Below the pieces are notes generated by a model that saw nothing but the letters and a program-made list of their open reading frames with translations, had not been told where the DNA came from and searched no databases. Shown piece after piece: positions 1-64,000 of a stretch of 64,000 nt of DNA. Both the position numbers and the translations under genes were made by a program. Source of the DNA: Aureococcus anophagefferens (Eukaryota > Sar > Pelagophyceae > Pelagomonadales > Pelagomonadaceae); the NCBI RefSeq assembly GCF_000186865.1, contig NW_008705562.1, positions 2,304,111 through 2,368,110 of the forward strand. The letters run 5' to 3'. Every line of letters starts with the position of its first letter. The stretch's first letter is position 1.

Positions 1-308
1 GACCGTGGCGATCGACGGGCAGGCGTCTTCCGAGGGGAGGAGACGGACCGTCGCGAACGCGGGGCGGCCCTAGACGCGCGGCCGTTGCCGGGGGTTCCGA
101 GGTTGCGAACCCCCGGACGGGTGACGGACCGTCGCGAACGAGGGGTAGCATCGCGCCGTTGCGGTTCCGCTCTCCCCCGACGGACAGTCGTAAAGTTGCC
201 CGTGGGCACGCCTGCGGCGCGGGCTTCGCAAAACTTGGGGCCCCCCCACTCTTATAGAGCCGCTGGCAGAGCATGGGGTTCCGCGAAAACGCTTCGGCCG
301 TGGCGACA
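1..308. other. upstream non-coding stretch with a hairpin and a direct repeat
   Basis: No convincing gene lies here. An 18-bp direct repeat (GACGGACCGTCGCGAACG) occurs at 42-59 and 123-140. A 10-bp perfect inverted repeat (CCGGGGGTTC at 88-97 and GAACCCCCGG at 107-116, 9-nt loop) sits between the copies. Short stop-free frames here are what high GC produces by chance. Confidence 0.5.
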
Positions 309-2668
309 ATGCGCGCCTTGATCTGCGCCGCATCGCTCGCTCTCGCGACAGCATCGAACGTGTGCTACCCCGACGGGTGCCAGCCGAGCGCGTCGATAAT
401 GCATTCAAACAACGCGAGCACGATCACCATCGACGCGACGGCCTTCGAGGCCGCCGGGCTGACGCTCTCCGTGACGACGGTGCCCCTCGACGAGGCCCGG
501 GACCACTGGGTCGGCGGCACCTACAGCATGTGGGGCTTCTGGGGCTCGTCGCCGCCGTGCCCGTTCCTCGCGGCGGTGCCGCTCGACTTCTCCGGCGCCG
601 AGGGCTGCTGCGGCTACTGGTGCGACCCGTCGGAGTGCGTCGGGACCTTCGGGCGACGCGTCGACGTCGCCGCGGAGCACCTCGCCGACTCGGCGTCCTG
701 GTCGAAGAACGGCGCGCCCTGGAAGGACTGCCCCTGGGTCGCGGGCTACGCGGAGCAACGCTGCGCCGTCGGCGGCGCGGACGGGACGCTCGCGTCCGAG
801 TCGTGCCCCGCGGCCTGCGGCGGCGTCCTGGCCGTGAGCCTCGAGGCGTCCTGCTACGACGAGCGCGCGGAAGAGATCCGGGCGACGATCGGCGTCGCGA
901 CGGCCGCGCCGACGGCGGCCGGCGACGGCCCCGAGACCGCGGCCCTCTCGTGCGACCTCTACGACGCCTACGGTAATTGCGTCGACGACGGCTGCCAGCG
1001 CTGGTGCCCCTTCCGGCGTCCGTCGATGTCGCGCCGGAACACCGTTCGTGCGTCGTTCCCTGCTTCACCGCCGCGCGCAGGTACGACGGCTGCAACCACT
1101 GCCGGCGCCTCGGCGGGGGCCTCGCGTGCACGAAGATGTACTGCGCCACCCCCGACCGCGCGCGGTGCATGGACGAGAGCGCCGCGCCGGCCGCGGCGCC
1201 GACGGCCGCGCCCGCGGCCGCCGCGAAAGCCGTCGCGGGCGAGTTCCTGCTCCTCGGCGTCGAGTTGGCGGACGTCGCGGCGCACGCGGACGTCGTCGCG
1301 GCGGCCGTCGCGGCCGTCGCGGACGTCGCCGTCGAGGACGTCGCCGTGGAGCTGTCGGCGCGCGCGGAGCGACGTCGCCGCCTCGACGACGGCGGCGGGG
1401 GCGTCGTCGTCTCCTACGAGATCCGCGCGGCGACGGACCTGTCGGCGGCGCGCGTCGCGTCGATCTTCGCGTCGACGACGGCCGACGACTTCGACGACGC
1501 GCTCGCGGCCGCCGCGGCGGCCGCGGGCGCGTCGGCGGCTTTCGCGGACGCCGAGGCCGCGGGCTTCGGCGGCGGGCCGTCGCTGGCGACGACCGCGGCC
1601 GCGCCGACGGCCGCGCCGACGGAGGCCTGGTGGTCCTGGAACGAGACGTCCGCGGCCGTCGCCGTCGTCGCGGCGGGCTCGCGGCGCCCGCTCCTCGCGG
1701 GCCTCGCCGCGGGGCTGCTGCTCGGCGCGCGCGCGGACGAGGCCGACGCCTGCGGCGCCTGCGCGCTCTCCGACGGCGTCGTCCACGTCGTCCTCGCCCA
1801 CGACGCGGCCGTCAACGCGACCTACGACGGCGCGGCGATCCGCTGCGTCGACGCGGCGACGGGCGCGGCCGCACCGTGCACGTCGTCGGGCGCCGCGTGC
1901 CGCGCGCCGTCGTCCTGGAGCAGCGGCTGCGTCTACGGCCGGCCGCAGGCGTCCGGCGCCGTCGCGGAGACCGCGTGGGCCGGCGACGCGCCCGCGGGGG
2001 GCGACGGCGGCTGGCTCGACGCGCGGGTGTGGGCCGCGCGCGCGGCGGCGGAGCACGCGTCGACGGCGTCCTTCGCGTCCTTCGCGCTGCTGCTGGCGGC
2101 CGCGGGCGCGCCGCTCGGCCTGCTCGCCGAGGCCGCGCGGGGCATGGCCGACGAGGTCCGGCACGCGGAGGACGCCTACGCCGTCGCGTCCCGCCTCGCG
2201 GGCGCGGCGGCCGCGCCCATGGCGTTGGCCGTCGACGACGCGGCGGAACGGCGGAGGGCCGCGCCGTCGCCGCGCGCGGCCGTCGTCGTCGACGCCTTCG
2301 ACGCCGGCTGCGTCGCGGAGACGGCGGCCGCCGCGCGCGCGGAGCGCGACGCCGCCGACGCCGCGCGGGACCTCGACGGCCGCCACGGCTTCGTCGTCGA
2401 CGCGCTGCGCCGCGTCGCCGACGACGAGCGGCGCCACGCGGCGTTCGCGTGGCGCGCGCTCCGCTGGGCCGCCGCCGGCGACGCCGCGGCGAACGCGACG
2501 CTCGCGGCCCGGGTCGCGGCCTTCGCCGGCGTCTCGGAGGTGGACCGCGAGCTCGTGCGGCCCGCGGCGGCGAGCGTCCTCGCGGGCCGGCCGCCGGCCT
2601 TCGGCGGCCTCCGCCCGGGGCTCCGGGCGCTCGGGGACGAGATCGCCGCGGCGCTCGCGCGGGACTAA
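309..2668 (+). CDS. secreted Cys-rich protein with myxobacterial-type ferritin-like domain
   Basis: Two exons (309-1015 and 1081-2668) give 764 aa. The ATG at 309 is preferred over the in-frame one at 273 because it opens directly into a signal peptide (MRALICAASLALATAS). The N-terminal third is Cys-rich (GCCGYWCDPSEC, and YDGCNHC across the splice) and reads as an extracellular module. A Pro/Ala linker follows. The last 200 residues hold di-iron style motifs: AAEHAST, DEVRHAE, an AGCVAET segment and DDERRHAAFAW. This spacing matches ferritin-like proteins common in myxobacteria; iron binding is therefore inferred. It ends 6 bp before the convergent AlkB gene. The splice is inferred from the frame change; a GT donor at 1022 is possible instead of GC at 1016. 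Confidence 0.65.
1016..1080 (+). other. intron in ferritin-like gene
   Basis: The reading frame changes here. Joining CG|GCGTCC to GCGCAG|GTACGAC restores one frame and keeps a Cys-rich motif together. A GT donor six bases further in (1022) also keeps frame, so the exact 5' end is uncertain. Confidence 0.6.
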
Positions 2669-2674
2669 ACGAGC

Positions 2675-3415
2675 TTACAGCGTCAAGTCCACGACGGAGT
2701 CGTCGTCGGAGTCGGAGTAGGCGATCTCGATGATCTCCGGCTCCGAGTCGGAGGAGATCTCGACGATCTCGGACGGGTGCTTGGGGAAGGACACGCGGCG
2801 CGTCCGGGGCGCGCGGCGGTAGGTGATGCTGACGCGCGTCGCCACGCGCTTGGGCAGCGCGTGCTTCCACCAAGAATTGGTGGGCGGCAGGAGCGCGTAG
2901 CAGCTGCCGTGCGCGAGGTCGATGCGGTGCGCGACGCGGTCTTTCTTGAGCCGCTCGCCGCTCACGAGGTCGAGCGGGCGCGTGGCGGCGGGCTCCTCGA
3001 ACAGCGACAGGCCGACGATGGGCGAGATGTCGGACTGCTCGTCGTCCGTGTGGGCCGCCATGCCCGTCTTGTAGCCGGGCTTGTTCTGGAAGAGCTGGAC
3101 GACGCAGTAGTCGAAGTCGCGGTCGAGGCCGAGGTGCCGCGCGATCTTGACGCCGTAGTCGTAAAGCGCCGCGCACGTCCCGCTCGAATGCCAGGGCCGC
3201 AGGTCGTAGCACACGCCGTCGCGCAGCCCAACGCAAAACGAGCGATGCAAACCACCGCGCGGACCGAGCACGCCCAGGCCCTCGCCGCCGTCCGCCTTGG
3301 CCGCGGTGAGCGCCTTGAAGAGCGCCGTGGCCTCGTTGCGCTGCAGGAACTGCTTGTCGTACTGCACGTCCAACGCATGCGTGTCGCGGACGTCTTGCAA
3401 TCGCTGCTGGCTCAT
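2675..3415 (-). CDS. AlkB-family Fe(II)/2-oxoglutarate dioxygenase
   Basis: 246 aa. Members of this family oxidatively remove alkyl groups from DNA, RNA or protein. Visible motifs: the metal-binding H-x-D as AHTDDE (H122, D124), distal His in WWKHALPKR (H185), and the 2-oxoglutarate-binding arginines in RVSITYR (R194, R200). The start MSQQRL was chosen because the open frame upstream is only antisense to the next gene. The C-terminal 30 residues are acidic and contain three short hydrophobic cores followed by acids or Ser (EIVEISSDSE, EIIEIAYSDSD, VVDLTL), resembling SUMO-interacting motifs; that reading is inference. Length and the PPTNSWWKHALP segment suit a short ALKBH2/3-like or plant-type AlkB. 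The substrate cannot be told from sequence. Confidence 0.8.
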   Translation of the reverse strand: MSQQRLQDVRDTHALDVQYDKQFLQRNEATALFKALTAAKADGGEGLGVLGPRGGLHRSFCVGLRDGVCYDLRPWHSSGTCAALYDYGVKIARHLGLDRDFDYCVVQLFQNKPGYKTGMAAHTDDEQSDISPIVGLSLFEEPAATRPLDLVSGERLKKDRVAHRIDLAHGSCYALLPPTNSWWKHALPKRVATRVSITYRRAPRTRRVSFPKHPSEIVEISSDSEPEIIEIAYSDSDDDSVVDLTL

Positions 3416-3595
3416 TGCGCAACGCAACGCAGCGCGATCGTTCTCAGTACTTGGGAGAGCGCCCGCGGACTCGGCGAGTGAGGCCAAAACTGCCGAGATC
3501 TTGCAGGAATGTTGCAGTAGCTGCCCGATGCGTTGATCGATGGAGCGGTAGCTGATCGATAAAGACGGCTGCCTGACGCTAGCTAGATCACGACC

Positions 3596-4351
3596 ATGGG
3601 AAACGCGACGGGCGCGCAGCGCAAGTACCTCGTCAACGAGGTGGACCCGACGACGTGGCGCCTCGAGCACGTCGAGGCGATCCGCGAGCGCTACCTCGCC
3701 GGGAACCACGACTTTGGGCTCGAGAAGGAGCAGCTGCGCGAGATCGTCCAGTCCGTGCTGCCCCACGAGACGGGGGACGTCGTCGAGCAGGTGCTCTGGC
3801 CGCGATTCGCCGAGTACAACTCGGGCGGCGAGGTGAACGTGCTCGAGGTGCTCGGGGGCCTGGCCGTCGTGAGCCACGGCACCCTGGAGGCGAAGGCCGC
3901 GTTCGCGCTGCGCGTCTTCGACTTCAACGGCCAGGGGTCGCTGAACTACGACGAGGTCTGCGTCATGCTCTTCTCCATGCTGAGCGGCGCCGTCCTGATG
4001 ACGCGGCGCGGCGACCTGCCGCAGGACGCGGGCCTCGAGCCGCACGCGGACCGCGCGTTCGCGCGCTTCGGCAAGGACGTGACCATGCGCCTGGATTTCG
4101 ACGAACTGAGCCAGTGGTTCGGCGACCGCGTCGCCGAGCTCTGCGAGGACCGGGGCCTGGACTTCTGCGACTCGCCGATGGCCTTCCTGCTCTGCTTCGA
4201 CCTCGTCTCCGCGTCCATGCTCGACGAGGGCCGGCCGGGCACGGGCCACGGCGACAGTCGACCGGGCACGTCGCCGAGCCGGCCGGCGACGGGCCACGGC
4301 GACGCCGGCATGGTCGTCGCCCTCCACTCCGAGGAGATCGGGCTCGTGTAA
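3596..4351 (+). CDS. EF-hand protein with N-myristoylation signal
   Basis: 251 aa, starting MGNATGAQ, a good N-myristoylation context (Gly2), so membrane association is likely. The body resembles neuronal calcium sensor or calcineurin-B-type proteins: a paired EF-hand region with FDFNGQGSLNYDEVCVML as the best Ca2+ loop, plus degenerate hands (YNSGGEVNVLEVL, MRLDFDELSQWF). The C-terminus is a short Gly/Pro/Ser-rich repeat (RPGTGHGDSRPGTSPSRPATGHGD). The stop codon lies in a 16-bp tandem duplication. The neighbour on the other strand also encodes an acylatable N-terminus. Function beyond Ca2+ sensing is not shown. Confidence 0.75.
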   Translation: MGNATGAQRKYLVNEVDPTTWRLEHVEAIRERYLAGNHDFGLEKEQLREIVQSVLPHETGDVVEQVLWPRFAEYNSGGEVNVLEVLGGLAVVSHGTLEAKAAFALRVFDFNGQGSLNYDEVCVMLFSMLSGAVLMTRRGDLPQDAGLEPHADRAFARFGKDVTMRLDFDELSQWFGDRVAELCEDRGLDFCDSPMAFLLCFDLVSASMLDEGRPGTGHGDSRPGTSPSRPATGHGDAGMVVALHSEEIGLV

Positions 4352-4367
4352 GATCGGGCTCGTGTAA
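4336..4367. repeat. 16-bp tandem duplication spanning the stop codon
   Basis: GATCGGGCTCGTGTAA occurs twice back to back (4336-4351, 4352-4367). The first copy supplies the last codons and the TAA of the EF-hand gene; the second lies just downstream in the 3' UTR. Confidence 0.9.
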
Positions 4368-4391
4368 CGGAGCACTTACGCCGAGCGCCCC

Positions 4392-5228
4392 CTAGTCGCC
4401 CGGCGTCGCCTCGCGGAGCACGGCGATCGTCGCGTCGCGGTTCGTCTTGGCCGTCGCCGCGTCCTCGCCGACGGCGACCGTGTTCTGGGCCCACTGGAGC
4501 GCCGTCTGCCTCGACGTCCAGTCCTCCTTGGTCGGGTCCGCGTGCTTGTCGAGCAGCGACCGGCACAGGTCCGCGCGGTGGTTCTCCGCGGCCCACGTCA
4601 GCAGCGTGCCGCCGGCCTTGGCCTCGTAGTTGACGTCGCAGCCGGCGATCTCCTTCTCGAAGTCCGCGAGCGGGATGTGCTTGAGCACCGCGCCGCTGAA
4701 GAGGCGCTCCGCGGGCGGCGGGCCGTAGGTCTGCGGCCGCTCGACGGCGCGCGCCTGCAGCACGGCGCCCTCCCCCGCCTCGACGGGCGCGGCGTAGACG
4801 GCGTGGACGACGGTCGGCTGATAGTGCGGGTTCTGGCGGCGCATGATCGTCCGCCGGTAGCCCGTGCCCTTGTTGATCTGCTTCATCTCGCGGAAGTCGA
4901 CGCCGTAGGAGTAGCCCGTGTGCGCGTGGAACGCCTTGTACGTGATGTCCAAGGCGTCCGCGCTCTTGCCGCTCTGGAACTGGGCCTCGAGGTACGTCGA
5001 CACCTTGGGCGGGTACGCGACGAAGTTGCCCTGCTTGTCCCAGAATCTGTGGTTCGCGAGGCGGTGCGCGTCCTCCTCCCAGTACCACACGTAGGGCGTG
5101 TCCTCGCGCAGGTCCGGGCCCGTGGGCTCCGCCTCCATCTCCTCGAAGTACTGGCCCTGGGCCACGGCCGACGGCGGCGCCCGTGCCTGTTGCGCGACGG
5201 CCGGATCCCTGCTCGCGCTACACCCCAT
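4392..5228 (-). CDS. WWE-domain protein with ankyrin-like C-terminus
   Basis: 278 aa. It starts MGCSASRD: Gly2 and Cys3 form a dual acylation (myristoyl/palmitoyl) signal. Residues about 46-130 match the WWE domain, which in other proteins binds ADP-ribose units: YVWYWEED, then FVAYPPKVSTYLEAQF, and the closing FREMKQINKGTGYRRTIMRR. Residues about 205-250 (AGGTLLTWAAENHRADLCRSLL) look like one or two ankyrin repeats. WWE plus ankyrin suggests an ADP-ribose- or ubiquitin-linked adaptor at a membrane; that is inference. It is convergent with the EF-hand gene (40 bp apart) and divergent from the PH-domain gene (189 bp). Confidence 0.75.
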   Translation of the reverse strand: MGCSASRDPAVAQQARAPPSAVAQGQYFEEMEAEPTGPDLREDTPYVWYWEEDAHRLANHRFWDKQGNFVAYPPKVSTYLEAQFQSGKSADALDITYKAFHAHTGYSYGVDFREMKQINKGTGYRRTIMRRQNPHYQPTVVHAVYAAPVEAGEGAVLQARAVERPQTYGPPPAERLFSGAVLKHIPLADFEKEIAGCDVNYEAKAGGTLLTWAAENHRADLCRSLLDKHADPTKEDWTSRQTALQWAQNTVAVGEDAATAKTNRDATIAVLREATPGD

Positions 5229-5417
5229 CGCGATCCGCCCAGCGGGGTGCGCGCCGCGAGGATCTGTGTGTGGCGCGGCTGTTGTTGTCGCGCACCAGGC
5301 TTGCCACTGATCTACGGCGAGGACGCGCAAAATCCAATTGGCAAAAACGCAAACATCGGCTTGTTGCACCCCAATGTGCAGCCCTTTGCGGCGCATGGGG
5401 AGCCAAGGATCCTGGAA

Positions 5418-7244
5418 ATGATGGAGGACTACGGGTGCTGGGCGAAGAAGCGGGGCGACGGCAAGTTCGACGCCTTCAAGGCGCGCTACTTCGTCGTCAC
5501 CGGCGCCGTCGTGGACTACTACGCCGGCCCCAAGACTGAGGGCCCCATCGACGCGCCGACCCTCGCGGCGAGCTACGAGGTCAAGGGCAGCATCGCCCTC
5601 GCGGAGGTGTCGGACTTCGCCGACGGCGCCGCGGGCAAGGACGGCGCCGTGCTCCGGCTCACGGCGCCGGACCGCGTCTTCGCGCTCGCCTTCGCGGACG
5701 GGGACGCGCGGCGCGCCTTTCGCGCGGCCGCGGAGCCGCGCGCGGCGCGCGCGGCGCTGCGCCGCGCGGCGGAGCTGCTCGCGGCCCGCGGCGTCGGCGA
5801 CGCGACCTACAGTGGGTGGATCACGAAAAAAGGGGGCAGCTCCGTCAAGTCGTGGAAGAAGCGGTTCGCGGTCTTCAAAGGCGGCGCGCTGTCGTACTAC
5901 GAGGACGAGGACCCCGCGAAGGCCGCCAAGGGGTCCGTGGACGTCGTCGGCGCCCACGCCTACGACGACGCCGACACGGCGCACCACGGCTACGGCCTCT
6001 TCGTCGACGTGCCCGCGGGCGGCAAGCAGGGCAGCAAAAGAGAGCGAAATTCCCAACTTCAAAGGCTCATATCTCGGCCGTTTCCCACTCGTTTTGGCTG
6101 ATTTTTGGACGAGCGATCATCTCTCGGAACGGTCTCGAAGCGTGGATGCTTCTTTCGGAACGCGCGCGCGCGGAACACTCACGTTGAAGCGACTTTGAAT
6201 CACTCTTGTGCTGCCCAGGCGGCAAGAAGCGGTCCGACGGCGCGTTCCTCATGTGCGCGCGGTCCGCGCCGGAGCGCGCCGCGTGGCTCGCGGCGCTCAG
6301 AGGCGACGACGCCCTCTTCGAGGCGGGCGCCCAGCTCGGCGCGTCCTTCGAGGGCGTGCTCGACTGCTCCAACGGCGGCGCGACCGCGCGGCGCTACGTC
6401 GTCCTGCGCGGCGGCCTCGCGGTCTTCTACGCGAACGAGGGCGACGCGCGCGCGAAGCGGCGGGCCGTCGGGTCCTGCTTCCTGCGGGGCGTGCGCGAGG
6501 GCGACGACGGCGCGTCGCGGCCCGCGTCGAGCTCCGTCGACGGCGCGGACTGCGTGCGGCCGTCCGTCGGCGGCGCGCGCGACGGCCGCGCGGAACTCAA
6601 ATCATCAACCCGACTTCCATGTGCTCGTACTCTTGACACAAACGCTTCGGCTGGGCTTCGAGAACCCGATGCGAGCCATCGATCCGTCCAAAAATCAGCC
6701 GAATCGACTTCGATGTGACCGAGCTCGAGCATTTCAAAGTTCGGTCGGGACGTCCCGAACCGGCGGTCGATGTCCACGCAGGCGCGACGCGAACGGGTCG
6801 TTTCCCGCGATGTTCGCCTTCACGCTCGTGCCCGAGCGCGCCAAGGCGCCTTGCGTCGTCGCAAGGGCACCCACGGGCGACGCCTTCGACGCCTGGCTCG
6901 CGGCCCTGCGCGGCGCCGTCGCCAATATTTTGGCGCCGCTCGACGACGGCGACGCGGCCGCGGCGCCGATCGACGACTTCCCCGAGCCCGCGGCGGACGA
7001 CGACGACGACGACGACGAGGGCGTCGCGAACCCCATCGCCGCGGAGGCCGAGGCCCCCGCGCCGGCGGGCGAGCCGCCGACGCCGGCCTGGCGGCCCTCG
7101 GAGACGGGCGTCGAGCTGAACCGGTGGCCGTCCGCGGACGGCGAGCGGAAGCCCCGCGCCAAGGTCGCGCCCATCCTCCTCGACAAGAAGGACGGCGGCG
7201 GCGACGGCGACGACTGCGGGAAGGTCTGCTGCGTCGTCGCGTGA
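5418..7244 (+). CDS. triple PH-domain protein with C-terminal CaaX box
   Basis: Three exons (5418-6018, 6219-6576, 6782-7244) close exactly to 473 aa. PH domains: first at about 1-115 (GCWAKKRGDGKFDAFKARYFVV), second at about 130-235 (YSGWITKKGGSSVKSWKKRFAVF, rejoined across an introner to SDGAFLMCARSAPERAAWLAAL), third at about 245-385 (ASFEGVLDCSNGGATARRYVVL, rejoined to FAFTLVPERA and DAFDAWLAALRGAV). The protein ends KVCCVVA, a prenylation-type CaaX motif, so lipid anchoring plus phosphoinositide binding is likely. Start: an in-frame ATG pair at 5418/5421; the open frame runs far upstream but is antisense to the WWE gene there. Both introns are repeated introner elements. The PH fold pairs across both splices support the models. 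Specific partners are unknown. Confidence 0.8.
6019..6218 (+). mobile_element. family 1 introner (200-bp intron)
   Basis: The left direct repeat GCGGCAAG (6019-6026) is repeated exactly at 6219-6226, after the terminal CAG. The core (192 bp) begins CAGGGCAGCAAAAG and ends CTTGTGCTGCCCAG, a terminal inverted repeat. Removing 6019-6218 as a GC-AG intron restores the PH domain. The same core, diverged, recurs at 59968-60159 and, inverted, at 42277-42468. Confidence 0.9.
6577..6781 (+). mobile_element. family 2 introner (205-bp intron)
   Basis: GCGCGACG at 6577-6584 is repeated exactly at 6782-6789, after CACGCAG. Excision gives GGARDANGSF and continues PH domain 3. The interior is the reverse complement of the family 2 copy at 38702-38902 and includes the 17-mer TCGTCCAAAAATCAGCC in slightly diverged form, shared with family 1. 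Confidence 0.85.
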
Positions 7245-7369
7245 GCGCGCCGTAAGGCTGTGTGCGAGCACGCGAGCCCCACTCCGTCGAGGGGCAACAT
7301 GAGCTGCACGATTATCACCATTAATGCATTGCCAAGACATCGATCGGCGAAGCGGCCGCCACGACGACG

Positions 7370-8089
7370 ATGTCCGCCATGATGCGCCGCGCCGCGCCGC
7401 TCCTCGTCCGCTCGACGCGGTGCGCGGCGCCGTCGCGGCTCGCGGCGCGGCCGAACGCGACGCTCCGGCGCCCGGCGCGGTGCGGTGCGCCCGGCGTGCG
7501 GTCCTTGTCCAGCAAGGCGCCGGAGAGCGAGGCGAAGGCCGAGGAGCCCGCGGCGGAGGCCGCGGCGGCGGAGCCCGAGGCGGCGGCCGCGGCGGACGCG
7601 GAGCCGAGCGCCCTCGAGGTCGCCGAGGCGGCGGCGGCCAAGGCCAAGGAGGAGACGAAGGAGCTCAAGGACCAGCTCCTCCGCGCGATCGCCGAGGCGG
7701 AGAACACGCGGACCATCGCGCGGCGAGACGTGCGCAACGCCAAGGACTTCGCGGCCACGTCCTTCGCCAAGTCGATCCTCGACGTGTCCGACTCGCTGAG
7801 CTACGCGCTCAAGTCCGCGGACGACGACGCGGAGCTCACCGTCGACAAGCTCCGCGAGGGCGTCGAGCTCACGAAGAACCAGCTCGTCAAGGCCTTCGCG
7901 TCCAACGGGCTCGTCGAGTACGGCGCCGCCGACGACGCCTTCGACCCGGCGCTCCACGAGGCCCTCTTCGAGTACGACGACCCGGACAAGGACGAGAAGA
8001 CCGTCGGCCAGGTCGTCAAGACGGGCTTCAAGCTCCACGACCGCGTCATCCGCGCGGCCCAGGTCGGCGTCGTCAAGGCGCGCAGCTAG
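7370..8089 (+). CDS. mitochondrial GrpE-type nucleotide exchange factor
   Basis: 239 aa. GrpE/Mge1 releases ADP from Hsp70. The first 45 residues are Arg/Ala-rich with no acids (MSAMMRRAAPLLVRSTRC), a mitochondrial presequence. An Ala/Glu-rich coiled-coil region follows (about 50-110). The conserved GrpE core is visible: AEAENTRTIARRDV, FAKSILDVSDSLSYAL, and the C-terminal beta domain with FDPALHEALFEYDDP and the signature-like GQVVKTGFKLHDRVIRAAQV. Length is typical for mitochondrial GrpE. No intron. Confidence 0.9.
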   Translation: MSAMMRRAAPLLVRSTRCAAPSRLAARPNATLRRPARCGAPGVRSLSSKAPESEAKAEEPAAEAAAAEPEAAAAADAEPSALEVAEAAAAKAKEETKELKDQLLRAIAEAENTRTIARRDVRNAKDFAATSFAKSILDVSDSLSYALKSADDDAELTVDKLREGVELTKNQLVKAFASNGLVEYGAADDAFDPALHEALFEYDDPDKDEKTVGQVVKTGFKLHDRVIRAAQVGVVKARS

Positions 8090-8153
8090 GGGTGCGGTCC
8101 GCCGCGCCTAACGTTGAACCCTTGCTTGAACAGGCAGCCCCAGGTCGAACGCG

Positions 8154-10378
8154 ATGGAGCGCCGGATCCTCGCGTTGTGCGTCGCCGTGTCCGGCGTCGT
8201 CTTCGACGACGGCGTCGTGGAGATCCCGATCCAGACGAACAACGATGTCTACGGCAACGAGATCCGCACGCTGACCTGGGACCCGGAGGCCTCGGACGCC
8301 TGGACGGCGGCCCGCGACTTCAGCCGGCGCAACAAGATCACGGGCCGCACGGCGACGGGCTGCACGCGCGACGGCTGCATCCTCAAGGACATCGTCGCCG
8401 CCCTGGAGCAGGAGCTCGGCCGGGCGCCGAGCCTCGAGCACGGCGAGGGCCTGCGGCTCCAGCGGCCCGCGCGGCCGCGGCCCGCGGCGAGCGGCGGCGC
8501 GATCGCGCTCTACACGGGCCACGACGCCAACGTCGCCCTCACCGACGGCGACGGCAACGTCGTCTGCGTCCTCGAGCTCGAGCGCCTCTTCGAGCGGCGC
8601 TACTACATGTCGCCGCGGACGCACGAAGAGTTCTCCGCCGACTGGCTCCGCGCGCTCGAGGTCGTCTCGGCCGCGGACGAGTGCCGGGGCCCCGACCAGC
8701 GTCCTGCGGCTGCGACGACTTCTCGAGAGATTTCGGGTGGGAACCCGATGAAACATCGTTACCGACGAGCTCGGTAGGCCCCGACGGCCGCCACATCCGC
8801 GGCTTCGCCCACGGCGCCGTCGTGCGCACCTGGTCCGACGACGAGATGAAGCACCAGACGGACGTGCAGCCGTACCTGCACCTGCCGGAGCTCGTCGAGC
8901 GCTTCTACGCCGTCGGCGAGTGGACCATCGTCGACCACCACAGGGCACACGCGACGGGCGCCTACGAGGCGTCGCCCTTCCGCAGCGCGCTCGTCGTGTC
9001 CTTCGACGGCGGCGGCAACGACGGCGCGTTCCTCGCGTACTACGCGGCGCGGGGCACGCTGACGAAGCTCGCGACGCTCGACTACAACTTCGGCGAGGCC
9101 TACACGAACATCGCGGAGCTCCTGCCCGAGGTCGCGGGCACGCGCGCGGCGCTCGACTTCTTCTGCGACGCGACGCGGGCCGCGGGCGACGCGCGGGCCG
9201 CGGGCGACGGCGGCGTCGAGTTCTTCGACAAGCCGGAGGACCTGCGCGAGCTCAAGGGGCGCCTGGGCTTCGCGGGCAAGCTCATGGGCTTCGCGGCGGC
9301 GGGCACACCGCGCGACGAGCTGCTGCTGGACCTCTACGACTGGTTCGAGGAGTCCGCGGCGTCGCAGGGCGGCCGCTACGGCCACCTGCCGCGCGTCTAC
9401 GGCGCGGAGCTCCAGCGGGTCGCGTGCGCCGACGGGTCCCCGGAGGCGCTCCGGGACGTCGCGGCGACGGCCCAGCTCATGTTCGAGCGCTTCGTCGTCG
9501 ACATCGTGGGGCAACTGTTGGCGCACGTCGGCGGCGCGGCGGCCGTCGACGGCGTCGTGCTGACGGGCGGCTGCGCGCTGAACGTGCTCGCGAACCAGGC
9601 CGTGCGCGACGCGCTGGGCGTCGAGCTCTTCGTGCCGCCGAGCCCCAACGACGGCGGCCTCGGGCCCGGCGGCGCCTGGGCGCTCGCGCCGCCGTCGAGG
9701 ACCGTCGTCCACCACCAGTACGCGGGCTTCCGGCTCTGGGACCTCGACGCGCTCCCCGGCGCCGCCGCGGCGCGCGGCGCCGTGAGCCTCGAGGCGCTCG
9801 GGGGCGTCGACTTCCTCGCCAAGCTGCTGAACTCGGACGCGGCGGCTTCCGGAAGGAAGCCGATCATCGCCATCGTCCGCGGCCGCCAGGAGTACGGCCC
9901 GCGGGCGTTGGGCCACCGGTCGCTCGTCGCCGTGCCCGACACCGACGAGGTCCGCGCGCGCATGAACCGGCTCAAGTTCCGCGAGTGGTACCGGCCCGTC
10001 GCGCCGATGATCGCCGACGACGACCTCGAGGCCGCGTTCGGCGCCGACGTGCGGAGCCCCTACATGAGCCTCGCGCCGCGGCTCACGGAGGCGACGGCGC
10101 GCGCCTTCCCCGCGCTCGCGCACCTCGACGGCACCGCGCGGCACCAGTCCGTCGGCCCGGCGGACGAGCCCTGGGTCCACGCGCTCCTCCTGGCCGTCAA
10201 GGCGCTCACGGGCCTCGGCGCCCTCATCAACACGTCCTTCAACACGCGCGGCAAGCCCATCTGCAACACCGTCGCCGCGGCGCTGGCCATGCTCGACGAC
10301 CTCGACGACCTCGACTTCGTCCTCGTCGAGGACTGGCTCTTCGCGAAGCCCGGCCGGGACGTGGCCGCCTACTTCTAA
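8154..10378 (+). CDS. NodU/CmcH-family carbamoyltransferase
   Basis: Two exons (8154-8688, 8778-10378) close to 711 aa. Family members transfer carbamoyl groups from carbamoyl phosphate to hydroxyls of sugars or antibiotics. Seen: the N-terminal ATPase-like fold (LYTGHDANVAL, ELERLFERRYYM), metal/nucleotide His motif DHHRAHATGAY, SFDGGGNDGAF, LTGGCALNVLANQ, and the C-terminal YrdC-like part with QEYGPRALGHRSLVAVP and INTSFNTRGKPI. The first 15 residues are hydrophobic and could be a signal sequence. About 80 further N-terminal residues are unlike bacterial members. The family is chiefly bacterial, so old lateral transfer is plausible. The intron is a family 3 introner. It ends 18 bp from the convergent neighbour. 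Confidence 0.85.
8689..8777 (+). mobile_element. family 3 introner (89-bp intron)
   Basis: GCCCCGAC at 8689-8696 is repeated exactly at 8778-8785. The core begins CAGCGTCCTGCGGCTGCGA and ends CTCGGTAG. Excision joins ECRG to PDGRHIRG. Five further copies with the same start and end lie in this window, all in the sense orientation of their host gene. Confidence 0.85.
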
Positions 10379-10396
10379 CAACGCGTTGTGTGTCCC

Positions 10397-11230
10397 TTAG
10401 AAGAGGCCGAGGAGGTGGAGGTCGAAGCCCATGGAGACGAGGTGGCCGAGGAGCACGGACGAGTGGAAGTACTCGTGGTAGCCGAACTTGCCCTTCTTCG
10501 GGAACTTCGTCGCGTAGAGGATGAAGCCCGGCACGTAGCTCGCGTAGATGAGGCTGCAGGCCGGCGACGGCGACCGCAGCGCGACGATGACGAGGTAGAG
10601 GAGCAGGCCCGCGAACTGCGCCGCGAGCGTCAACTTCACGGCGACGTGGCCAAAGTACTTGGGCACGACGCCCCAGGCCCAGAGGCCGATGTTCAGCGTC
10701 GCCGCCGCCGACGCCCAGCCGAGCGCGCCCAGCCCGCTGACCCAGCCCAGGTTCGACGCCCAGAGCCAAAAGTTCGTCGACAGGATCAGCGAGATGCCCA
10801 TGTAGTCCCACCGGAGCCACCCGAGCTCGCCCGCCTCGGACACGCCCTCGCGCCGCTTGTCCGCGTTGTGGTAGCCGTCGCTGATGTAGACGCTCGCGGA
10901 GCTCGCGGCGACGAGCGCGACGCGCAGGGCCAGGGACCCGTAGTTCAGCGGCTTCGGGAGCTGCTGCGCGACGGCGGCGACGTACGCCGCCGACAGCGCG
11001 TACCACTGGCCCGTGTTGTGCAGCCAGCCCATGGCCGCGCCGCGATATTTCGGCCGCTCGAGGCCGCTCAGGGCGTAGGGCGGCCGCGGCTCCACGGGCT
11101 GCGCCGAGGCCGGCTGGACGAGGTTCCGACGCTGGAGGCGCTGCCGGTGGCGCGGCGCGCGGACCTGGGGCCGGAGCTGCAGCGCATCGGCGCAGCCGAC
11201 GGCGCAGAGCGCGACGAGCGCGCGGCGCAT
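10397..11230 (-). CDS. HlyIII/PAQR-like multipass membrane protein
   Basis: 277 aa. The start MRRALVALCAVGCADA opens a signal or plastid leader. Several hydrophobic spans follow. Motifs reminiscent of the hemolysin III/PAQR family: SDGYHNADKR after the second span, LRWDYMGISLILSTNFWLW, and the C-terminal FGYHEYFHSSVLLGHLVSMG with spaced His residues that bind metal in that family. The first-span motif is weaker than usual, so this is a family-level guess. Role unknown. Upstream in-frame residues beyond 11230 are Arg-rich and unlikely to be translated. Confidence 0.5.
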   Translation of the reverse strand: MRRALVALCAVGCADALQLRPQVRAPRHRQRLQRRNLVQPASAQPVEPRPPYALSGLERPKYRGAAMGWLHNTGQWYALSAAYVAAVAQQLPKPLNYGSLALRVALVAASSASVYISDGYHNADKRREGVSEAGELGWLRWDYMGISLILSTNFWLWASNLGWVSGLGALGWASAAATLNIGLWAWGVVPKYFGHVAVKLTLAAQFAGLLLYLVIVALRSPSPACSLIYASYVPGFILYATKFPKKGKFGYHEYFHSSVLLGHLVSMGFDLHLLGLF

Positions 11231-11463
11231 GGCTGGAGGCGCGTCTGCCCGCCGACGGACGTGCAGATTCCGGCCAGGGACGACGACGAGGTGCGGCGGC
11301 AAGTGCGATCGAGTCGAGCAGCACGGTCGGCTCGGCGCGGCGGCGGCGGTCAAACTCAGGAGAGAGCGCGCCGCGACGAGCTCCGGTCGACGCGCGCGCA
11401 GCGCGAAATCGCATGAGAAAGAGCCCACCCACGAGCCCAGGAGGGAGGGATTTGCCGAAGCCC

Positions 11464-12054
11464 ATGGCGAGCGCGAAACCCGCGTCGTCAAAACCCCCTC
11501 AAAGACGCGCGCGCTCTCCCGAAACGCTCTCCGACGTTTACGGACGTTTCCAGCGCCGCGCGCGCCGCGCGCGCGCGCCTCGACGCCCCGCGCGCGCAGG
11601 TCCCTCGACGCCCTCGAAGAAGCGCGGCAAGGACGCCGTCGCCGTCGCGCGCGTGACCGACAGCTCGCGGAAGGCGGCGAACAAGCAAAAGGCGACGCCG
11701 CGGGACGTCGGCGGCCGGCGGCTCAACTTCGTGCGCGACGAGGAGGACGACGAGTTCGTGCCCGTCGCGACGCACCGGCTCGTGGGCTACGCCGAGAAGG
11801 GCCAGCGGGTCCTCGACGAGGACGTCGCGGCCGTCTTCGCGTTCGTCGATCGCGTCTGCGACGCGCCGGACGACTTGGAGAGCAACCACAAGTACGGCCC
11901 CAAGTCGGGCGCGTCCTACGAGGAGCGGCTCATCTCGGCCTACGTCCACGGCCTCGTCGCGGCGCCCGACGACGCGCAGCGGCGGAAGCTGAAGAAGCTC
12001 GTCACGCAGCGGCGCTGGGCCGAGGCCGCGGCCTTCGCCGCGGCGGCGAACTGA
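11464..12054 (+). CDS. unrecognised basic protein
   Basis: About 196 aa from the ATG at 11464 (MASAKPASS); an in-frame ATG at 11413 would add 17 residues. The first 85 residues are strongly basic and Arg/Pro-rich, probably disordered. The second half is compact and charged (RRLNFVRDEEDDEFVPVATHR, ESNHKYGPKSGASYEERLI) and ends in an Arg/Ala helix. I do not recognise a family. The conserved-looking C-terminal half and normal codon use support a real gene. Confidence 0.55.
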   Translation: MASAKPASSKPPQRRARSPETLSDVYGRFQRRARRARAPRRPARAGPSTPSKKRGKDAVAVARVTDSSRKAANKQKATPRDVGGRRLNFVRDEEDDEFVPVATHRLVGYAEKGQRVLDEDVAAVFAFVDRVCDAPDDLESNHKYGPKSGASYEERLISAYVHGLVAAPDDAQRRKLKKLVTQRRWAEAAAFAAAAN

Positions 12055-12087
12055 GGAGCGCGACGTGGTAAACACGTAGGACGCTTA

Positions 12088-15000
12088 CTACTCGAGCATG
12101 AGCTGGGACCCCGAGTCGAGCGTCTTCGTCTCCTCGTCGCCCTTCTTCGCGAGCTTGGGGAAGAGCACGGAGGGGAACTTGAGGGAGACGACCTCGAACT
12201 CCTGGCGGCTCAGCGTGCCGGAGCCGTCCTTGTCCGCCTGCTTGATGATCGTGTCGGCCTTCTTGCGCACGGCCTGCTTGGACTGCATGTGGTTCGCCTG
12301 GAGGATGCCCGTGAGCTCCGAGAGCGAGAGGAAGCCCGACTTGTCCTCGTCGTAGAGGTCGAAGACGAGCTCGATGCGCTGGTCCTGGTCCATGGGCACG
12401 TAGTTGCACATGCCGAGGATGAACTCCTTGATGTCGAGGACGCCGTCGGCCTCGACGTCGAAGAGCGAGAAGAGCATGTGCGTCTCGCCCGTCGGCTCGA
12501 TGGACAGGATCTCGCAGTAGGTCTCGAAGTCGACGAGCGCGTTGACCTTGCGCTCCGTGGGGAGCTGGCGGTACTTCTGGTACGTGTGGAGCACCTCCGC
12601 GGGCCCCACGGAGTTCTCCGTGACGAACTGCTCCATCATCTCGCGCTTCCGGTTCCGGAGGTTCAGCTCCTTGTGGCGCTCGTGGGCCTTGGCGTCCATC
12701 TTCTCGCCGTCGCCCGGCGCCTCGTTCTGGTCCTCCTTGGCCAGGAAGTCCGTGTGCGCCGGGTCCGGGTCCGTGACGACGTCGTAGAACTCGTGGTAGG
12801 ACACCTGGCCGTCGCCGTCGTTGTCGACCATCTTGATCATCATGTCCACCTCCTCGTCGGTGATGAGCTCGCCCATGCAGACGAGGACGTGGCGGATCTC
12901 CGACGCGCCGATGTAGCCGTTCTTGTCGAGGTCGATGAACTTGAAGGCCGCCTCGATCTCCGCGTCGGAGAACTCCGTCGTCCGGACCTTGGGCGGCTTC
13001 GCGCGGTCGAGGATCTGGTCCGCGAGTTCGACCTTCTCGCCCTCCTCCTGCTGCATCTTCTGGGCCTCCTTCAGCGCCTCCCGCGTCTTCGACACGCGGT
13101 CCGTCTCGTCGAAGCTGTCGACGCCCGGGCAGTGCTGCGGGTAGCGGATGCCCGACGGCGCCTCGAACTCGAAGATGAGGTGGATGTCGCCCGCGGGCTT
13201 GGGCTTGCCCCACTCGCTCTCCTCCTTGATGGTGATCCACGTGTCGACGTGGCCCCGCTTGAAGACGGGGAGCAGGGAGATGCGGCACTTGCCGATCAAG
13301 TCGTCCGACGAGATGACGTCGTGGTCGTGGCACTCGATCCAGAGCTCGTGGTGGTCGACGACGTTCATGTCGATGACCTCGTTCCACTGGGGCTCCTTGC
13401 CGCCGTCCTGGTCGACGTGGGTGCGCTTGGAGATGGACTGGCACTCGCCCTCGACCGTGAAGACGACGTAGGGGTCCTGGCGGCCGAGCGTGTCGCGGCT
13501 CCGCAGATTCTTCGCCGTGAGGCAGTGGATCGTGAGCTTGCCCGCGGGCAGGAACTGGAGCTTCATGAGGAGCTCGCCGCGGTGCTCCGCCTCGACCTTG
13601 TTGAAGAGCTCGAAGACCTGCTCCTTGGCGTGCTGCGGCCGGACCATCATGTAGGGCAGCAGCGGCACGTGGCACTGGCCGATGAGGTCGTCGGTGCCGA
13701 TGTCCTCGTCGAAGACCTGCACGAGCAGATCGTTGGTCCAGCCCTTCTCGTCGATCCACATGACCATCTCCTCCTCCTCGAAGTATGGGTCCGTGCCGCC
13801 GTCGGTGATCGTCTTCGACTGCTTGTTGTAGTCCTCGCCGAGCGTGAGCTTGACGTAGGGGTCCTGCTTGCCGACGCTGTCCATGTTCGTCAGGTTGCGG
13901 CCCTCGTACAACGTGAAGACGCACATGCCGACGACCGCGGGGTCGAAGCTGAACTCGAGGCGCACGCCGCTGTCGCTCGTCGTCTCGTGCTCGATGATCA
14001 TGGGCAGCGTCTCGACGACGGGGTCGTTCTCGACCATGAAGCGCAGGATGCTCATGTTCGTGTGGCAGATGAGCTCGTCGCTCCAGGCGTTCTGGTCGAA
14101 GAGCTCGATCGTCAGGTCGATGTCGCCCTTGGTGATGAAGTCCGTCGGGTCGATCATGTCGAAGCGGATCTCCTCGTCCTCGAACTTCGGGTGGTGGTTG
14201 CTCCGCCGCTGGATCTTCGTCTTCTTCCGGGGCGCCTTCTTGTGCTTGCCGAGCGTGAAGCGCAGGAACGCGTCGATCTTCGTCTTCTCGGCCTTGGATC
14301 CGTGGCGGTGGATGTTCAGCGCCTCGATGCAGCGGATCTTGAGGCGGCCGGCCTTGACCGTGCGCGCGAGGTGCTCGTCGATGTCGCCCTGGGGCGCGTC
14401 GGCGCCGGCGAGCGAGCTGATGGGCGCGTCCGCGGGCGGCGGCGGCACGCCCGAGAGCGGCGGCGCGTCGCGCGGCGGCGGCGGCACGCCGTCGTCGGGC
14501 GGCTGGTCCGTGGGCGGGTCCGGCGCGCGGCCGTCGGCGTTGCCGATGGGCAGCTCGGCGTCGGGCGGGCCGGGCACGACGGACTCGTCGTCGCTGCCGA
14601 ACGCGGCCTCGGGCGGCGCGTCGTCCGGCGGCTTCGGGCGGATGGCCCGGAGCGTCGGCGGCTCCACCGGCGGCGCGCGCGCCGGCGGCGCCGTGGGCGG
14701 CGGCCGCCGGCCCTTGGGCGCGCCCTTGATCATCTCGACCGTCGACTCGGCCTCCTCCTCGGGCTCGGGCTCCGCGCCCGCGCCGCGCCAGCCCGGCGGC
14801 GCGCCGCGCGGCGGCGGCTTGCCCCGGGGCGCGCCGGGCGGCGGCCGGTAGGGCGGCTTGAGCCGCGCCTCGCGGCTCGGCGGCTTGCCCTTCTTGACGA
14901 TGGCCGTCGACGGCTCGCCGGCCGTCGCGATCGCGTCGGGCGGCGCGCCGCGCGGGGGCCTGCGCGGGCTCGGTCGTCTTCCGCGCGACTCCGGGGACGA

Positions 15001-16127
15001 GCGATCGAGCGAACGAGCGATCGGCACGCTCGCGTCGAAGTGGACTCGCGCGACACGCTCGCGTCGAAACCGCGCTTCGTCGGCGCCGGCGGCGACGGCG
15101 GGCCCTGCCCCGGCGGCGGCGCCTTGGGCTCCGCGGGCGCGCCCGCGCCGGGCGAGGCCGACGGCGGCACGGCCAGCGTGCCCGCGCCCGCGGGGAGCTG
15201 GGCGCTCGACGTGGGCACGCCCTTGGCGCCGCCGGCCGTCGCCTTGGCGCCGGCGGCCGGGACGCCCTTGGCGCCGGCGGCCGCGGCGGCCGCGGGGACG
15301 CCCTTGGCGCCGGCCGCCGCGGTGACCGCGGGGACGCCCTTGGCGCCGGCGGCCGCGGGGACGCCCGTGGCGCCGGCGGCCGCGGCGACCGCGGGCGCGG
15401 CGGCGCCGGGCGCCGCCTTGGCGTCGGGCGCGGCGGAGGGCTGGTCGTGCGGGTGGACGACGTGGCCCTCGGCGTCGTGGCGCACGGCCGGCGGCTTGCC
15501 CCGGGGCGGCGCCATGCCGCGGGGCATGGGCCGCGGCGGCGGCTGGCCCGGCGCCGTCGGCCGCGCGCCGGGCTGCATCATGGGCGGCGCGTGGCGGCCG
15601 CCGGTCTTGGCCTCGGCGGCGCGCGCGATGAGCGCCTGCTTCACGTCGGGCTCCTCGGACGCCGCGGACGCCGCGGCGGCGCCGGGCCCGCGCGGCGGCG
15701 GCGCGCCCCGGGGCGGCGGGCCCCGGCCGGGCCCGCGCGACGGAGGCGCGCCGCGCGGCGGCGGGCCCCGCGCGCCGCTCCGCGGCGGCGGCGCGCCGCC
15801 CCGCGGCGCCGCGGCGGCCGACGGCGGCGGGTCGCGCGTGACGGCGTAGACCTGGCTCGCGTCGGGCCCGGGGATGTGGAGCGGCTCCTTGGGCGGCGGC
15901 CGCAGATCCCGCACGGCGTCCGCGGGCGGCTCGCCCGTCGGCGGCGGCCGCTTCCGGCTCCGGAGCTGCGACTCGGACGCGAGCGCCGGCGGCACGGTCG
16001 GCGGCGGGCCGGGCGGCGGGTTCGCCGCCCTCGAGACGGCATCCGACGGGTTCCGCTGCACGGTCTTGGAGAAGTCCTGCTGGAGCGGTGGGGGGTCATC
16101 TTTCGGTCTCCTGGGGCGCTCCGGCAT
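12088..16127 (-). CDS. triple-C2, EF-hand protein with long Pro/Ala-rich N-terminus
   Basis: Two exons (16127-15076, 14959-12088) close to 1,307 aa. Residues 1 to about 590 are low-complexity: PPRGAPP runs and a tandem AGAKGVPA repeat (about 15190-15400). Three C2 domains follow: LKIRCIEALNIHR...DAFLRFTLG; GMCVFTLYEGRNLTNMDSVGKQDPYV; LTIHCLTAKNLRSRDTLGRQDPYVVF. The last two keep the Ca2+-loop Asp. Four EF-hands in two pairs close the protein: DLDKNGYIG, DNDGDGQVSY, DEDKSGFLSL and DKDGSGTLSR. A Ca2+-dependent membrane-binding role is expected; the partner is unknown. The short N-terminal exon was joined because the frame opens directly into the same composition. Start: the first true ATG (16127). 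Confidence 0.8.
14960..15075 (-). other. intron in C2/EF-hand gene
   Basis: The open frame switches here. Joining ACGAA|GCGCGG to GCGCAG|GCCCCC keeps the Pro-rich reading frame. A GT donor about 35 bases in (after AGCGT) is equally in frame. The intron holds a 15-bp direct repeat (TTCGACGCGAGCGTG, twice). Confidence 0.5.
15190..15400 (-). repeat. coding tandem repeat (AGAKGVPA type)
   Basis: Five to six imperfect copies of an 8-14 residue unit (AGAKGVPA with Ala-rich spacers) lie in the N-terminal part of the C2/EF-hand protein. On the DNA level it reads as GCCGGCGCCAAGGGCGTCCC-type units. Confidence 0.75.
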
Positions 16128-16344
16128 CGCCGCGCCGCTCACAGGGCGGCGCGCGACCGCGCTCTACGAGTGGTCCTTCTTCGCTCCTTTGCTTGCTTGC
16201 GCTACCCTTTATCCTTGCTAGCTACCGCCCATCGTAACTCTCGGCGGGGCGCGTTGGATGTGGTAGGGCAAGGTCGGCCAATCGACTCAGAGAGCACCGT
16301 CACTCGCATCCGCGGCCGCCGAGTTGTGCCGCTTCGTCGCACCC

Positions 16345-16830
16345 ATGGCGCTTCTCCGCGCCGTCGTGGCCCTCGCGTGCACGGCGCTCGCCGCGCTGGC
16401 GCTGCAGCCGCGCCTGCCGCACCGAATCGTCCAGCGGACGACGACGACGCGGAGGCGACCGCTCCTCGCGTCCGACGACGACGTCGACGCCGCCGACCTG
16501 TCGAGCAACGCGACGGTCTTCAGCGCGAAGAAGAAGATGAGCGAGGAGCGGTACCCCTACGAGGTCTACGACACGACGCCGCCGCGCAACATGGTCGGCG
16601 TCTTCGCGCTGTCGCCGACGACCGGCTGCGGCGACATCCTGAAAGTCGTGAAAGACGACGGGTCCGACTCGGCCTACACGATCAAGCGCGTGACGAGCCG
16701 CATGAAGTTCTCCAACGGCCGCTTCCTCCTCGACTCGAAGCGCGCCGACGCGACGGAGGTGAACCGCGCGTCGCTCGAGCGGAAGCTCGCGCGGCTCTTG
16801 CCGCAGGGCGGCGAGAACGCGGAGGGGTAA
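16345..16830 (+). CDS. small organelle-targeted protein, unknown function
   Basis: 161 aa from ATG 16345. It opens with a hydrophobic leader (MALLRAVVALACTALAALAL) followed by an Arg/Thr-rich stretch, as in secondary-plastid bipartite leaders. The mature part (NMVGVFALSPTTGCGDILKV, VKRVTSRMKF-like strand-rich segment, FLLDSKRADATEVNRASLERKLARLLP) looks like a compact conserved domain with a C-terminal helix. I do not recognise the family. No intron. Confidence 0.6.
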   Translation: MALLRAVVALACTALAALALQPRLPHRIVQRTTTTRRRPLLASDDDVDAADLSSNATVFSAKKKMSEERYPYEVYDTTPPRNMVGVFALSPTTGCGDILKVVKDDGSDSAYTIKRVTSRMKFSNGRFLLDSKRADATEVNRASLERKLARLLPQGGENAEG

Positions 16831-17242
16831 AAACACTGTGTCGTAGTAGTGGATGTGTGGGGCGTTTTGCTGCTGTGATCCCGCGGGCTCTGTAGATCCG
16901 TGGCGGTAGCCGCACCACATGAGGATGGAGTCGTCCATGGCCGTCGGCTCCACGCCCGCGCGCAGCACGACGAGCCGCAGGAACTCGGAGACGAATAACG
17001 CGGCGTCGATGCTGCGCATGCACGGGTGCGACATGCACACGAGCATCACCGGCCGGCCGTCGAACTTGGCGAGGAAGACGCCGACGTGCTGGTGACCTTG
17101 GACCGAGCGCGCGCGCTTGGCCGGGGGTCCGCAGGCTGCCCCGACCTTCCTTCGGGCGCTTGCAGTCCCGCCAACACAGAGCCGTCGCCCTTCGCATCGT
17201 CAGTGTCTCTGTGAGCTGTCCTCGCGCACCGAGACGACCAAG
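16831..17242. other. intergenic region with an orphan minus-strand coding-like stretch
   Basis: On the minus strand, from about 17100 down to 16855, the frame reads as ordinary balanced protein (GVFLAKFDGRPVMLVCMSHP, SEFLRLVVLRAG, MDDSILMWCGYRH), unlike the Arg/Ala shadows elsewhere. It has no clear start or end and overlaps where the EF-G promoter should be. It could be a gene remnant. I do not recognise it. Confidence 0.3.
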
Positions 17243-17508
17243 ATGAAGTTCGCCGCCGCCGCCACCCTCGCCGCGTCGGCCTCGGCCCTCGTCGCGCCGT
17301 CGGCGCGCACGAGCCCGAAGACCGTCGTGCGCATGAGCGACGCCGTCAAGGTCAGCGACGCCACGGGCCGCACGGTGGACCTCGCCAAGTACCGCAACAT
17401 CGGCATCATGGCCCACATCGACGCGGGCAAGACGACGACGACGGAGCGCATCCTCTACTACACGGGCAAGTCCTACAAGATCGGCGAGGTCCACGAGGGC
17501 GGCGCGAC

Positions 17509-17541
<33 letters not shown>

Positions 17542-19492
17542 CATCACGATCACGTCCGCGGCGACGACGTGCTACTGGCAGGACCACCAGGTGAACATCA
17601 TCGACACGCCCGGCCACGTCGACTTCACGCTCGAGGTCGAGCGGTCGCTCCGCGTGCTCGACGGCGCCGTCGCCGTCTTCGACGGCGTCGCGGGCGTCGA
17701 GCCGCAGTCCGAGACGGTCTGGCGCCAGGCGAACAAGTACGGCGTGCCGCGCATGTGCTTCGTGAACAAGATGGACCGCATGGGCGCCGACTTCTACAAC
17801 TGCGTCCAGATGATCAAGGACAACCTGGGCGCCGTGCCCGCGGTGCTCCAGGTGCCCATCGCGACGACGCCGACGCCGCCCGAGGCCGACTTCGAGGGCG
17901 TCGTCGACCTCGTCACGAACGAGGCCATCATCTGGTCCGGCGAGGAGATGGGCGCCAAGTTCGACCGCATCCCCATCGACGACGCGCCCGTGTCCGACGA
18001 GGTCAAGGAGCGCGCGGCCGAGTTCCGCGCGGAGCTCATCGAGACGGCCATCGAGCAGGACGAGGACGCCCTCATGGCCTACCTCGAGGGCGAGGAGCCC
18101 GACGTCGCCACGCTCAAGCGCTGCATCCGCGCGGGCGCGCTCTCGAACGCGTTCGTGCCCGTGCTCACGGGCACGGCGTTCAAGAACAAGGGCGTCCAGC
18201 CCCTCCTCGACGCCATCGTCGACTACATGCCCGCGCCCGACGACGTCGAGAACATCAAGGGCACGTCCCTCGACGGCGAGACGGCCATGGAGCGCGCGTC
18301 GTCCGACGCCGAGCCCTTCTCCGCGCTCGCGTTCAAGATCATGACGGACCCCTTCGTGGGCACGCTCACGTTCTGCCGCATCTACTCGGGCACGCTCGCC
18401 GCCGGCGATTCCGTCTTCAACTCCGTCAAGGGCCAGCGCGAGCGCGTCGGGCGCATGCTCCAGATGCACGCGAACGACCGCACGGAGGTCAAGACGGTGT
18501 GCGCGGGCGACATCATCGCCGTCGCGGGCCTCAAGCAGACGACGACGGGCGAGACCTTGTGCGACCGCGACAACGCCGTCATCCTCGAGAAGATGGACTT
18601 CCCCGAGCCCGTCATCTCCGTCGCCGTCGAGGCCAAGTCGAAGAAGGACCAGGACAAGATGGGCGAGGCCCTCGCGCGCCTCGCCGCCGAGGACCCGTCC
18701 TTCCGCGCCCAGTACGACGAGGAGAACGCCCAGACCGTCATCTCGGGCATGGGCGAGCTCCACCTCGAGATCATCGTCGACCGGCTCCAGCGCGAGTTCG
18801 GCGTCGAGGCCAACGTCGGCGCGCCCCAGGTGTCCTACCGCGAGGCCATCACGGCGCCCGCCGAGGTCGACTACACGCACAAGAAGCAGTCCGGCGGCAG
18901 CGGCCAGTACGCGCGCGTCAAGGTCCAGTTCTCCCCGCTCGAGGGCGACGAGAGCACGGACTTCGAGTTCTGCTCCGAGATCAAGGGCGGCGCGGTGCCC
19001 AAGGAGTACATCCCCGGCGTCCAGAAGGGCATCGAGCAGGTCCTCTCCACGGGCGTCCTCGCGGGCTACCCCGTGCTCGGCATGAAGGCGACGCTCGTCG
19101 ACGGCGCGTTCCACGACGTCGACTCGAGCGTCCTCGCCTTTGAGATCGCGGGCCGCGCGTGCTGCCGCGAGGGCCTGCGCAAGGGCAAGGTGCGCCTCAT
19201 GGAGCCCATGATGCAGGTCGACGTCGTCACGCCCGAGGACTACATGGGCGACATCATCGGCGACATCAACAGCCGCCGCGGCATGGTCGGCGACCTCGGC
19301 GAGCGCGGCAACACGAAGACCATCCGCGCCTCCGTGCCCCTCGCCAACATGTTCCAGTACGTGTCGTCGCTCCGCTCCATCTCCAAGGGCCGCGCGTCCT
19401 ACTCGATGAAGCTCGCGTCCTACGACTTCGTCCCGCCCAACGTCGAGAAGGAGCTCATGGCGGGCTTCAAGGGCGCCGAGGAGGACGAGTAG
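17243..19492 (+). CDS. fusA: plastid translation elongation factor G
   Basis: 749 aa, uninterrupted. This GTPase translocates the ribosome. Bipartite plastid leader: [22 protein letters not shown], with the cleavage-site-like ASA-LVAP. GTPase motifs: G1 [10 protein letters not shown]2 [11 protein letters not shown]3 DTPGHVDF, G4 NKMD. EF-G domains II-V are complete ([46 protein letters not shown], and the C-terminal [12 protein letters not shown]). Length equals bacterial EF-G plus a leader. The reading frame is strongly GC3-biased, as expected for a highly expressed gene. Start ATG 17243 follows directly from the leader; longer in-frame extension upstream has no leader. Confidence 0.95.
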
Positions 19493-19588
19493 GCGGCGCC
19501 GCCGGACCGCCGCGGCGGCGGGTGTGGCCCGTCGCCGCCCCTCTCTCGATCCCGCGAAAGCACCGCTGTCGACCCCCCTCCCCCCCCC

Positions 19589-19676
19589 CGAACTTAAGAC
19601 ATCGCACCCAGCTCGAGCGCCGAACTTTAAGACATCGCACCCAGCTCGCCGAACTTAAGACATCGCACCCAGCTCG
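19589..19676. repeat. 27-28-bp minisatellite, three copies
   Basis: Unit CGAACTTAAGACATCGCACC followed by CAGCTCG occurs at 19589, 19621 and about 19649, nearly identical. Confidence 0.9.
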
Positions 19677-19808
19677 CCTCCTGGCATGAGTAGACCACGC
19701 CGCTCCCTTACCCCCGCCTGAGGTCACAACTTGGAACCCCCAGGCGAGGGACATGAGTCTCTCCGCCAGCGCTAGCCCTGGGAGGGTCGTGGAGGCTCAC
19801 CTCTGCTC

Positions 19809-19905
19809 CACACATGACACGCGTCCCACGCATCCAGCTCGCCTCTGCTCTCACACGACACGCGTCCCACGCACCCAGCTCGCCACACACGACACGCGCA
19901 TTGAG
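19809..19905. repeat. second minisatellite, two to three copies
   Basis: A unit built on CACGACACGCGTCCCACGCA followed by CCAGCTCGCC recurs about every 40 then 34 bp; the last copy is diverged. It shares the CCAGCTCG tail with the upstream minisatellite. Confidence 0.8.
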
Positions 19906-20800
19906 CTCGGCATCGCGCCGCGCGCGCTCCGCCGCGGCGGGAATCGTGCCACTATCTTATGTACACACATACATATGGCAGCCGGGGGGGCCAACGTGGG
20001 GGCCGCGCGCGCCGGCTGCTAATTTCCGAGTCGTTCGTTCGAGTTGTCGATGTCGTCGTCGCCGCCGCCGCCGGCCCGCGCCGGCGGGCTCGGCGCCGCG
20101 GGGGACGCTCCGTCACAACCGCGGCGGGCGGCGATTCTCCGGAGGCGTTTTTGCACGGATGACGCGCCGCTGTTTCTCCTCGGGCCCGTCGTCCCGAGTC
20201 CGGGCAGCGCCCGGCGAACGCGGCGCTGCGCCGGCGCCCAGGGGCACGACGCGCGCTCCCCGGTCGGCCTCGCGCGCCATTTTCACCCGCGATTTCACCG
20301 GCTCCTTTTGAGTTCGCGGCCCGGCGCCGCGCGTCACGAGCTTCTGCGCCTTGCGCACGACCTGGAACCCGCCGAGGATGACATCGAGCGCGGCCATCTC
20401 GGAGAAGGAGCGGGGCAGCACTTGACCTTGCAAAACTGTGCGCTGCGGAGGCCGAAGAATACGTGGACCAACGAAAACAGCCAGGGTCAATGTTTAGGGC
20501 AGCCCGCGGAGCCAATCGGATGGCCTCGTCCGTTCGATTTCTTGACAAGTACAGCATTGGCCGCCAGTCACTGGTCGCGTCAACCAAACGTAAGAGTAAC
20601 GTAAGAGAGGTCAAACACACGAGCCCTTTCACACCAAAACTTCGGTCCGTTTCGCGGAATGCGCGCCCAAATTTAAAGCGAGGCTTGTCTCGTACCCGGG
20701 CCGACTCGCACCCGTGGAGAAGATCCGCACACGAAAAAACGAGACAACGCCGCTGAAACCGCACCTTAGGTGCCCGCGGGCCTTGTCGAATCGCGGTGTT

Positions 20801-21871
20801 TCACGCGAACTTCATGAGGTTCCGCTTCTTCGGCGCGAGGTAGTTCTGCTGGCGGACCTTCTCGAGGATGCCCGCGCCCTCGGGCGCGTAGGTCGCGTTG
20901 GCGTCGAGGGGCGCGAGCGCGCCGGCGAACTTCATCGCCGCGCTCTTGCGGCGCGGCGGCCGCGCGTCGAGGCGCGCGAGGTCCGCGGCGAAGAGGGGCG
21001 CGGGCGCGGCGGCGGGCGGCGCGGCGGCGGCGGGGAGCGGCGCGGGCGCCGGCGCGAACTTCATGGCGCCCGAGCGCTGGGACTTGCGCTGGCCGCGCGC
21101 GAGCGCCTCCGCGAAGGGCACGGAGTCGGGCGCCGCCGGCGCCGCGGGCCGCGCGAAGGCCGCGCCGGAGAACTTGAAGTGGCTCCGGCGCTCGTGGGAC
21201 CGCTCCGAGCGCGCGAGGCTCTCGGCGAAGGGCAGCTCCGCGTAGGAGGCGCGGCTCGCGGAGTCCGCGGACGACGGCGGCGTGCACCGCGACCGCGCGC
21301 TGCCCGGCGGCGGCTCGTAGGCGACGCGGTCGCCGGAGAAGCGCATGCCCCCGGGCCGCTCGCAGCCCGCGCGCTGCTGGCGCAGGCACTCCTCGGCGAA
21401 GGTGCGGCCGCCCGCGCCGCGCGCCGCCGGCGGCTCGTAGGCGACGCGGTCGCGGTCGCCCGAGAAGCGCATGGCCCCGGGGCGCTCGCAGCCCGCGCGC
21501 TGCTGGCGGACGTACTCCTCGGCGAAGGTCGCCGACGCGTGGCTCGCGCGGCGCGCGGCGTTGGCGCTCGCGGGCCGCGCGCGGCGCGCGGCGTTGGCGC
21601 TCGCGGGCCGGCAGCCGCCGCGGCCGCCGCCGGGCCGCGAGCCGGGCCGCGCGGACGCGGGCCGCGGGCCGGCGACGTTGGCGCGCGCGCCGGGCGAGAA
21701 GGGGCAGGCGACGGCGGCCAGCGACGGCACGGCCGGGGCGGGCTCCTCGGCCCCGTCGATGGGCGCGAGCTTCGGGGCCCGCGGCAGCTTGAGCCGCTCC
21801 TTCTTGTGCTTCGTGGCCTTGGCGGGCGCGGCGGCCGCGCGCGGCGACGCCGCGGCGACGACGGACGTCAT
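20801..21871 (-). CDS. protein with six copies of an FAExLAR...MKF repeat
   Basis: 356 aa. Residues 1-110 are basic and low-complexity (two RPASANAARRA copies). From there to the end, a repeat of roughly 20 residues recurs with variable spacers: FAEEYVRQQRAGCERPGAMR, FAEECLRQQRAGCERPGGMR, FAESLARSERSHERRSHFKF, FAEALARGQRKSQRSGAMKF, FAADLARLDARPPRRKSAAM, and ILEKVRQQNYLAPKKRNLMK. Each is an amphipathic helix with a basic end and a MKF/MRF tail, followed by A or S and G. I know no family with this repeat; a helical peptide-binding or cytoskeletal role is only a guess. It is divergent from the Dzip1-like gene, with a shared 147-bp promoter region. Confidence 0.7.
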   Translation of the reverse strand: MTSVVAAASPRAAAAPAKATKHKKERLKLPRAPKLAPIDGAEEPAPAVPSLAAVACPFSPGARANVAGPRPASARPGSRPGGGRGGCRPASANAARRARPASANAARRASHASATFAEEYVRQQRAGCERPGAMRFSGDRDRVAYEPPAARGAGGRTFAEECLRQQRAGCERPGGMRFSGDRVAYEPPPGSARSRCTPPSSADSASRASYAELPFAESLARSERSHERRSHFKFSGAAFARPAAPAAPDSVPFAEALARGQRKSQRSGAMKFAPAPAPLPAAAAPPAAAPAPLFAADLARLDARPPRRKSAAMKFAGALAPLDANATYAPEGAGILEKVRQQNYLAPKKRNLMKFA

Positions 21872-22018
21872 GGGGCGGTTGGCGTTCCGGGCGTGCGGCG
21901 CAATGACGAGGGGCGACAACTTTTGCTCTGCGGCGCTGAGGGAGAGCGGCTGAACTGTCAAAGAAGGCCGATCTATATCCGTTGTGTCTTCCGGACGGTT
22001 GGGCTGCCCAAATTCCAC

Positions 22019-22840
22019 ATGGCCGCGCCGCGCTTCGCCTTCGAGGAGCTGACGGCGCCGATCAACTGGCCGCGCGTCGCGTCGACGAACGTGCGCCAGC
22101 TCCAGAAGCTCGGCGACGCGTCGGCCCTGCGCGCCTTCCTCGCGGACGTCTGCGTCGGCGACGCCGACGACGGCTTCCTCGCCTACGGCGGCGACGACCG
22201 GGGCCTCGGGCGCAAGGCGCTGCGAATGAACCAGTACGCGACGCAGTACCTGCTCTACTCGCAGCAGATCCTCGCGGCGCAGAAGGCGACGCTCGAGAAG
22301 GGGCGCGACCGGCTTCGGCGCAAGGAGCGGGCCGAGAAGCGGCGGTACCTCGCGCGCAAGGAGAAGCTGCGCATCCTCGAGGAGGAGGTCGCCAAGCAGG
22401 ACCGCCTCATCGCGACGCACCAGGCCGTGCTCCAGTCCGTCAACCCGGACGTCGCGCGCCGCGTCGCGCAGGAGGCCGACGGCCGCGTCGTCGTGTTGCC
22501 GCCCGAGGACGCGCCGCGGCCCGCGCGGCGCCCGGCGACGCCCGAGTCCTACCACGACGGCTTCACGGACCCGGAGTCGTCGGCGGGCAGCGACGGCGAG
22601 CTCGTCGCGCGGCCGACGCCGTCCGCGGCGTCGCCCGCGCGCCGCCGCCGGCCGCGCGACGAGCCCGCGAGCCCGTCCTTCCGCGAGGCCGTCCAGCGGC
22701 GGCCCATGATGATGCTCAACCTGTCGCGCGGGTCCTTGGACCGCGCCTCGTCCCTCGAGCGCCTGCCCGGGTCTGTCGACCGCAGCCTCCACGCGCCCCT
22801 CGTCCCGGGCGACGAACCGGACGGTGGCGTCGCTTCGTAA
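22019..22840 (+). CDS. Dzip1-like N-terminal domain protein
   Basis: 273 aa from ATG 22019. Residues 5-115 match the Dzip1/Iguana N-terminal domain: FEELTAPINWPRVASTNVRQ, LRAFLADVCVGDADDGFLAY and MNQYATQYLLYSQQILAAQK. A long coiled coil follows (about 90-140, EKGRDRLRRKERAEKRRYLA). The C-terminus is Pro/Ser/Arg-rich and disordered. The zinc finger that follows this domain in animal DZIP1 is absent. In animals the family acts at the ciliary base. The open frame continues upstream of 22019 only as antisense to the repeat protein. Confidence 0.75.
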   Translation: MAAPRFAFEELTAPINWPRVASTNVRQLQKLGDASALRAFLADVCVGDADDGFLAYGGDDRGLGRKALRMNQYATQYLLYSQQILAAQKATLEKGRDRLRRKERAEKRRYLARKEKLRILEEEVAKQDRLIATHQAVLQSVNPDVARRVAQEADGRVVVLPPEDAPRPARRPATPESYHDGFTDPESSAGSDGELVARPTPSAASPARRRRPRDEPASPSFREAVQRRPMMMLNLSRGSLDRASSLERLPGSVDRSLHAPLVPGDEPDGGVAS

Positions 22841-22974
22841 CGTCCATATGTAGCGTGATATCTGCATGCATTCGTCACGGTGGTCGACGGCGGCTGATTG
22901 GTGTGGCGTCAAACGCGGCGTTGCAGTCGTGTTTGAAGTCTGCCGCCTTCGAATTCTGGGCAAAGATCGAGGCC

Positions 22975-24090
22975 ATGGGGTCCAGCGCGCGCGCCGGTTT
23001 TTTCTTCGTCTGCCTGGCCGACGCTGTGCGGTACGCAGTGTCCAATGGCACAGCAGCGCATTGCAAAAAAAACTCCGGTACCTGGTAGGTTCACGGCCTG
23101 CACGCCGGCGGCGGCGTCGACAAGTTGCAGCGGTCGCTGTCGCAGCGGCTCGCGGCGCGCCTGCCGTCGAATGAGGTCGAGCGCGCGGCGTTCTTCAAGG
23201 CGTCGGCGGCGGCCGCCGCCGTCGTGACGAGCGAGTCGCTGCTGGGCTTCCCCGGCGCGGCCGCGGCCGCGGCCCCGACGGCGGACGTCGACTACAAGCG
23301 CGTCGCCGCGGCGATCGCGGCCATCATCAAGGCCGACCCGGACAAGGGCCCGACGTTCCTGCGCCTCGCGTGGCACTCGTCGGGCACCTACAGCAAGCTC
23401 GCGGCCGACGGTGGCAGTAAGGGAGGCACGATCCGCTTCAAGGAGGAGCTCGCGCACGGCGGCAACGCGGGCCTGCCCAAGGCCGTCGCCTGGCTCGAGC
23501 CCGTGAAGAAGCAGTTCCCCGGAGCGAGCTACGCGGACATCTTCACGCTCGCGGGCTGCGTCGCGATCAAGGAGGCGAACGGCCCCGTCATCCCCTGGAG
23601 CGCGGGCCGCGTCGACGAGCCGGCGTCCGCGGTGACGCCCGACGGCCGCCTCCCCGCCGCGGACAAGGGCTCGCCCGACAAGACGGCGGCCCACCTCCGG
23701 GACGGCGTCTTCTACCGCATGGGCTTCGACGACCGCGAGATCGTCGTCCTCTCGGGCGCGCACGCGCTCGGCCGGTGCCACCCGGACGCCAGCGGCTACG
23801 ACGGGCCCTGGACGCCGACGCCGAACCTCCTCACGAACTCCTACTACTCGCTCGTCCTCAACACGAAGTGGACGCCGCGCGCCTGGGACGGGCCGGCGCA
23901 GTTCGAGGACCCGAGCGGCAAGCTCATGATGCTCCCGTCGGACCTCCTCCTCCGCGACGACGCCAAGCTCCGCAAGTGGGCCGAGATCTACGCCGCGGAC
24001 AACGCCAAGTTCCTCGCCGACTTTAGCGCCGCCTTCAACAAGCTCGAGGAGAACGGCTGCACGGGCCTCACGCCCGTCGACTGGGCCTGA
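22975..24090 (+). CDS. class I haem peroxidase (ascorbate/cytochrome c peroxidase type)
   Basis: Model: exon 22975-23025 (MGSSARAGFFFVCLADA), intron, exon 23089-24090; 350 aa in frame. The enzyme reduces H2O2. Distal site FLRLAWHSSGTY (Arg, Trp, His); proximal haem ligand in VVLSGAHALGRCH; also ASYADIFTLAGCVAIKEANG, PWTPTPNLLTNSYY and LPSDLLLRDD. Pre-domain Ala-rich hydrophobic segment (AAAAAVVTSESLLGFPGAAA) resembles a thylakoid-type signal. The domain itself is certain; the first exon is inferred from an acceptor-like GGTAG|GTT at 23088 and from the lack of an ATG in the domain frame. Confidence 0.85.
23026..23088 (+). other. intron in peroxidase gene (inferred)
   Basis: Donor GCT|GTGCGG, acceptor CTGGTAG|GTTCAC; both sides phase 0. 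No flanking repeat is seen, so it is not assigned to an introner family, although the TGGTAG end matches family 3. Confidence 0.5.
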
Positions 24091-24116
24091 GCGAGAAACG
24101 CGCGGCGTCCTAAGAC

Positions 24117-25283
24117 CTAGCCCCGCGAGAGGCGGGCCGCGCGCGCGGGCGGCGCCAGGAAGCTCCAGGCGAGGACGTGGGCGATCTTGCCGTGGCCGCC
24201 GCCGCCGCCGAACTGGACCGCGCGCACGTCGACCGCGCCCGCGGCCTCGGCTAATGACCGCAGCCGCTTCAGCCGGTGCTTGCGCGAGACGAGCGTCGTG
24301 AACCAGACCGGCGCCGCGTCGGGCGCCGCGGCGGTCCACGTCTTCGAGTCGGCGACGATGGCCGCGACGAACGCGTCCTCGCCGCCGGCGCAGTGGAGCT
24401 CGTTCGACGTCCCCCCAAAGGCCAGCGCGCCGCCGCCGCCGCCGACGTGCGCCGCGTTCTTCGCCGCCGCCGCGGCCGCCTGGTCGGCCGAACCGTGGAA
24501 CGGCGGGTTGCAGAGCGTGAAGGCCGCGGGCCGCTCGAGGCCCGCGAGGACGTCGAAGATGCGGTGCGGCGCGCCGGAGGTCTGGCGCACGAGGCGCACG
24601 CGCCGGCCGACGCGCGCGTTGCGATCCAGCAGCGCGCGCGCCGCGGCCAGCGAGCCGCCGTCGACGTCCGTGGCCACGAACTCGAAGCCGTAGTCGACGA
24701 CGCCGACGATGGGGTAGATGGCCGACGCGCCCGTGCCGACGTCGACGCCCAGGAGCCCCGCGAGGTCGCCGGCGCCGTCGCCGCGGAGCAGGTCCGCGAC
24801 GACGTGGACGTAGTCCGCGCGCGACGGCACGGGCGGCACGAGGCGGCCCGCGGGCAGCGTCGCCTCGAGGCCCGCGACGCCGTAGTCCGCCGCGAGGATG
24901 GCCGCGTTCAGGAGCAGCACGCCGCGCTCCGAGCGCCAGTCGACGGTCCGCGCGCCCGTGCGCGGATTCGTCGTCAGCGCGGACGCGAGATCCGGCAGCG
25001 CCGCGACGAGCGCGTCGAAGTCGTAGGACCCGCGGTACCGGTTCCGCGGGTGGAAGCCGGCGACGACGCGGTCCGCGTCGCCGGGCCGCGCCTTGGGCTT
25101 GGCCTGCTTGGGCCGCTTCTGCTCCGCGTCGCCGGGCGCGCGGCGCGGCGCCTCGGACGTGGCGCGCGGCGCGGCGTGCGTCGTCTCCTGCTGCTTGGGC
25201 CGCTTCTGCTTCTGCTCCGCCGGCGCCGCGAAGAACGGGTCGCCGGCGAAAAACTTGTTGCCGCGCTTCTTCGACTTGCCCAT
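24117..25283 (-). CDS. RlmF/METTL16-type RNA N6-adenosine methyltransferase
   Basis: 388 aa. Family members (bacterial RlmF, eukaryotic METTL16) methylate adenosine N6 in rRNA, snRNA or mRNA. Seen: FHPRNRYRGSYDFDALVAAL, the RADYVHVVADLL element, SAM-binding LLGVDVGTGASAIYP, the catalytic CNPPFHGS (NPPF) and SRKHRLKRLRSL. The first 75 residues are Lys/Arg/Pro-rich (MGKSKKRGNKFFAGDPFF), likely nuclear or nucleolar. The short C-terminus resembles the bacterial form more than METTL16 with its vertebrate extension. It ends 26 bp from the convergent peroxidase gene. Confidence 0.85.
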   Translation of the reverse strand: MGKSKKRGNKFFAGDPFFAAPAEQKQKRPKQQETTHAAPRATSEAPRRAPGDAEQKRPKQAKPKARPGDADRVVAGFHPRNRYRGSYDFDALVAALPDLASALTTNPRTGARTVDWRSERGVLLLNAAILAADYGVAGLEATLPAGRLVPPVPSRADYVHVVADLLRGDGAGDLAGLLGVDVGTGASAIYPIVGVVDYGFEFVATDVDGGSLAAARALLDRNARVGRRVRLVRQTSGAPHRIFDVLAGLERPAAFTLCNPPFHGSADQAAAAAAKNAAHVGGGGGALAFGGTSNELHCAGGEDAFVAAIVADSKTWTAAAPDAAPVWFTTLVSRKHRLKRLRSLAEAAGAVDVRAVQFGGGGGHGKIAHVLAWSFLAPPARAARLSRG

Positions 25284-25440
25284 GGCGTGTCAATGGCGAC
25301 GAAATGGCGGCGTGCCAAGAGGCACATAAGGCAAGCCTTTGTGGCAAAACTCACCGTGCCCTCAATTAGGCTTCAAGGACTCGTCGCGCGCGCCGGCGCG
25401 AGCCGTCGGACCCGCGCCGACACCGCCTAGAAGCAAAGCC

Positions 25441-26175
25441 ATGCACCGGCGGCGCGGCGTCGGCGTGAAAGCCGTGAAGAAGAAGGCCCAGGAGAAGGAG
25501 AGCTACGCCTCCAAGGCCGCGGAGATGGAGGCGACGGAGGCGGCGCACGTCGGCGCGTTCCTCGCGACGTTCCGGCGGTCCCTCGAGGCCTTCGCGGCGA
25601 AGCACAAGCGCGGCATCCGCGAGGACCCGGTCTTCCGCCGGCAGTTCACGGCCATGTGCTACGAGACGGGCGTCGATCCGCTCCGGTCGTCCAAGGGCTT
25701 CTGGGCCGACGCGCTCGGCGTCGGCGACTTCTACTACGAGGTCGGCGTCAAGGTCGTCGAGTGCTGCGCGGCGACGCGGGGCGAGAACGGGGGCCTCATC
25801 GCGCTCGACGACCTCCTCGACCGCGTCGGCGACGACGCGATCTCGCGCGACGACGTCAAGCGCGCGGTCGCCAAGCTGGCGGCGCTCGGCGACGGCTTCC
25901 GCGTCATCAACGGCGACGCGATCCTCTCGGCGCCGGCGGAGTTCAGCGACGACGCCGCGCGCGCCGTCGAGGTCGCGGCCGCGCGCGGCGGCGGCGTCGA
26001 CGCGGCCGCGCTCGCGGCGGGCCTCCGCGGCGGCGACGCGGACGCGCGCGCCGGCGGCGCGCTGCGCGGCCTCGTCGACGGCGGCTTCGCCTGGGTCGAC
26101 GACCAGGCGCCCGCGCGGGCCTACTACTTCCCGAGCGTCTGGCTCGACGCGCGGCAGAAGCTCGCGGCGGGCTAG
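25441..26175 (+). CDS. SNF8: ESCRT-II subunit SNF8/VPS22
   Basis: 244 aa, close to the family length of 250. SNF8 pairs with VPS36 and VPS25 in ESCRT-II, which sorts ubiquitinated cargo into endosomal vesicles. Seen: MHRRRGVGVKAVKKK, a helical hairpin, the conserved DPVFRRQFTAMCYETGVDPL, KGFWADALGVGDFYYEVGVK, then two winged-helix domains ending LVDGGFAWVDDQ and YYFPSVWLD. Start at ATG 25441. It is convergent with the next gene (8 bp between stops). Confidence 0.93.
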   Translation: MHRRRGVGVKAVKKKAQEKESYASKAAEMEATEAAHVGAFLATFRRSLEAFAAKHKRGIREDPVFRRQFTAMCYETGVDPLRSSKGFWADALGVGDFYYEVGVKVVECCAATRGENGGLIALDDLLDRVGDDAISRDDVKRAVAKLAALGDGFRVINGDAILSAPAEFSDDAARAVEVAAARGGGVDAAALAAGLRGGDADARAGGALRGLVDGGFAWVDDQAPARAYYFPSVWLDARQKLAAG

Positions 26176-26183
26176 GGCGCGTC

Positions 26184-26759
26184 TTACTGCCAGGGGAACT
26201 TGAACGCCTCCTCCGCGGGCTCGTCGGCGGCCGGCTCCGGCGCCGGCGCCGCCGGCTTGCCGAAGAGCTCGAACTTCGGCAGCTCGAGCGCGGGCAGCTC
26301 GAAGCCCGCGGCCGGCGCGGCCGGCTCCGGCGCGCGCGACGCGGCCTGGCGCGCCGCGGCCGCCTGGCGCGACTCGGAGTCGTTGAGCGTCGGGTCGCCG
26401 AAGCGCTCGACGAGCTCCTCGTAGCTCAGCTCCTGGAGCTCGCGCTGCGACGGGCCGCCGCGCTCGACCTTGACGCCTTGGTACGGGTCCTTGTCGGTGA
26501 AGACGCTGTCCGTGTAGTCGTCGCCCTCGAGGGCCGATAGGCGCTTGTAGACGACGAACGGGATGCCCACGACGACGGCGGGGATGCCGAGGAAGGGCAG
26601 GAATTTCACGATGCCGCCGAGCGCCGCCTCGGCGTCGGCGAGCACGAGCGACGACTCCGCGAGCGCCGGCCGCGGCGCGCAGCGCCGCGCGCGACCCGCC
26701 GGCGCCTGGAAGGCGTCGGCGAGCGACGCCGCGAGCAACAGCGGCAGCGAGAAGCGCAT
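26184..26759 (-). CDS. plastid-targeted single-span membrane protein, unknown
   Basis: 191 aa. The leader MRFSLPLLLAASLADAFQAP has the ADA-FQAP cleavage motif typical of secondary plastid import. One hydrophobic span lies at about 50-70 (GGIVKFLPFLGIPAVVVGIP). A conserved-looking acidic segment follows (DDYTDSVFTDKDPYQGVKVE, LSYEELVERFGDPTLNDS), then a Pro/Ala-rich tail ending KFPWQ. I do not recognise the family. Confidence 0.65.
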   Translation of the reverse strand: MRFSLPLLLAASLADAFQAPAGRARRCAPRPALAESSLVLADAEAALGGIVKFLPFLGIPAVVVGIPFVVYKRLSALEGDDYTDSVFTDKDPYQGVKVERGGPSQRELQELSYEELVERFGDPTLNDSESRQAAAARQAASRAPEPAAPAAGFELPALELPKFELFGKPAAPAPEPAADEPAEEAFKFPWQ

Positions 26760-26953
26760 GGCAATCGAGCCCCTCAAGTCGGAGCCACCACGCTGGGGGG
26801 GCAACTAGCGGCATCATAGAGTGCAACCTTTTGGTTGAGGTCAAGCCATCTGACAGGCACATCTTGAAAGCCCATCCGGCTGCCCCCTGGCCGTTGCTGC
26901 CATCTGGGAACGTCGAACAAGGTCGAACAAGAATTCAGTCCAGCCCTCGCACG

Positions 26954-29283
26954 ATGGACGCCGAGGCCGGCGTCGCGCTCACCGAGACGGAGAAGGAGAA
27001 GACCATCGCGGACGAGCCGCCGGTGGCGACGGACGCCATCACGATCGGCTTGGCCCAGGAGCGTCCCGAGCGCGCGTTCCTCGAGAACCCAATCGCCTGG
27101 TGGGGCGACACGCCCTGGCTCCTGTGGAACAAGGAGTACGGCGGCATCCTGGGGCTCTGGACCGGCTCCGGCGAGCGGAGGCGCTCGGCGAGCTCTTCTT
27201 CGACAACCTCGCGACGCTCCTCTCCGTGACGGGCCTCATGCTCGGCTTCTTCCTCAACGTGCTCGTCGCCGGCGCGGCGAGCGGCTTCGACGACCTCTAC
27301 GCGGAGGCCATCGTCTCCCGCTACACGACGCTCTACTACGAGCGCTGCATCCCCGCGCGCGGCCCGCGTCGGAATTCGAACCCTTCGTCCGACACAATGT
27401 CCCTAGGGCGTCGCCGTGGGCCTGCTCTTCGGCAACTTCTACTACGCCTACATGGCCGGGCGGCTCGCGAAGAAGGAGGGCCGCACGGACGTCCGCGCCC
27501 GCGTCCGGCGGCGGTTTCGCGCCCGGACACGCGCCCGAGAAGGTCACTCCGCCGCCCCCTCTAGGTCTGCGCGCAGCCCTACGGCATCAACACGACGGGC
27601 GCGTTCATCACGCTCGGCGCGATCAACCTCACGGCGCTCATGACGGAGCTCTACAAGGCCAAGAACCTGAACAAGGGCTTCGGCGGCGACTGGCACAGCG
27701 CGGGCCAGGACGTCGCGAACAACGCGTTCAAGATCGCCGTGTCCGCGAACTTCCTCACGGGCCTCATGGAGATGGCGGGCTGCGCGCTCGGGTCGCCGCT
27801 CCGCAAGATCCTGCCGTCGCCGGCCATGTACTCGCTCATGACGGGCGTCGGCTTCACCTACCTCGCGTTCGGGCCCATGATCCAGGTCGCGGCGGAGCCC
27901 ATCGTCTGCGTCGTGCCGCTCCTCATCATCCTGGCCGGCTTCTTCGGCGGCGTCAAGTACAAGCTCGGCAACAGCGGCCTCACGATCCCCATCGCGCTCG
28001 TCGCGATCCTCACGGCGTGCATCCTCGGCTGGGCCGGCGGCTGCAAGCACAAGAACGGCGCCATCGAGATGTACAACTACGGCGACTCCTACAGCGAGAT
28101 GTGGTTCGGCGCCGTCGACGGCCACGGCCCGGGCAACGCCGGGACCCGGTCCATGTTCGGCGACACGTGGCAGTACTCGACGTGCACGGGCACGTCGAAG
28201 CACGACGCCAAGTACGCGTACCGCACCTACGCGGGCGACATCTCCTCCTTCGGCAGCGGCATCTTCACGGACCTGTCGTCCATGAACTGGAACCGCATGA
28301 AGTACTACTTCGGCATCATCATCGTCGTCGGCGTCGTCGGCTTCTCCGCGTCGCTCGCGTGCGTCGAGTCCGCGTCCGCCGCGGGCGACGACTACCCCAT
28401 GACGGAGACGCTGATCATCGACGGCGTCGGCACGTGCCTCGGCGCGTGCTTCGGCTCCTTCTTCGGCACGACGGTCTACATCGGCCACCCGATCCACAAG
28501 TCGCTCGGCGCGCGGCGCGGCTACTCCGCGATCAACGGCATGCTCTACTTCGTCCTGCTCTGGAGCGGGCTGTTCGCGTCGCTCTACAAGGTCATCCCGG
28601 GCTGCGCGCCGGGCGCGCTCCTCATCTTCGTCGGGCTCGTCATGTGCCAGCAGGCCGTCGAGGACAACCCGCCGCGCTACTACCCGGCGATCTTCTTCGG
28701 CCTCTTCCCCTGCCTCTGCAACTGGGCCAAGCTCTACATCGACCCGGGCGTGCCGTGGAACGGCTCGGCGCCGACGTACAAGACGAGCAACGACGACTTC
28801 TTCCAGACCGTGCACGCGGACATGAAGCCGGGCGGGCCCGACGCGTGGTGGAACTCGATGGACGCGGGCAACTGGGGCTCCGTCGGCATGGGCATCAAGA
28901 TGATGGGCCAGGGCGGCGGCGAGTGGTTCACGCTCGTCTTCACGGCCATCTTCTGCTACTGCATCGACCGCAAGTTCAAGGAGGGCGCGATCCTCTGCGC
29001 GATCACGACGGTCTTCCAGGGCCTCACGGCCATCCCCACCATGTACAACCGCGACTCGAGCATGTACTACGGCGGCGGGGGCACGGGCACGGGCAAGATG
29101 GGCCCGGAGAAGGCGGGCCTCTACCCGAAGATCAGCGACGACACGAACTTCTCGTGGATGTGGGCGACGGCGTTCGCCATGGGCACGGCGTTCTTCCTCG
29201 TCCACCTGGCCATGCAGAAGGCGGGCCTCCTCGACCCGCCCATCGACATCGACCACGTCGCGCGCAAGAAGACCGTCGCCTAG
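26954..29283 (+). CDS. AzgA/NCS2-like purine permease, multipass
   Basis: Spliced length is about 733 aa. At least ten hydrophobic spans are visible. AzgA/NCS2-like features: an N-terminal PIAWWGDTPWLLWNKEYGGI, the FFDNLATLLSVTGLMLGFFL span, and later GTCLGACFGSFFGTTVYIGH, ARRGYSAINGMLYFVLLWSG, and APGALLIFVGLVMCQQAVED. Adenine/guanine/xanthine transport is inferred from this. Introns at 27355-27406 and 27491-27564 rejoin RCIP|GVAVGLLFGNFYYAY and GRTD|VCAQPYGINT. A frame change between about 27150 and 27190 is unexplained: a very short intron, or a 1-2-base assembly error. Start ATG 26954. Confidence 0.6.
27355..27406 (+). other. 52-bp GC-AG intron
   Basis: CCC|GCGCGC to CCCTAG|GGCGTC, phase 0 on both sides. 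No in-frame GT donor is available. It contains a small hairpin (GTCGGA/TCCGAC). Confidence 0.65.
27491..27564 (+). mobile_element. 74-bp intron, probable decayed family 3 introner
   Basis: GTCCGCGC (27491) and GTCTGCGC (27565) are 7/8 identical direct repeats. The intron interior starts CCGCGTCCGGCGGC, like the family 3 start, and ends CTAG. Confidence 0.5.
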
Positions 29284-29468
29284 GTTGGCGCCTCCGCGAC
29301 TCCCCCGAGGGTGACCCACGTCGCGACCCGCGACCGCGCGCCGTCCGAACAGCGGCTGCGCCCCTCGTTTCTCCCGCTCCCCGACCCTTGATATGTGTGC
29401 AATACCGGGTGAGCGATTCCGAATGGCGCAACGTTTGAGGTTGAAGCCCAGGAAGCGGCGTTTCACAG

Positions 29469-29484
29469 ATCCCGCCGGCGGGAT
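29469..29484. repeat. 16-bp perfect palindrome
   Basis: ATCCCGCCGGCGGGAT lies between two convergent genes. Its left half equals the start of the terminal inverted repeats of the element at 32629-34510. Confidence 0.7.
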
Positions 29485-29496
29485 ATGTTATCCCAG

Positions 29497-31032
29497 TTAC
29501 AGCCCCGCGAGCGCCGCCTCGACGTTTGCCACCGTCGTCTTCTCGCCGAAGTAGAGGCCCGTCGCCGCGGGCGCGCGCGCGTGGCCCGCGGCGACCTGGG
29601 GCCCGTTGATGAGGCCGACGGCCGACTCGTGCCAGCCCGCGTCGAAGGCCCCCGTCGCGTCCTCGACGAGGCACACGCGGAAGAGGCGGTCGCAGGCCTG
29701 GACGGCCGTCGCCATGACGCAGACGTTCGTGAGCACGCCGCAGAGCAGGATCCGCGTGACGCCGCGGCGCCGGAGGCGCGCCTCGAGGTCCGTCGACGCG
29801 AAGGCGCCGAAGGTCCACTTGTCGACGACGATCTCGCCCGGCCGCGCGGCGACGGCGGCGTCGAGCGCGTAGCCCGCGTCGCCGGAGCCCACGAGGTCCC
29901 GGTGGATCCGCGCGCCGTAGCGGTGGCTCCGCGAGTGTGCGACCGTCAGGCCGCCCCGGCGCGCGGCCGCGAGGAGCCGCGCGGCGTTGTCCCGGGCCGC
30001 GTGCGCGTGCGCGAGCGTCCTTTCGTCGTAGTGCTTCGCCACGCGCCCGCGGTCGGCGTCGAGGAAGTCGACCTGGAGGTCGATGCAGACGACGGCCGTG
30101 TCGCGGCGGGACACGTGGAAGCAGCGGCCGCCGCCGCAGGGGATGGCGACGTCGCCGAGCTCCGCGCCGGGCGCCGCGGCCGCCGTCGCGCGCCGCTCCA
30201 TGGCCCGGGCCTCGAGCGTCGCCTCGAGGCGTCGCGCGGCCGCGGCGGCGAGGACGCCCGCCGCGAAGGCCGCGAGGGTCCGGCCGCGGCCCCGCGCGAC
30301 GAAGGGCACGAGGCACGCCGCCGCCGCGGCGGGCGCGAGCGCGCGGAGGCACGCCGCCGCGTCCCGGGGCGGCGGCGCCGCCGCGTCGAGCAAGGGAGCC
30401 GCGTCGAGGCCGACTTTCCGGAGGAGCGCGGCCGCGCGCGCCTCGGGGAGCGCGCCGGAGAGCCGCGGCGCCGCGCCGCCGAGCGTCGCGCGCGCGCGGC
30501 GCTTCGCGGCGTCGTCGGCCGGCGCGCCGAGCAGGCCCCGGTCGCGCGCGAGCGCCACGCCCGACGCGAAGTCCGTCGGCCCGCCCGCCGTCGGCGTCGC
30601 CACGAAGCTCGGCGGCGCGCGCACCGCCGAGACGACCGCGAGCACGGAGCAGCGCGCGACGTCGCCGAGGCATTCGCGCGCGAAGGCCCGGACGACGCCG
30701 CTCGTCTCGGCGGCCTCGAGGTCGAGCGTCACGGCGTCCGGCGCCATGGCCAGGTACCGCGGCTCGCCCAGGAGCGCGGCCACGCAGGCCTCGCCGTCGA
30801 CGAGGTAGAGCTCGTAGACGTTGGCGTCCGCCGGGTCGCCCGTGACGACGCAGCACGGGTTCGGGTCGTTGCCGTGCTCGCGGCAGCCGGGCTCCTTCGT
30901 GTCGAGGTAGGACTTGACGCAGCGCACGAGGCCCGAGCCGAGGTGCACCGCCGGCGCGCCGGGCGCGTCCAGGTTCTTGCGCAGCGGGAAACCCTCCTGG
31001 AGCGTCCCGGAGACGGCCAGGACGACGCGCAT
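29497..31032 (-). CDS. isochorismatase-fold cysteine hydrolase with novel N-terminal region
   Basis: 511 aa. Residues about 300-511 are a cysteine-hydrolase domain with the Asp-Lys-Cys triad: VVCIDLQVDFLDAD, VDKWTFGAFASTDLEARL and LLCGVLTNVCVMATAVQA. The N-terminal 300 residues are unrecognised: an ordered-looking first 165 (LRKNLDAPGAPAVHLGSGLV, DPADANVYELYLVDGEACVA) and an Ala-rich hydrophobic stretch at about 225-270 that could be a membrane segment. Substrate not determinable; the family includes amidohydrolases of small amides. The next gene on the same strand is a double version of the same fold. Start ATG 31032. Confidence 0.8.
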   Translation of the reverse strand: MRVVLAVSGTLQEGFPLRKNLDAPGAPAVHLGSGLVRCVKSYLDTKEPGCREHGNDPNPCCVVTGDPADANVYELYLVDGEACVAALLGEPRYLAMAPDAVTLDLEAAETSGVVRAFARECLGDVARCSVLAVVSAVRAPPSFVATPTAGGPTDFASGVALARDRGLLGAPADDAAKRRARATLGGAAPRLSGALPEARAAALLRKVGLDAAPLLDAAAPPPRDAAACLRALAPAAAAACLVPFVARGRGRTLAAFAAGVLAAAAARRLEATLEARAMERRATAAAAPGAELGDVAIPCGGGRCFHVSRRDTAVVCIDLQVDFLDADRGRVAKHYDERTLAHAHAARDNAARLLAAARRGGLTVAHSRSHRYGARIHRDLVGSGDAGYALDAAVAARPGEIVVDKWTFGAFASTDLEARLRRRGVTRILLCGVLTNVCVMATAVQACDRLFRVCLVEDATGAFDAGWHESAVGLINGPQVAAGHARAPAATGLYFGEKTTVANVEAALAGL

Positions 31033-31132
31033 GGCGCAAGCACAGGGATGATGAGGCAGGTCGATGAGGAGCGAGAGTCCGGTTCCCCCGTGGGTCTCGG
31101 CTAGGCCCGGGCTAGCAGTAAGCCTTTTTTGT

Positions 31133-32572
31133 TTACGCGGCCGCGGCGAGCGCCGCGGCGACGTCGCCGGCCGTCGCGGTCCAGCCGACGATGCCGCCCT
31201 GGGCGACGACCATGTCGAGCGTCGCTCGCTTGAAGGCCGGGAAGTAGGACTCCGTCGCGTCCTCGACGAGGAGGCAGTCGAAGCCGCGGTCGTTGGCCTC
31301 GCGGAGCGTGGACTGGACGCAGACCTCCGTCGTGACGCCCGTGACGACGAGGTGCGTGACGCCGGCCGCGCGGAGGTCCCGCTCGAGCGTCGTGCCGTAG
31401 AAGGCGCCCTTGCCGGGCTTGTGGACGACGAGCTCGCCCGCCGCCGGCGCGAGCTCCGGGACGACGGCGTTGCCCGGCTCGCCGCGGACGAGCACGCGGC
31501 CCCGCGACGCGTCGAGGGTCTCGCCGATGGCTTCGCAGCGCCGCTTCTTCGACGGCGGGCAGTCGCCGAGGTCCGCGGCGTGGGCCTCGAGCGTGTGCGC
31601 GACGAAGAGGCCCCGGGCCCGCGCGGCCTCGAGCACGCGCGCGGCCGCGGGCACGGCCGACCGGAGCGGCGCGACGTCGTTGCCGAGCGACGCGCCGAAG
31701 CCCTCCGGGTCGAGGAAGTCGCGCTGCCAGTCGATCATGAGCACGCCGAGCGCGCGCGCCGACGGCCACGCGAACGCGAAGGGCTTCGCGCGGGCGACCG
31801 CGCCGCCGCCGGGCCCCGGCGGCGCGGCCGCGAGGACCCGCGGCGCGGGCGGCGGCCACGTCGGCGCGCCGCCCCGCGGCGCCGCGCGCGGCAGGGCGTC
31901 GAGCGCCGCGACGACGGCGTCCGCGGCCGCGACGGCGCCGAAGACGCCGTGCTGCATCGTCACCATCTTGAGCGCCGCCGCGTGGTTCCCCGCGTCCGTC
32001 GCGCCCGTGCCGTCGGCGACGATGCAGCACTCGTAGCCCCGGTCGTTGGCCTCGCGCATCGTCGTGTGCACGCAGACGTCCGTCGTGATGCCGCCGAGGA
32101 CGAGCTTCGTCACGCCGCAGGTCCTCAGCACCATGTCGAGGTCCGTCGCGTGGAACGAGCCCTTGCCGCACTTGTCGATGACGTCCTCGTGGGCCAGCGG
32201 CGCGAGGTCGTCGATGAGCTCCCAGCCCGGCGCGCCGCGCACGAGCACGCGGCCGCAGGGGCCGGGCGAGCCGATGCCCGCGCCGATCTGCTCGCTCCGC
32301 CAGCGCTTGTTCGCCGGCAGGTCCGCGAGCGACGGCCGGTGGCCCTCGCGCGTGTGGAGCACGCGCACGCCGGCGTGTCGCGCGGCCGCGAGCACGCGCT
32401 TGAGGGGCTCGATGGGCGCGCGCGTCGCGGAGATGTCGTAGCCCATCTGGTCCACGTAGCCGCCGTGGCCGCAGAAGTCGACCTGCATGTCGATGAGGAT
32501 CAAGGCCGTGTCCGAGGCGCTCAGGGCGCCGCCGGCGTAGGGGAAGGTGTAGGGCTGGGCGGTGACGCTCAT
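31133..32572 (-). CDS. tandem-domain cysteine hydrolase (biuret/ureidoacrylate hydrolase-like)
   Basis: 479 aa: two isochorismatase-fold domains in one chain. Domain 1 (about 18-225) has ALILIDMQVDFCGHGG, DKCGKGSFHATDLD and GGITTDVCVHTTMREANDRG. Domain 2 (about 265-475) has VLMIDWQRDFLDPEGF, HKPGKGAFYGTTLE and GVTTEVCVQSTLREANDRGF. Both keep the Asp-Lys-Cys triad, so both may be active. The xTT(D/E)VCV(H/Q)ST(M/L)REANDRG(Y/F) motif is typical of biuret and ureidoacrylate hydrolases; that suggests use of small amide nitrogen, an inference. A terminal inverted repeat of a mobile element begins 57 bp upstream of the start, so the promoter has been disturbed or replaced. Confidence 0.82.
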   Translation of the reverse strand: MSVTAQPYTFPYAGGALSASDTALILIDMQVDFCGHGGYVDQMGYDISATRAPIEPLKRVLAAARHAGVRVLHTREGHRPSLADLPANKRWRSEQIGAGIGSPGPCGRVLVRGAPGWELIDDLAPLAHEDVIDKCGKGSFHATDLDMVLRTCGVTKLVLGGITTDVCVHTTMREANDRGYECCIVADGTGATDAGNHAAALKMVTMQHGVFGAVAAADAVVAALDALPRAAPRGGAPTWPPPAPRVLAAAPPGPGGGAVARAKPFAFAWPSARALGVLMIDWQRDFLDPEGFGASLGNDVAPLRSAVPAAARVLEAARARGLFVAHTLEAHAADLGDCPPSKKRRCEAIGETLDASRGRVLVRGEPGNAVVPELAPAAGELVVHKPGKGAFYGTTLERDLRAAGVTHLVVTGVTTEVCVQSTLREANDRGFDCLLVEDATESYFPAFKRATLDMVVAQGGIVGWTATAGDVAAALAAAA

Positions 32573-32808
32573 GGTGTCTTTGCGGCAGCGCGAGTGGTGA
32601 AATCCAGCCTGGACGGAGCGCCAACATTAATCCCGCCGGGCTAAAAACTATCAAAAGCAACACCTCAGGAGCTGCAGCTGGGGCCGCTCTCAGGATTTTG
32701 CGAGGACAGCTCATCCGCGCGTACCGGACGACGGACAACGTCCTGCACGTATACGAGGGTCGAGGCCACACGCACCCGCCCGCGGACGTGCGGCTGACGC
32801 ACCGTCAA

Positions 32809-34362
32809 TCAGGCCTCGCGCCCCAGGTCAATGCCGCCGCTGGGCAGGAAGGTCTCGCGCGCCGCCTGGGTCGGGGACCGCGCCCTGGAACGCAAGGACT
32901 CCCTCGCGGGGCCCCTGAACACGCAGGAGTAGCTCGTCAAGCCGGCGGCGGCGTTCCTCGAGAACGCGTCGGAGACGCCGTCGAGCCTCTGCGGCGTCCT
33001 GGCCATGCCGCCGTAGGGCAGGAAGGTCTCGCGCGCCGCCTGGGTCGGGAACCACGCCCTGGAACGCAAGGATTCCCTCGCGGGGGCCCAGAACACGCAG
33101 GAGTAGCTCGTCAAGCCGGCGGCGGCGTTCCTCGAGAACGCGTCGGAGACGCCGTCGAGCCTCTGCGGCGTCCTGGCCATGCCGCCGTAGGGCAGGAAGG
33201 TCTCGCGCGCCGCCTGGGTCGGGGACCACGCCCTGGAACGCAAGGATTCCCTCGCGGGGGCCCAGAACACGCAGGAGTAGCTCGTCAAGCCGGCGGCGGC
33301 GTTCCTCGAGAACGCGTCGGAGACGCCGTCGAGCCTCTGCGGCGTCCTGGCCATGCCGCCGCTGGGCAGGAAGGTCTCGCGCGCCGCCTGGGTCGGGGAC
33401 CACGCCCTGGAACGCAAGGATTCCCTCGCGGGGCCCCTGAACACGCAGGAGTAGCTCGTCAAGCCGGCGGCGGCGTTCCTCGAGAACGCGTCGGAGACGC
33501 CGTCGAGCCTCTGCGGCGTCCTGTTCTTGAACATCTTTTTGTGCTTATCCAGCGCCATCAAGACGTGCGACTTGCAGCGGCCGTCGATCGGCGGCAGATT
33601 CGGCGTGGCCTGGTATGTGTCGGGTTTTTGGCCAGTCAAGCGCAGGTGGACCAGCGACGATGCCATCGCACCCACAAAATCCTGTGGCGAGCTGGCCTCT
33701 CGGACAAATGCCACAAAATCCTCCAGCGGGCCTTTGCGCAGGAGCTGCATCGTTGCGATTATTGAAGCAATTACACGCGATGGACGCGCTCCGAGCGTGG
33801 CCGAGTCCGCAGTGGTGAAGGTGTCTCTCTGCAGTAGGTGATTGCGTGGGACGGGTTCTTCGGGCCATTGAGGCGGATTCAGCACATTTCCTACTGCAGC
33901 GGCCGACGCCGTGAAGTCGGCGTTCCGGGCCTCCATGGGGACGACGAAACGGCCGAGATCGGCACCGCGGGGTGGCCCTCCACCGCTGGAGATGTACTCG
34001 ATCCCACCGGACACATACTGGGGACGGGGCTCGGGCGGTGGTGTCGGCCCAGACCGCGTTTCTGGACGTGGGGGCCGCTCGGGCTGCCGCGCCACGTTTC
34101 TATGCGCGAGTTGGCGGTCGATGTTTTCGACGTCGATGGCCGAGCGGATCAAATGGGACGCCCGCGGTACATAGACGAACGATTCCCGATGCTCCGTGCG
34201 CTCGAACACGGTCGAAAAGGGTGCGGGGGACGCCGAAAACCCTCTTCCGACCCCTTGGGACGCCCCGCGCGCGATGCGACGCAATCCTCGGGAGTGACAT
34301 CCCGCGGGGAATGTGTCCGCGACAGGGTTCCGGTCCTCGCAGCCGCGGGGATCGTTGCGCAA
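32809..34362 (-). CDS. ORF with four 58-residue repeats inside the TIR element
   Basis: Up to 517 codons are open; there is no ATG at the far upstream end, so the true start is unknown and an upstream exon is possible. Residues about 1-275 are unique (DNFVxx-free; segments PRPQYVSGGIEYISSGGGPP and PQDFVGAMASSLVHLRLTGQ) and are not recognised. Residues 276-507 are four nearly identical 58-aa repeats beginning RTPQRLDGVSDAFSRNAAAG and ending ETFLPSGGMA. The protein ends GGIDLGREA. The repeats could be structural or simply recent DNA amplification. Confidence 0.45.
   Translation of the reverse strand: MRNDPRGCEDRNPVADTFPAGCHSRGLRRIARGASQGVGRGFSASPAPFSTVFERTEHRESFVYVPRASHLIRSAIDVENIDRQLAHRNVARQPERPPRPETRSGPTPPPEPRPQYVSGGIEYISSGGGPPRGADLGRFVVPMEARNADFTASAAAVGNVLNPPQWPEEPVPRNHLLQRDTFTTADSATLGARPSRVIASIIATMQLLRKGPLEDFVAFVREASSPQDFVGAMASSLVHLRLTGQKPDTYQATPNLPPIDGRCKSHVLMALDKHKKMFKNRTPQRLDGVSDAFSRNAAAGLTSYSCVFRGPARESLRSRAWSPTQAARETFLPSGGMARTPQRLDGVSDAFSRNAAAGLTSYSCVFWAPARESLRSRAWSPTQAARETFLPYGGMARTPQRLDGVSDAFSRNAAAGLTSYSCVFWAPARESLRSRAWFPTQAARETFLPYGGMARTPQRLDGVSDAFSRNAAAGLTSYSCVFRGPARESLRSRARSPTQAARETFLPSGGIDLGREA
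32831..33526. repeat. four tandem 174-bp repeats
   Basis: Unit starts at 32831, 33005, 33179 and 33353, always 174 bp apart, with only a few differences per copy (for example GCTGGGCAGG versus GTAGGGCAGG, GGGGCCC versus GGGGGCC). Each encodes 58 residues in the minus-strand ORF. Third codon positions are as conserved as the others. Confidence 0.95.
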
Positions 34363-34510
34363 CTCTGCGCCTGCGTCGAGCTACGGGCTGGAGAAGACGA
34401 GAACTTCGTCCATCGACGCTGCAAAAGGGCTGCTCGCAGCCTGATTGTTTGAGTTGCTTTTTCGAGGAATCGGTCGAGTTGCTTTTTTTAGTTTTTAGCC
34501 CGGCGGGATT

Positions 34511-34696
34511 GGTGCAAATAAACTTGTTATCGTGTTGACGAGATGTTGACGAAGTCAAACAGGACCTCAAAGCGTGATCCTGCGCGATCCCGCACTCACT
34601 CAGGTGAAGCCAGTTAGTGCAAGAGGGACGGGCCCGGCGCCGGTCGTGGGTCTCGGGGCCGCCCGTCGTGCGTTCCGGGCGCGTTTTGTCGCGCGC
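34511..34696. other. intergenic, no gene seen
   Basis: AT-richer stretch between the right TIR and the end of the T-protein gene. A GAGTTGCTTTTT motif recurs just inside the TIR (34451 and 34476). Nothing else is evident. Confidence 0.5.
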
Positions 34697-35991
34697 CTAC
34701 TCGGGCACGCGGTAGTAGTTGGGCTCGACGAAGGGCATCGGGGCGACCTGGGAGGGGATCTTCTTGCCGCGGATGTCGAAGGTGACGTCCGTGCCCTTCT
34801 TGGCGAGGGCCGTCTCGACGAAGCCCATGGCGATGGGCTTGCCGAGGACCGGGCTCACGGTGCCGGACGTGACGACGCCGACCTGCGTCTCGCCCGCGGC
34901 GTCGAAGATGGCCGTGCCCTCGCGCGCGGGCTTGGCGTGGCCCATGAAGCCGACGCGCTTGCGCGCGAACTTCTTCGGCGAGCCGTTGGCGTTGAGGTAG
35001 TGCTCCATGCCGAGCGTGCCCTGGTCGACGCGGCGGCGCGAGCCCTTGGGGCCGATGGTCCAGAGGAGCGTGCCCTCGATGGGGTTCACGGACGTGTCGA
35101 GGTCGTGGCCGTAGAGGCAGAGGCCCGCCTCGAGGCGCAGCGAGTCGCGCGCGCCGAGGCCGCAGGGCTCGCAGCCCTCGGAGCCGAGGAGCAGCTCCGC
35201 GACGGCGACGCCGTTCGCCGGGTCCGCGACGGCGATCTCGAAGCCGTCCTCGCCCGTGTAGCCGCAGCGCGTCACGCGGCAGGCGTAGCCGCCCACGGAC
35301 GTGTCGACGCCCGTCATGAACGCGAAGCGCGTCATGTCGAAGCCGTCGGGGAGCAGCGGCAGGAGCACGCCCGGCGCGCCGGCGCCCTGGAGGGCCACGA
35401 GCGTCGCGTCGTCGCCCTGGTAGTGCATCTGCACGTCCATGCCCGAGGCGTCGAGGAGGGCCTGGAGGTGGGCCATGTCGCCGACCTTGCACGCGCCGTT
35501 GACGACCATGTAGACGTAGTCGCCGGCGTTCGCGAGCACGCAGTCGTCGAGGATGCCGCCCTCGGCGTTCGTGAGCAGCGTGAGGCGGCCCTCGCCGTCG
35601 CCGAGGCCCGCGACGTCGCCGACGACGGCCGTCCTGCGGAGGGGTTTGCGTCGGACGCGCGGCGGCGGCCGCGGCGGCGCGACGCGGCGCGCGAGGCGGG
35701 ACGCGGGCGGACGCGCTCGAGGAACTTGGCGCGGTCCGCGCCCGTCCACTTGATCTGGCCCATGTGGGACACGTCGAAGAGCGACGACTTGCCCGGCGAC
35801 CGGCAGTGCATGTGCTCCTTGAGGACGCCGATCCCCGCGTACTGCACCGGCAGCTCGTAGCCCGCGAAGGGCACCATCTTGCCGCCGCGCTCGAGGTGCA
35901 GGTCGTAGAGCATGGTCTTCAGGAGCGCATCGGAGCTGAAGGCGCGGCGCCCGAGGGCGCGCTGGCTCGCGGCCGCAAAAGCACTAGCCAT
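34697..35991 (-). CDS. GCVT: aminomethyltransferase, glycine cleavage T protein
   Basis: Two exons (35991-35717, 35633-34697) close to 403 aa. T protein transfers the aminomethyl carbon to tetrahydrofolate in mitochondrial glycine decarboxylase, central to photorespiration. Presequence MASAFAAASQRALGRRAFSS. Core motifs: MVPFAGYELPVQY, SSLFDVSHMGQIKWTGADRA, LTNAEGGILDDCVLANAGDY, CGYTGEDGFEI, LCGLGARDSLRLEAGLCLYG-type segment and the C-terminal GVVTSGTVSPVLGKPIAMGF. All are expected for a full-length enzyme. The splice FLE|TAVVGD aligns with the normal T-protein order. Start: ATG 35991; in-frame residues further upstream do not look like a presequence. Confidence 0.93.
35634..35716 (-). other. 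83-bp GC-AG intron in GCVT
   Basis: Exon CTCGA|GCGCGTCC to CTCCGCAG|GACGGCC. Phase 2 both sides; no GT donor in that phase is available nearby. No flanking direct repeat seen. Confidence 0.65.
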
Positions 35992-36120
35992 GCTGCTGGT
36001 GCGTGTCAGCTCAATCTCCACAGGATTTGCCGTGAGTTGTTGCACTTCTGAAATTCAGGTGAAAGCGGGCAGCCTCCTCGAATCATTCCGACGCCGTCGT
36101 TCTTGCTCGACGCCCACACG

Positions 36121-37377
36121 ATGAGCGCCTGGTCCAAGCCGCCGTCCGTCGTCTCCGTGGAGAGCAAGCTGCGGTCCTTCTGCGCCTACGCGCTGGGGAA
36201 GATCGACGCGGCCGCGCCGTCGCTGTCCGACGGCAAGGACGACTACGCCGAGCTCTGCCAGTTCTGCGCGGGCATGTCGCGGAGCCTCAAGGCGACGGCC
36301 GCCGGCGCGTCGAAGCAGCTCCAGCGCGACGTCGCCGACGCGCTCGCGGCCGCCTGGGATCTCCGGGAGGAGAAGCCGGGCCCGGACCTCGAGGCCGGCG
36401 GCGTCGCCGCCGTGCGGCGGGCCGTCGCCGGCCTCCTCGCGTCGGACGTCCTCGGCGCGCCGCCGCCCGCGCCGCCGCCGGCGGCCGCGCCGGCCAAGGG
36501 CAACAAGGGGCCGAGCCTCGACGGCATGGACGTCGCCGCGGCCGTGCGCCACCTCTGGGAGCGCGTCGACGCGGGCCGCCGCGTCGAGCGGGGGGACGGG
36601 GGCTTCGAGCTCGCGCTCCAGCACCGCGGCGTCCGCGACGACGGCGCGGACCCCTGCGACTCGCCGCTCTTCGCGAGCTGCGACAAAAATCACGCGTTCT
36701 GGAAGTCGCCGGTCACGAAGGCCTTCGTGGCGTTGCTCGACAACTACGAGCGCGAGACGGGCAAGGCCGAGGTCTTCACGCGGACCGAGAAGCGGGAGAT
36801 GGACGAGTTCCTAGACCTCCTGGTCGCGACGCCCCACATGCGCTTCGTCTTGGAGTACCTGCAGCGCCACGGCAGGGACGCGCGCGCGAAGAAGCTGCGG
36901 AGCGCCCTCGACCTGAAACACCTCCTCTTCGACCTCTGGTTCGCGCCCTACCGGCGCTTCAAGCCCAACGACAGCTCGGGCTTCGAACACGTCTTCGTCG
37001 GCGAGGAGAGCCGGGGCGCCATCACGGGCCTCCACAACTGGGTCCAGTTCTATCTGGAGGAGAAAAAGGGCAACGTCAACTACCTGGGCTGGACGGGGCG
37101 CCAGGACCGCCACGCGGACGACGACGTCCACGTGGTCACGGTCAAGTTCTCCTGGGCCGACGACGACCCCGAGCTCGAGGTCAAGCCCATGTCGACGATG
37201 CTCTGCGGGTCCACCGTCGAGTTCGAGTTCGCGGCTTTGACGCTCGCGTTCCTCGCGGGCGACCAAAACGGCGACACGAAGCTCGCGCTCGGCGACGAGC
37301 AGCTCCGCATCGTCTGCCACGCGATGCGCTCCAAGTTCGGCGCGCACGTCGGCTCGGCCTACTTCGAGCTCGCGTAA
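36121..37377 (+). CDS. EndoU (XendoU) family endoribonuclease
   Basis: 418 aa. EndoU enzymes cleave RNA at uridines in a metal-stimulated reaction. The C-terminal 260 residues carry the family signature: LWFAPYRRFKPNDSSGFEHV (first catalytic His in FEHVF), GAITGLHNWVQFYLEEKKGN (second His in GLHNW, catalytic Lys in EEKKG) and YLGW. The N-terminal 140 residues are helical (LRSFCAYALGKIDAAAPSLS) with an Ala/Pro linker and are not part of the known fold. No signal peptide, so probably intracellular, unlike several animal members. ATG 36121 is the first Met in frame. Confidence 0.9.
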   Translation: MSAWSKPPSVVSVESKLRSFCAYALGKIDAAAPSLSDGKDDYAELCQFCAGMSRSLKATAAGASKQLQRDVADALAAAWDLREEKPGPDLEAGGVAAVRRAVAGLLASDVLGAPPPAPPPAAAPAKGNKGPSLDGMDVAAAVRHLWERVDAGRRVERGDGGFELALQHRGVRDDGADPCDSPLFASCDKNHAFWKSPVTKAFVALLDNYERETGKAEVFTRTEKREMDEFLDLLVATPHMRFVLEYLQRHGRDARAKKLRSALDLKHLLFDLWFAPYRRFKPNDSSGFEHVFVGEESRGAITGLHNWVQFYLEEKKGNVNYLGWTGRQDRHADDDVHVVTVKFSWADDDPELEVKPMSTMLCGSTVEFEFAALTLAFLAGDQNGDTKLALGDEQLRIVCHAMRSKFGAHVGSAYFELA

Positions 37378-37465
37378 GGAGCGGGTGTGTGGCGTCAAAT
37401 TGAACTTTCAACTTTCTGGAGGAAGCTCCTTGTGGAGTTGGGCCTCGAGGCCGCCTCGTAGGGAG

Positions 37466-40167
37466 ATGGCCTACCGCTTCGCGTCCATCGCCGCCTGCGC
37501 GGCGTCGACGGCCCTGAGGAGCCGCTGCCTCGAGGCGAAGGACGACAGCGGCGACGACGGCCGGTTCACTGTGTTCCTCGACATCGACGGCGTGCTCAAC
37601 AGCGCGAAGACGCGCGCCGAGGGCGACGCGGCGTTCCCCGACGCGGACACGCCCGCGCGCCACGCGCCGGACCCGGCCATGGTCGCGCGGCTCGCGCGCG
37701 CGATCCGCGACGGCGAGCGGCGGACGGGCCGCGGCTGCCGCCTCGTGCTCAGCAGCACGTGGCGCCTCCGGGGCGACGCGCTCGAGGCCGCCGAGGCGGC
37801 GCTCGGGCGCGCGGGGCTCGGCGTCGACGCCGTGACGCCGGACTACAGCGCCGCGGGCACGGAGAATTTGATCGACGGCCTCTTCAACGCGATGGACACG
37901 CCGAACAACGTCGTGCCCAACGAGGCCGCGGGCGACCGCGTCGACGAGATCTTCAGCGTCGTGAACCGCCTGGGCCTGCGAAAGCGCGGCGGCGTCTGGA
38001 TCGTCGTCGACGACCTCAACCTCCCCTGGCGGAACCCGCGGCTGCCCCGGGACCGCTTCGTGCGGACGAACGACGCGTTGGGGTTCACGGACGACAAGGC
38101 CGACGAGGCCGTCGCGAAGCTCGTCTGCCTGCACACGGGCGAGCCCTGGGAGGGCTGCGAGACCTGGGACGCGAAATGGGCGCGGAGCTGGGACGCCGCG
38201 TGGGCCCTCATCGACAACGGCCGCGGCGGCGACGCCGTCGACGACGAGGTCCCCGGCTTCGCGGTGCCGCGGCGGCGGCTCGTGCGCTTCGGAGGCGACG
38301 GCGCCGACTTCAAACGGTCCTACAGGGAGCTCCGCGAGGTCGGCCGCGGCGGCTACGGCCGCGTGTCCGTGGCGACGCACGCGGTGACGATGCAGCGGCG
38401 CGCCGTGAAGCGCATGACCGCGCGGCACCCGCGCGCGCACTTCTGGCTCCGCGCGCCGGCGGGCGCCGCGGCCTGGGACGCGGCCTGGGCGCTCGTGGAC
38501 AACGAGGACCCGGACGACGGCTGGGACGCCTACCTGGGGTTCCTGGACAACGGCCGCGGCGGGCTCCGGCCCGAGCCGCCGCGGCCGGCGAAGCCGCCGG
38601 CGACGGTGCCCGCGGAGGTCGCGGCGCTCGTGGAGCTGGACCACCCCCACGTCGTCAAGCTCCACGAGTACTACGTCGCCGACGACGGCGAGCGATCATC
38701 TGTGTGGAAATCAACCAGTGGAACGCCCTGTCCAGCAAAAACTTCAAACCTCTCTATCTCGATCAAATCGAAGTCGATTCGGCTGATTTTTGGACGAATC
38801 GATCGCTCTCGTCGAGTTCTCGAAGCACAGCCGAAGATCTTGCGTCGAAACTGTCGCATTCATTCACATTGAAGTCGGGTTGAAGATTTGATTTCCACGC
38901 AGGCTCATCCTCGTCATGGAGTACCTCGGCGGCGGCACGCTCCTCGAGCGCGTCGCCGCGTCCGGCGGCGGCATGGACGGCGCGGCCGCGGCGTCCGCGC
39001 TCAAGGCCATGCTCAGCGCCGTCGTCTGCTGCCACGCGCGGGGCCTCGTCCGCGGCGGCGTCCCGGGGCCGCGGCGACGGTCGAGAGCGTTCGACCGGGG
39101 GAACGACGGCGCGTCGCCACCGCCGCGCGCGGTAGGTCCACGGCGACCTCAAGCCGGACAACTTCTGCTACGACGACGACGTCGTCAAGCTCATCGACTT
39201 TGGCATGAGCAAGGACGTCGAGGCCGAGGCGCTCGAGACGCTGCAGGCCGGGTCGCTCGCGTACACGGCGCCGGAGACCTTCGACGCGGGCTACGGCGCG
39301 CCGTCGGACGTCTGGGCGCTCGGGTGCATGTTCTTCCAGATGGTCACGGGCGAGCTGCTCATCGAGGGCCTCTGCGGCGGCGAGGTCGTGACGGCGTTCG
39401 GCGGCGTCAAGGTGACGGCCGACGACGACGCGCGCCGCGCGGTCTGCGACGCCGCGGCGATCGCGCGGCGCCTCGAGGCCAAGGCGCGGCCGAAGCTCGA
39501 CGCCGCGGGCTTCGACCTGCTGGCGCGCATGCTCGCGCCGGACCCGGAGCGGCGCGCGACGGCGGCGGCGGCGCTCGCGCACCCGTGGGTCCGCCGCGGC
39601 GCGCGGACCGCGGCCGCGGACGCGCTCGACGGCGACCTCGTGCCGAAGCTGCGGCGCTTCGCGGCGCTGCCCGCGCTCCTGCGCACGGCCGTGCTCATCG
39701 AGGCCCACGCGGCCGTGCGCGAGGAGGCGACGCACCGCGAGGCGGCGACGTTCGAGGCCGTCGACGCGGACGCGGACGGCGTGCTCGACGCCGACGACCT
39801 CCGCCGGGCCCTCGCGGGGCGCGGGGTCGCCGCGCCCGACGACCTCGGCGACGTCGTCCGCGCCTGCGACGTGTCCAAGTCCGGGAACCTCACGTTGAAC
39901 GAATTCACGGCCGCGACGATGAGCCCGCGGCTCTTCACGCGCGAGGACCTCAGCGACGCGGCCTTCGCGGCCATGGACGGCGACGGCGACGGCGTCATCT
40001 CGCCCGCGGACCTCGAGCGCCTCCTCAGCGACTCGCCGACGCGCGCGGCCGTCGCGCGCGCCGTCCTCGCGGAGGTCGGCGCGGACGGCGGCTGCGACCG
40101 CGCGCGCTTCGACGAGGTCGTCCGCGCCGCGAGCCTCACGGCGGGCTGGCGGCCCGCGGCGTCCTAG
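37466..40167 (+). CDS. HAD-like domain / protein kinase / EF-hand fusion
   Basis: Three exons (37466-38691, 38903-39047, 39136-40167) close exactly to 800 aa. Residues about 30-190 look like a HAD-type hydrolase: FTVFLDIDGVLNSAK, LVLSSTWRLRGD, VWIVVDDLN. The kinase begins about 280: glycine loop VGRGGYGRVS, AVKRM lysine, VMEYLGGGTLLERV, catalytic VHGDLKPDN (Gly in place of the usual Arg, a non-RD form), LIDFGMSK and YTAPETF. Three or four EF-hands follow (DADADGVLD, VSKSGNLTLNEF, DGDGDGVISPAD), as in plant and protist CDPKs. A WDAAWAL(I/V)DN segment occurs twice between HAD and kinase. A Ca2+-regulated kinase is expected; the HAD role is unknown. Introns 1 and 2 are introners. Confidence 0.8.
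38692..38902 (+). mobile_element. family 2 introner (211-bp intron)
   Basis: The core runs from TGTGTGGAAATCAA to TTTGATTTCCACGCAG, a terminal inverted repeat. The left copy GC(GA)TCATCT (38692-38701) and right copy GCTCATCC (38903-38910) look like one 8-bp duplication with a 2-bp insertion on the left. Excision gives DDGE|LILVMEYL, normal kinase spacing. It contains GGCTGATTTTTGGACGA, shared with family 1. Confidence 0.85.
39048..39135 (+). mobile_element. family 3 introner (88-bp intron)
   Basis: GTCCGCGG (39048) and GTCCACGG (39136) are 7/8 direct repeats. The interior shares GTCGAGAGCGTTCGACCGGG with the copy at 52864-52951 and ends CGCGGTAG. Excision gives CHARGL|VHGDLKPDN; use of a GT 12 bases inside would break the kinase catalytic loop spacing. 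Confidence 0.85.
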
Positions 40168-40308
40168 TTCCGTTTTGGGGGTTTGTTAAACGGCGGCTTG
40201 CTTGGCCTCGACGGGTCCGCGACGTCCTCGGACTCACGCTTGTCTCGTCTCGCCGAGCCTCAACGGCGCCGCGCGCGCGCGCAAGGGCGCCCACCTCGTC
40301 TAAACGCC

Positions 40309-41328
40309 TCACCTCGTTACGCGGACCATGCGGAGGTCGCCGCGGGACGCGTCCGCGGCGAGGCCCGCCCAGGCCGCCGGCGACACCGCGGTGGGCCCGC
40401 CGGCCGCGGCGACGGCGCGCACGACATCGCCGTCGACGCGCGCCGTCGCGTCGAGGCCCCGCGCGGCGAGCGCGGCGAGCGTCGCGGCCCACGTCGCGTC
40501 GTTGCGGACGGCGTTCGCGAGGTAGACGGCCGCGGCCGGGTTCGCGTCCAGCGCCCCGGCGAGGGCCCCGGCGAGCGCCGGCGCGACGGCGGCGTCGTAG
40601 ACGCAGTCCGCGGCGACGACGGCGTCGAAGGCGCCCGAAGACGCGTAGAACGCGGCGGCCTCGTCCCACGCGAACTCGGCGACGGCCACGCGGCCGCCGC
40701 CCGCGAAGCCGTTGAGGTCCGCGTTGTGGCGCAGGTTCGTCACGACGCGGCCGTCGCCGTCCGTCAGCACGACGCGCGCCGCGCCCGTCGCCGCGAGCGC
40801 GAGGCCGCAGAGGCCGACGCCGGCGCCGAGCTCGAGGACCGACCGGCCGGCGAAGCGCCGCGGGTCCGCGAGGGCCCACTCCGCGAAGAGGAGCGCCGCG
40901 GGCCAGAGCCGCAGGCCCACCTCGTTGGACCGGTCGAAGGTCCGCAGCGACACGCAGCGGCCGGGCGCGACGTCGACGGTCACGTGGCCGCGGCCGTCGT
41001 CGCCGCCGGACGCCGTCGCCGCGGCCGCGAGCAGCTCGAAGACGCCGTCGTCCAGCTCCGCCTCGCCCGCGCGCTCCGCCGCGGCGACGAGGGCGCCGAA
41101 GACGCGCCGCTGGTAGTCGGCGCGCGGCGGGCAGCGCGCGAGGATGTCGTCGCCGCGCACGAGCTGCGAGAAGGCCGCCATCGTCGACGCGTCCGTGCTG
41201 CCCAAAGCCGCGAGGATCTCCTTCGCTGGCGAGCAGCGGCGGTATTCCTTGAGAGCGAGGGCGGCGGCCATTGCGTGTGGCGCGGCGGCCGAGTCCAGCT
41301 CGAGGGCAGCCAGCTCGAGGGCAGCCAT
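40309..41328 (-). CDS. FAM86/METTL21-type lysine methyltransferase
   Basis: 339 aa. The family (methyltransferase 16) methylates lysines of proteins such as eEF2. Seen: an N-terminal helical region (MAAALALKEYRRCSPAKEIL), then EVGLRLWPAALLFAEWAL, SAM motif SVLELGAGVGLCGLALAATG, acidic post-I VVLTDGD, NLRHNADLNGF and FDAVVAADCVYD. This order with the long N-terminal region favours FAM86/EEF2KMT; substrate not proven. The first residues come from a 15-bp duplication (ALELAALEL), so translation might begin at the Met of MAAALALKEY instead. Confidence 0.82.
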   Translation of the reverse strand: MAALELAALELDSAAAPHAMAAALALKEYRRCSPAKEILAALGSTDASTMAAFSQLVRGDDILARCPPRADYQRRVFGALVAAAERAGEAELDDGVFELLAAAATASGGDDGRGHVTVDVAPGRCVSLRTFDRSNEVGLRLWPAALLFAEWALADPRRFAGRSVLELGAGVGLCGLALAATGAARVVLTDGDGRVVTNLRHNADLNGFAGGGRVAVAEFAWDEAAAFYASSGAFDAVVAADCVYDAAVAPALAGALAGALDANPAAAVYLANAVRNDATWAATLAALAARGLDATARVDGDVVRAVAAAGGPTAVSPAAWAGLAADASRGDLRMVRVTR

Positions 41329-41447
41329 CACCTGCTCGACCGCTCGCCAAAAAGTCTTCTGGCATTTTTTAAAACGATGGCGCGTCGCTGAGCTCGCGCT
41401 CGCCTGCTCATCTGCGCCAACGCCGCCGCGCTTCCGCCGCCCTCAGC

Positions 41448-42847
41448 ATGCGCGCCGCGCTGCTCGTCCTCGCCGCCGCCCAACGCGCCGCCGCCCTCAG
41501 CTCGCAGCCGCCCTTCGAGGACTGCGTGCCGGGCTACCCGGCGTGGCACGTCTGGCGCGTGTTTTCCAGCCACACGGCCGTCGTCGAGGGCGAGAACCTG
41601 CGGCGCCTGCGCGTCACGCGCAAATCGCTGGACAGCTCCGTCGCGACGTTCGCGAGCTACGTCGCGCGGCGCGTGGTCCACGGCGCCGCGGAGCTGCACT
41701 ACGAGGACCCCGTCGTCGGCTGCCCCGCGCCGTGGGCGTCGGACGCGACGCGGTGCGCGCTCCACTTCTCGCCCTTCGCGCGCGCGTGCGTCCGCGTCGA
41801 GGCGCGGCGCCGCTTCCGCCTCGGCGTCGACCGCAACGCGTCCGTGACCTGGGGCGACGCGTCGACGGCGCGCCAGCGGCGCGCGCTCTTCTTCGGCGCG
41901 GCCGTGGCCATGCATCGGTCCGCGGCGACGATCTCCGAGGCGTACCAGCTCCACTACGCCATGGGCGTCGGCACGGGCGTCATCTTCGCCGCGGTGCTCC
42001 TCGTCGCGCTGCTCCTGTCGCAGGTCTCGACGACGCCGACGCGGCGGCGGGGCCTCGTCGTGGCGACGACGCTCGGCTACGGCCTCGCGGTCTGGAAGTA
42101 CTTCTTCCGGGTCGCGGTGCACGGCCTCGCGGCCTGGCCGCGCGTCACGGCGACCTACGTCGCCGTCGCCGCGGGCGCGTCGGTCCTCGCGACGCGCTAC
42201 GTGCGCTCGACGGCCATCTTCTTCGACGCGGTCAAGGGCGGCTGCCGCACGGCGGCGCTGCTCCTCGCGTTCCACGCAGAGCAGGGAAAGAGTGATTCAA
42301 CGTCGCTTCAACGTGAGGGTTCCGCACGCGATTGTTCCAAAGGAAGGATCCACGCGTCGAGAGCGCTCCGAGAGATAATCGTTCGTCCAAGAATTAGCCG
42401 AAACGAGTGGAAAATGACCGAGATAGGAGCCTTTGAAGTTGGGAATTTCGCACTCTTTTCCTGCCCAGGTTCCACGCGACGCGGTCCGTCGGCTACGGCC
42501 TCGTCGCCGTCCTGGGCTTCGCGTACGCCGGCCTGACGGACGCGGACCTGCCCTGGCGCGCGGCCCTCGGGGCCTTCGCGGCGCTGCTGGCCGGCGACGC
42601 CGCCGCGGCGCGCGCGCCGCCGCGGCGGTCCGCGGCCGCGGCCACGCCGCCGCGCGACGGGAAGAACTTCCTCCACGGCCACCGCTTCCTGACCAAGGCC
42701 GAGTTCGACGACGAGGGCGAGCGCGCGACGCGCGACGCCGTCGCGGCGCTCGCGGCGACGCCCGCGTACGCCGCGTGGCTCGCGGAGAACCACGGCCGCC
42801 TCACCGTCGCGCCGGCCGCGAGAGGCGGGGACAGCGATAGCGACTAG
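41448..42847 (+). CDS. NEMP-family (DUF2215) nuclear envelope membrane protein
   Basis: Two exons (41448-42268, 42469-42847) close to 399 aa. Signal peptide MRAALLVLAAAQRAAAL. A luminal strand-rich region is followed by five or so spans (YAMGVGTGVIFAAVLLVALL, GLVVATTLGYGLAVWKYFF). The C-terminus (FLTKAEFDDEGERATRDAVA, PAYAAWLAENHGRL) matches the conserved tail of NEMP/TMEM194 proteins, where it faces the nucleoplasm. The family supports nuclear-envelope stiffness in animals. The intron is an inverted family 1 introner that splits a transmembrane segment. The tail ends SDSD. Confidence 0.78.
42269..42468 (+). mobile_element. family 1 introner, inverted copy (200-bp intron)
   Basis: GTTCCACG at 42269-42276 is repeated exactly at 42469-42476. 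The 192-bp core is the reverse complement of the copies at 6027 and 59968, showing that both orientations splice. The donor here is GT rather than GC. Confidence 0.9.
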
Positions 42848-43153
42848 TATGTGAAGTATGTATGCAGGTAGCGGCCCCTCGGCGTGGTCCGGGGGCCGGG
42901 GTCGTGGGGGTCGTGGATGCCGCCGTGCCCGCCCGCCTGGAGGCGGGCGGGTGACGGCGGGGAAGGTGTCGCCTGCTCGCGCGCGTGTCGCGCGCGAGAT
43001 CTGGGCGACGCAGGGGGGAGTCGACCTTGCCCGCCCGCGTGCGGCGGACGGGAGCTTGGTGACGGTACAGGGGGAACAGGGGGAACAGGTCGTCGACCTT
43101 GCGCGCTCGCGTGCGGCGGGCGCGATCTGGGCGACGATGCAGGGCGCGGCGGC
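42848..43153. repeat. intergenic stretch with hairpins and a diverged direct repeat
   Basis: Two strong inverted repeats are visible: CCCGCCCGCC/GGCGGGCGGG (about 42930) and CTCGCGCGCG/CGCGCGCGAG (about 42977). A segment with GTCGACCTTG...CGTGCGGCGG and ATCTGGGCGACG recurs about 100 bp apart (about 43000 and 43100). No gene seen. Confidence 0.6.
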
Positions 43154-46100
43154 CTAGGGGCAGGTGCCGCAGGCGACGGGACAGGCGACTTTGGCCTTGA
43201 CCTTGTCGACGTCCTTGCGCTTGCAGCGTTTCTCGGCCTTCTCGGCGACCCACTTACAGGTTTCCTTTGGGTTCGCCTTCTTCTTTTTGGCCCCGCGCCA
43301 CGTTTTGCTGTCGACGCAGTCCGGCGCGGGGAGCGACGGAAAGGAGTCGGACTCCCCGCAGGACCCGCACGCGGCGCGGCACGCGACGCTGGCGGGTACC
43401 TTGTCGGCGGACTTCTTTGTGCAGCGCGTCGCTGCGTCCGTGCCGATCCACGCGCACGTGCGGTCCGCCTTGGTTCCTTGGATCCACGACGTCGAGTCCT
43501 CGCAGGGCTCGGCCGCGGACGGCGCGGGCGTCACGGGAGCGCTCGTAGGCTTTTCCGTGGGCTCGGCCGTGGGCTTGGCTGTGGGCTTGGCCGTCTTGGC
43601 CATCGTCGGCTTGGTCGTCGGATCGGCCGTCTTGGCTACGGACGGCGCGGGCGTCACGGGAGCGCTCGTAGGCTTTTCCGTGGGCTCGGCCGTGGGCTTG
43701 GTCACGGGAGCACTCGTAGGCTTTTCCGTGGGGCTGGCCGTGGGCTTGGCTGTGGGCTTGGCCGTCTTCTTGGTTGTGGGAGGCATCGTCGGCTTGGTCG
43801 TTGGATCGGCCGTCTTGGCGACGGGAGCCATCGTGGGACCGGCCGTCGGCTCGGACATCTCGACCATCGTGGGCTCGAGCGTCTTCGCGACCGGCATCAT
43901 CGTCGGCTCGAACATCTCCTCGCTCATCGTCGGCTCGCGCGTCTTCATGCCCATGGGTGGCATAGTCGGCGCGAGCATCGACGGCGTCATCGTCGGATCC
44001 TCGGGCGTGGACGTCGGCGCGTACGTCGACCAGCCCTTGGTGATCTGGTTCGAGCTGCAGAGGTACCGGGTCTGACACACGCAACCCTGGTCGTCAAAGC
44101 GAAGGCCAGCCCCCTCGTCGAAGCCGTAGATGTTCAGCCAGCAACGCGCGTGGTAGTTTCCGTCCGGCTGATTCCATCCGCGCCCGTTGAACACCTGGCG
44201 CAGGAACCACTTGCCGTTGCCGGGGAGAATGCTCGTAAATCCGAGATTTCCCGGCGCTTCGCCTTCGTAGAGGGCCTGGTCGTAGGAGTTCAAGCTGTGG
44301 TCGCGGCATCCGCCGCAGCCGTCCTCGTCGCGGTAGATACCCGCGATGCGAGTGTACTGCTGTCCGAAAGCGTCGTAGACGGCCGCCGCGTGCTCGTAGT
44401 CGCGAGGCACCCAGAGGGACATGCCGTCGGGGCAGTCGTCGACGTCGTCGACGCCGCACGTGCGCTCCCCTTTGTTCACGGGGAACAGGTCGTACAACTT
44501 GTCGTTGACGGCCAGGCAGTGGACGGTGCCGTCCGCGTAGTCGAACTCGCCCTCCTCTTCGCAGACGGGAGCGCGCGACGGCGCGGCGGTCGTCGGTGCA
44601 GGCGAGATCGTCGGCGCGACAGACGGCTCCGGCGTCGTCGGCGCGGGCGTCACGGTCGGCGCGGCCGTGGGCGGGTCGCCTTGAAGATTGCTCGAGCATA
44701 AGTAGCTGGCCGAGCAGATGCCGCAGGACTGGTCGTCGATCGAGAAGCCGACGCCGTCCTCCCAGCCGTCGTGGTAGGCCGCGGTGAGCCAACAATCGGC
44801 GTCGTAGTTCCCGTTGGGCTCGTAGTAGGGCGTGCTCCGCAGGAACCAGGGCGCGTCGCCGCCGGCGACGCTCTTGAAGCCGACGTTCTCGTCGTCGAGG
44901 TCCTCCCACTCCTTTTGAGCTTCGGAGTTCATCGCGACGCGAGTGCAGCCGCCGCAGCCGTCCTCCGGGCGGTAGATGCCAGTGAGCTTTGTCAGCCAGC
45001 CGAAGCGCTCGTAGGTGGCCTTCGCGTGGGCGTAGGACCGCGGCACCTACCAAGCACGGTTTTTTTCATCGTTTCCCAGCCGAAATCTCTCGAAACCGTC
45101 ACGGCCACAGGACGCTGCGCCGCGCCCAGATGTCCATGCCCAGCGGGCACGAATTCTCGTCCGTCCGCTTGCAGGTCCAGGCGCCGTTTTTGACGGGCAC
45201 GATGTCGACGAGCTCGCGCGGGCTCGGCGCCGGCGTCGCTTTGACCGCCGACGCCTCGGCCGCGCCGCCTTCGGTGGCGGCCTTGAACTTGCCCGTCGCG
45301 AGCCAGCAGCTGTGGCGCGCCTGGCCGTTGCCCTTGGCGATCTCGTGGGACGTGTGGACGTAGCAGCCGCTGTTGCCCTGACCCCAGATGGCCTCGCATC
45401 CCGTCGCGCCGGCGTACGCGCCGCAGAGTTCGAGGCACTCGAGGTGCTCCGCGGCCGTCTTGAAATTCCCGCCGCGGAGCCGGACGACGCCCGAGTTGAC
45501 GTCCTGGTAATTCTCCTTGACGCAGAAACCGGCCTGCTCGGCGCCGAACATCAAGGCGCCGGCGTCGTCGTCCTGCTCGTCGCCGCCAATGAAGAAGCAA
45601 TGGAGCGTGTGCTCCCCGTACTCGAAGACGCCCGCCTCCGGGCACACGCCGTCGAGCGTCGGGCGCGCCGTCGGAATCGCGGTCGGAATCGGCGACACCG
45701 TGGGCTCCGCGCTGGGCTCCGGCGTCGGGGAGGGGCTCGGCTCGGACGTCGTGGGCGCGGCGCTCGGCACCGGCGAGATCGTCGGTCGCGCGCTCGGTTC
45801 GGCCGAAGGGGGGGAAGACGGCTTCGACGTCGTGGGCGCGCGGGACGGCCCGAAGCCGGCGACGCGGTTCGTCGAGCAGACGTAATCGACCGAACAGCGG
45901 GCGCAGTTGGCGTCGTCGAGCCGGAAGCCCACGCCCTCCTCCCATCCTTCGTCCCAGTGCGTCGTGAGCCAGCACCCCGCGTCGTAGTTTCCGTTGGGCT
46001 CGTTGAACGGCTCGTTGCGCATGAACCACGGCGCACCTTCGCCGGCGACGCTCGTGAAGCCGACGTTGTCCGCGTCGAGCGCTTCCCACGCGCGCTGGTC

Positions 46101-49100
46101 GTGCGAATTCATGGCCACGCGCTGGCAACCTAAAAGCAGGGGATCTGTCCGTGTTTCCAAACTCGTCGGACGCTGGCGACGCGCCGCCGCAGCCGTTCTC
46201 GGTTCTGTAGACGCCGATGGTCCCCGTCGACTCGTAGCCGAAGCGGTCCAGTCCCAGCTTGGCGTGCTCGATGTTGCGCGGAACCCACAAGTCGAATCCC
46301 GCGGGGCAGCTATTCTCGTCCGTGTGGCGGCACGTCCGCTCGCCGCCCTTGACGGGGAAGAAGTCGACCAGCTCGCCGTTGAGCTCGATGCAGTGGAGCC
46401 GGCCGCCCTTGTACGCGCGGACGCCCGGGATGCCCTCGCAGACGTGCTGCTCCGTGGGCGCGAAGGTGGCCGTCGGCACGAAGGACGGCGCGTGAGAGAC
46501 GGTCGGCGCGAGCGTCGGCGCCGGCGTCGGCGCGTGCGAGACGGTCGGTTCGAGCGTCGGCGCCGGCGTGGGAGACGTCGTGGGCGCGTGAGACACCGTC
46601 GGCGCGTGCGACGGCGTCGGCGACGGCGCGGCCGTGGGCCCCACGTGGAAGACGTCGCCGATCTCGAGCAGGTCGGGGAAGTTCCCGCGATTCGGGATGA
46701 CGAAGTCGAGCTCGTCCTCGCGGACGCCCATGAACTGCGCGAGCGGATGCCACATGGACTCCCAGGGCGTCGACCTACGCATGACGCTGATGATCATTCC
46801 CCGCCCCGAAACTCTCAAAAAGTCGTGCCCACAGGACGCTGGCATCGACGGGATGATGCGCCCGCGGTCCGGCGAGTAGTTGAGGTCGCCGTCCGGCCCG
46901 AGCGTCTCCGGGTAGCGGCCGTGGATGGTGGAGTTGTTCAACCCGCCCCCCACGATGAAATGGTGCCCGCCCCAGCCGTGGTCCGTGCCCGCGCCGTTCC
47001 ACGTCAGCGTGCGCCCGAAGTCCGACATGGTCACGATGGCGACGTCCTCGAAGATGCCCTGGGCCTTCATCTCGTCCGCGAAGGCCGCGACGGCGTCGTC
47101 GATCTCCTCGAGGCGCATGGGCAGCGCGTCGAGCGTGCCGTGGTTGTCGAAGCCGCCGATCTCGACGAAGAAGGCCGCGCGCTCGTGCTCCAACGCGTCG
47201 CGCTTTGTGACGATGCGCGCGACGTCCTCGAAGCGGCGGCCGAGGCCCGTGTCGGGGAAGTCCGTGACCATGCCGTCGTCGCCCTCGAAGATGCCCGAGA
47301 TCTCCTCCGCGTGGCGGATCGCCGGCCCGAAGAGGCCCGCGAAGGTGTCGGCGAAGACCGACGAGCTCTCATTCTGCAGCAACAAGCCGATCTCCTCCTT
47401 GAGCTCGTCGTAGTCGATGAGACGCGAGAAGCCGTCGTCGGCGTTGAGGTCGATGACCTCCGCGTGCCCGGAGCCCTCGAGCGCCTTCTGCAGGCCGTTG
47501 AGGCTGTAGCCCACGGCGTTGAGCGGGTCGTCGCGGACCTTCGGGTCCGCGAGGGCGCTGAGGATGCGGCCGAGCACGCCCTTGGCCGACATGTTGTCGG
47601 AGACGACGGTCTGGGCCAAGCGTTGCTGCACGTCGTGCGCGCCGATGGACGGCGGCGTCCGCTTCGCGCCGGAGCGGTACTCCGCGAGCGTGAGCGGCTC
47701 GACCAACGACCCGATGTTCGCGAAGAAGCTCGCGTCGCCGGTCTCGTAGAGGCCGTGGATTTTATCCAGCGACGGGTGTACGCCAAAGGTGTCGCACGGC
47801 TGGTCGGAGCCGGGAGCGATCGAGCGGTACTCGCTCATCTCGAAAGGCATCTCCGCGATGGCTCCACGGTAGTCGACGTAGTCGCCCGCGACGGCGCAGT
47901 CGCCCGTCGGCGCCAGCATCGTGTAGCTGTCCGCGCCACCGTTCAAGAAGAGAAGAACGACGGCCTTGTACTTGCGCGTCGGCGGGTCGCTGTAGACCTC
48001 GTCGTCGCGCGCGCCGACGGGCTCGTGCGCGTTCGTCGCGTGGAACTCGGGCGCGAGCGTGAAGAGGCGCTGCGCGAGCTGGAGCCGCGCGTTTGGGCCG
48101 CCGAGCATGGGCTTGTCGACGGCGTCGAGGATGACCGCGCGGCTGTGGTCGCTGAGGCGGCCCTCGGTGAGGAGCACGTCGAGGTCGTCGACGGCGTCGA
48201 CGAACGACGCGTCGCACCGGGGCACGTCGCAGTAGTCCCACTTCGTCTTCTTCTCGGTCGTGAAGCACCACGCGCGCGCGCGGTTCTTGCCCGACTTCGG
48301 CTGCCGGCAGAAGTTGTGGCCCGCGAGCTCCGGGTGGCCGTCGGGCGTGTGCTTGTGCTGGTGGGGCTTCTGCGAGTCCCAGCGCTGGCACGCGAGGCCC
48401 GAGCGCGTCTTCGCGATCGAGCCCCGGTAGTCGCGCTGGTCCACTTCTCGCGAGCACTCCTTGGTCCGGTCGGGCACCGGCGGCGCGTACGCGAGGCCGC
48501 CGCCCGCCGGCCAGCGGTTGCAATTGCCCGTGCCGCCGCCGAAGCCGCGGTCGCAGCGGCTCAGGCCGTGGCGAATGAGCGAGTACAACCCGTTCGCGAG
48601 GCCGATGAGGCGCGCGCCCTCCATGACCTGCGCCTCGGGCGCGACGAGCCCGCGGCGCGCGACCGCGCCTTGGGGCGCGTAGTCGGGCAGATAGTAGGAG
48701 AAGACGCTCGGCGCCTCGTGGACCATCTGCCCGATCTTCCGGTCCATGCCCTCGAGCTCGACCTCGCGGCCGTCCAGGCTGTCGAGCTCCATCGCGCGCA
48801 TGAAGTGGAGCACCTTGAGCAGCGGCTCGCGGAGCCGGCCGTGCGTGGGGTCCGCGAGCAGCGCCGGCGACGTCGCCTCGCGGTCCAACAGGATCGCGGC
48901 GAGCGTCGCGGCGAGGTCGCCGTACTGCCCGGTTCCGAAGCCGGCGTAGGATCCCGCGCGGAACGCGTCGACGACGGCCGCGACGTAGCGCGGCGACGGG
49001 TTCGACGTCGAAAAGCGCTGCAGGAGCAGCTTGGCGACGAACGGCGCGACGTTCGGGTGCTCGAAGACGCCGTCGATGAACGCCTCGGTCTCGAAGCGCG

Positions 49101-52100
49101 CGGCTTGCTTCGACGGGCTTCCGGTGAAGGGCACGAAGTGGGGCGCGTTGCGGAACGAGTACCCGCCGGCGACCTGGACCGTGGCGACGACGTTTTTGAG
49201 GTAGGCCTTGTTGCCCACGGTGTCGTCGAGCACGAAGATCGTGTCGACGTCGACGCCGTCGCTCCGCGAATAGGCCGCGACGCCGTCGACCTCGCCGTAG
49301 AACGCGTAGGCCGCGTGGTCCGCCGGGTTTCCGACGGGCGAGCCGATCTTGAGCTTGTCGAGCGCGTCCTCGCGCGACGGGATGGCGGCGAAGGCCGCGG
49401 ACTCGACGGCCGTCGCGGGGCAGAGGCACGTGACACCCTGGCGGAGGCAGTCCGAGCCGCAGTCGTCCGCGTCCGCCGTCGGGAACGCGCCTTCCTCCCA
49501 CGGCACGCGGAAGAGGCGGTTCGAGTCGACGTCGAGCCACCAGGCCGTCGGGGTGATTTCGCACGTCGGAACAGAGCAGAGCTCCCAGCGGGTTTCCGCG
49601 CCGTCCGCACTGTAGCACCAGGCGCCGGGTTCGCCGTCCGGGTTGCGGCAGTAGTTGTGGTCGCCGAGGCCCGCGTCCGGGTAGTTCTCGGGCGTGCGCG
49701 AGTGGCCGTTGGGCGTCTGAGAGGTCCACTTCTGGCACGTCTTCCCGAATCTGTTCACGGAGATTGTGCCGCGGTAGTCGCTCTCGTCGGGCCTGGCGGC
49801 GCAGGCCGTCCCGTCGCCGCCGCCGCCGTTGGCGTGGACGACGTTCACCGCGCCGCTGCTCGCGATCTGCACGCCGAGCGCGCAGGCGCCCTCCCGGGGC
49901 AGTGCCGCCGTGCCGTCCCAGAAGGGCGCGCGCGGGTCGGCGCAGAGGCCGTACTGGTCCTCCCAGATCGCGGCTTCCGGGTTCTCGAACCACGCGAGGT
50001 TGACGCACGCGGGCGGCGCGTACTCGTAGACCGCCGTCGCGCCGCGGCGCCGGTCCTCGACGACGGCGACGCGCTTCGTCGCGAACGACGTCGCGGGGAG
50101 CGACTCCGCGAGCGTCACGGTCCGGGGAAACTTGCACGCGCCGTCCGCGTCCGCCGCGCAGAGCGCCGCGTGGAGCGGGTTCGCGGCGTCGAGGACTGGA
50201 GCGTCATCGACGGACGACCCGACGTAGGTGAAGACGGCGCCGGCGTCCGCATGGGGAATGTCGACGCAGAGCGGCGCCCCGTCGCCGACGTAGCCGCCCG
50301 TGAGATCGGACTTGGGGAACGGGTCGCGACGAGAGGCGACGAGTTCGAGGTCGTCGATGAAGTTCTCGTTGCGGAAGGCCTCGACGCCGCCGCGGAGCTT
50401 GGGGACGTCGAAACCCGTCCACGCGCGCGCGCCCGTGAGGATGTCGTCGCCGTCGTAGGTCTCGTAGCCGGTGAACGTGCCGTCGTCGTTCATCTCGCGG
50501 AGGCCGATGGTGAAGAGCTGGAGAAACTCGCGCGCGAAGTTCTCGTCGGGGAACGCGTCGCCGCCTTGGTACTGCTCGGACCCCAGGAACGTCAGGTAGA
50601 CGGCCATCATCGGGCTCGCGGCGATGTCGCGGAGCACGTCGCGCAGGTTGCCGAAGGCGTGCTCGACGAAGATGTCGTAGTACTTCAGCCAGACCTCGAT
50701 CTCCTCGTTCGCTTCCCCGACGCCGTCGACGGCGACGACGTAGATGTGCGAGAGCGCCCAGGCCATGCGCTGGCGGAGCTGGTCCTCGGCGTCTAAGGCG
50801 ATGTTCGTGAAGACCATGCCCTTGCCGTTGCGGCGGTCGTAGCGGACCTCGACGCCGCTCTGGCCGTCGAAGTTCCGGTTGTACCACCAGCTGTACTTGG
50901 CCCCGAGCGTCTCGTCCGCGCCGGCCTCGCCGGCGTCGCAGGTCTCCGTCATGAGCGGCGTCGCGCGCTTGCGGAAGTAGTCGCGGTGCAGCGTCGCCGG
51001 GAGCGCCATCTGCTCCTCGATCCAGCCGCGCTTGTCGCCGCCGAAGTGGTCGACGAGGTCGGCGATGGTGTCCGTCGTGGGTCCGAATGTCGCCGCGCCA
51101 AGGAAGCGACTCGCGGCCGCGCGCGGCTTCTCCGCGGCGCCGCCCTCGAACCCCACGACCCAGAGCCCCTCCGGCAGATCCGCGGCGCAGCCTCCCGCGT
51201 CGCAGGCGACGGCGAGCGGCGCGGGCATGACGCCCTCCCAGGGGAAGCCGCCGTAGCTGCGCGCGACGACGACGTTCTCCGTGTCGTTGTGGTACGCGAG
51301 GTGGAGCACCTGGTGCGCGCCGGACTCGGGCAGCTTGCGGTAGCCCGCGGCGACGGGCTTCGGAAAGCCCTCGTAGGTGACCTCGTTCTCGCGGCGGCCC
51401 GCGGCGGCGCGGCCCGCGACGTAGCCGGAGACGAGCGCGAAGCCGAGCGTGTTGCCCGGCGCGGCGTAGGTCTGCCCGAAGGGGCTCGCGGCCGCGTTGC
51501 CCGCGGCGTAGATCTTGGACGTGCCGACGACCTTCATGTCCTTGTCGGCCTTGGGGCCCATCTTCGTGTCGATGGACCCGAAATTCAGCGGGCGCACGTA
51601 GAGCGCGTCGTTCGCGAAGGGCTGCGTGAGCGGATTGCCTCGCACGTCGTCGGGCGGCGATGTGCCCAGATATACGAACGCGAACTGCCACCAGGCGATG
51701 GACGAGTCGTAGGCCGTCGTCCCCGGCACGCCGCGGCCCATGGGGTCGTCGCCGTCGCCCGCGGCCGCGGCGTTGAAGTCGTCGAGCGTCGCGCGGAGGT
51801 TCGCGCCAAAGTCCGCGTGGAGCGCGTCGTAGGAGAACCAGGACGCGGCCTCGACGTCGGCCGCCGCGAAGGAGACGTTCGTCGCGACCGTGTCCGGCGA
51901 GTCGATGAGGTAGGAATACGTCGCCTTGGCGGCGTCGCCATAGACGAGGAAGAGCTGGGACGAGTCGGCCGCGTCCCTCACCGTGCTCTCGCCGTCGTCG
52001 TCGACGACGCGGTCGACGTGGAACTCGCCGCGCTGGTTGTAGGAGAGGGCTTCGTTGTAGACGCGACGACCGAGGCGGTCGACGACGAAGAAGTCGCCGC

Positions 52101-53461
52101 CGGGCTGGCCGTACCAGAGGAACCAGATCGTGTTCGCGCCCGTCGCGTCGACCTCGTACATCCAGCTGTTGCCCTTGTTGACGACGGCGACGCCCGGCAG
52201 GTCCTCGAGCGCGTCGAGGGCCGCGCCTTTCGAGTCGGGCGACGCGCACGTGCCGACGACTTCCGCCTCGAGGCCGTGGTTGTTCTTGGCGGCGCCGAGG
52301 CCGCGGATCTTGCCGCCCGTCGCGAAGACGACGCCGCGCGCCGCCTCGACGACGACGCCCGGCCCGCCGCCGAGGGACGACGCGGTGACGACGACGGAGC
52401 CGTCGGCGCGCTCCTCGACGCGGTCGGCGACGTAGCCCTCGAGCGTGCGGTCCGCGCCCGCGGCCACCTGGAGCGCGGGCAGCAGCTCCGCGCCGGCGAG
52501 GGCCGCGCCGTCGCGCGACGCGCGCAGCACGCGGCCGCGCGGGAGCCGGTTGCGCGGGTACGTGTCGGCGCCGTAGTAGTCCGGGAAGGCTTGTCCCTCC
52601 ATGTCGTACTGGAGCGTCCAGTTGAAGACGTGCGCGTCCTGGAGGGAGCGCATGGCGTCCGGCGCGTGGGTCCAGAAGGTCCGGAGGCCCTCCTCGGCCC
52701 AGGCCGGCGCGCCGCCGAAGGGGTAGGCGATCTGGGACGCGTGGGCGACGAAGTCGTCCTGCGGGTCCGCGCCGTCGTCGTTGAGGATGTTGTTCGGAAT
52801 CCAGAGCCAACCGCCAGAGTAGGCCGTCGTGACGTCCGCGAGGCTCGCGGCGAGGACCGTGACCTACCAAGTGCGTCGGTAACGATTTTTTTTCGTTTTC
52901 CCGGTCGAAAGCTCTCGAAAATCATCACGGCCGCAGGACGCTGACCGTGACTTGCGCCGCGGGGTCCTCCTCGCGCGCGGCCCAGGCCGCCGCGGCGCCC
53001 GCGAGGCCCGCGCCGACGACGAGCACGTCCGTCTCGTAGACCGCCGCGGCGGGCGACGGCGCGGCCGTCGCGGGCGTCGGCGCGGCCGAGCCTTCGGCCG
53101 TGAGGGTGCAGGGCTCCGCGATGGTCACGGGGCCGTAGCCGCGGGCGAAGCCCGCCTTGAGCGTGAGCTCGCCGGACGCCGGCGCCGCGAGCGACGCCGC
53201 CGTCGCGGCGGAGTGGCGCCGGCCGCCGCAGGAGCCGCCGGCGAAGGCGCCGGGCTGGGACGCCTCGAGGAGCCAGAGCGACCCGGCGGGCGCCGCGAGC
53301 GTGACGTCGAGCGCCTCGCCGGGCGCGAACGTGCCGCCGCACTGGAGCGGCGAGCCGTCGGCCCGCGTGATGACGAAGTCGGCGAAGTTGAAGGCCGATT
53401 CCGCCTCGGCGGGCAGGCCGGCCATGAGGATGGACCTGTGAGCAGTATGCGTCCGGGGCAT
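43154..53461 (-). CDS. giant surface protein: Reeler-like, FAD oxidoreductase, DUF1800, kringles, DUF1501, ShK-like
   Basis: Five exons (53461-52952, 52863-46850, 46774-46185, 46129-45126, 45046-43154) sum to 10,011 nt, exactly 3,336 codons plus stop. Order: strand-rich Reeler-like domain (about 15-130); FAD-binding oxidoreductase (DVLVVGAGLAGAAAAW at about 141 to 650, closing with AAGNAAASPFGQTYAAPGNT); DUF1800 from about 750, interrupted by kringle 1 (about 1190-1270, DYRGTI...NYCRNPDGEPGAWCY); rest of DUF1800 (HPNVAPFVAKLLLQRF); kringle 2 (about 1640-1720); DUF1501 (about 1800-2200, VVLLFLNGGADSYTML, TMSDFGRTLTWNGAGTDHGW). Then Thr/Pro-rich linkers, three copies of a WVPR/GCGGC/NGNY module with a PAN-like insert, and two ShK-like Cys domains. 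Secreted or cell-surface; no clear signal peptide in exon 1, so an upstream exon is likely. Enzymatic role unknown. Confidence 0.8.
45047..45125 (-). mobile_element. family 3 introner (79-bp intron)
   Basis: Core starts CAGCGTCCTGTGGCCGTGAC and ends GCTTGGTAG. Flanking repeats GCGCGGCG / GTGCCGCG are 6/8. Excision gives MDIW|VPRSYAHA; sister modules read MSLWVPRDYEHA and FDLWVPRNIEHA without an intron, which supports the GC donor. Confidence 0.85.
46130..46184 (-). other. 55-bp intron, possibly a decayed family 3 introner
   Basis: Excision rejoins ENGCGG|CQRVAMNS, matching the sister modules DGCGGCTRV and DGCGGCRDH. The interior begins CCAGCGTCCGACGAG, like family 3, and ends CTTTTAG. Flanking repeats are not preserved. 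Confidence 0.7.
46775..46849 (-). mobile_element. family 3 introner (75-bp intron, no in-frame stop)
   Basis: GTCGATGC (left) and GTCGACGC (right) are 7/8 direct repeats. Core starts CAGCGTCCTGTGGGCACGA and ends GCGTAG. The length is a multiple of three with no stop, so unspliced reading is open; homology with DUF1501 favours removal (RIIPSTPWESMW). Confidence 0.8.
52864..52951 (-). mobile_element. family 3 introner (88-bp intron)
   Basis: GTCACGGT is repeated exactly at both ends (52944-52951 and 52856-52863). Core starts CAGCGTCCTGCGGCCGTGAT and ends CACTTGGTAG. Excision gives DPAAQ|VTVLAASLAD, the second strand of the FAD-binding fold. Confidence 0.9.
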
Positions 53462-53951
53462 CTTGGATTTGATTAATTTCGTATTCTACACTCTCTAGCC
53501 CGTACATCACAATGAAGGCGCGCGGCTCCGATTCGATGGCGGCTCGGGTTCAACGACGTGCGAACGATCCCCCGCGCGCGCGATTCGATTGAAACTGGAC
53601 GCCGCTCACTTGCCCGACAGCCAATTCTTGTCCGCATTGGACCTTGGAGGGATGGGCGATACCCTTGCCCGCGAGGGCCGCGATCAGAATGCGCTTGACT
53701 GTCATCGTTCGTCGAGGGGGCGGCTCGTGGTTCGAGCCGCTTGCTGTTGTGGTCGTGTCGTGTAGACGCTTTGCTTGGTGCCGGTTATACCAGCGTTGCT
53801 GTGTGCCGAATGAACGGCTTGCTGTTGACGCGCGCGGGGCGTCTCCTGTGTCTGGAAGACTCAACGAGGAAGTTGCCCGGCGCGCGCGAGTTCAGGTTGC
53901 GGTGTTGCAGTCCCTTGCGTGCTCAAGGAGCCATGCAGGGTCGGCAATGGG
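53462..53951. other. intergenic; possible upstream signal-peptide exon
   Basis: On the minus strand an ATG near 53705 opens MTVKRILIAALAGKGIAHPS, which looks like a signal peptide and could be a first exon of the giant gene (CACAG|GTCC near 53437 would be an acceptor). I could not find a donor giving the right phase, so it is not joined. Confidence 0.3.
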
Positions 53952-55193
53952 TCAGTAGGCGTCGCGATCATACCCCGGCGCCCACTTCTCGCGGTCGACG
54001 CAGCGCTCGCGAAGTCCGACGAGCCCGCCGCGATCGCCCCGCAGCTCCTCCGCCGCGTCCCACGCCTCCAGGACGGCCGCCGGCTTGTCGCACAACGCGG
54101 GCTCGTCCCAGAAGCTGATCGATTCGTTGCCGAATGCCCCGCCGTGGGACACCTCCCACTCGACCGAAAGCACGCCGCGCGAGGCGTCGTCCTCCGCCAG
54201 CGCGAACGTCGCGCGCCCGAGGTCGGTAGCCAGCGTGGCGGGGGCGAACGTCGCGTCGCAGTCGTCCTCCGTCGTCGGCTTCCGCCCGGTCATAAAATAT
54301 TTTTCGTAGTAGGCGTCCGGCCGCTTCAGTTTCTTGAAGCGGCCCTGCGACAGGTAGGGGTCGCCGCCCGTCTCGCAGAAAGTCAGGTCGTAGTAGCGCG
54401 GCAGGTGCCGCCACGACTCCGGCAGCGACGTCGCCGCGAGCGCCAGCTCGGCGACCGTGAAGTACGCGCCGCGGGCGTGCCGGGGAGACGCGAAGGTCCG
54501 CTCCGCGGGCGGGAGCGCGAAGGTGCCCCGCTCCGCGTGCTCGTAGCTCGTCTCGAGCATCCGGCGCGCGTCGCCGCCCATGGACACGTCGCGCTCGACG
54601 CCGACCGTGGATCGCACGGTGAGCGTCGAGCACCCCACGAGCCCCGGGAACGTGGCCTCCCAGGGGAAGAGTGGGGAGTAAAGCGCGTCCGGCGGGCCGT
54701 CGCAGCCGTAGATTTCCGAGAGGTGGTAGGCCTCCGGCGCCTCCGCGAGGAGCGTCAGCGACCGGCCGACGTCCGTGAGGCCCGCGCGGCCGGAGAGCGC
54801 CTCCCGGAGGGCCTTCTTGAGCGCGCCCGGGATCAGTGGCGGATTCGGGAAGGGGCCGTCGAACCCTTCGGCGGATTCGCGAAGAGGCCCGGCGGCCAGG
54901 AACGCGTCGTCGCTCGCGGCGACGACCGCGGGGTCCTTGGGGTCCCGCAGACCGCGCGCGAGCGCGTAGACGTCGCGGACGACATCGCGAGGCACGCCCT
55001 TCCTCATGAGCAGGACGCCCACCTCCGCCGTCGCCCGCGCGCACGGCATCTCGAGGCGCGGCAACGCGCGGCGAAGCCGCAGGCATCGCCGTGCGTGGAC
55101 GTCGCCAAGGATGCTTCTCGGCTGCTCCTCGTACAGGTCTCGTGGCGGTGCCGTCGCTCTTCCGGCTTCGGCGTCTTCGTGCGTGCGCTTCAT
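53952..55193 (-). CDS. unrecognised protein of 413 aa
   Basis: Starts MKRTHEDAEAGRATAPPRDL at ATG 55193. The body is balanced in composition: VGVLLMRKGVPRDVVRDVYA, GPPDALYSPLFPWEATFPGL, RGAYFTVAELALAATSLPES, WRHLPRYYDLTFCETGGDPY. It looks globular and intracellular with no signal peptide or span. I recognise no family motif. It is convergent with nothing; the next gene upstream is divergent (291 bp). Confidence is in the gene being real, not in any function. Confidence 0.6.
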   Translation of the reverse strand: MKRTHEDAEAGRATAPPRDLYEEQPRSILGDVHARRCLRLRRALPRLEMPCARATAEVGVLLMRKGVPRDVVRDVYALARGLRDPKDPAVVAASDDAFLAAGPLRESAEGFDGPFPNPPLIPGALKKALREALSGRAGLTDVGRSLTLLAEAPEAYHLSEIYGCDGPPDALYSPLFPWEATFPGLVGCSTLTVRSTVGVERDVSMGGDARRMLETSYEHAERGTFALPPAERTFASPRHARGAYFTVAELALAATSLPESWRHLPRYYDLTFCETGGDPYLSQGRFKKLKRPDAYYEKYFMTGRKPTTEDDCDATFAPATLATDLGRATFALAEDDASRGVLSVEWEVSHGGAFGNESISFWDEPALCDKPAAVLEAWDAAEELRGDRGGLVGLRERCVDREKWAPGYDRDAY

Positions 55194-55484
55194 GAGAAAC
55201 GGTAAGCTGCAGCGTGGGTCGCGAGCCCGTGGTATACCGGTAGCAAAGTGTTTTCGAGGGCAAGCGATGGCACTTGCAAAATGCGCCGCTCGCCTACTAT
55301 TGTAGCGCGGACGCCGAGAGGATGCTTCAACACAGCTTCACAATACAGCTGTACCTCTTTTTCAATAAGCAGCCCGCGGTTTTTGCTTCTTGTCGCCTGA
55401 ATTATTTCGCCTCGTCGTACGTCCCGCGGCGCGCGCCGTCCGGCACCTCCGCGACTCGGCTCGCGCCCTTGCGCGCCCACCTTC

Positions 55485-56050
55485 ATGCGCGCCCTCCTGC
55501 GCGCCGTCGCGATCGCGCTCGCCTCAACGCGATCGCGCGCGCTGGAGCCGCGGCGCTCCGGGCGGCAGGAGCCCGTCGCGCCGAGCGCCGAGGTCTGCGT
55601 CGACGAGCGGGGCAACGAAGTGCCCTGCGCCGCGGCCGGGCGGGGGGCCTACGGCACGAGCCTGCAGGACCAGTTCACGGAGGCGATCCGCCGCGCGCGG
55701 CGGCTGAAGGGCCTCGACGGCGGCGGCGACGCCGCGTCGCTCACGCGGCGGAAGAAGGACGAGCGCAAGGCCGCCATGGCGGCGAAGCGGCGCGCGGCGG
55801 CGGGTCCGTCGGCGGCGCCGGAGAAGCCCGCGCCGACCTTCAGCCCGGGCTGCGCGGACAAGCCTGCGACCGCCGCGCGCGCCAGGCCGCGCGGCGCGCG
55901 GCGCACGCGGAGGAGGTCGCGGCGCGGCCCCGGGCCTACGCCGCGGGCGCGGACCTCGCCGCCGCGCTCGACGCGGACCTCGCCGCCGGCGCGGCCCTGA
56001 GCGGGCCCCGCGCGGCCGCGCCGTCCGCGGCCATCCCCGTGCGCTCGCCG
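55485..56050 (+). CDS. secreted or plastid protein, broken by the assembly gap
   Basis: ATG 55485 opens a leader (MRALLRAVAIALASTRSRAL), then VCVDERGNEVPCAAAGRGAY, TSLQDQFTEAIRRARRLKGL and a Lys/Arg-rich helix. Near 55850-55910 the coding signal moves to another frame (AARRAAHAEEVAARPRAYAA, then GADLAAALDADLAAGAAL) and runs into the run of Ns. A 32-bp GC-AG intron (GCGGACAAG...CGCCAG) would join the frames but is very short; a sequencing indel is as likely. Family not recognised. The 3' end is missing. Confidence 0.5.
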
Positions 56051-56189
56051 NNNNNNNNNNNNNNNNNNNNNNNNNNNNNNNNNNNNNNNNNNNNNNNNNN
56101 NNNNNNNNNNNNNNNNNNNNNNNNNNNNNNNNNNNNNNNNNNNNNNNNNNNNNNNNNNNNNNNNNNNNNNNNNNNNNNNNNNNNNNNNN
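56051..56189. other. assembly gap (139 Ns)
   Basis: A run of unknown bases. The true length and content are unknown; the 3' end of the plus-strand gene lies inside or beyond it. Confidence 1.
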
Positions 56190-56215
56190 TTGATGCTTTA
56201 CTTGGACACACAGTT

Positions 56216-56810
56216 CTAGTTGCCGCCCTTGATGCGCGCGACGGCCGCGGCCTTGCGCGCCTCGATGGCCTCGATCTCCGCGCGGACGCGCTCGGGCGTG
56301 CGCGCCTGCTCGCCGTTGCCGCCGACCTTGTCGAATCGCGCGAGGATCTTCTTGCTGCGCTCGTCCCCGGTCTTGGCGTCGTCGAACTTGCCGAACCAGC
56401 CGAGCTCGTACTGCGACTGGCGGCTGTATTGCGCGCTGTTCGTCAGGACGGGCCCGGTGGGCTTCGGCGCCGCCTTGGGCGGCGCCTTCTTCGCTGGCGC
56501 CTTCTTCACCGGCGCCTTTTTCGCGGGCGCGTCGCCGTCGGCCGCGGCGGCGACGGGCGCCTTCTTCGCCGCCGGCGCCTTCTTGGCCGGCGGCGCTTCG
56601 GCGGCTGGGGCGTCGTCGCCTACCGAGGGTGACAGGGTTTTTCTCGAGTATTGCGCGAAAAAGCACTCGTGTGGCTCGACGCTGGTCGTCGCCGGCGGCG
56701 AGGATCTGGGAAGTGACGCGCCGAGCACCGAGGCTGCTGCGACCGATCGCCGGCGCGAAGGCCGTAGTTGCGGAGGTGATGAGCAGTGCGAGGAGAGCGC
56801 AGCGCGTCAT
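56216..56810 (-). CDS. small plastid-targeted Lys/Ala/Pro-rich protein
   Basis: Two exons (56810-56693, 56619-56216) close to 173 aa. Leader MTRCALLALLITSATTAFAP with the TTA-FAPA plastid cleavage motif. The mature part has an Ala/Lys/Pro repeat (APAKKAPVKKAPAKKAPPKA), then a conserved-looking tail with QYSRQSQYELGWFGKFDDAK, TGDERSKKILARFDKVGGNG and a final helix (VRAEIEAIEARKAAAVARIK). Family not recognised. The intron is a family 3 introner right after the leader. Confidence 0.65.
56620..56692 (-). mobile_element. family 3 introner (73-bp intron)
   Basis: GCGACGAC is repeated exactly at both ends (56685-56692 and 56612-56619). Core starts CAGCGTCGAGCCACACG, contains ACTCGAGAAAAACC, and ends CTCGGTAG. 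Excision gives QILAAG|DDAPAAEA. Confidence 0.85.
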
Positions 56811-57003
56811 TTTGCAAGCCAACGAGGGAGGTGCTTGACGATCCGAGAGTACAGCTCACACATCGATGTGCACGTGCGAGCCGTAGTTTGCCGCAAGTTT
56901 CCCTCAGATCGACGCGAGGCAGGGCCTCTTAAAAAAAGACGCGCGCGAACGCGGACGCGAACGCGACGGCGCGGGGGCGGTGTGTGTGTGCAGGGGATGG
57001 CGC

Positions 57004-58673
57004 TCAGAGCGCGAGGTAGGCGACGGCCGCCGCGAGCGCGGCGACGGCGACGGCGGCCGCGACGGGCGCGCGCGGCGCCGCGACCGCGGCCGCGGGCGCC
57101 TCGGGCGTCGGCGCGCGCGCGGCCGGCGCCGGCGGCGCGAAGGCGTCGAGCAGGGAGGCCTTGGACGACGGCGACTTGGCGAGCGGCGCGCGGATCGTCT
57201 CCGAGGGGTCCTCCGGCAGCGCGGGCAGCGCCGGCGGCGCGTCGAGCCGCGCGACGTAGTTCGGCGAGTTGTGGGGCACGGCGGAGACGCGTGCGAGGGA
57301 CCCCGTCTCCAGATTGCGCTCCAGCACGACGAGCTCGTTCGTGTCCTGGTTGCCCAGCACGACGTGGCGGTCGAGCACCGCGAAGTTCCGGGGGCACTTG
57401 CCGCCCGTCGGGTGGCAGTGCGCGAGCTCGAGCGCCACCTGGCCCGCCGCGTCGAAGGACACCTTGAAGACGGCGAGCGAGTCGTGGCCCCGGTTCCCGA
57501 CGAAGAGCCAGTCGCCCGCGGCGTCGAGGCGGATCTCGCTCGAGTGGCTCTTGGCCTTCCAGATGCCGTTGACGCAGTGGTGCGCGTTGTCGTAGCCCGC
57601 CGGCAGCGTCGACTGGGGCCCGCAGGGGGCGAGCCGGAGCACGGCGTCGTCGTCCGTCTCGGATTTGACGCCGCGCTTCGTCGCGTTCGCCAAATCGACC
57701 GTGAAGCAGGACACCGTCGACGCGAGCTCGTTCACCAGGAACGCGGCCTTCCGCGTCGGGTGGAAGACGACGTGGCGCGGGCCGCCGCCGCGGGCGAGGC
57801 GCGTCGAGCCGAGGCAGGCCATCTTGCCGACGGCCTCGTCCATCTCGTAGTGGTAGACCGCGTCCTCGCCGAGGTCGACGACGAAGTGGAAATTCTTCTC
57901 GTAGGGCTCGGTGACGCAGCAGTGCGCGTGGGGCCAGCGCTGGCGGTAGGTCCAGTGCTCCTCGCGGCTCGGCTTCGTCGACACGCAGTAGGACGAGGGC
58001 TGGTCGCAGCGCGGGGCGACGGGCTGGAGGGATCCGTCCTTGGCCGCGCGCTGCAACGCGTTCCCCGGCGGCAGAAAGTGCGCGTCCGCGCACGCGCCGA
58101 TGGCCGCGCCCTCGATGGGGAGCACGCAGACCGACGCCTCCCAGTAGTTCGTGAGCCGCAGCCAGCGGCCCGACTTGTCCACGGCGAGGTAGCACGTCGA
58201 CTTGCCCTTGGCGGTCGCCTCGTCGACGACGCGGAGGCTCACGCCGTCGGCGGCGTCGCGCGCGAGGCGCAGCGAGTAGACGGACCCGTCCTCGTCGATG
58301 CGCTCCGTCGACGCGTAGACGACGTCCTTCTCCGTCGGGTGCTGCAGGATGAAGGCCGGGTTCGGGCCTAGGGGAGTTTCGGTCTCGAGCCGGCGGGGCG
58401 GGTCGCGCGGGGACGCGGGCGCCGCGCCGACGTCGGCGCCGCCCGCGGGCTTCAGGGACCCCGTCGCGTGGTCCAGCCAGAAGCACCTAAGGTGGGGAAC
58501 CGAGTGTGGTGCGCGGTTTCGCTGCGGTTTCGCCGAATCGGGTCCGCAGAACATTTAAGAACATTTAGTGACGCCGCGGCTCACGTGATGCCCTGGTCAT
58601 TCTCCGCGCCCTTCGGCGTATGCGCGAGGATGTCGGTGTCGGTGTAGGAGCTTACGGCGATGAGAGAGGTCAT
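57004..58673 (-). CDS. lactonase-type seven-bladed propeller with C-terminal membrane anchor
   Basis: Two exons (58673-58585, 58486-57004) close to 523 aa. Exon 1 supplies the usual first strand (MTSLIAVSSYTDTDILAHTP) and exon 2 continues TCFWLDHATGSL. Family motifs: GPNPAFILQHPTEKDVVYAS, the HAHC metal-site-like WPHAHCCVTEP, GGGPRHVVFHPTRKAAFLVN and VGNRGHDSLAVFKVSFDAAG, HCHPTGGKCPRNFAVL. Members include 6-phosphogluconolactonases and muconate-type lactonases; substrate unknown. The last 25 residues (APVAAAVAVAALAAAVAYLA) form a tail anchor, unusual for the family. The intron has a canonical GTGAGC donor. Confidence 0.82.
58487..58584 (-). other. 98-bp canonical GT-AG intron
   Basis: Exon ATCAC|GTGAGCC to CACCTTAG|GTGCTTC, phase 2. 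Contains AAATGTTCT twice. No flanking repeat; a conventional intron by contrast with the introners. Confidence 0.75.
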
Positions 58674-59190
58674 GGTTGGGCGCGCGGGTCGCAGTTCTCC
58701 GTACAGCGGCAAAGTCTGCTGTTCTTTGGAGAAGTTTAGAGCCGAGTTTACGCACTGCAAGATTTTCCAAGAACGCGACAATATCGGCTTCATCCAGGCG
58801 CGCGCGTGCTTCTGCCGCGAAGAGCTTCCATCTTACGGGGCGGCAGCGTCGCGGTCGCGTGGCGGAGGTGTAGCAGGCTGTTTCGGGCAGAGTCCTGCGG
58901 CAATTTCCGGGAAAATCTGTGCTAAAGAGCAGCAGAAAAGGGGCACGAGTACTCTGGTCCGCTAAGCCCGCGGCCACGCGCCTGGTCGGCCCAAAACGAC
59001 CGGACGAGGCTACAATAGTATGGCCGGGTGCGTCGCTGCGCTAGCGCTCGCCAATTACCACAGGCACGCGGAGGCGTACGCGGCAGGACGCCGGCATCTC
59101 GTGAGCATGCAGCATTGAAGAATCGGAGCAACCTCTGCATGCGCGCCAGCACCAAAGCTTGGCATGCGGATGCGCTGAACCTCGGGACGA
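58674..59190. other. intergenic, no gene seen
   Basis: Divergent promoter region between the lactonase and SDR-FHA-Kelch genes. Lower GC. Short open frames overlap on both strands without motifs. Confidence 0.5.
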
Positions 59191-61985
59191 ATGGCCACGC
59201 TCGTGACGGGCGCCGACACGCCCCTGGGGTACGCCGTGGCCCGGGCGCTCCTCGCCGCGGGGCAGGAGGTCGTCGCCCTCGTCGCCCCCGAGCCCCGCGG
59301 TCCCGTCTGCGCCTGCCTCGTGGCGACGGACGGCCCCCACGCCGGGGAGCGCTTCGCCCTCGGCATCGGGCCGGCCCCGCGCTTCGTCGGGCGGTCCGCG
59401 GCCCACGGCGAGGGCGGCGTCTGCCTCGGCCGCGACGGGAGCGCGTCGGGCACGCACGCGCGTCTCGAGGCGTCCGGCGCGGACGTGGTCGTCGCCGACT
59501 GCGGGTCGACGAACGGGACCCTCGTCGACGGGCGCCCCGTCGGCGCCGGCGAGCGGATCCCCCTGCGCGTCGGGTCCTGCCTGGCCCTCGGCGCCACGGT
59601 GCTCCACGTCGTCGCGCTCGCGTCGGAGCGGTCGCTCGCGCTCGAGGCCCTCGCGGCCGACGGCGCGGTCATCGTCGACGCCCTGGCGCAGACGGCGGCC
59701 CAGGGCGTGCGCCGCGTCGCCCACTGCGCCGCGCCCCTGGCGTCGCCGGAGGCCGAGCGCGCGGCCGTCGCGGCGGCCGCGGCCGCCGCGCGCGGCGGGC
59801 CCGTCGCCGCCGCGTCGTCGGCCGCGGTCTACGAGGGCTGCAAGGCCGCGCGCCGCGGGCGGCCCCTCGTCGAGTCCGAGTTCCTGCCGCGCGAGAGCTG
59901 CGGCGCGTCGCCCGAGGCCGCGCGGGAGGAGGCTTTATGGGGCGCGGCCGCGGGCCGCGGCGACCGCCAGGGCAGCAAAAGAGAGCGAAATTCCCAACTT
60001 CAAAGGCTCATATCTCGGCCGTTTTCCACTCGTTTTGGCTGATTTTTGGACGAGCGATCATCTCTCGGAGCGGTCTCGACGCGTGGGCGCTTTTTCCGGA
60101 ACGCGCGCGCGCGGAACACTCACGTTGAAGCGACGTTGAATCACCCTTTTGCTGCCCAGGCGACCGCGGCGCGGGCGTCGTCGCGGTGCGCCTCTTCGAC
60201 GTCTACGGCGGCGACGCCGACTGCGGCGCGGCGCCGGCGCCGGGCCTCGCGTCCCTGGCCCGGACCCTGGCGGGCGGCGGCGCGGACGAGCGCGAGCGCA
60301 CCTACTGCGGCGACGCGAGCCACGTCTCCGAGGCGGCGACGTGGCTCGTCGCCGCGCTCGAGCGCGCGGGGCACACGCGGGGCTTCGTGGCCGTCAACGG
60401 CGCCGCGGGCCACCTCGCGCGCGGGCCCGACGTCGCCCGCGCCGCGAGCGCCGCGCGGAGCCGCGGCGAGGTCGGCCGGCGGCGGAGCGACTCGGGCGGT
60501 GGCCCGCCGCCGCCGCCGCCCGCGTCGCCGCCGGGCCGGCCCGCGTCGCCGCGGGAGCGCCGGCGCGCGCCGCTGCGCGCGGACCTCGCCAAGATGCGCG
60601 CGCTCCTCGGCGTCGCCGCGGGCCGCGTGTCCGTCCGCGACGGCCTCGGCCGCCTGCTCGCGGAGGACCGCGCCGCCGCGGACCGGCGCCTGCGCCACCT
60701 CAAGCCCCTCGAGAGCCGGGCGGCGCCGTCGCCGGCGAGCCTCGTGGCGCGCGTCGCGAGCTTCCTGCTCGCGCCCGTGCGCCGCGCGGCCGCGCGGCCG
60801 CCGCGCGATCGGCCGAGCCGCCTCGCGTCGCTCGACGACGACGTCGCCGCGGCCGCGCTCGCCTTCTGCGACGCCGTCTCCCTCGCCCAAGTCCGCGCCG
60901 CGGGCAACTGGCGCGCGCGGGGCGGGCTGCTCGTCGCCGACGAGGCCGCGCGGCGCCTCTGCGCGGCGCGGGGATGGACGCGCGCGGACGCGCGGCGGCG
61001 CCCGTTCTCGTGGCTCTACGGCCGCGCGGGCGTCTGGCGAAATCCCGTGGCCCTGGCGTCCGTCGGCGCCGCCGCCGACGAGACGCGGTCGGCCCTCACG
61101 GCGACGCGCATCGGCGGCGCCGTCTACTGCTTCGGCGGCCTCGACGCCGCGGGCGAGCCGACGAACGACGTCCGCGCGCTCGCGCTCGCGGACGCGACGC
61201 TCGGCGAGTGGCGGCCCGTGGCGACGACGGGGAAACCGCCGGCGCCGCGCTTCGGCCACGGCGCCGCGCCCTGGGCCGGGGGCCTGGCCATCTTCGGCGG
61301 CCAGACGGCGCTCGGGCCGAGCGACGACCTCCACGTGCTCGCGCTCCCGGATCGCGCGTGGTCCGCGCCGGCGGCGCCGGGGCCGCGGCCGCCGCCGCGC
61401 GCCTTCGGCGCCGTCGCGTGCCTCGACGGGAAGCTCGTCGTCTGGGGCGGCGCGGCCGACGACCGCGTCTGGTGCCGCGAGCGGCCCGCGGCGCCGTGGC
61501 GCGCGCTCGCCGACGGGCAAAACGCGCCGCCGCCGCGGACCGCGGCGGCGGCCTGCGCGCTGGCGACGGCCGACGGCGAGGCGCTCGTCGTGTCCGGGGG
61601 GCGCTGCCAGGGCGCCGTGCTCCCCGTCGACGACGCGATCGCGCTGACGCTCCGCGGCGACGGCGGCGCGTTGGCCGCGGCGTGGGCGCCCTTCGGCCCG
61701 ACGTCGCACGACCCCCGGGGCGACGCCTGCAGCCACCACGCGGCCGTCGCCCTCGACGGCGACGCCGTGCTCTGCGTCGGGGGCCTCGGCGACGACGGCG
61801 CCACGCACGGCCGCGCGACGATCCTGTCCGCGGCGCGGCCGCCCGCGCGCCTCGCGGCCAACGGCAGCCCGCGGCCCAAGCGCCTCCACGCCGCCGCCCG
61901 GGCGCGGGGCGACGCGGTCCTCCTCTTCGGCGGCCTCGACGGCCTCCGCCGCCTCGACGACCTCGAGCTCCTCGCGCTCAAGTGA
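59191..61985 (+). CDS. SDR fold with embedded FHA domain, F-box-like region and Kelch repeats
   Basis: Two exons (59191-59959, 60160-61985) close to 864 aa. Residues 1-30 are a dinucleotide-binding start (LVTGADTPLGYAVARALLAA). An FHA domain sits inside the fold at about 66-150 (RFVGRSAAHGEGGVCLGRDG, SGTHARLEASG, DCGSTNGTLVDGRPV). The epimerase-like fold resumes (RRVAHCAAPLASPEA, VAAASSAAVYEG, VAVRLFDVYGGDAD) but the catalytic Tyr-x3-Lys position has no Tyr, so it is probably not an active epimerase. An F-box-like helix region follows (SLDDDVAAAALAFCDAVSLA) and then five or six Kelch blades (GGAVYCFGGLDAAGEPTNDV, GGLAIFGGQTALGPSDDL). FHA recognises phosphothreonine; F-box-Kelch suggests a ubiquitin-ligase adaptor. 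Function inferred only. Confidence 0.72.
59960..60159 (+). mobile_element. family 1 introner (200-bp intron)
   Basis: GCGACCGC at 59960-59967 is repeated exactly at 60160-60167. The 192-bp core starts CAGGGCAGCAAAAGAG and ends CTTTTGCTGCCCAG. It is nearly identical, same orientation and same length, to the copy at 6027-6218. Confidence 0.92.
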
Positions 61986-62089
61986 GCGCGCGGCCCCCCC
62001 TCGCCCGCGCGCGGACAGCGCGCGGGCCGCCGCCCGGAGGTCCTCCCGGGCACGCGCGGTAAGTCACGCTGCATGTTAGTCACGCGCCG

Positions 62090-62755
62090 CTAGCTCGCCG
62101 CGGTCGCCGCGGGCGCCGCGCCGCCCCGTCGAAAGGACACGAGCGCCGTGTACCCGAAAGACACGAGCGCCGCGAAGGGCACCTGCCAGCGGATGGGCAG
62201 CGCGCCGAAGCTGACGAGCTCCGCGGGGCACCAGATGGCCCAGCACGCGGCGACGTCCGCGCGCCAGTTGGCCCCGTAGGCCCGGAGGAACCCGCGCGGC
62301 CGGCCGGTCTCGCCGACGGCCTTGCAGAAGTAGAACGCCGGGATCGCGCTCAGGGGCCAGTGGACGCCCAGGTCCAATAAAATCTGGCCCGCGACGGACG
62401 CTGCGCCCATCGGGTCGCCGAGCTTCGCCGCCGCGGGCGCCGCCGCGAACGCCGCGCAGCGCGGGAAGATCGTCGGATAGACGCGGCTGAAGAGCAGGTA
62501 CTGCACCGCGCCGAGGTAGAAGAAGCCGTAGATGGCGAACACGCCGCAGCGCCGGTAGTTGAGCGCCTTCCGCTTCTGCACGCGCTTCTGCACGAGCACG
62601 TCGGAGCACACGGTCTTCAGGCAGGTGAGGCCCGACCCGAAGACGAGCGGGTGCGCCTCGGCGACGCGGCCCACGCCGAGGAGCAGGCCCTGCGGCGGCG
62701 CCAGCGCGGTCGCCGCTGCGAGGATGATGGAGAGGCGCAGCATTGGGCAGCGCAT
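62090..62755 (-). CDS. Mpv17/PMP22 family membrane protein
   Basis: 221 aa. Small four-span proteins of peroxisomes, mitochondria or plastids; possible channels. Seen: leader MRCPMLRLSIILAAATALAP, LTCLKTVCSDVLVQKRVQKR, FAIYGFFYLGAVQYLLFSRV, and the family's closing WRADVAACWAIWCPAELVSF with NF-like and W..P features, then QVPFAALVSFGYTALVSFRR. The leader ending in LAPP suggests the plastid. Length fits the family. Two Met codons (1 and 5) could start. Confidence 0.85.
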   Translation of the reverse strand: MRCPMLRLSIILAAATALAPPQGLLLGVGRVAEAHPLVFGSGLTCLKTVCSDVLVQKRVQKRKALNYRRCGVFAIYGFFYLGAVQYLLFSRVYPTIFPRCAAFAAAPAAAKLGDPMGAASVAGQILLDLGVHWPLSAIPAFYFCKAVGETGRPRGFLRAYGANWRADVAACWAIWCPAELVSFGALPIRWQVPFAALVSFGYTALVSFRRGGAAPAATAAS

Positions 62756-63406
62756 CGCGGAGAGGCTCAGGCGCGGCAGCTCAAGCCGCTGAAGTCACAC
62801 ATCACAAAGCTAGAATCGAGCACGAGGCACGAGCCACCCACGGACAAAAGATTCGAACCTCATGGCGAGGTGGGTGGGTGGGTCCGGAGGCCTGGTTTGG
62901 AAAATCTACAGTGTACTGATGGGTACTTGTAACGCGCGCGCGCGCGCGCGGTCATGACCCGCGGTGCCGCGGCTGACGGTCGCGCGGCGCCTCGGCGACG
63001 TGTCTTCACGCCGCTATCGTCGTCTCTGGGCAAGCGCCGCTTCTCGCCGCGGCGAGTCGAGCGGCGCGGGTGCCCGTTCTCATCGCAAAGCGGAGATTGG
63101 ACCGCGCAGCTCCGCGACACGAGAGAGCGCGCGCGCGGAATCGCGCGCGCGTTGTGGCGATTTTGCGAGCGGCAACTTGAAGGCAACTAACGAAACGGAG
63201 GTCCCTGATTGGCCAGGAGGTGGGTGGGTGGGTGCCGGGCCCGCGATCGAAGAATCCGGCGTGAGGTACCGCGGGATTTATCCCGGGCGGCTCTTGCACG
63301 AGGCAGCAATTACATGTTCAACACTTTGGTTGACGACTTGGTGAAGGCCCGGCGCCCTGCGATGCGGCTACTTTTGCGCGCTCAATCGTGAGACCGTCGG
63401 CGCGCA
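62756..63406. other. intergenic with GC-dinucleotide run and two G-rich motifs
   Basis: A (GC)n run lies at about 62933-62950. GGTGGGTGGGTGGG occurs at 62869-62882 and again at 63219-63232, a possible G-quadruplex pair. No gene is visible. Confidence 0.6.
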
Positions 63407-64000
63407 ATGGAGACCGTGCAGGGCCTGCTCTCTAGCGGCGCGCTCGAGCAGGACCACGAGGGCTACGCGCTGCCGGAGCCGACGGCCGCGGAGCTGCGGG
63501 CGCGGTCCGTCAAGATCACGGCCATCCTCGCGACGCTGGACCTGGCGCGGCCGAGCGCGGCGCTCGAGGCGCAGCTCGAGGCGCGCGTCGCGGACTCGCG
63601 GCGCCTCGCCGTCGAGCGCGCCGTCGCGTGGGAGATCGAGGACGAGGTCGCGGCGAAGACGGGCAAGGCCGGCGACGGCCGCCGCGCGGCGCTCGCGGCG
63701 GCCTTGGACGCGCTCGAAGCCAAGCTCGACGGCGTCGGCGCGTGGCTCGCGCGCAACGCCGAGGACCTCGAGGGCATGGGCGGCGCCGTGCGCGACATCG
63801 TCGACGACAACGCGTCGCTGGAGACGCACCGGTGCAACCTGCGGCGCCTCGACGCCGCGCTCGCGCGGATCGCCGGCCCGGCCCTCGGCGCGTCCGACGA
63901 CGAGGACGACGACGACGACGGCGACGAGGCCGGCCGGGGCCTCGCGCTGGGCCCCGAGGCCGAGGCGCTGCTCCGCGACCCCGAGGCCGCGGTCGCGCGC
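63407..64000 (+). CDS. Sec3/EXOC1-like exocyst subunit, 5' part
   Basis: 198 codons from ATG 63407, running off the window. Exocyst tethers secretory vesicles to the plasma membrane. The segment LEAKLDGVGAWLARNAEDLE followed by AVRDIVDDNASLETHRCNLR and RLDAALARIAG matches the start of the Sec3 C-terminal helical region. The region before it is helical (LRARSVKITAILATLDLARP). An acidic run follows (DDEDDDDDGDEAG). No N-terminal PH-like domain is present, so the protein may be short or start in an earlier exon. Family call moderate. Confidence 0.6.
   Translation, partial: METVQGLLSSGALEQDHEGYALPEPTAAELRARSVKITAILATLDLARPSAALEAQLEARVADSRRLAVERAVAWEIEDEVAAKTGKAGDGRRAALAAALDALEAKLDGVGAWLARNAEDLEGMGGAVRDIVDDNASLETHRCNLRRLDAALARIAGPALGASDDEDDDDDGDEAGRGLALGPEAEALLRDPEAAVAR

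Follow-up and report, generated by a model that had tools for sequence, protein, structure and literature searches.

Transposon-like introners of Aureococcus anophagefferens appear to carry their own 3' splice site and to take GC or GT donors from the duplicated target

Three 200-bp segments in the 64,000-nucleotide stretch of the Aureococcus anophagefferens genome that we analysed (hereafter the window) are very probably introners, each a short, non-autonomous, MITE-like DNA transposon of 192 bp that is spliced as an intron. The initial annotation had placed three introns at 6019-6218, 42269-42468 and 59960-60159 and had described them as copies of one mobile element between exact 8-bp direct repeats. 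These coordinates and the length of 200 bp held for all three, as did the 192-bp core and the repeats (GCGGCAAG, GTTCCACG and GCGACCGC), and each intron corresponds to the core plus one copy of the target-site duplication (TSD). The features are listed here by position, strand and content.

5421..7244, +, host gene 1 (PH domains), starting at MEDYG and running to the stop, with more introns possible inside
6019..6218, +, introner-intron 1, class F body, GC-AG, in the gene with PH domains
6019..6026, +, upstream 8-bp TSD copy GCGGCAAG, belonging to intron 1 and predicted source of its GC donor
6027..6218, +, 192-bp mobile core of intron 1, with ends CAGGGCAGCAAAAGAG ... CTCTTGTGCTGCCCAG
6219..6226, +, downstream TSD copy GCGGCAAG, predicted to stay as exon
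6630..6756, -, diverged relative of the introner family, inside host gene 1 (nhmmer E 2.7e-7)
38720..38900, +, diverged relative of the introner family (nhmmer E 1.4e-10)
41448..42847, +, host gene 2, open from ATG to stop (399 aa) after removal of the introner
42269..42468, +, introner-intron 2, class R (inverted body), GT-AG, in the gene for a NEMP-like protein
42269..42276, +, upstream TSD copy GTTCCACG with the predicted GT donor
42277..42468, -, 192-bp core of intron 2, inverted body orientation
42469..42476, +, downstream TSD copy GTTCCACG
59960..60159, +, introner-intron 3, class F, GC-AG, host gene has an FHA match and weakly matches an epimerase
59960..59967, +, upstream TSD copy GCGACCGC with the predicted GC donor
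59968..60159, +, 192-bp core of intron 3
60160..60167, +, downstream TSD copy GCGACCGC

Identity between copies 1 and 3 is 93% over 204 nt, and copy 2 matches both at 85-86% in reverse complement, which bears out the earlier claim of shared sequence with one copy inverted. The terminal inverted repeats that had also been described need one qualification, since base 2 is an exception to the inverted symmetry of the arms. CAG stands at the upstream end, and the downstream end gives CTG when read inwards, so that in intron sense CAG stands at both ends; this base-2 mismatch between the arms is the predicted 3' splice site. A profile made from 99 copies of the family (described below) recovered the three copies in the window at E-values of 1.7e-69, 3e-69 and 3.8e-59, together with four further rows at E 0.045 to 6.2, while the reversed window yielded nothing up to E 10. 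The diverged relatives at 38720-38900 and 6630-6756, the latter in the same gene as intron 1, suggest that older or sister families of introners exist alongside this one.

Genome-wide, a 25-base core motif with at most 3 mismatches occurred 893 and 897 times on the two strands of the 49.05-Mb, 86-contig assembly, in which the window spans C2:2304111-2368110. These 1,790 occurrences compare with none on either strand for the reversed control pattern, and the many further copies expected of a mobile element are thus present. A 23-base core had no exact match among viral and prokaryote contigs, a set from which records near the window's own genome may be absent. We assembled a sample from 90 of 100 listed zero-mismatch motif places, 8 other loci, the window, and neighbours in the same loci; after an end-finding script had removed 3 places without ends, 1 at an edge and 5 duplicates, 99 copies were left. 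They are near-identical introns at different gene positions, with a median pairwise identity of 0.91-0.93, and the core is exactly 192 bp long in 79 of them. Two R-class introners (L046 and L047, at C1:2490576 and 2490821) lie only 245 bp apart, with an exon of about 45 bp between them.

The 8-mers flanking the 99 cores were identical in 82 copies, matched at 7 of 8 positions in 9 and at fewer in 8, that is, a duplication of fixed length as made by TIR transposons. The arms behave as TIRs as well: positions 3-14 pair at 95.4% (95 copies), compared with 89.5% when arms were shuffled between copies. The variable arm positions 9 and 11 match within a copy in 86% and 80% of cases against an expected 51%, and positions 15 and 17 match barely above expectation, in a table of the 91 of 99 copies that passed a filter on bases 1 and 3. 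Matched arms fit a transposase that needs matched ends, correction between the arms, or a role of the hairpin in splicing; a fold with at least 8 terminal stem pairs was predicted for 94 of 95 introns.

The predicted donor, which is the first two bases of the TSD, was GC in 59, GT in 34, GA in 2 and GG in none of 95 well-anchored copies (the other 4 of the 99 read CG, TT, CT and CC and were taken as shifted anchors or poor TSDs). Every one of the 95 TSDs thus begins with G, and 93 begin with GY. GC or GT is found at the TSD end away from the AG in both orientations (66 of 71 F copies and 27 of 28 R copies), so this is not simply a target preference of the body. Measured against the dinucleotide background of the flanks, which was not phase-matched, acceptance of GT, GC, GA and GG stood at about 1 : 0.47 : 0.04 : 0, and on the same background GT was enriched among GY donors (p 0.0008). 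Positions +3 to +8 add little signal: G is raised at +3 (p 0.002), C or T is raised and G lowered at +5 (p 0.010), and A and T are depleted at exon position -1 (p 9e-5), all before any correction for multiple positions. A GTRAGT consensus does not emerge at the donors of the introner copies.

Next, we asked whether the genes read through these sites as if the elements were introns. Removing intron 1 joins a PH domain (PF00169, 1.6e-19, residues 128-226) in which the junction falls at residue 198. Across junction 2 a NEMP match (PF10225, residues 142-373, junction at 273) reached 8.3e-06, below the curated cut-off, and across junction 3 a weak Epimerase match (PF01370, residues 192-325, junction at 256) reached 0.0013, also below the cut-off. 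Left unspliced, copies 1 and 3 put a stop inside the element in all three frames; copy 2 puts stops in two, and the gene's own frame passes through it stop-free and then departs from the protein frame.

For the 99 copies, a model that had been trained on the window served to score codon usage in all six frames of both flanks. In 94 copies both flanks were coding on the strand in whose sense the element ends in CAG, and they were in phase after removal of one TSD and the core, meaning that the boundaries of the element are those of the intron and the frame is kept. Within the window the same strand and frame are expected at 71-74% of about 1,700 positions, and 94/99 against 74.2% gives P = 6e-8. 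Since the F and R classes are set from the element end itself, the coding-strand test is an independent check. The five failures (L046, L080 and L086 for frame, L095 and L097 for strand) all had flanks of about 150 bases. By donor, 59 of 59 GC copies and 31 of 34 GT copies were in phase, and among these an unspliced transcript would meet an in-frame stop within the intron in 54 of 59 and 23 of 31, respectively. Points in the flanks agreed with the introner sense in 32/38 cases upstream and 30/39 downstream at 400 bp, in 26/38 and 26/39 at 700 bp, and in 19/37 and 21/38 at 1000 bp; the coding-sense signal therefore declines with distance. Taken with the copy number, the site-specific TSDs and the two body orientations, the restored frame supports the original reading of these segments as DNA-transposon-like introners.

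We propose the following course of events, in which splicing itself, a transposase acting in trans and selection as a filter are what we infer from the copies examined. A transposase from elsewhere would move the 192-bp element, and its insertion would duplicate 8 bp of the target. The element would bring the 3' splice site, its downstream arm being a pyrimidine-rich stretch that ends in CAG, and the 5' splice site would be the dinucleotide that opens the upstream target copy (GC or GT, in few cases GA). Splicing from the start of the upstream TSD to the AG of the element would excise 200 nt and leave one target copy, so that the mRNA would be restored. The pyrimidine tract can come from the body in either orientation, since the arms are inverted repeats, and base 2 of the downstream arm would have to yield AG. 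Selection would then remove copies that lack a usable donor or have their AG end upstream. Selection against bad genic insertions alone does not account for the scarcity of copies outside coding sequence: random insertion, if harmless outside genes, should place more copies there than the at most 5 of 99 seen here. Either gene bodies are favoured at insertion or copies elsewhere are lost. Introner enrichment in genes is given for 161 of 175 introner-bearing genomes in part of a survey (PMC9860276).

The splice-site end is tied to the other end of the element. The 99 copies comprise 71 with class F and 28 with class R bodies. In element sense their ends are CAG...CAG (51), CTG...CTG (23), CGG...CAG (16), CTG...CCG (3) or other (6), and, turned to intron sense, 97 copies have CAG and 2 have AGG downstream, with CAG (75), CGG (19) or another triplet (5) upstream. 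Base 2 and its mirror base form the pairs A/A (52), T/T (23), G/A (16), T/C (3) and other (5); A/T and T/A pairs did not occur among the 99 copies. The coupling at base 2 yields two mirror classes. Where both end bases are A or T, as in 75 copies, their r2 is 1.0, a figure that leaves out 24 copies with G or C at one or both ends. Changes at the upstream end are mostly of one kind, A to G at base 2 in 19/99, with base 1 other than C in 3 and base 3 other than G in 1; the G copies are about as diverged as the A copies (medians 0.046 and 0.039).

End searches in the whole genome gave the same picture. Among the 100 matches listed for an A-start, 59 joined an A-type 3' end and none a T-type, and among the 100 listed for a T-start, 67 joined a T-type and none an A-type. 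This joining is a partial check, since about 42 T-start places were within reach of listed A-type matches and ends mutated in the pattern cannot join. Genome-wide, the A and T forms numbered 758 and 365 for 3' ends and 704 and 424 for 5' ends.

The bodies are far less tightly linked than the ends, with a mean r2 of 0.05-0.13 by distance class and single pairs up to 0.74. This suggests recombination between copies, and recurrent mutation would act alike. On a tree made from the bodies only, the class changes 14 times, 5 of these forced by well-supported branches, against a mean of about 25 when classes are shuffled; resolution of this tree is poor, with 5 of its 96 inner branches starred and a bootstrap that had not settled. 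The nearest body relative belongs to the other class for 18 of 28 R copies (4 tie) and for 4 of 71 F copies (1 tie). Such mixing would follow from gene conversion that moves body sequence from one class to the other, and equally from a body that flips between the arms, and the data do not decide.

Both accounts are compatible with the introner reading, and we lean towards the first. F and R would each have arisen once from a symmetric, hAT-like CAG...CTG ancestor, through the change of a single base at one end for F and at the opposite end for R, and body gene conversion would later have mixed the sequences. The gap between the body linkage and the r2 of 1.0 at the ends points this way (with the caveat that recurrent mutation also lowers linkage), as does a copy with F ends on an R-like body (L061), which has a single difference from the R copy L012. 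On the other hand, the conversion tracts would have to stop short of the last bases again and again, and the symmetric form is absent among the 99 copies.

Alternatively, and we think this possible rather than probable, the CAG ends stay fixed while the body flips between the inverted arms by template switching or arm recombination, so that a resident intron switches class in one step. Such flipping would explain why A/T and T/A pairs are never seen among the 99 copies and why the arms vary in concert, and it fits the 14 class changes, 5 of them forced, and the F neighbours of so many R copies. The change counts, however, are inflated by a poorly resolved tree and low linkage, class is still clustered compared with the shuffled trees, few F copies have an R copy nearest, and the F majority favours F neighbours for R. 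A more speculative extension, which we regard as rather doubtful, is a modular introner: two fixed, strand-directed CAG ends around a repeatedly flipping body would stay spliceable either way, and the paired arms would bring the transcript into a fold in which nearly any GY that lies 8 bases upstream of the element could be used as the donor, giving GC-AG introns with almost no U1 consensus in a GC-rich genome.

Two further explanations compete with the introner reading itself. Spread at the RNA level would mean that an intron, once excised, enters another transcript by reverse splicing and returns from there to the genome as a DNA copy. Copies would then lie in sense and in exons only, and this idea directly predicts the sense coding location seen in 94/99. 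An RNA copy would, however, bear the 8 bases of its donor gene, whereas the first 8 bases of the intron equal the new downstream exon at 8/8 positions in 82/99 copies; these per-site TSDs bring the idea close to refutation, and with the two body orientations and the terminal inverted repeats that carry matched variants on both arms, we consider it very improbable. Still harder to credit is an ordinary, unspliced MITE repeat in genes that are broken or mis-modelled, which agrees with splicing being a prediction here but not with the in-phase reading on both sides in 94/99, the GY rule at the TSD start, or a PH domain that is split by intron 1 and whole once spliced.

Returning to the introner as a DNA transposon, the hAT superfamily is characterized by an 8-bp TSD and CAGGG-type ends. 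The 8-bp TSD is present here and the upstream end is CAG in 75/99, and together with the CAGGG ends this suggests, by analogy, a hAT affiliation. The likeness to hAT-superfamily MITEs covers both features, but at one end the introner departs at base 2, which breaks the symmetry and would make the splice site. A 3-bp CWG duplication, which is Harbinger-like, was considered as the true TSD since in F and R copies alike the body stands between two CAG triplets; we do not favour it, because it leaves the outer 8-bp repeats unexplained and because body orientation is clustered on the tree, not free. Searches for a mover found no autonomous element with the introner TIR: a pattern of TIR plus other interior, which covers part of the possible interiors, gave one place, by eye seemingly an internally deleted introner, and this locus contributed no counted copy to the sample of 99. 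Neither the hAT (PF05699) nor the KDZ (PF18758) transposase model matched the genome, in searches where control genomes also gave none and there was no positive control.

Introners are among the few known routes to bulk intron creation, and those of A. anophagefferens reportedly carry one splice site and co-opt the other from the duplicated target, as Huff, Zilberman and Roy are said to have described in 2016. The introner mechanism is thus already known; it is attributed to Huff et al. 2016 and surveyed in PMC9860276. Our copies resemble the A. anophagefferens introners of the literature, by features and as far as the excerpts go, in a characteristic length of about 210 bp (an excerpt of PMC9481584), in direct repeats and TIRs of constant length (a passage of PMC7789003), and in both orientations, whose report in the 2016 study is mentioned in a passage of PMC10228655; orientation per se is therefore not new. 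In the same passage of PMC7789003 their splicing motifs are described as canonical, whereas in our copies GC is the commoner donor and GT the rarer. In the portions of the introner literature searched we found no description of the end-base coupling or the donor ratios, which may still be published.

Other introners share some of these traits. As excerpted from PMC9860276, those of Symbiodinium microadriaticum have TIRs as here, with a TSD of 4 bp instead of 8 bp, and a family 4 introner of Aureococcus sp. TARA_AOS_82_MAG_00129 has the same 8-bp TSD; in that family the element brings both splice sites and the mRNA gains 12 bp, while here the frame is kept as if none were added. Amoebophrya introner elements, in the part of PMC7789003 that treats them, likewise have inverted repeats able to fold the intron ends together, but their direct repeats are 3-5 nt long and their splice sites non-canonical, in contrast to 8-bp repeats and GY-AG here.

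The family numbers more than 1,000 copies and has clean 8-bp duplications, which turns every copy into a natural experiment on the donor tolerance of the spliceosome. The tolerance seen in 95 copies bears on the abundance of GC-AG introns in A. anophagefferens, which an excerpt of PMC3033335 puts at 39.6% of introns, with an origin termed an enigma in 2011. The survey text available from PMC9860276 gives 0-50% GC donors per introner family, compared with 59/95 here. The same excerpt of PMC3033335 describes a canonical U1 5' end in this species. The Rfam U1 snRNA model had no match in the genome at E up to 1, in a search where three prokaryote controls matched below the cut-off, while the same tool found U6 snRNA at 7.3e-24. 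A U1 11-mer occurred at 2 places genome-wide, compared with 3 for the reversed pattern; Rfam gave no match at either locus up to E 1, and composition and folds at both gave no support for U1. The missing U1 match may reflect a gap in the assembly, a search that overlooked the gene or a difference between species. The loci concerned in the U1 and U6 searches are L100, L101 and L102; the stretches after the two 11-mer places have 41-44% GC compared with 72% in the window and may be contaminant or organelle DNA.

In the window itself no Rfam model matched at gathering scores. Four repeat copies at 174-bp spacing occupy 32831-33652; compared with the first over 300 nt, the second is 97% and the third 96% alike, and the fourth 68%. 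Against its 72% GC background the window also holds 47 AT-rich islands, which include the three introners; some of the others may mark introns.
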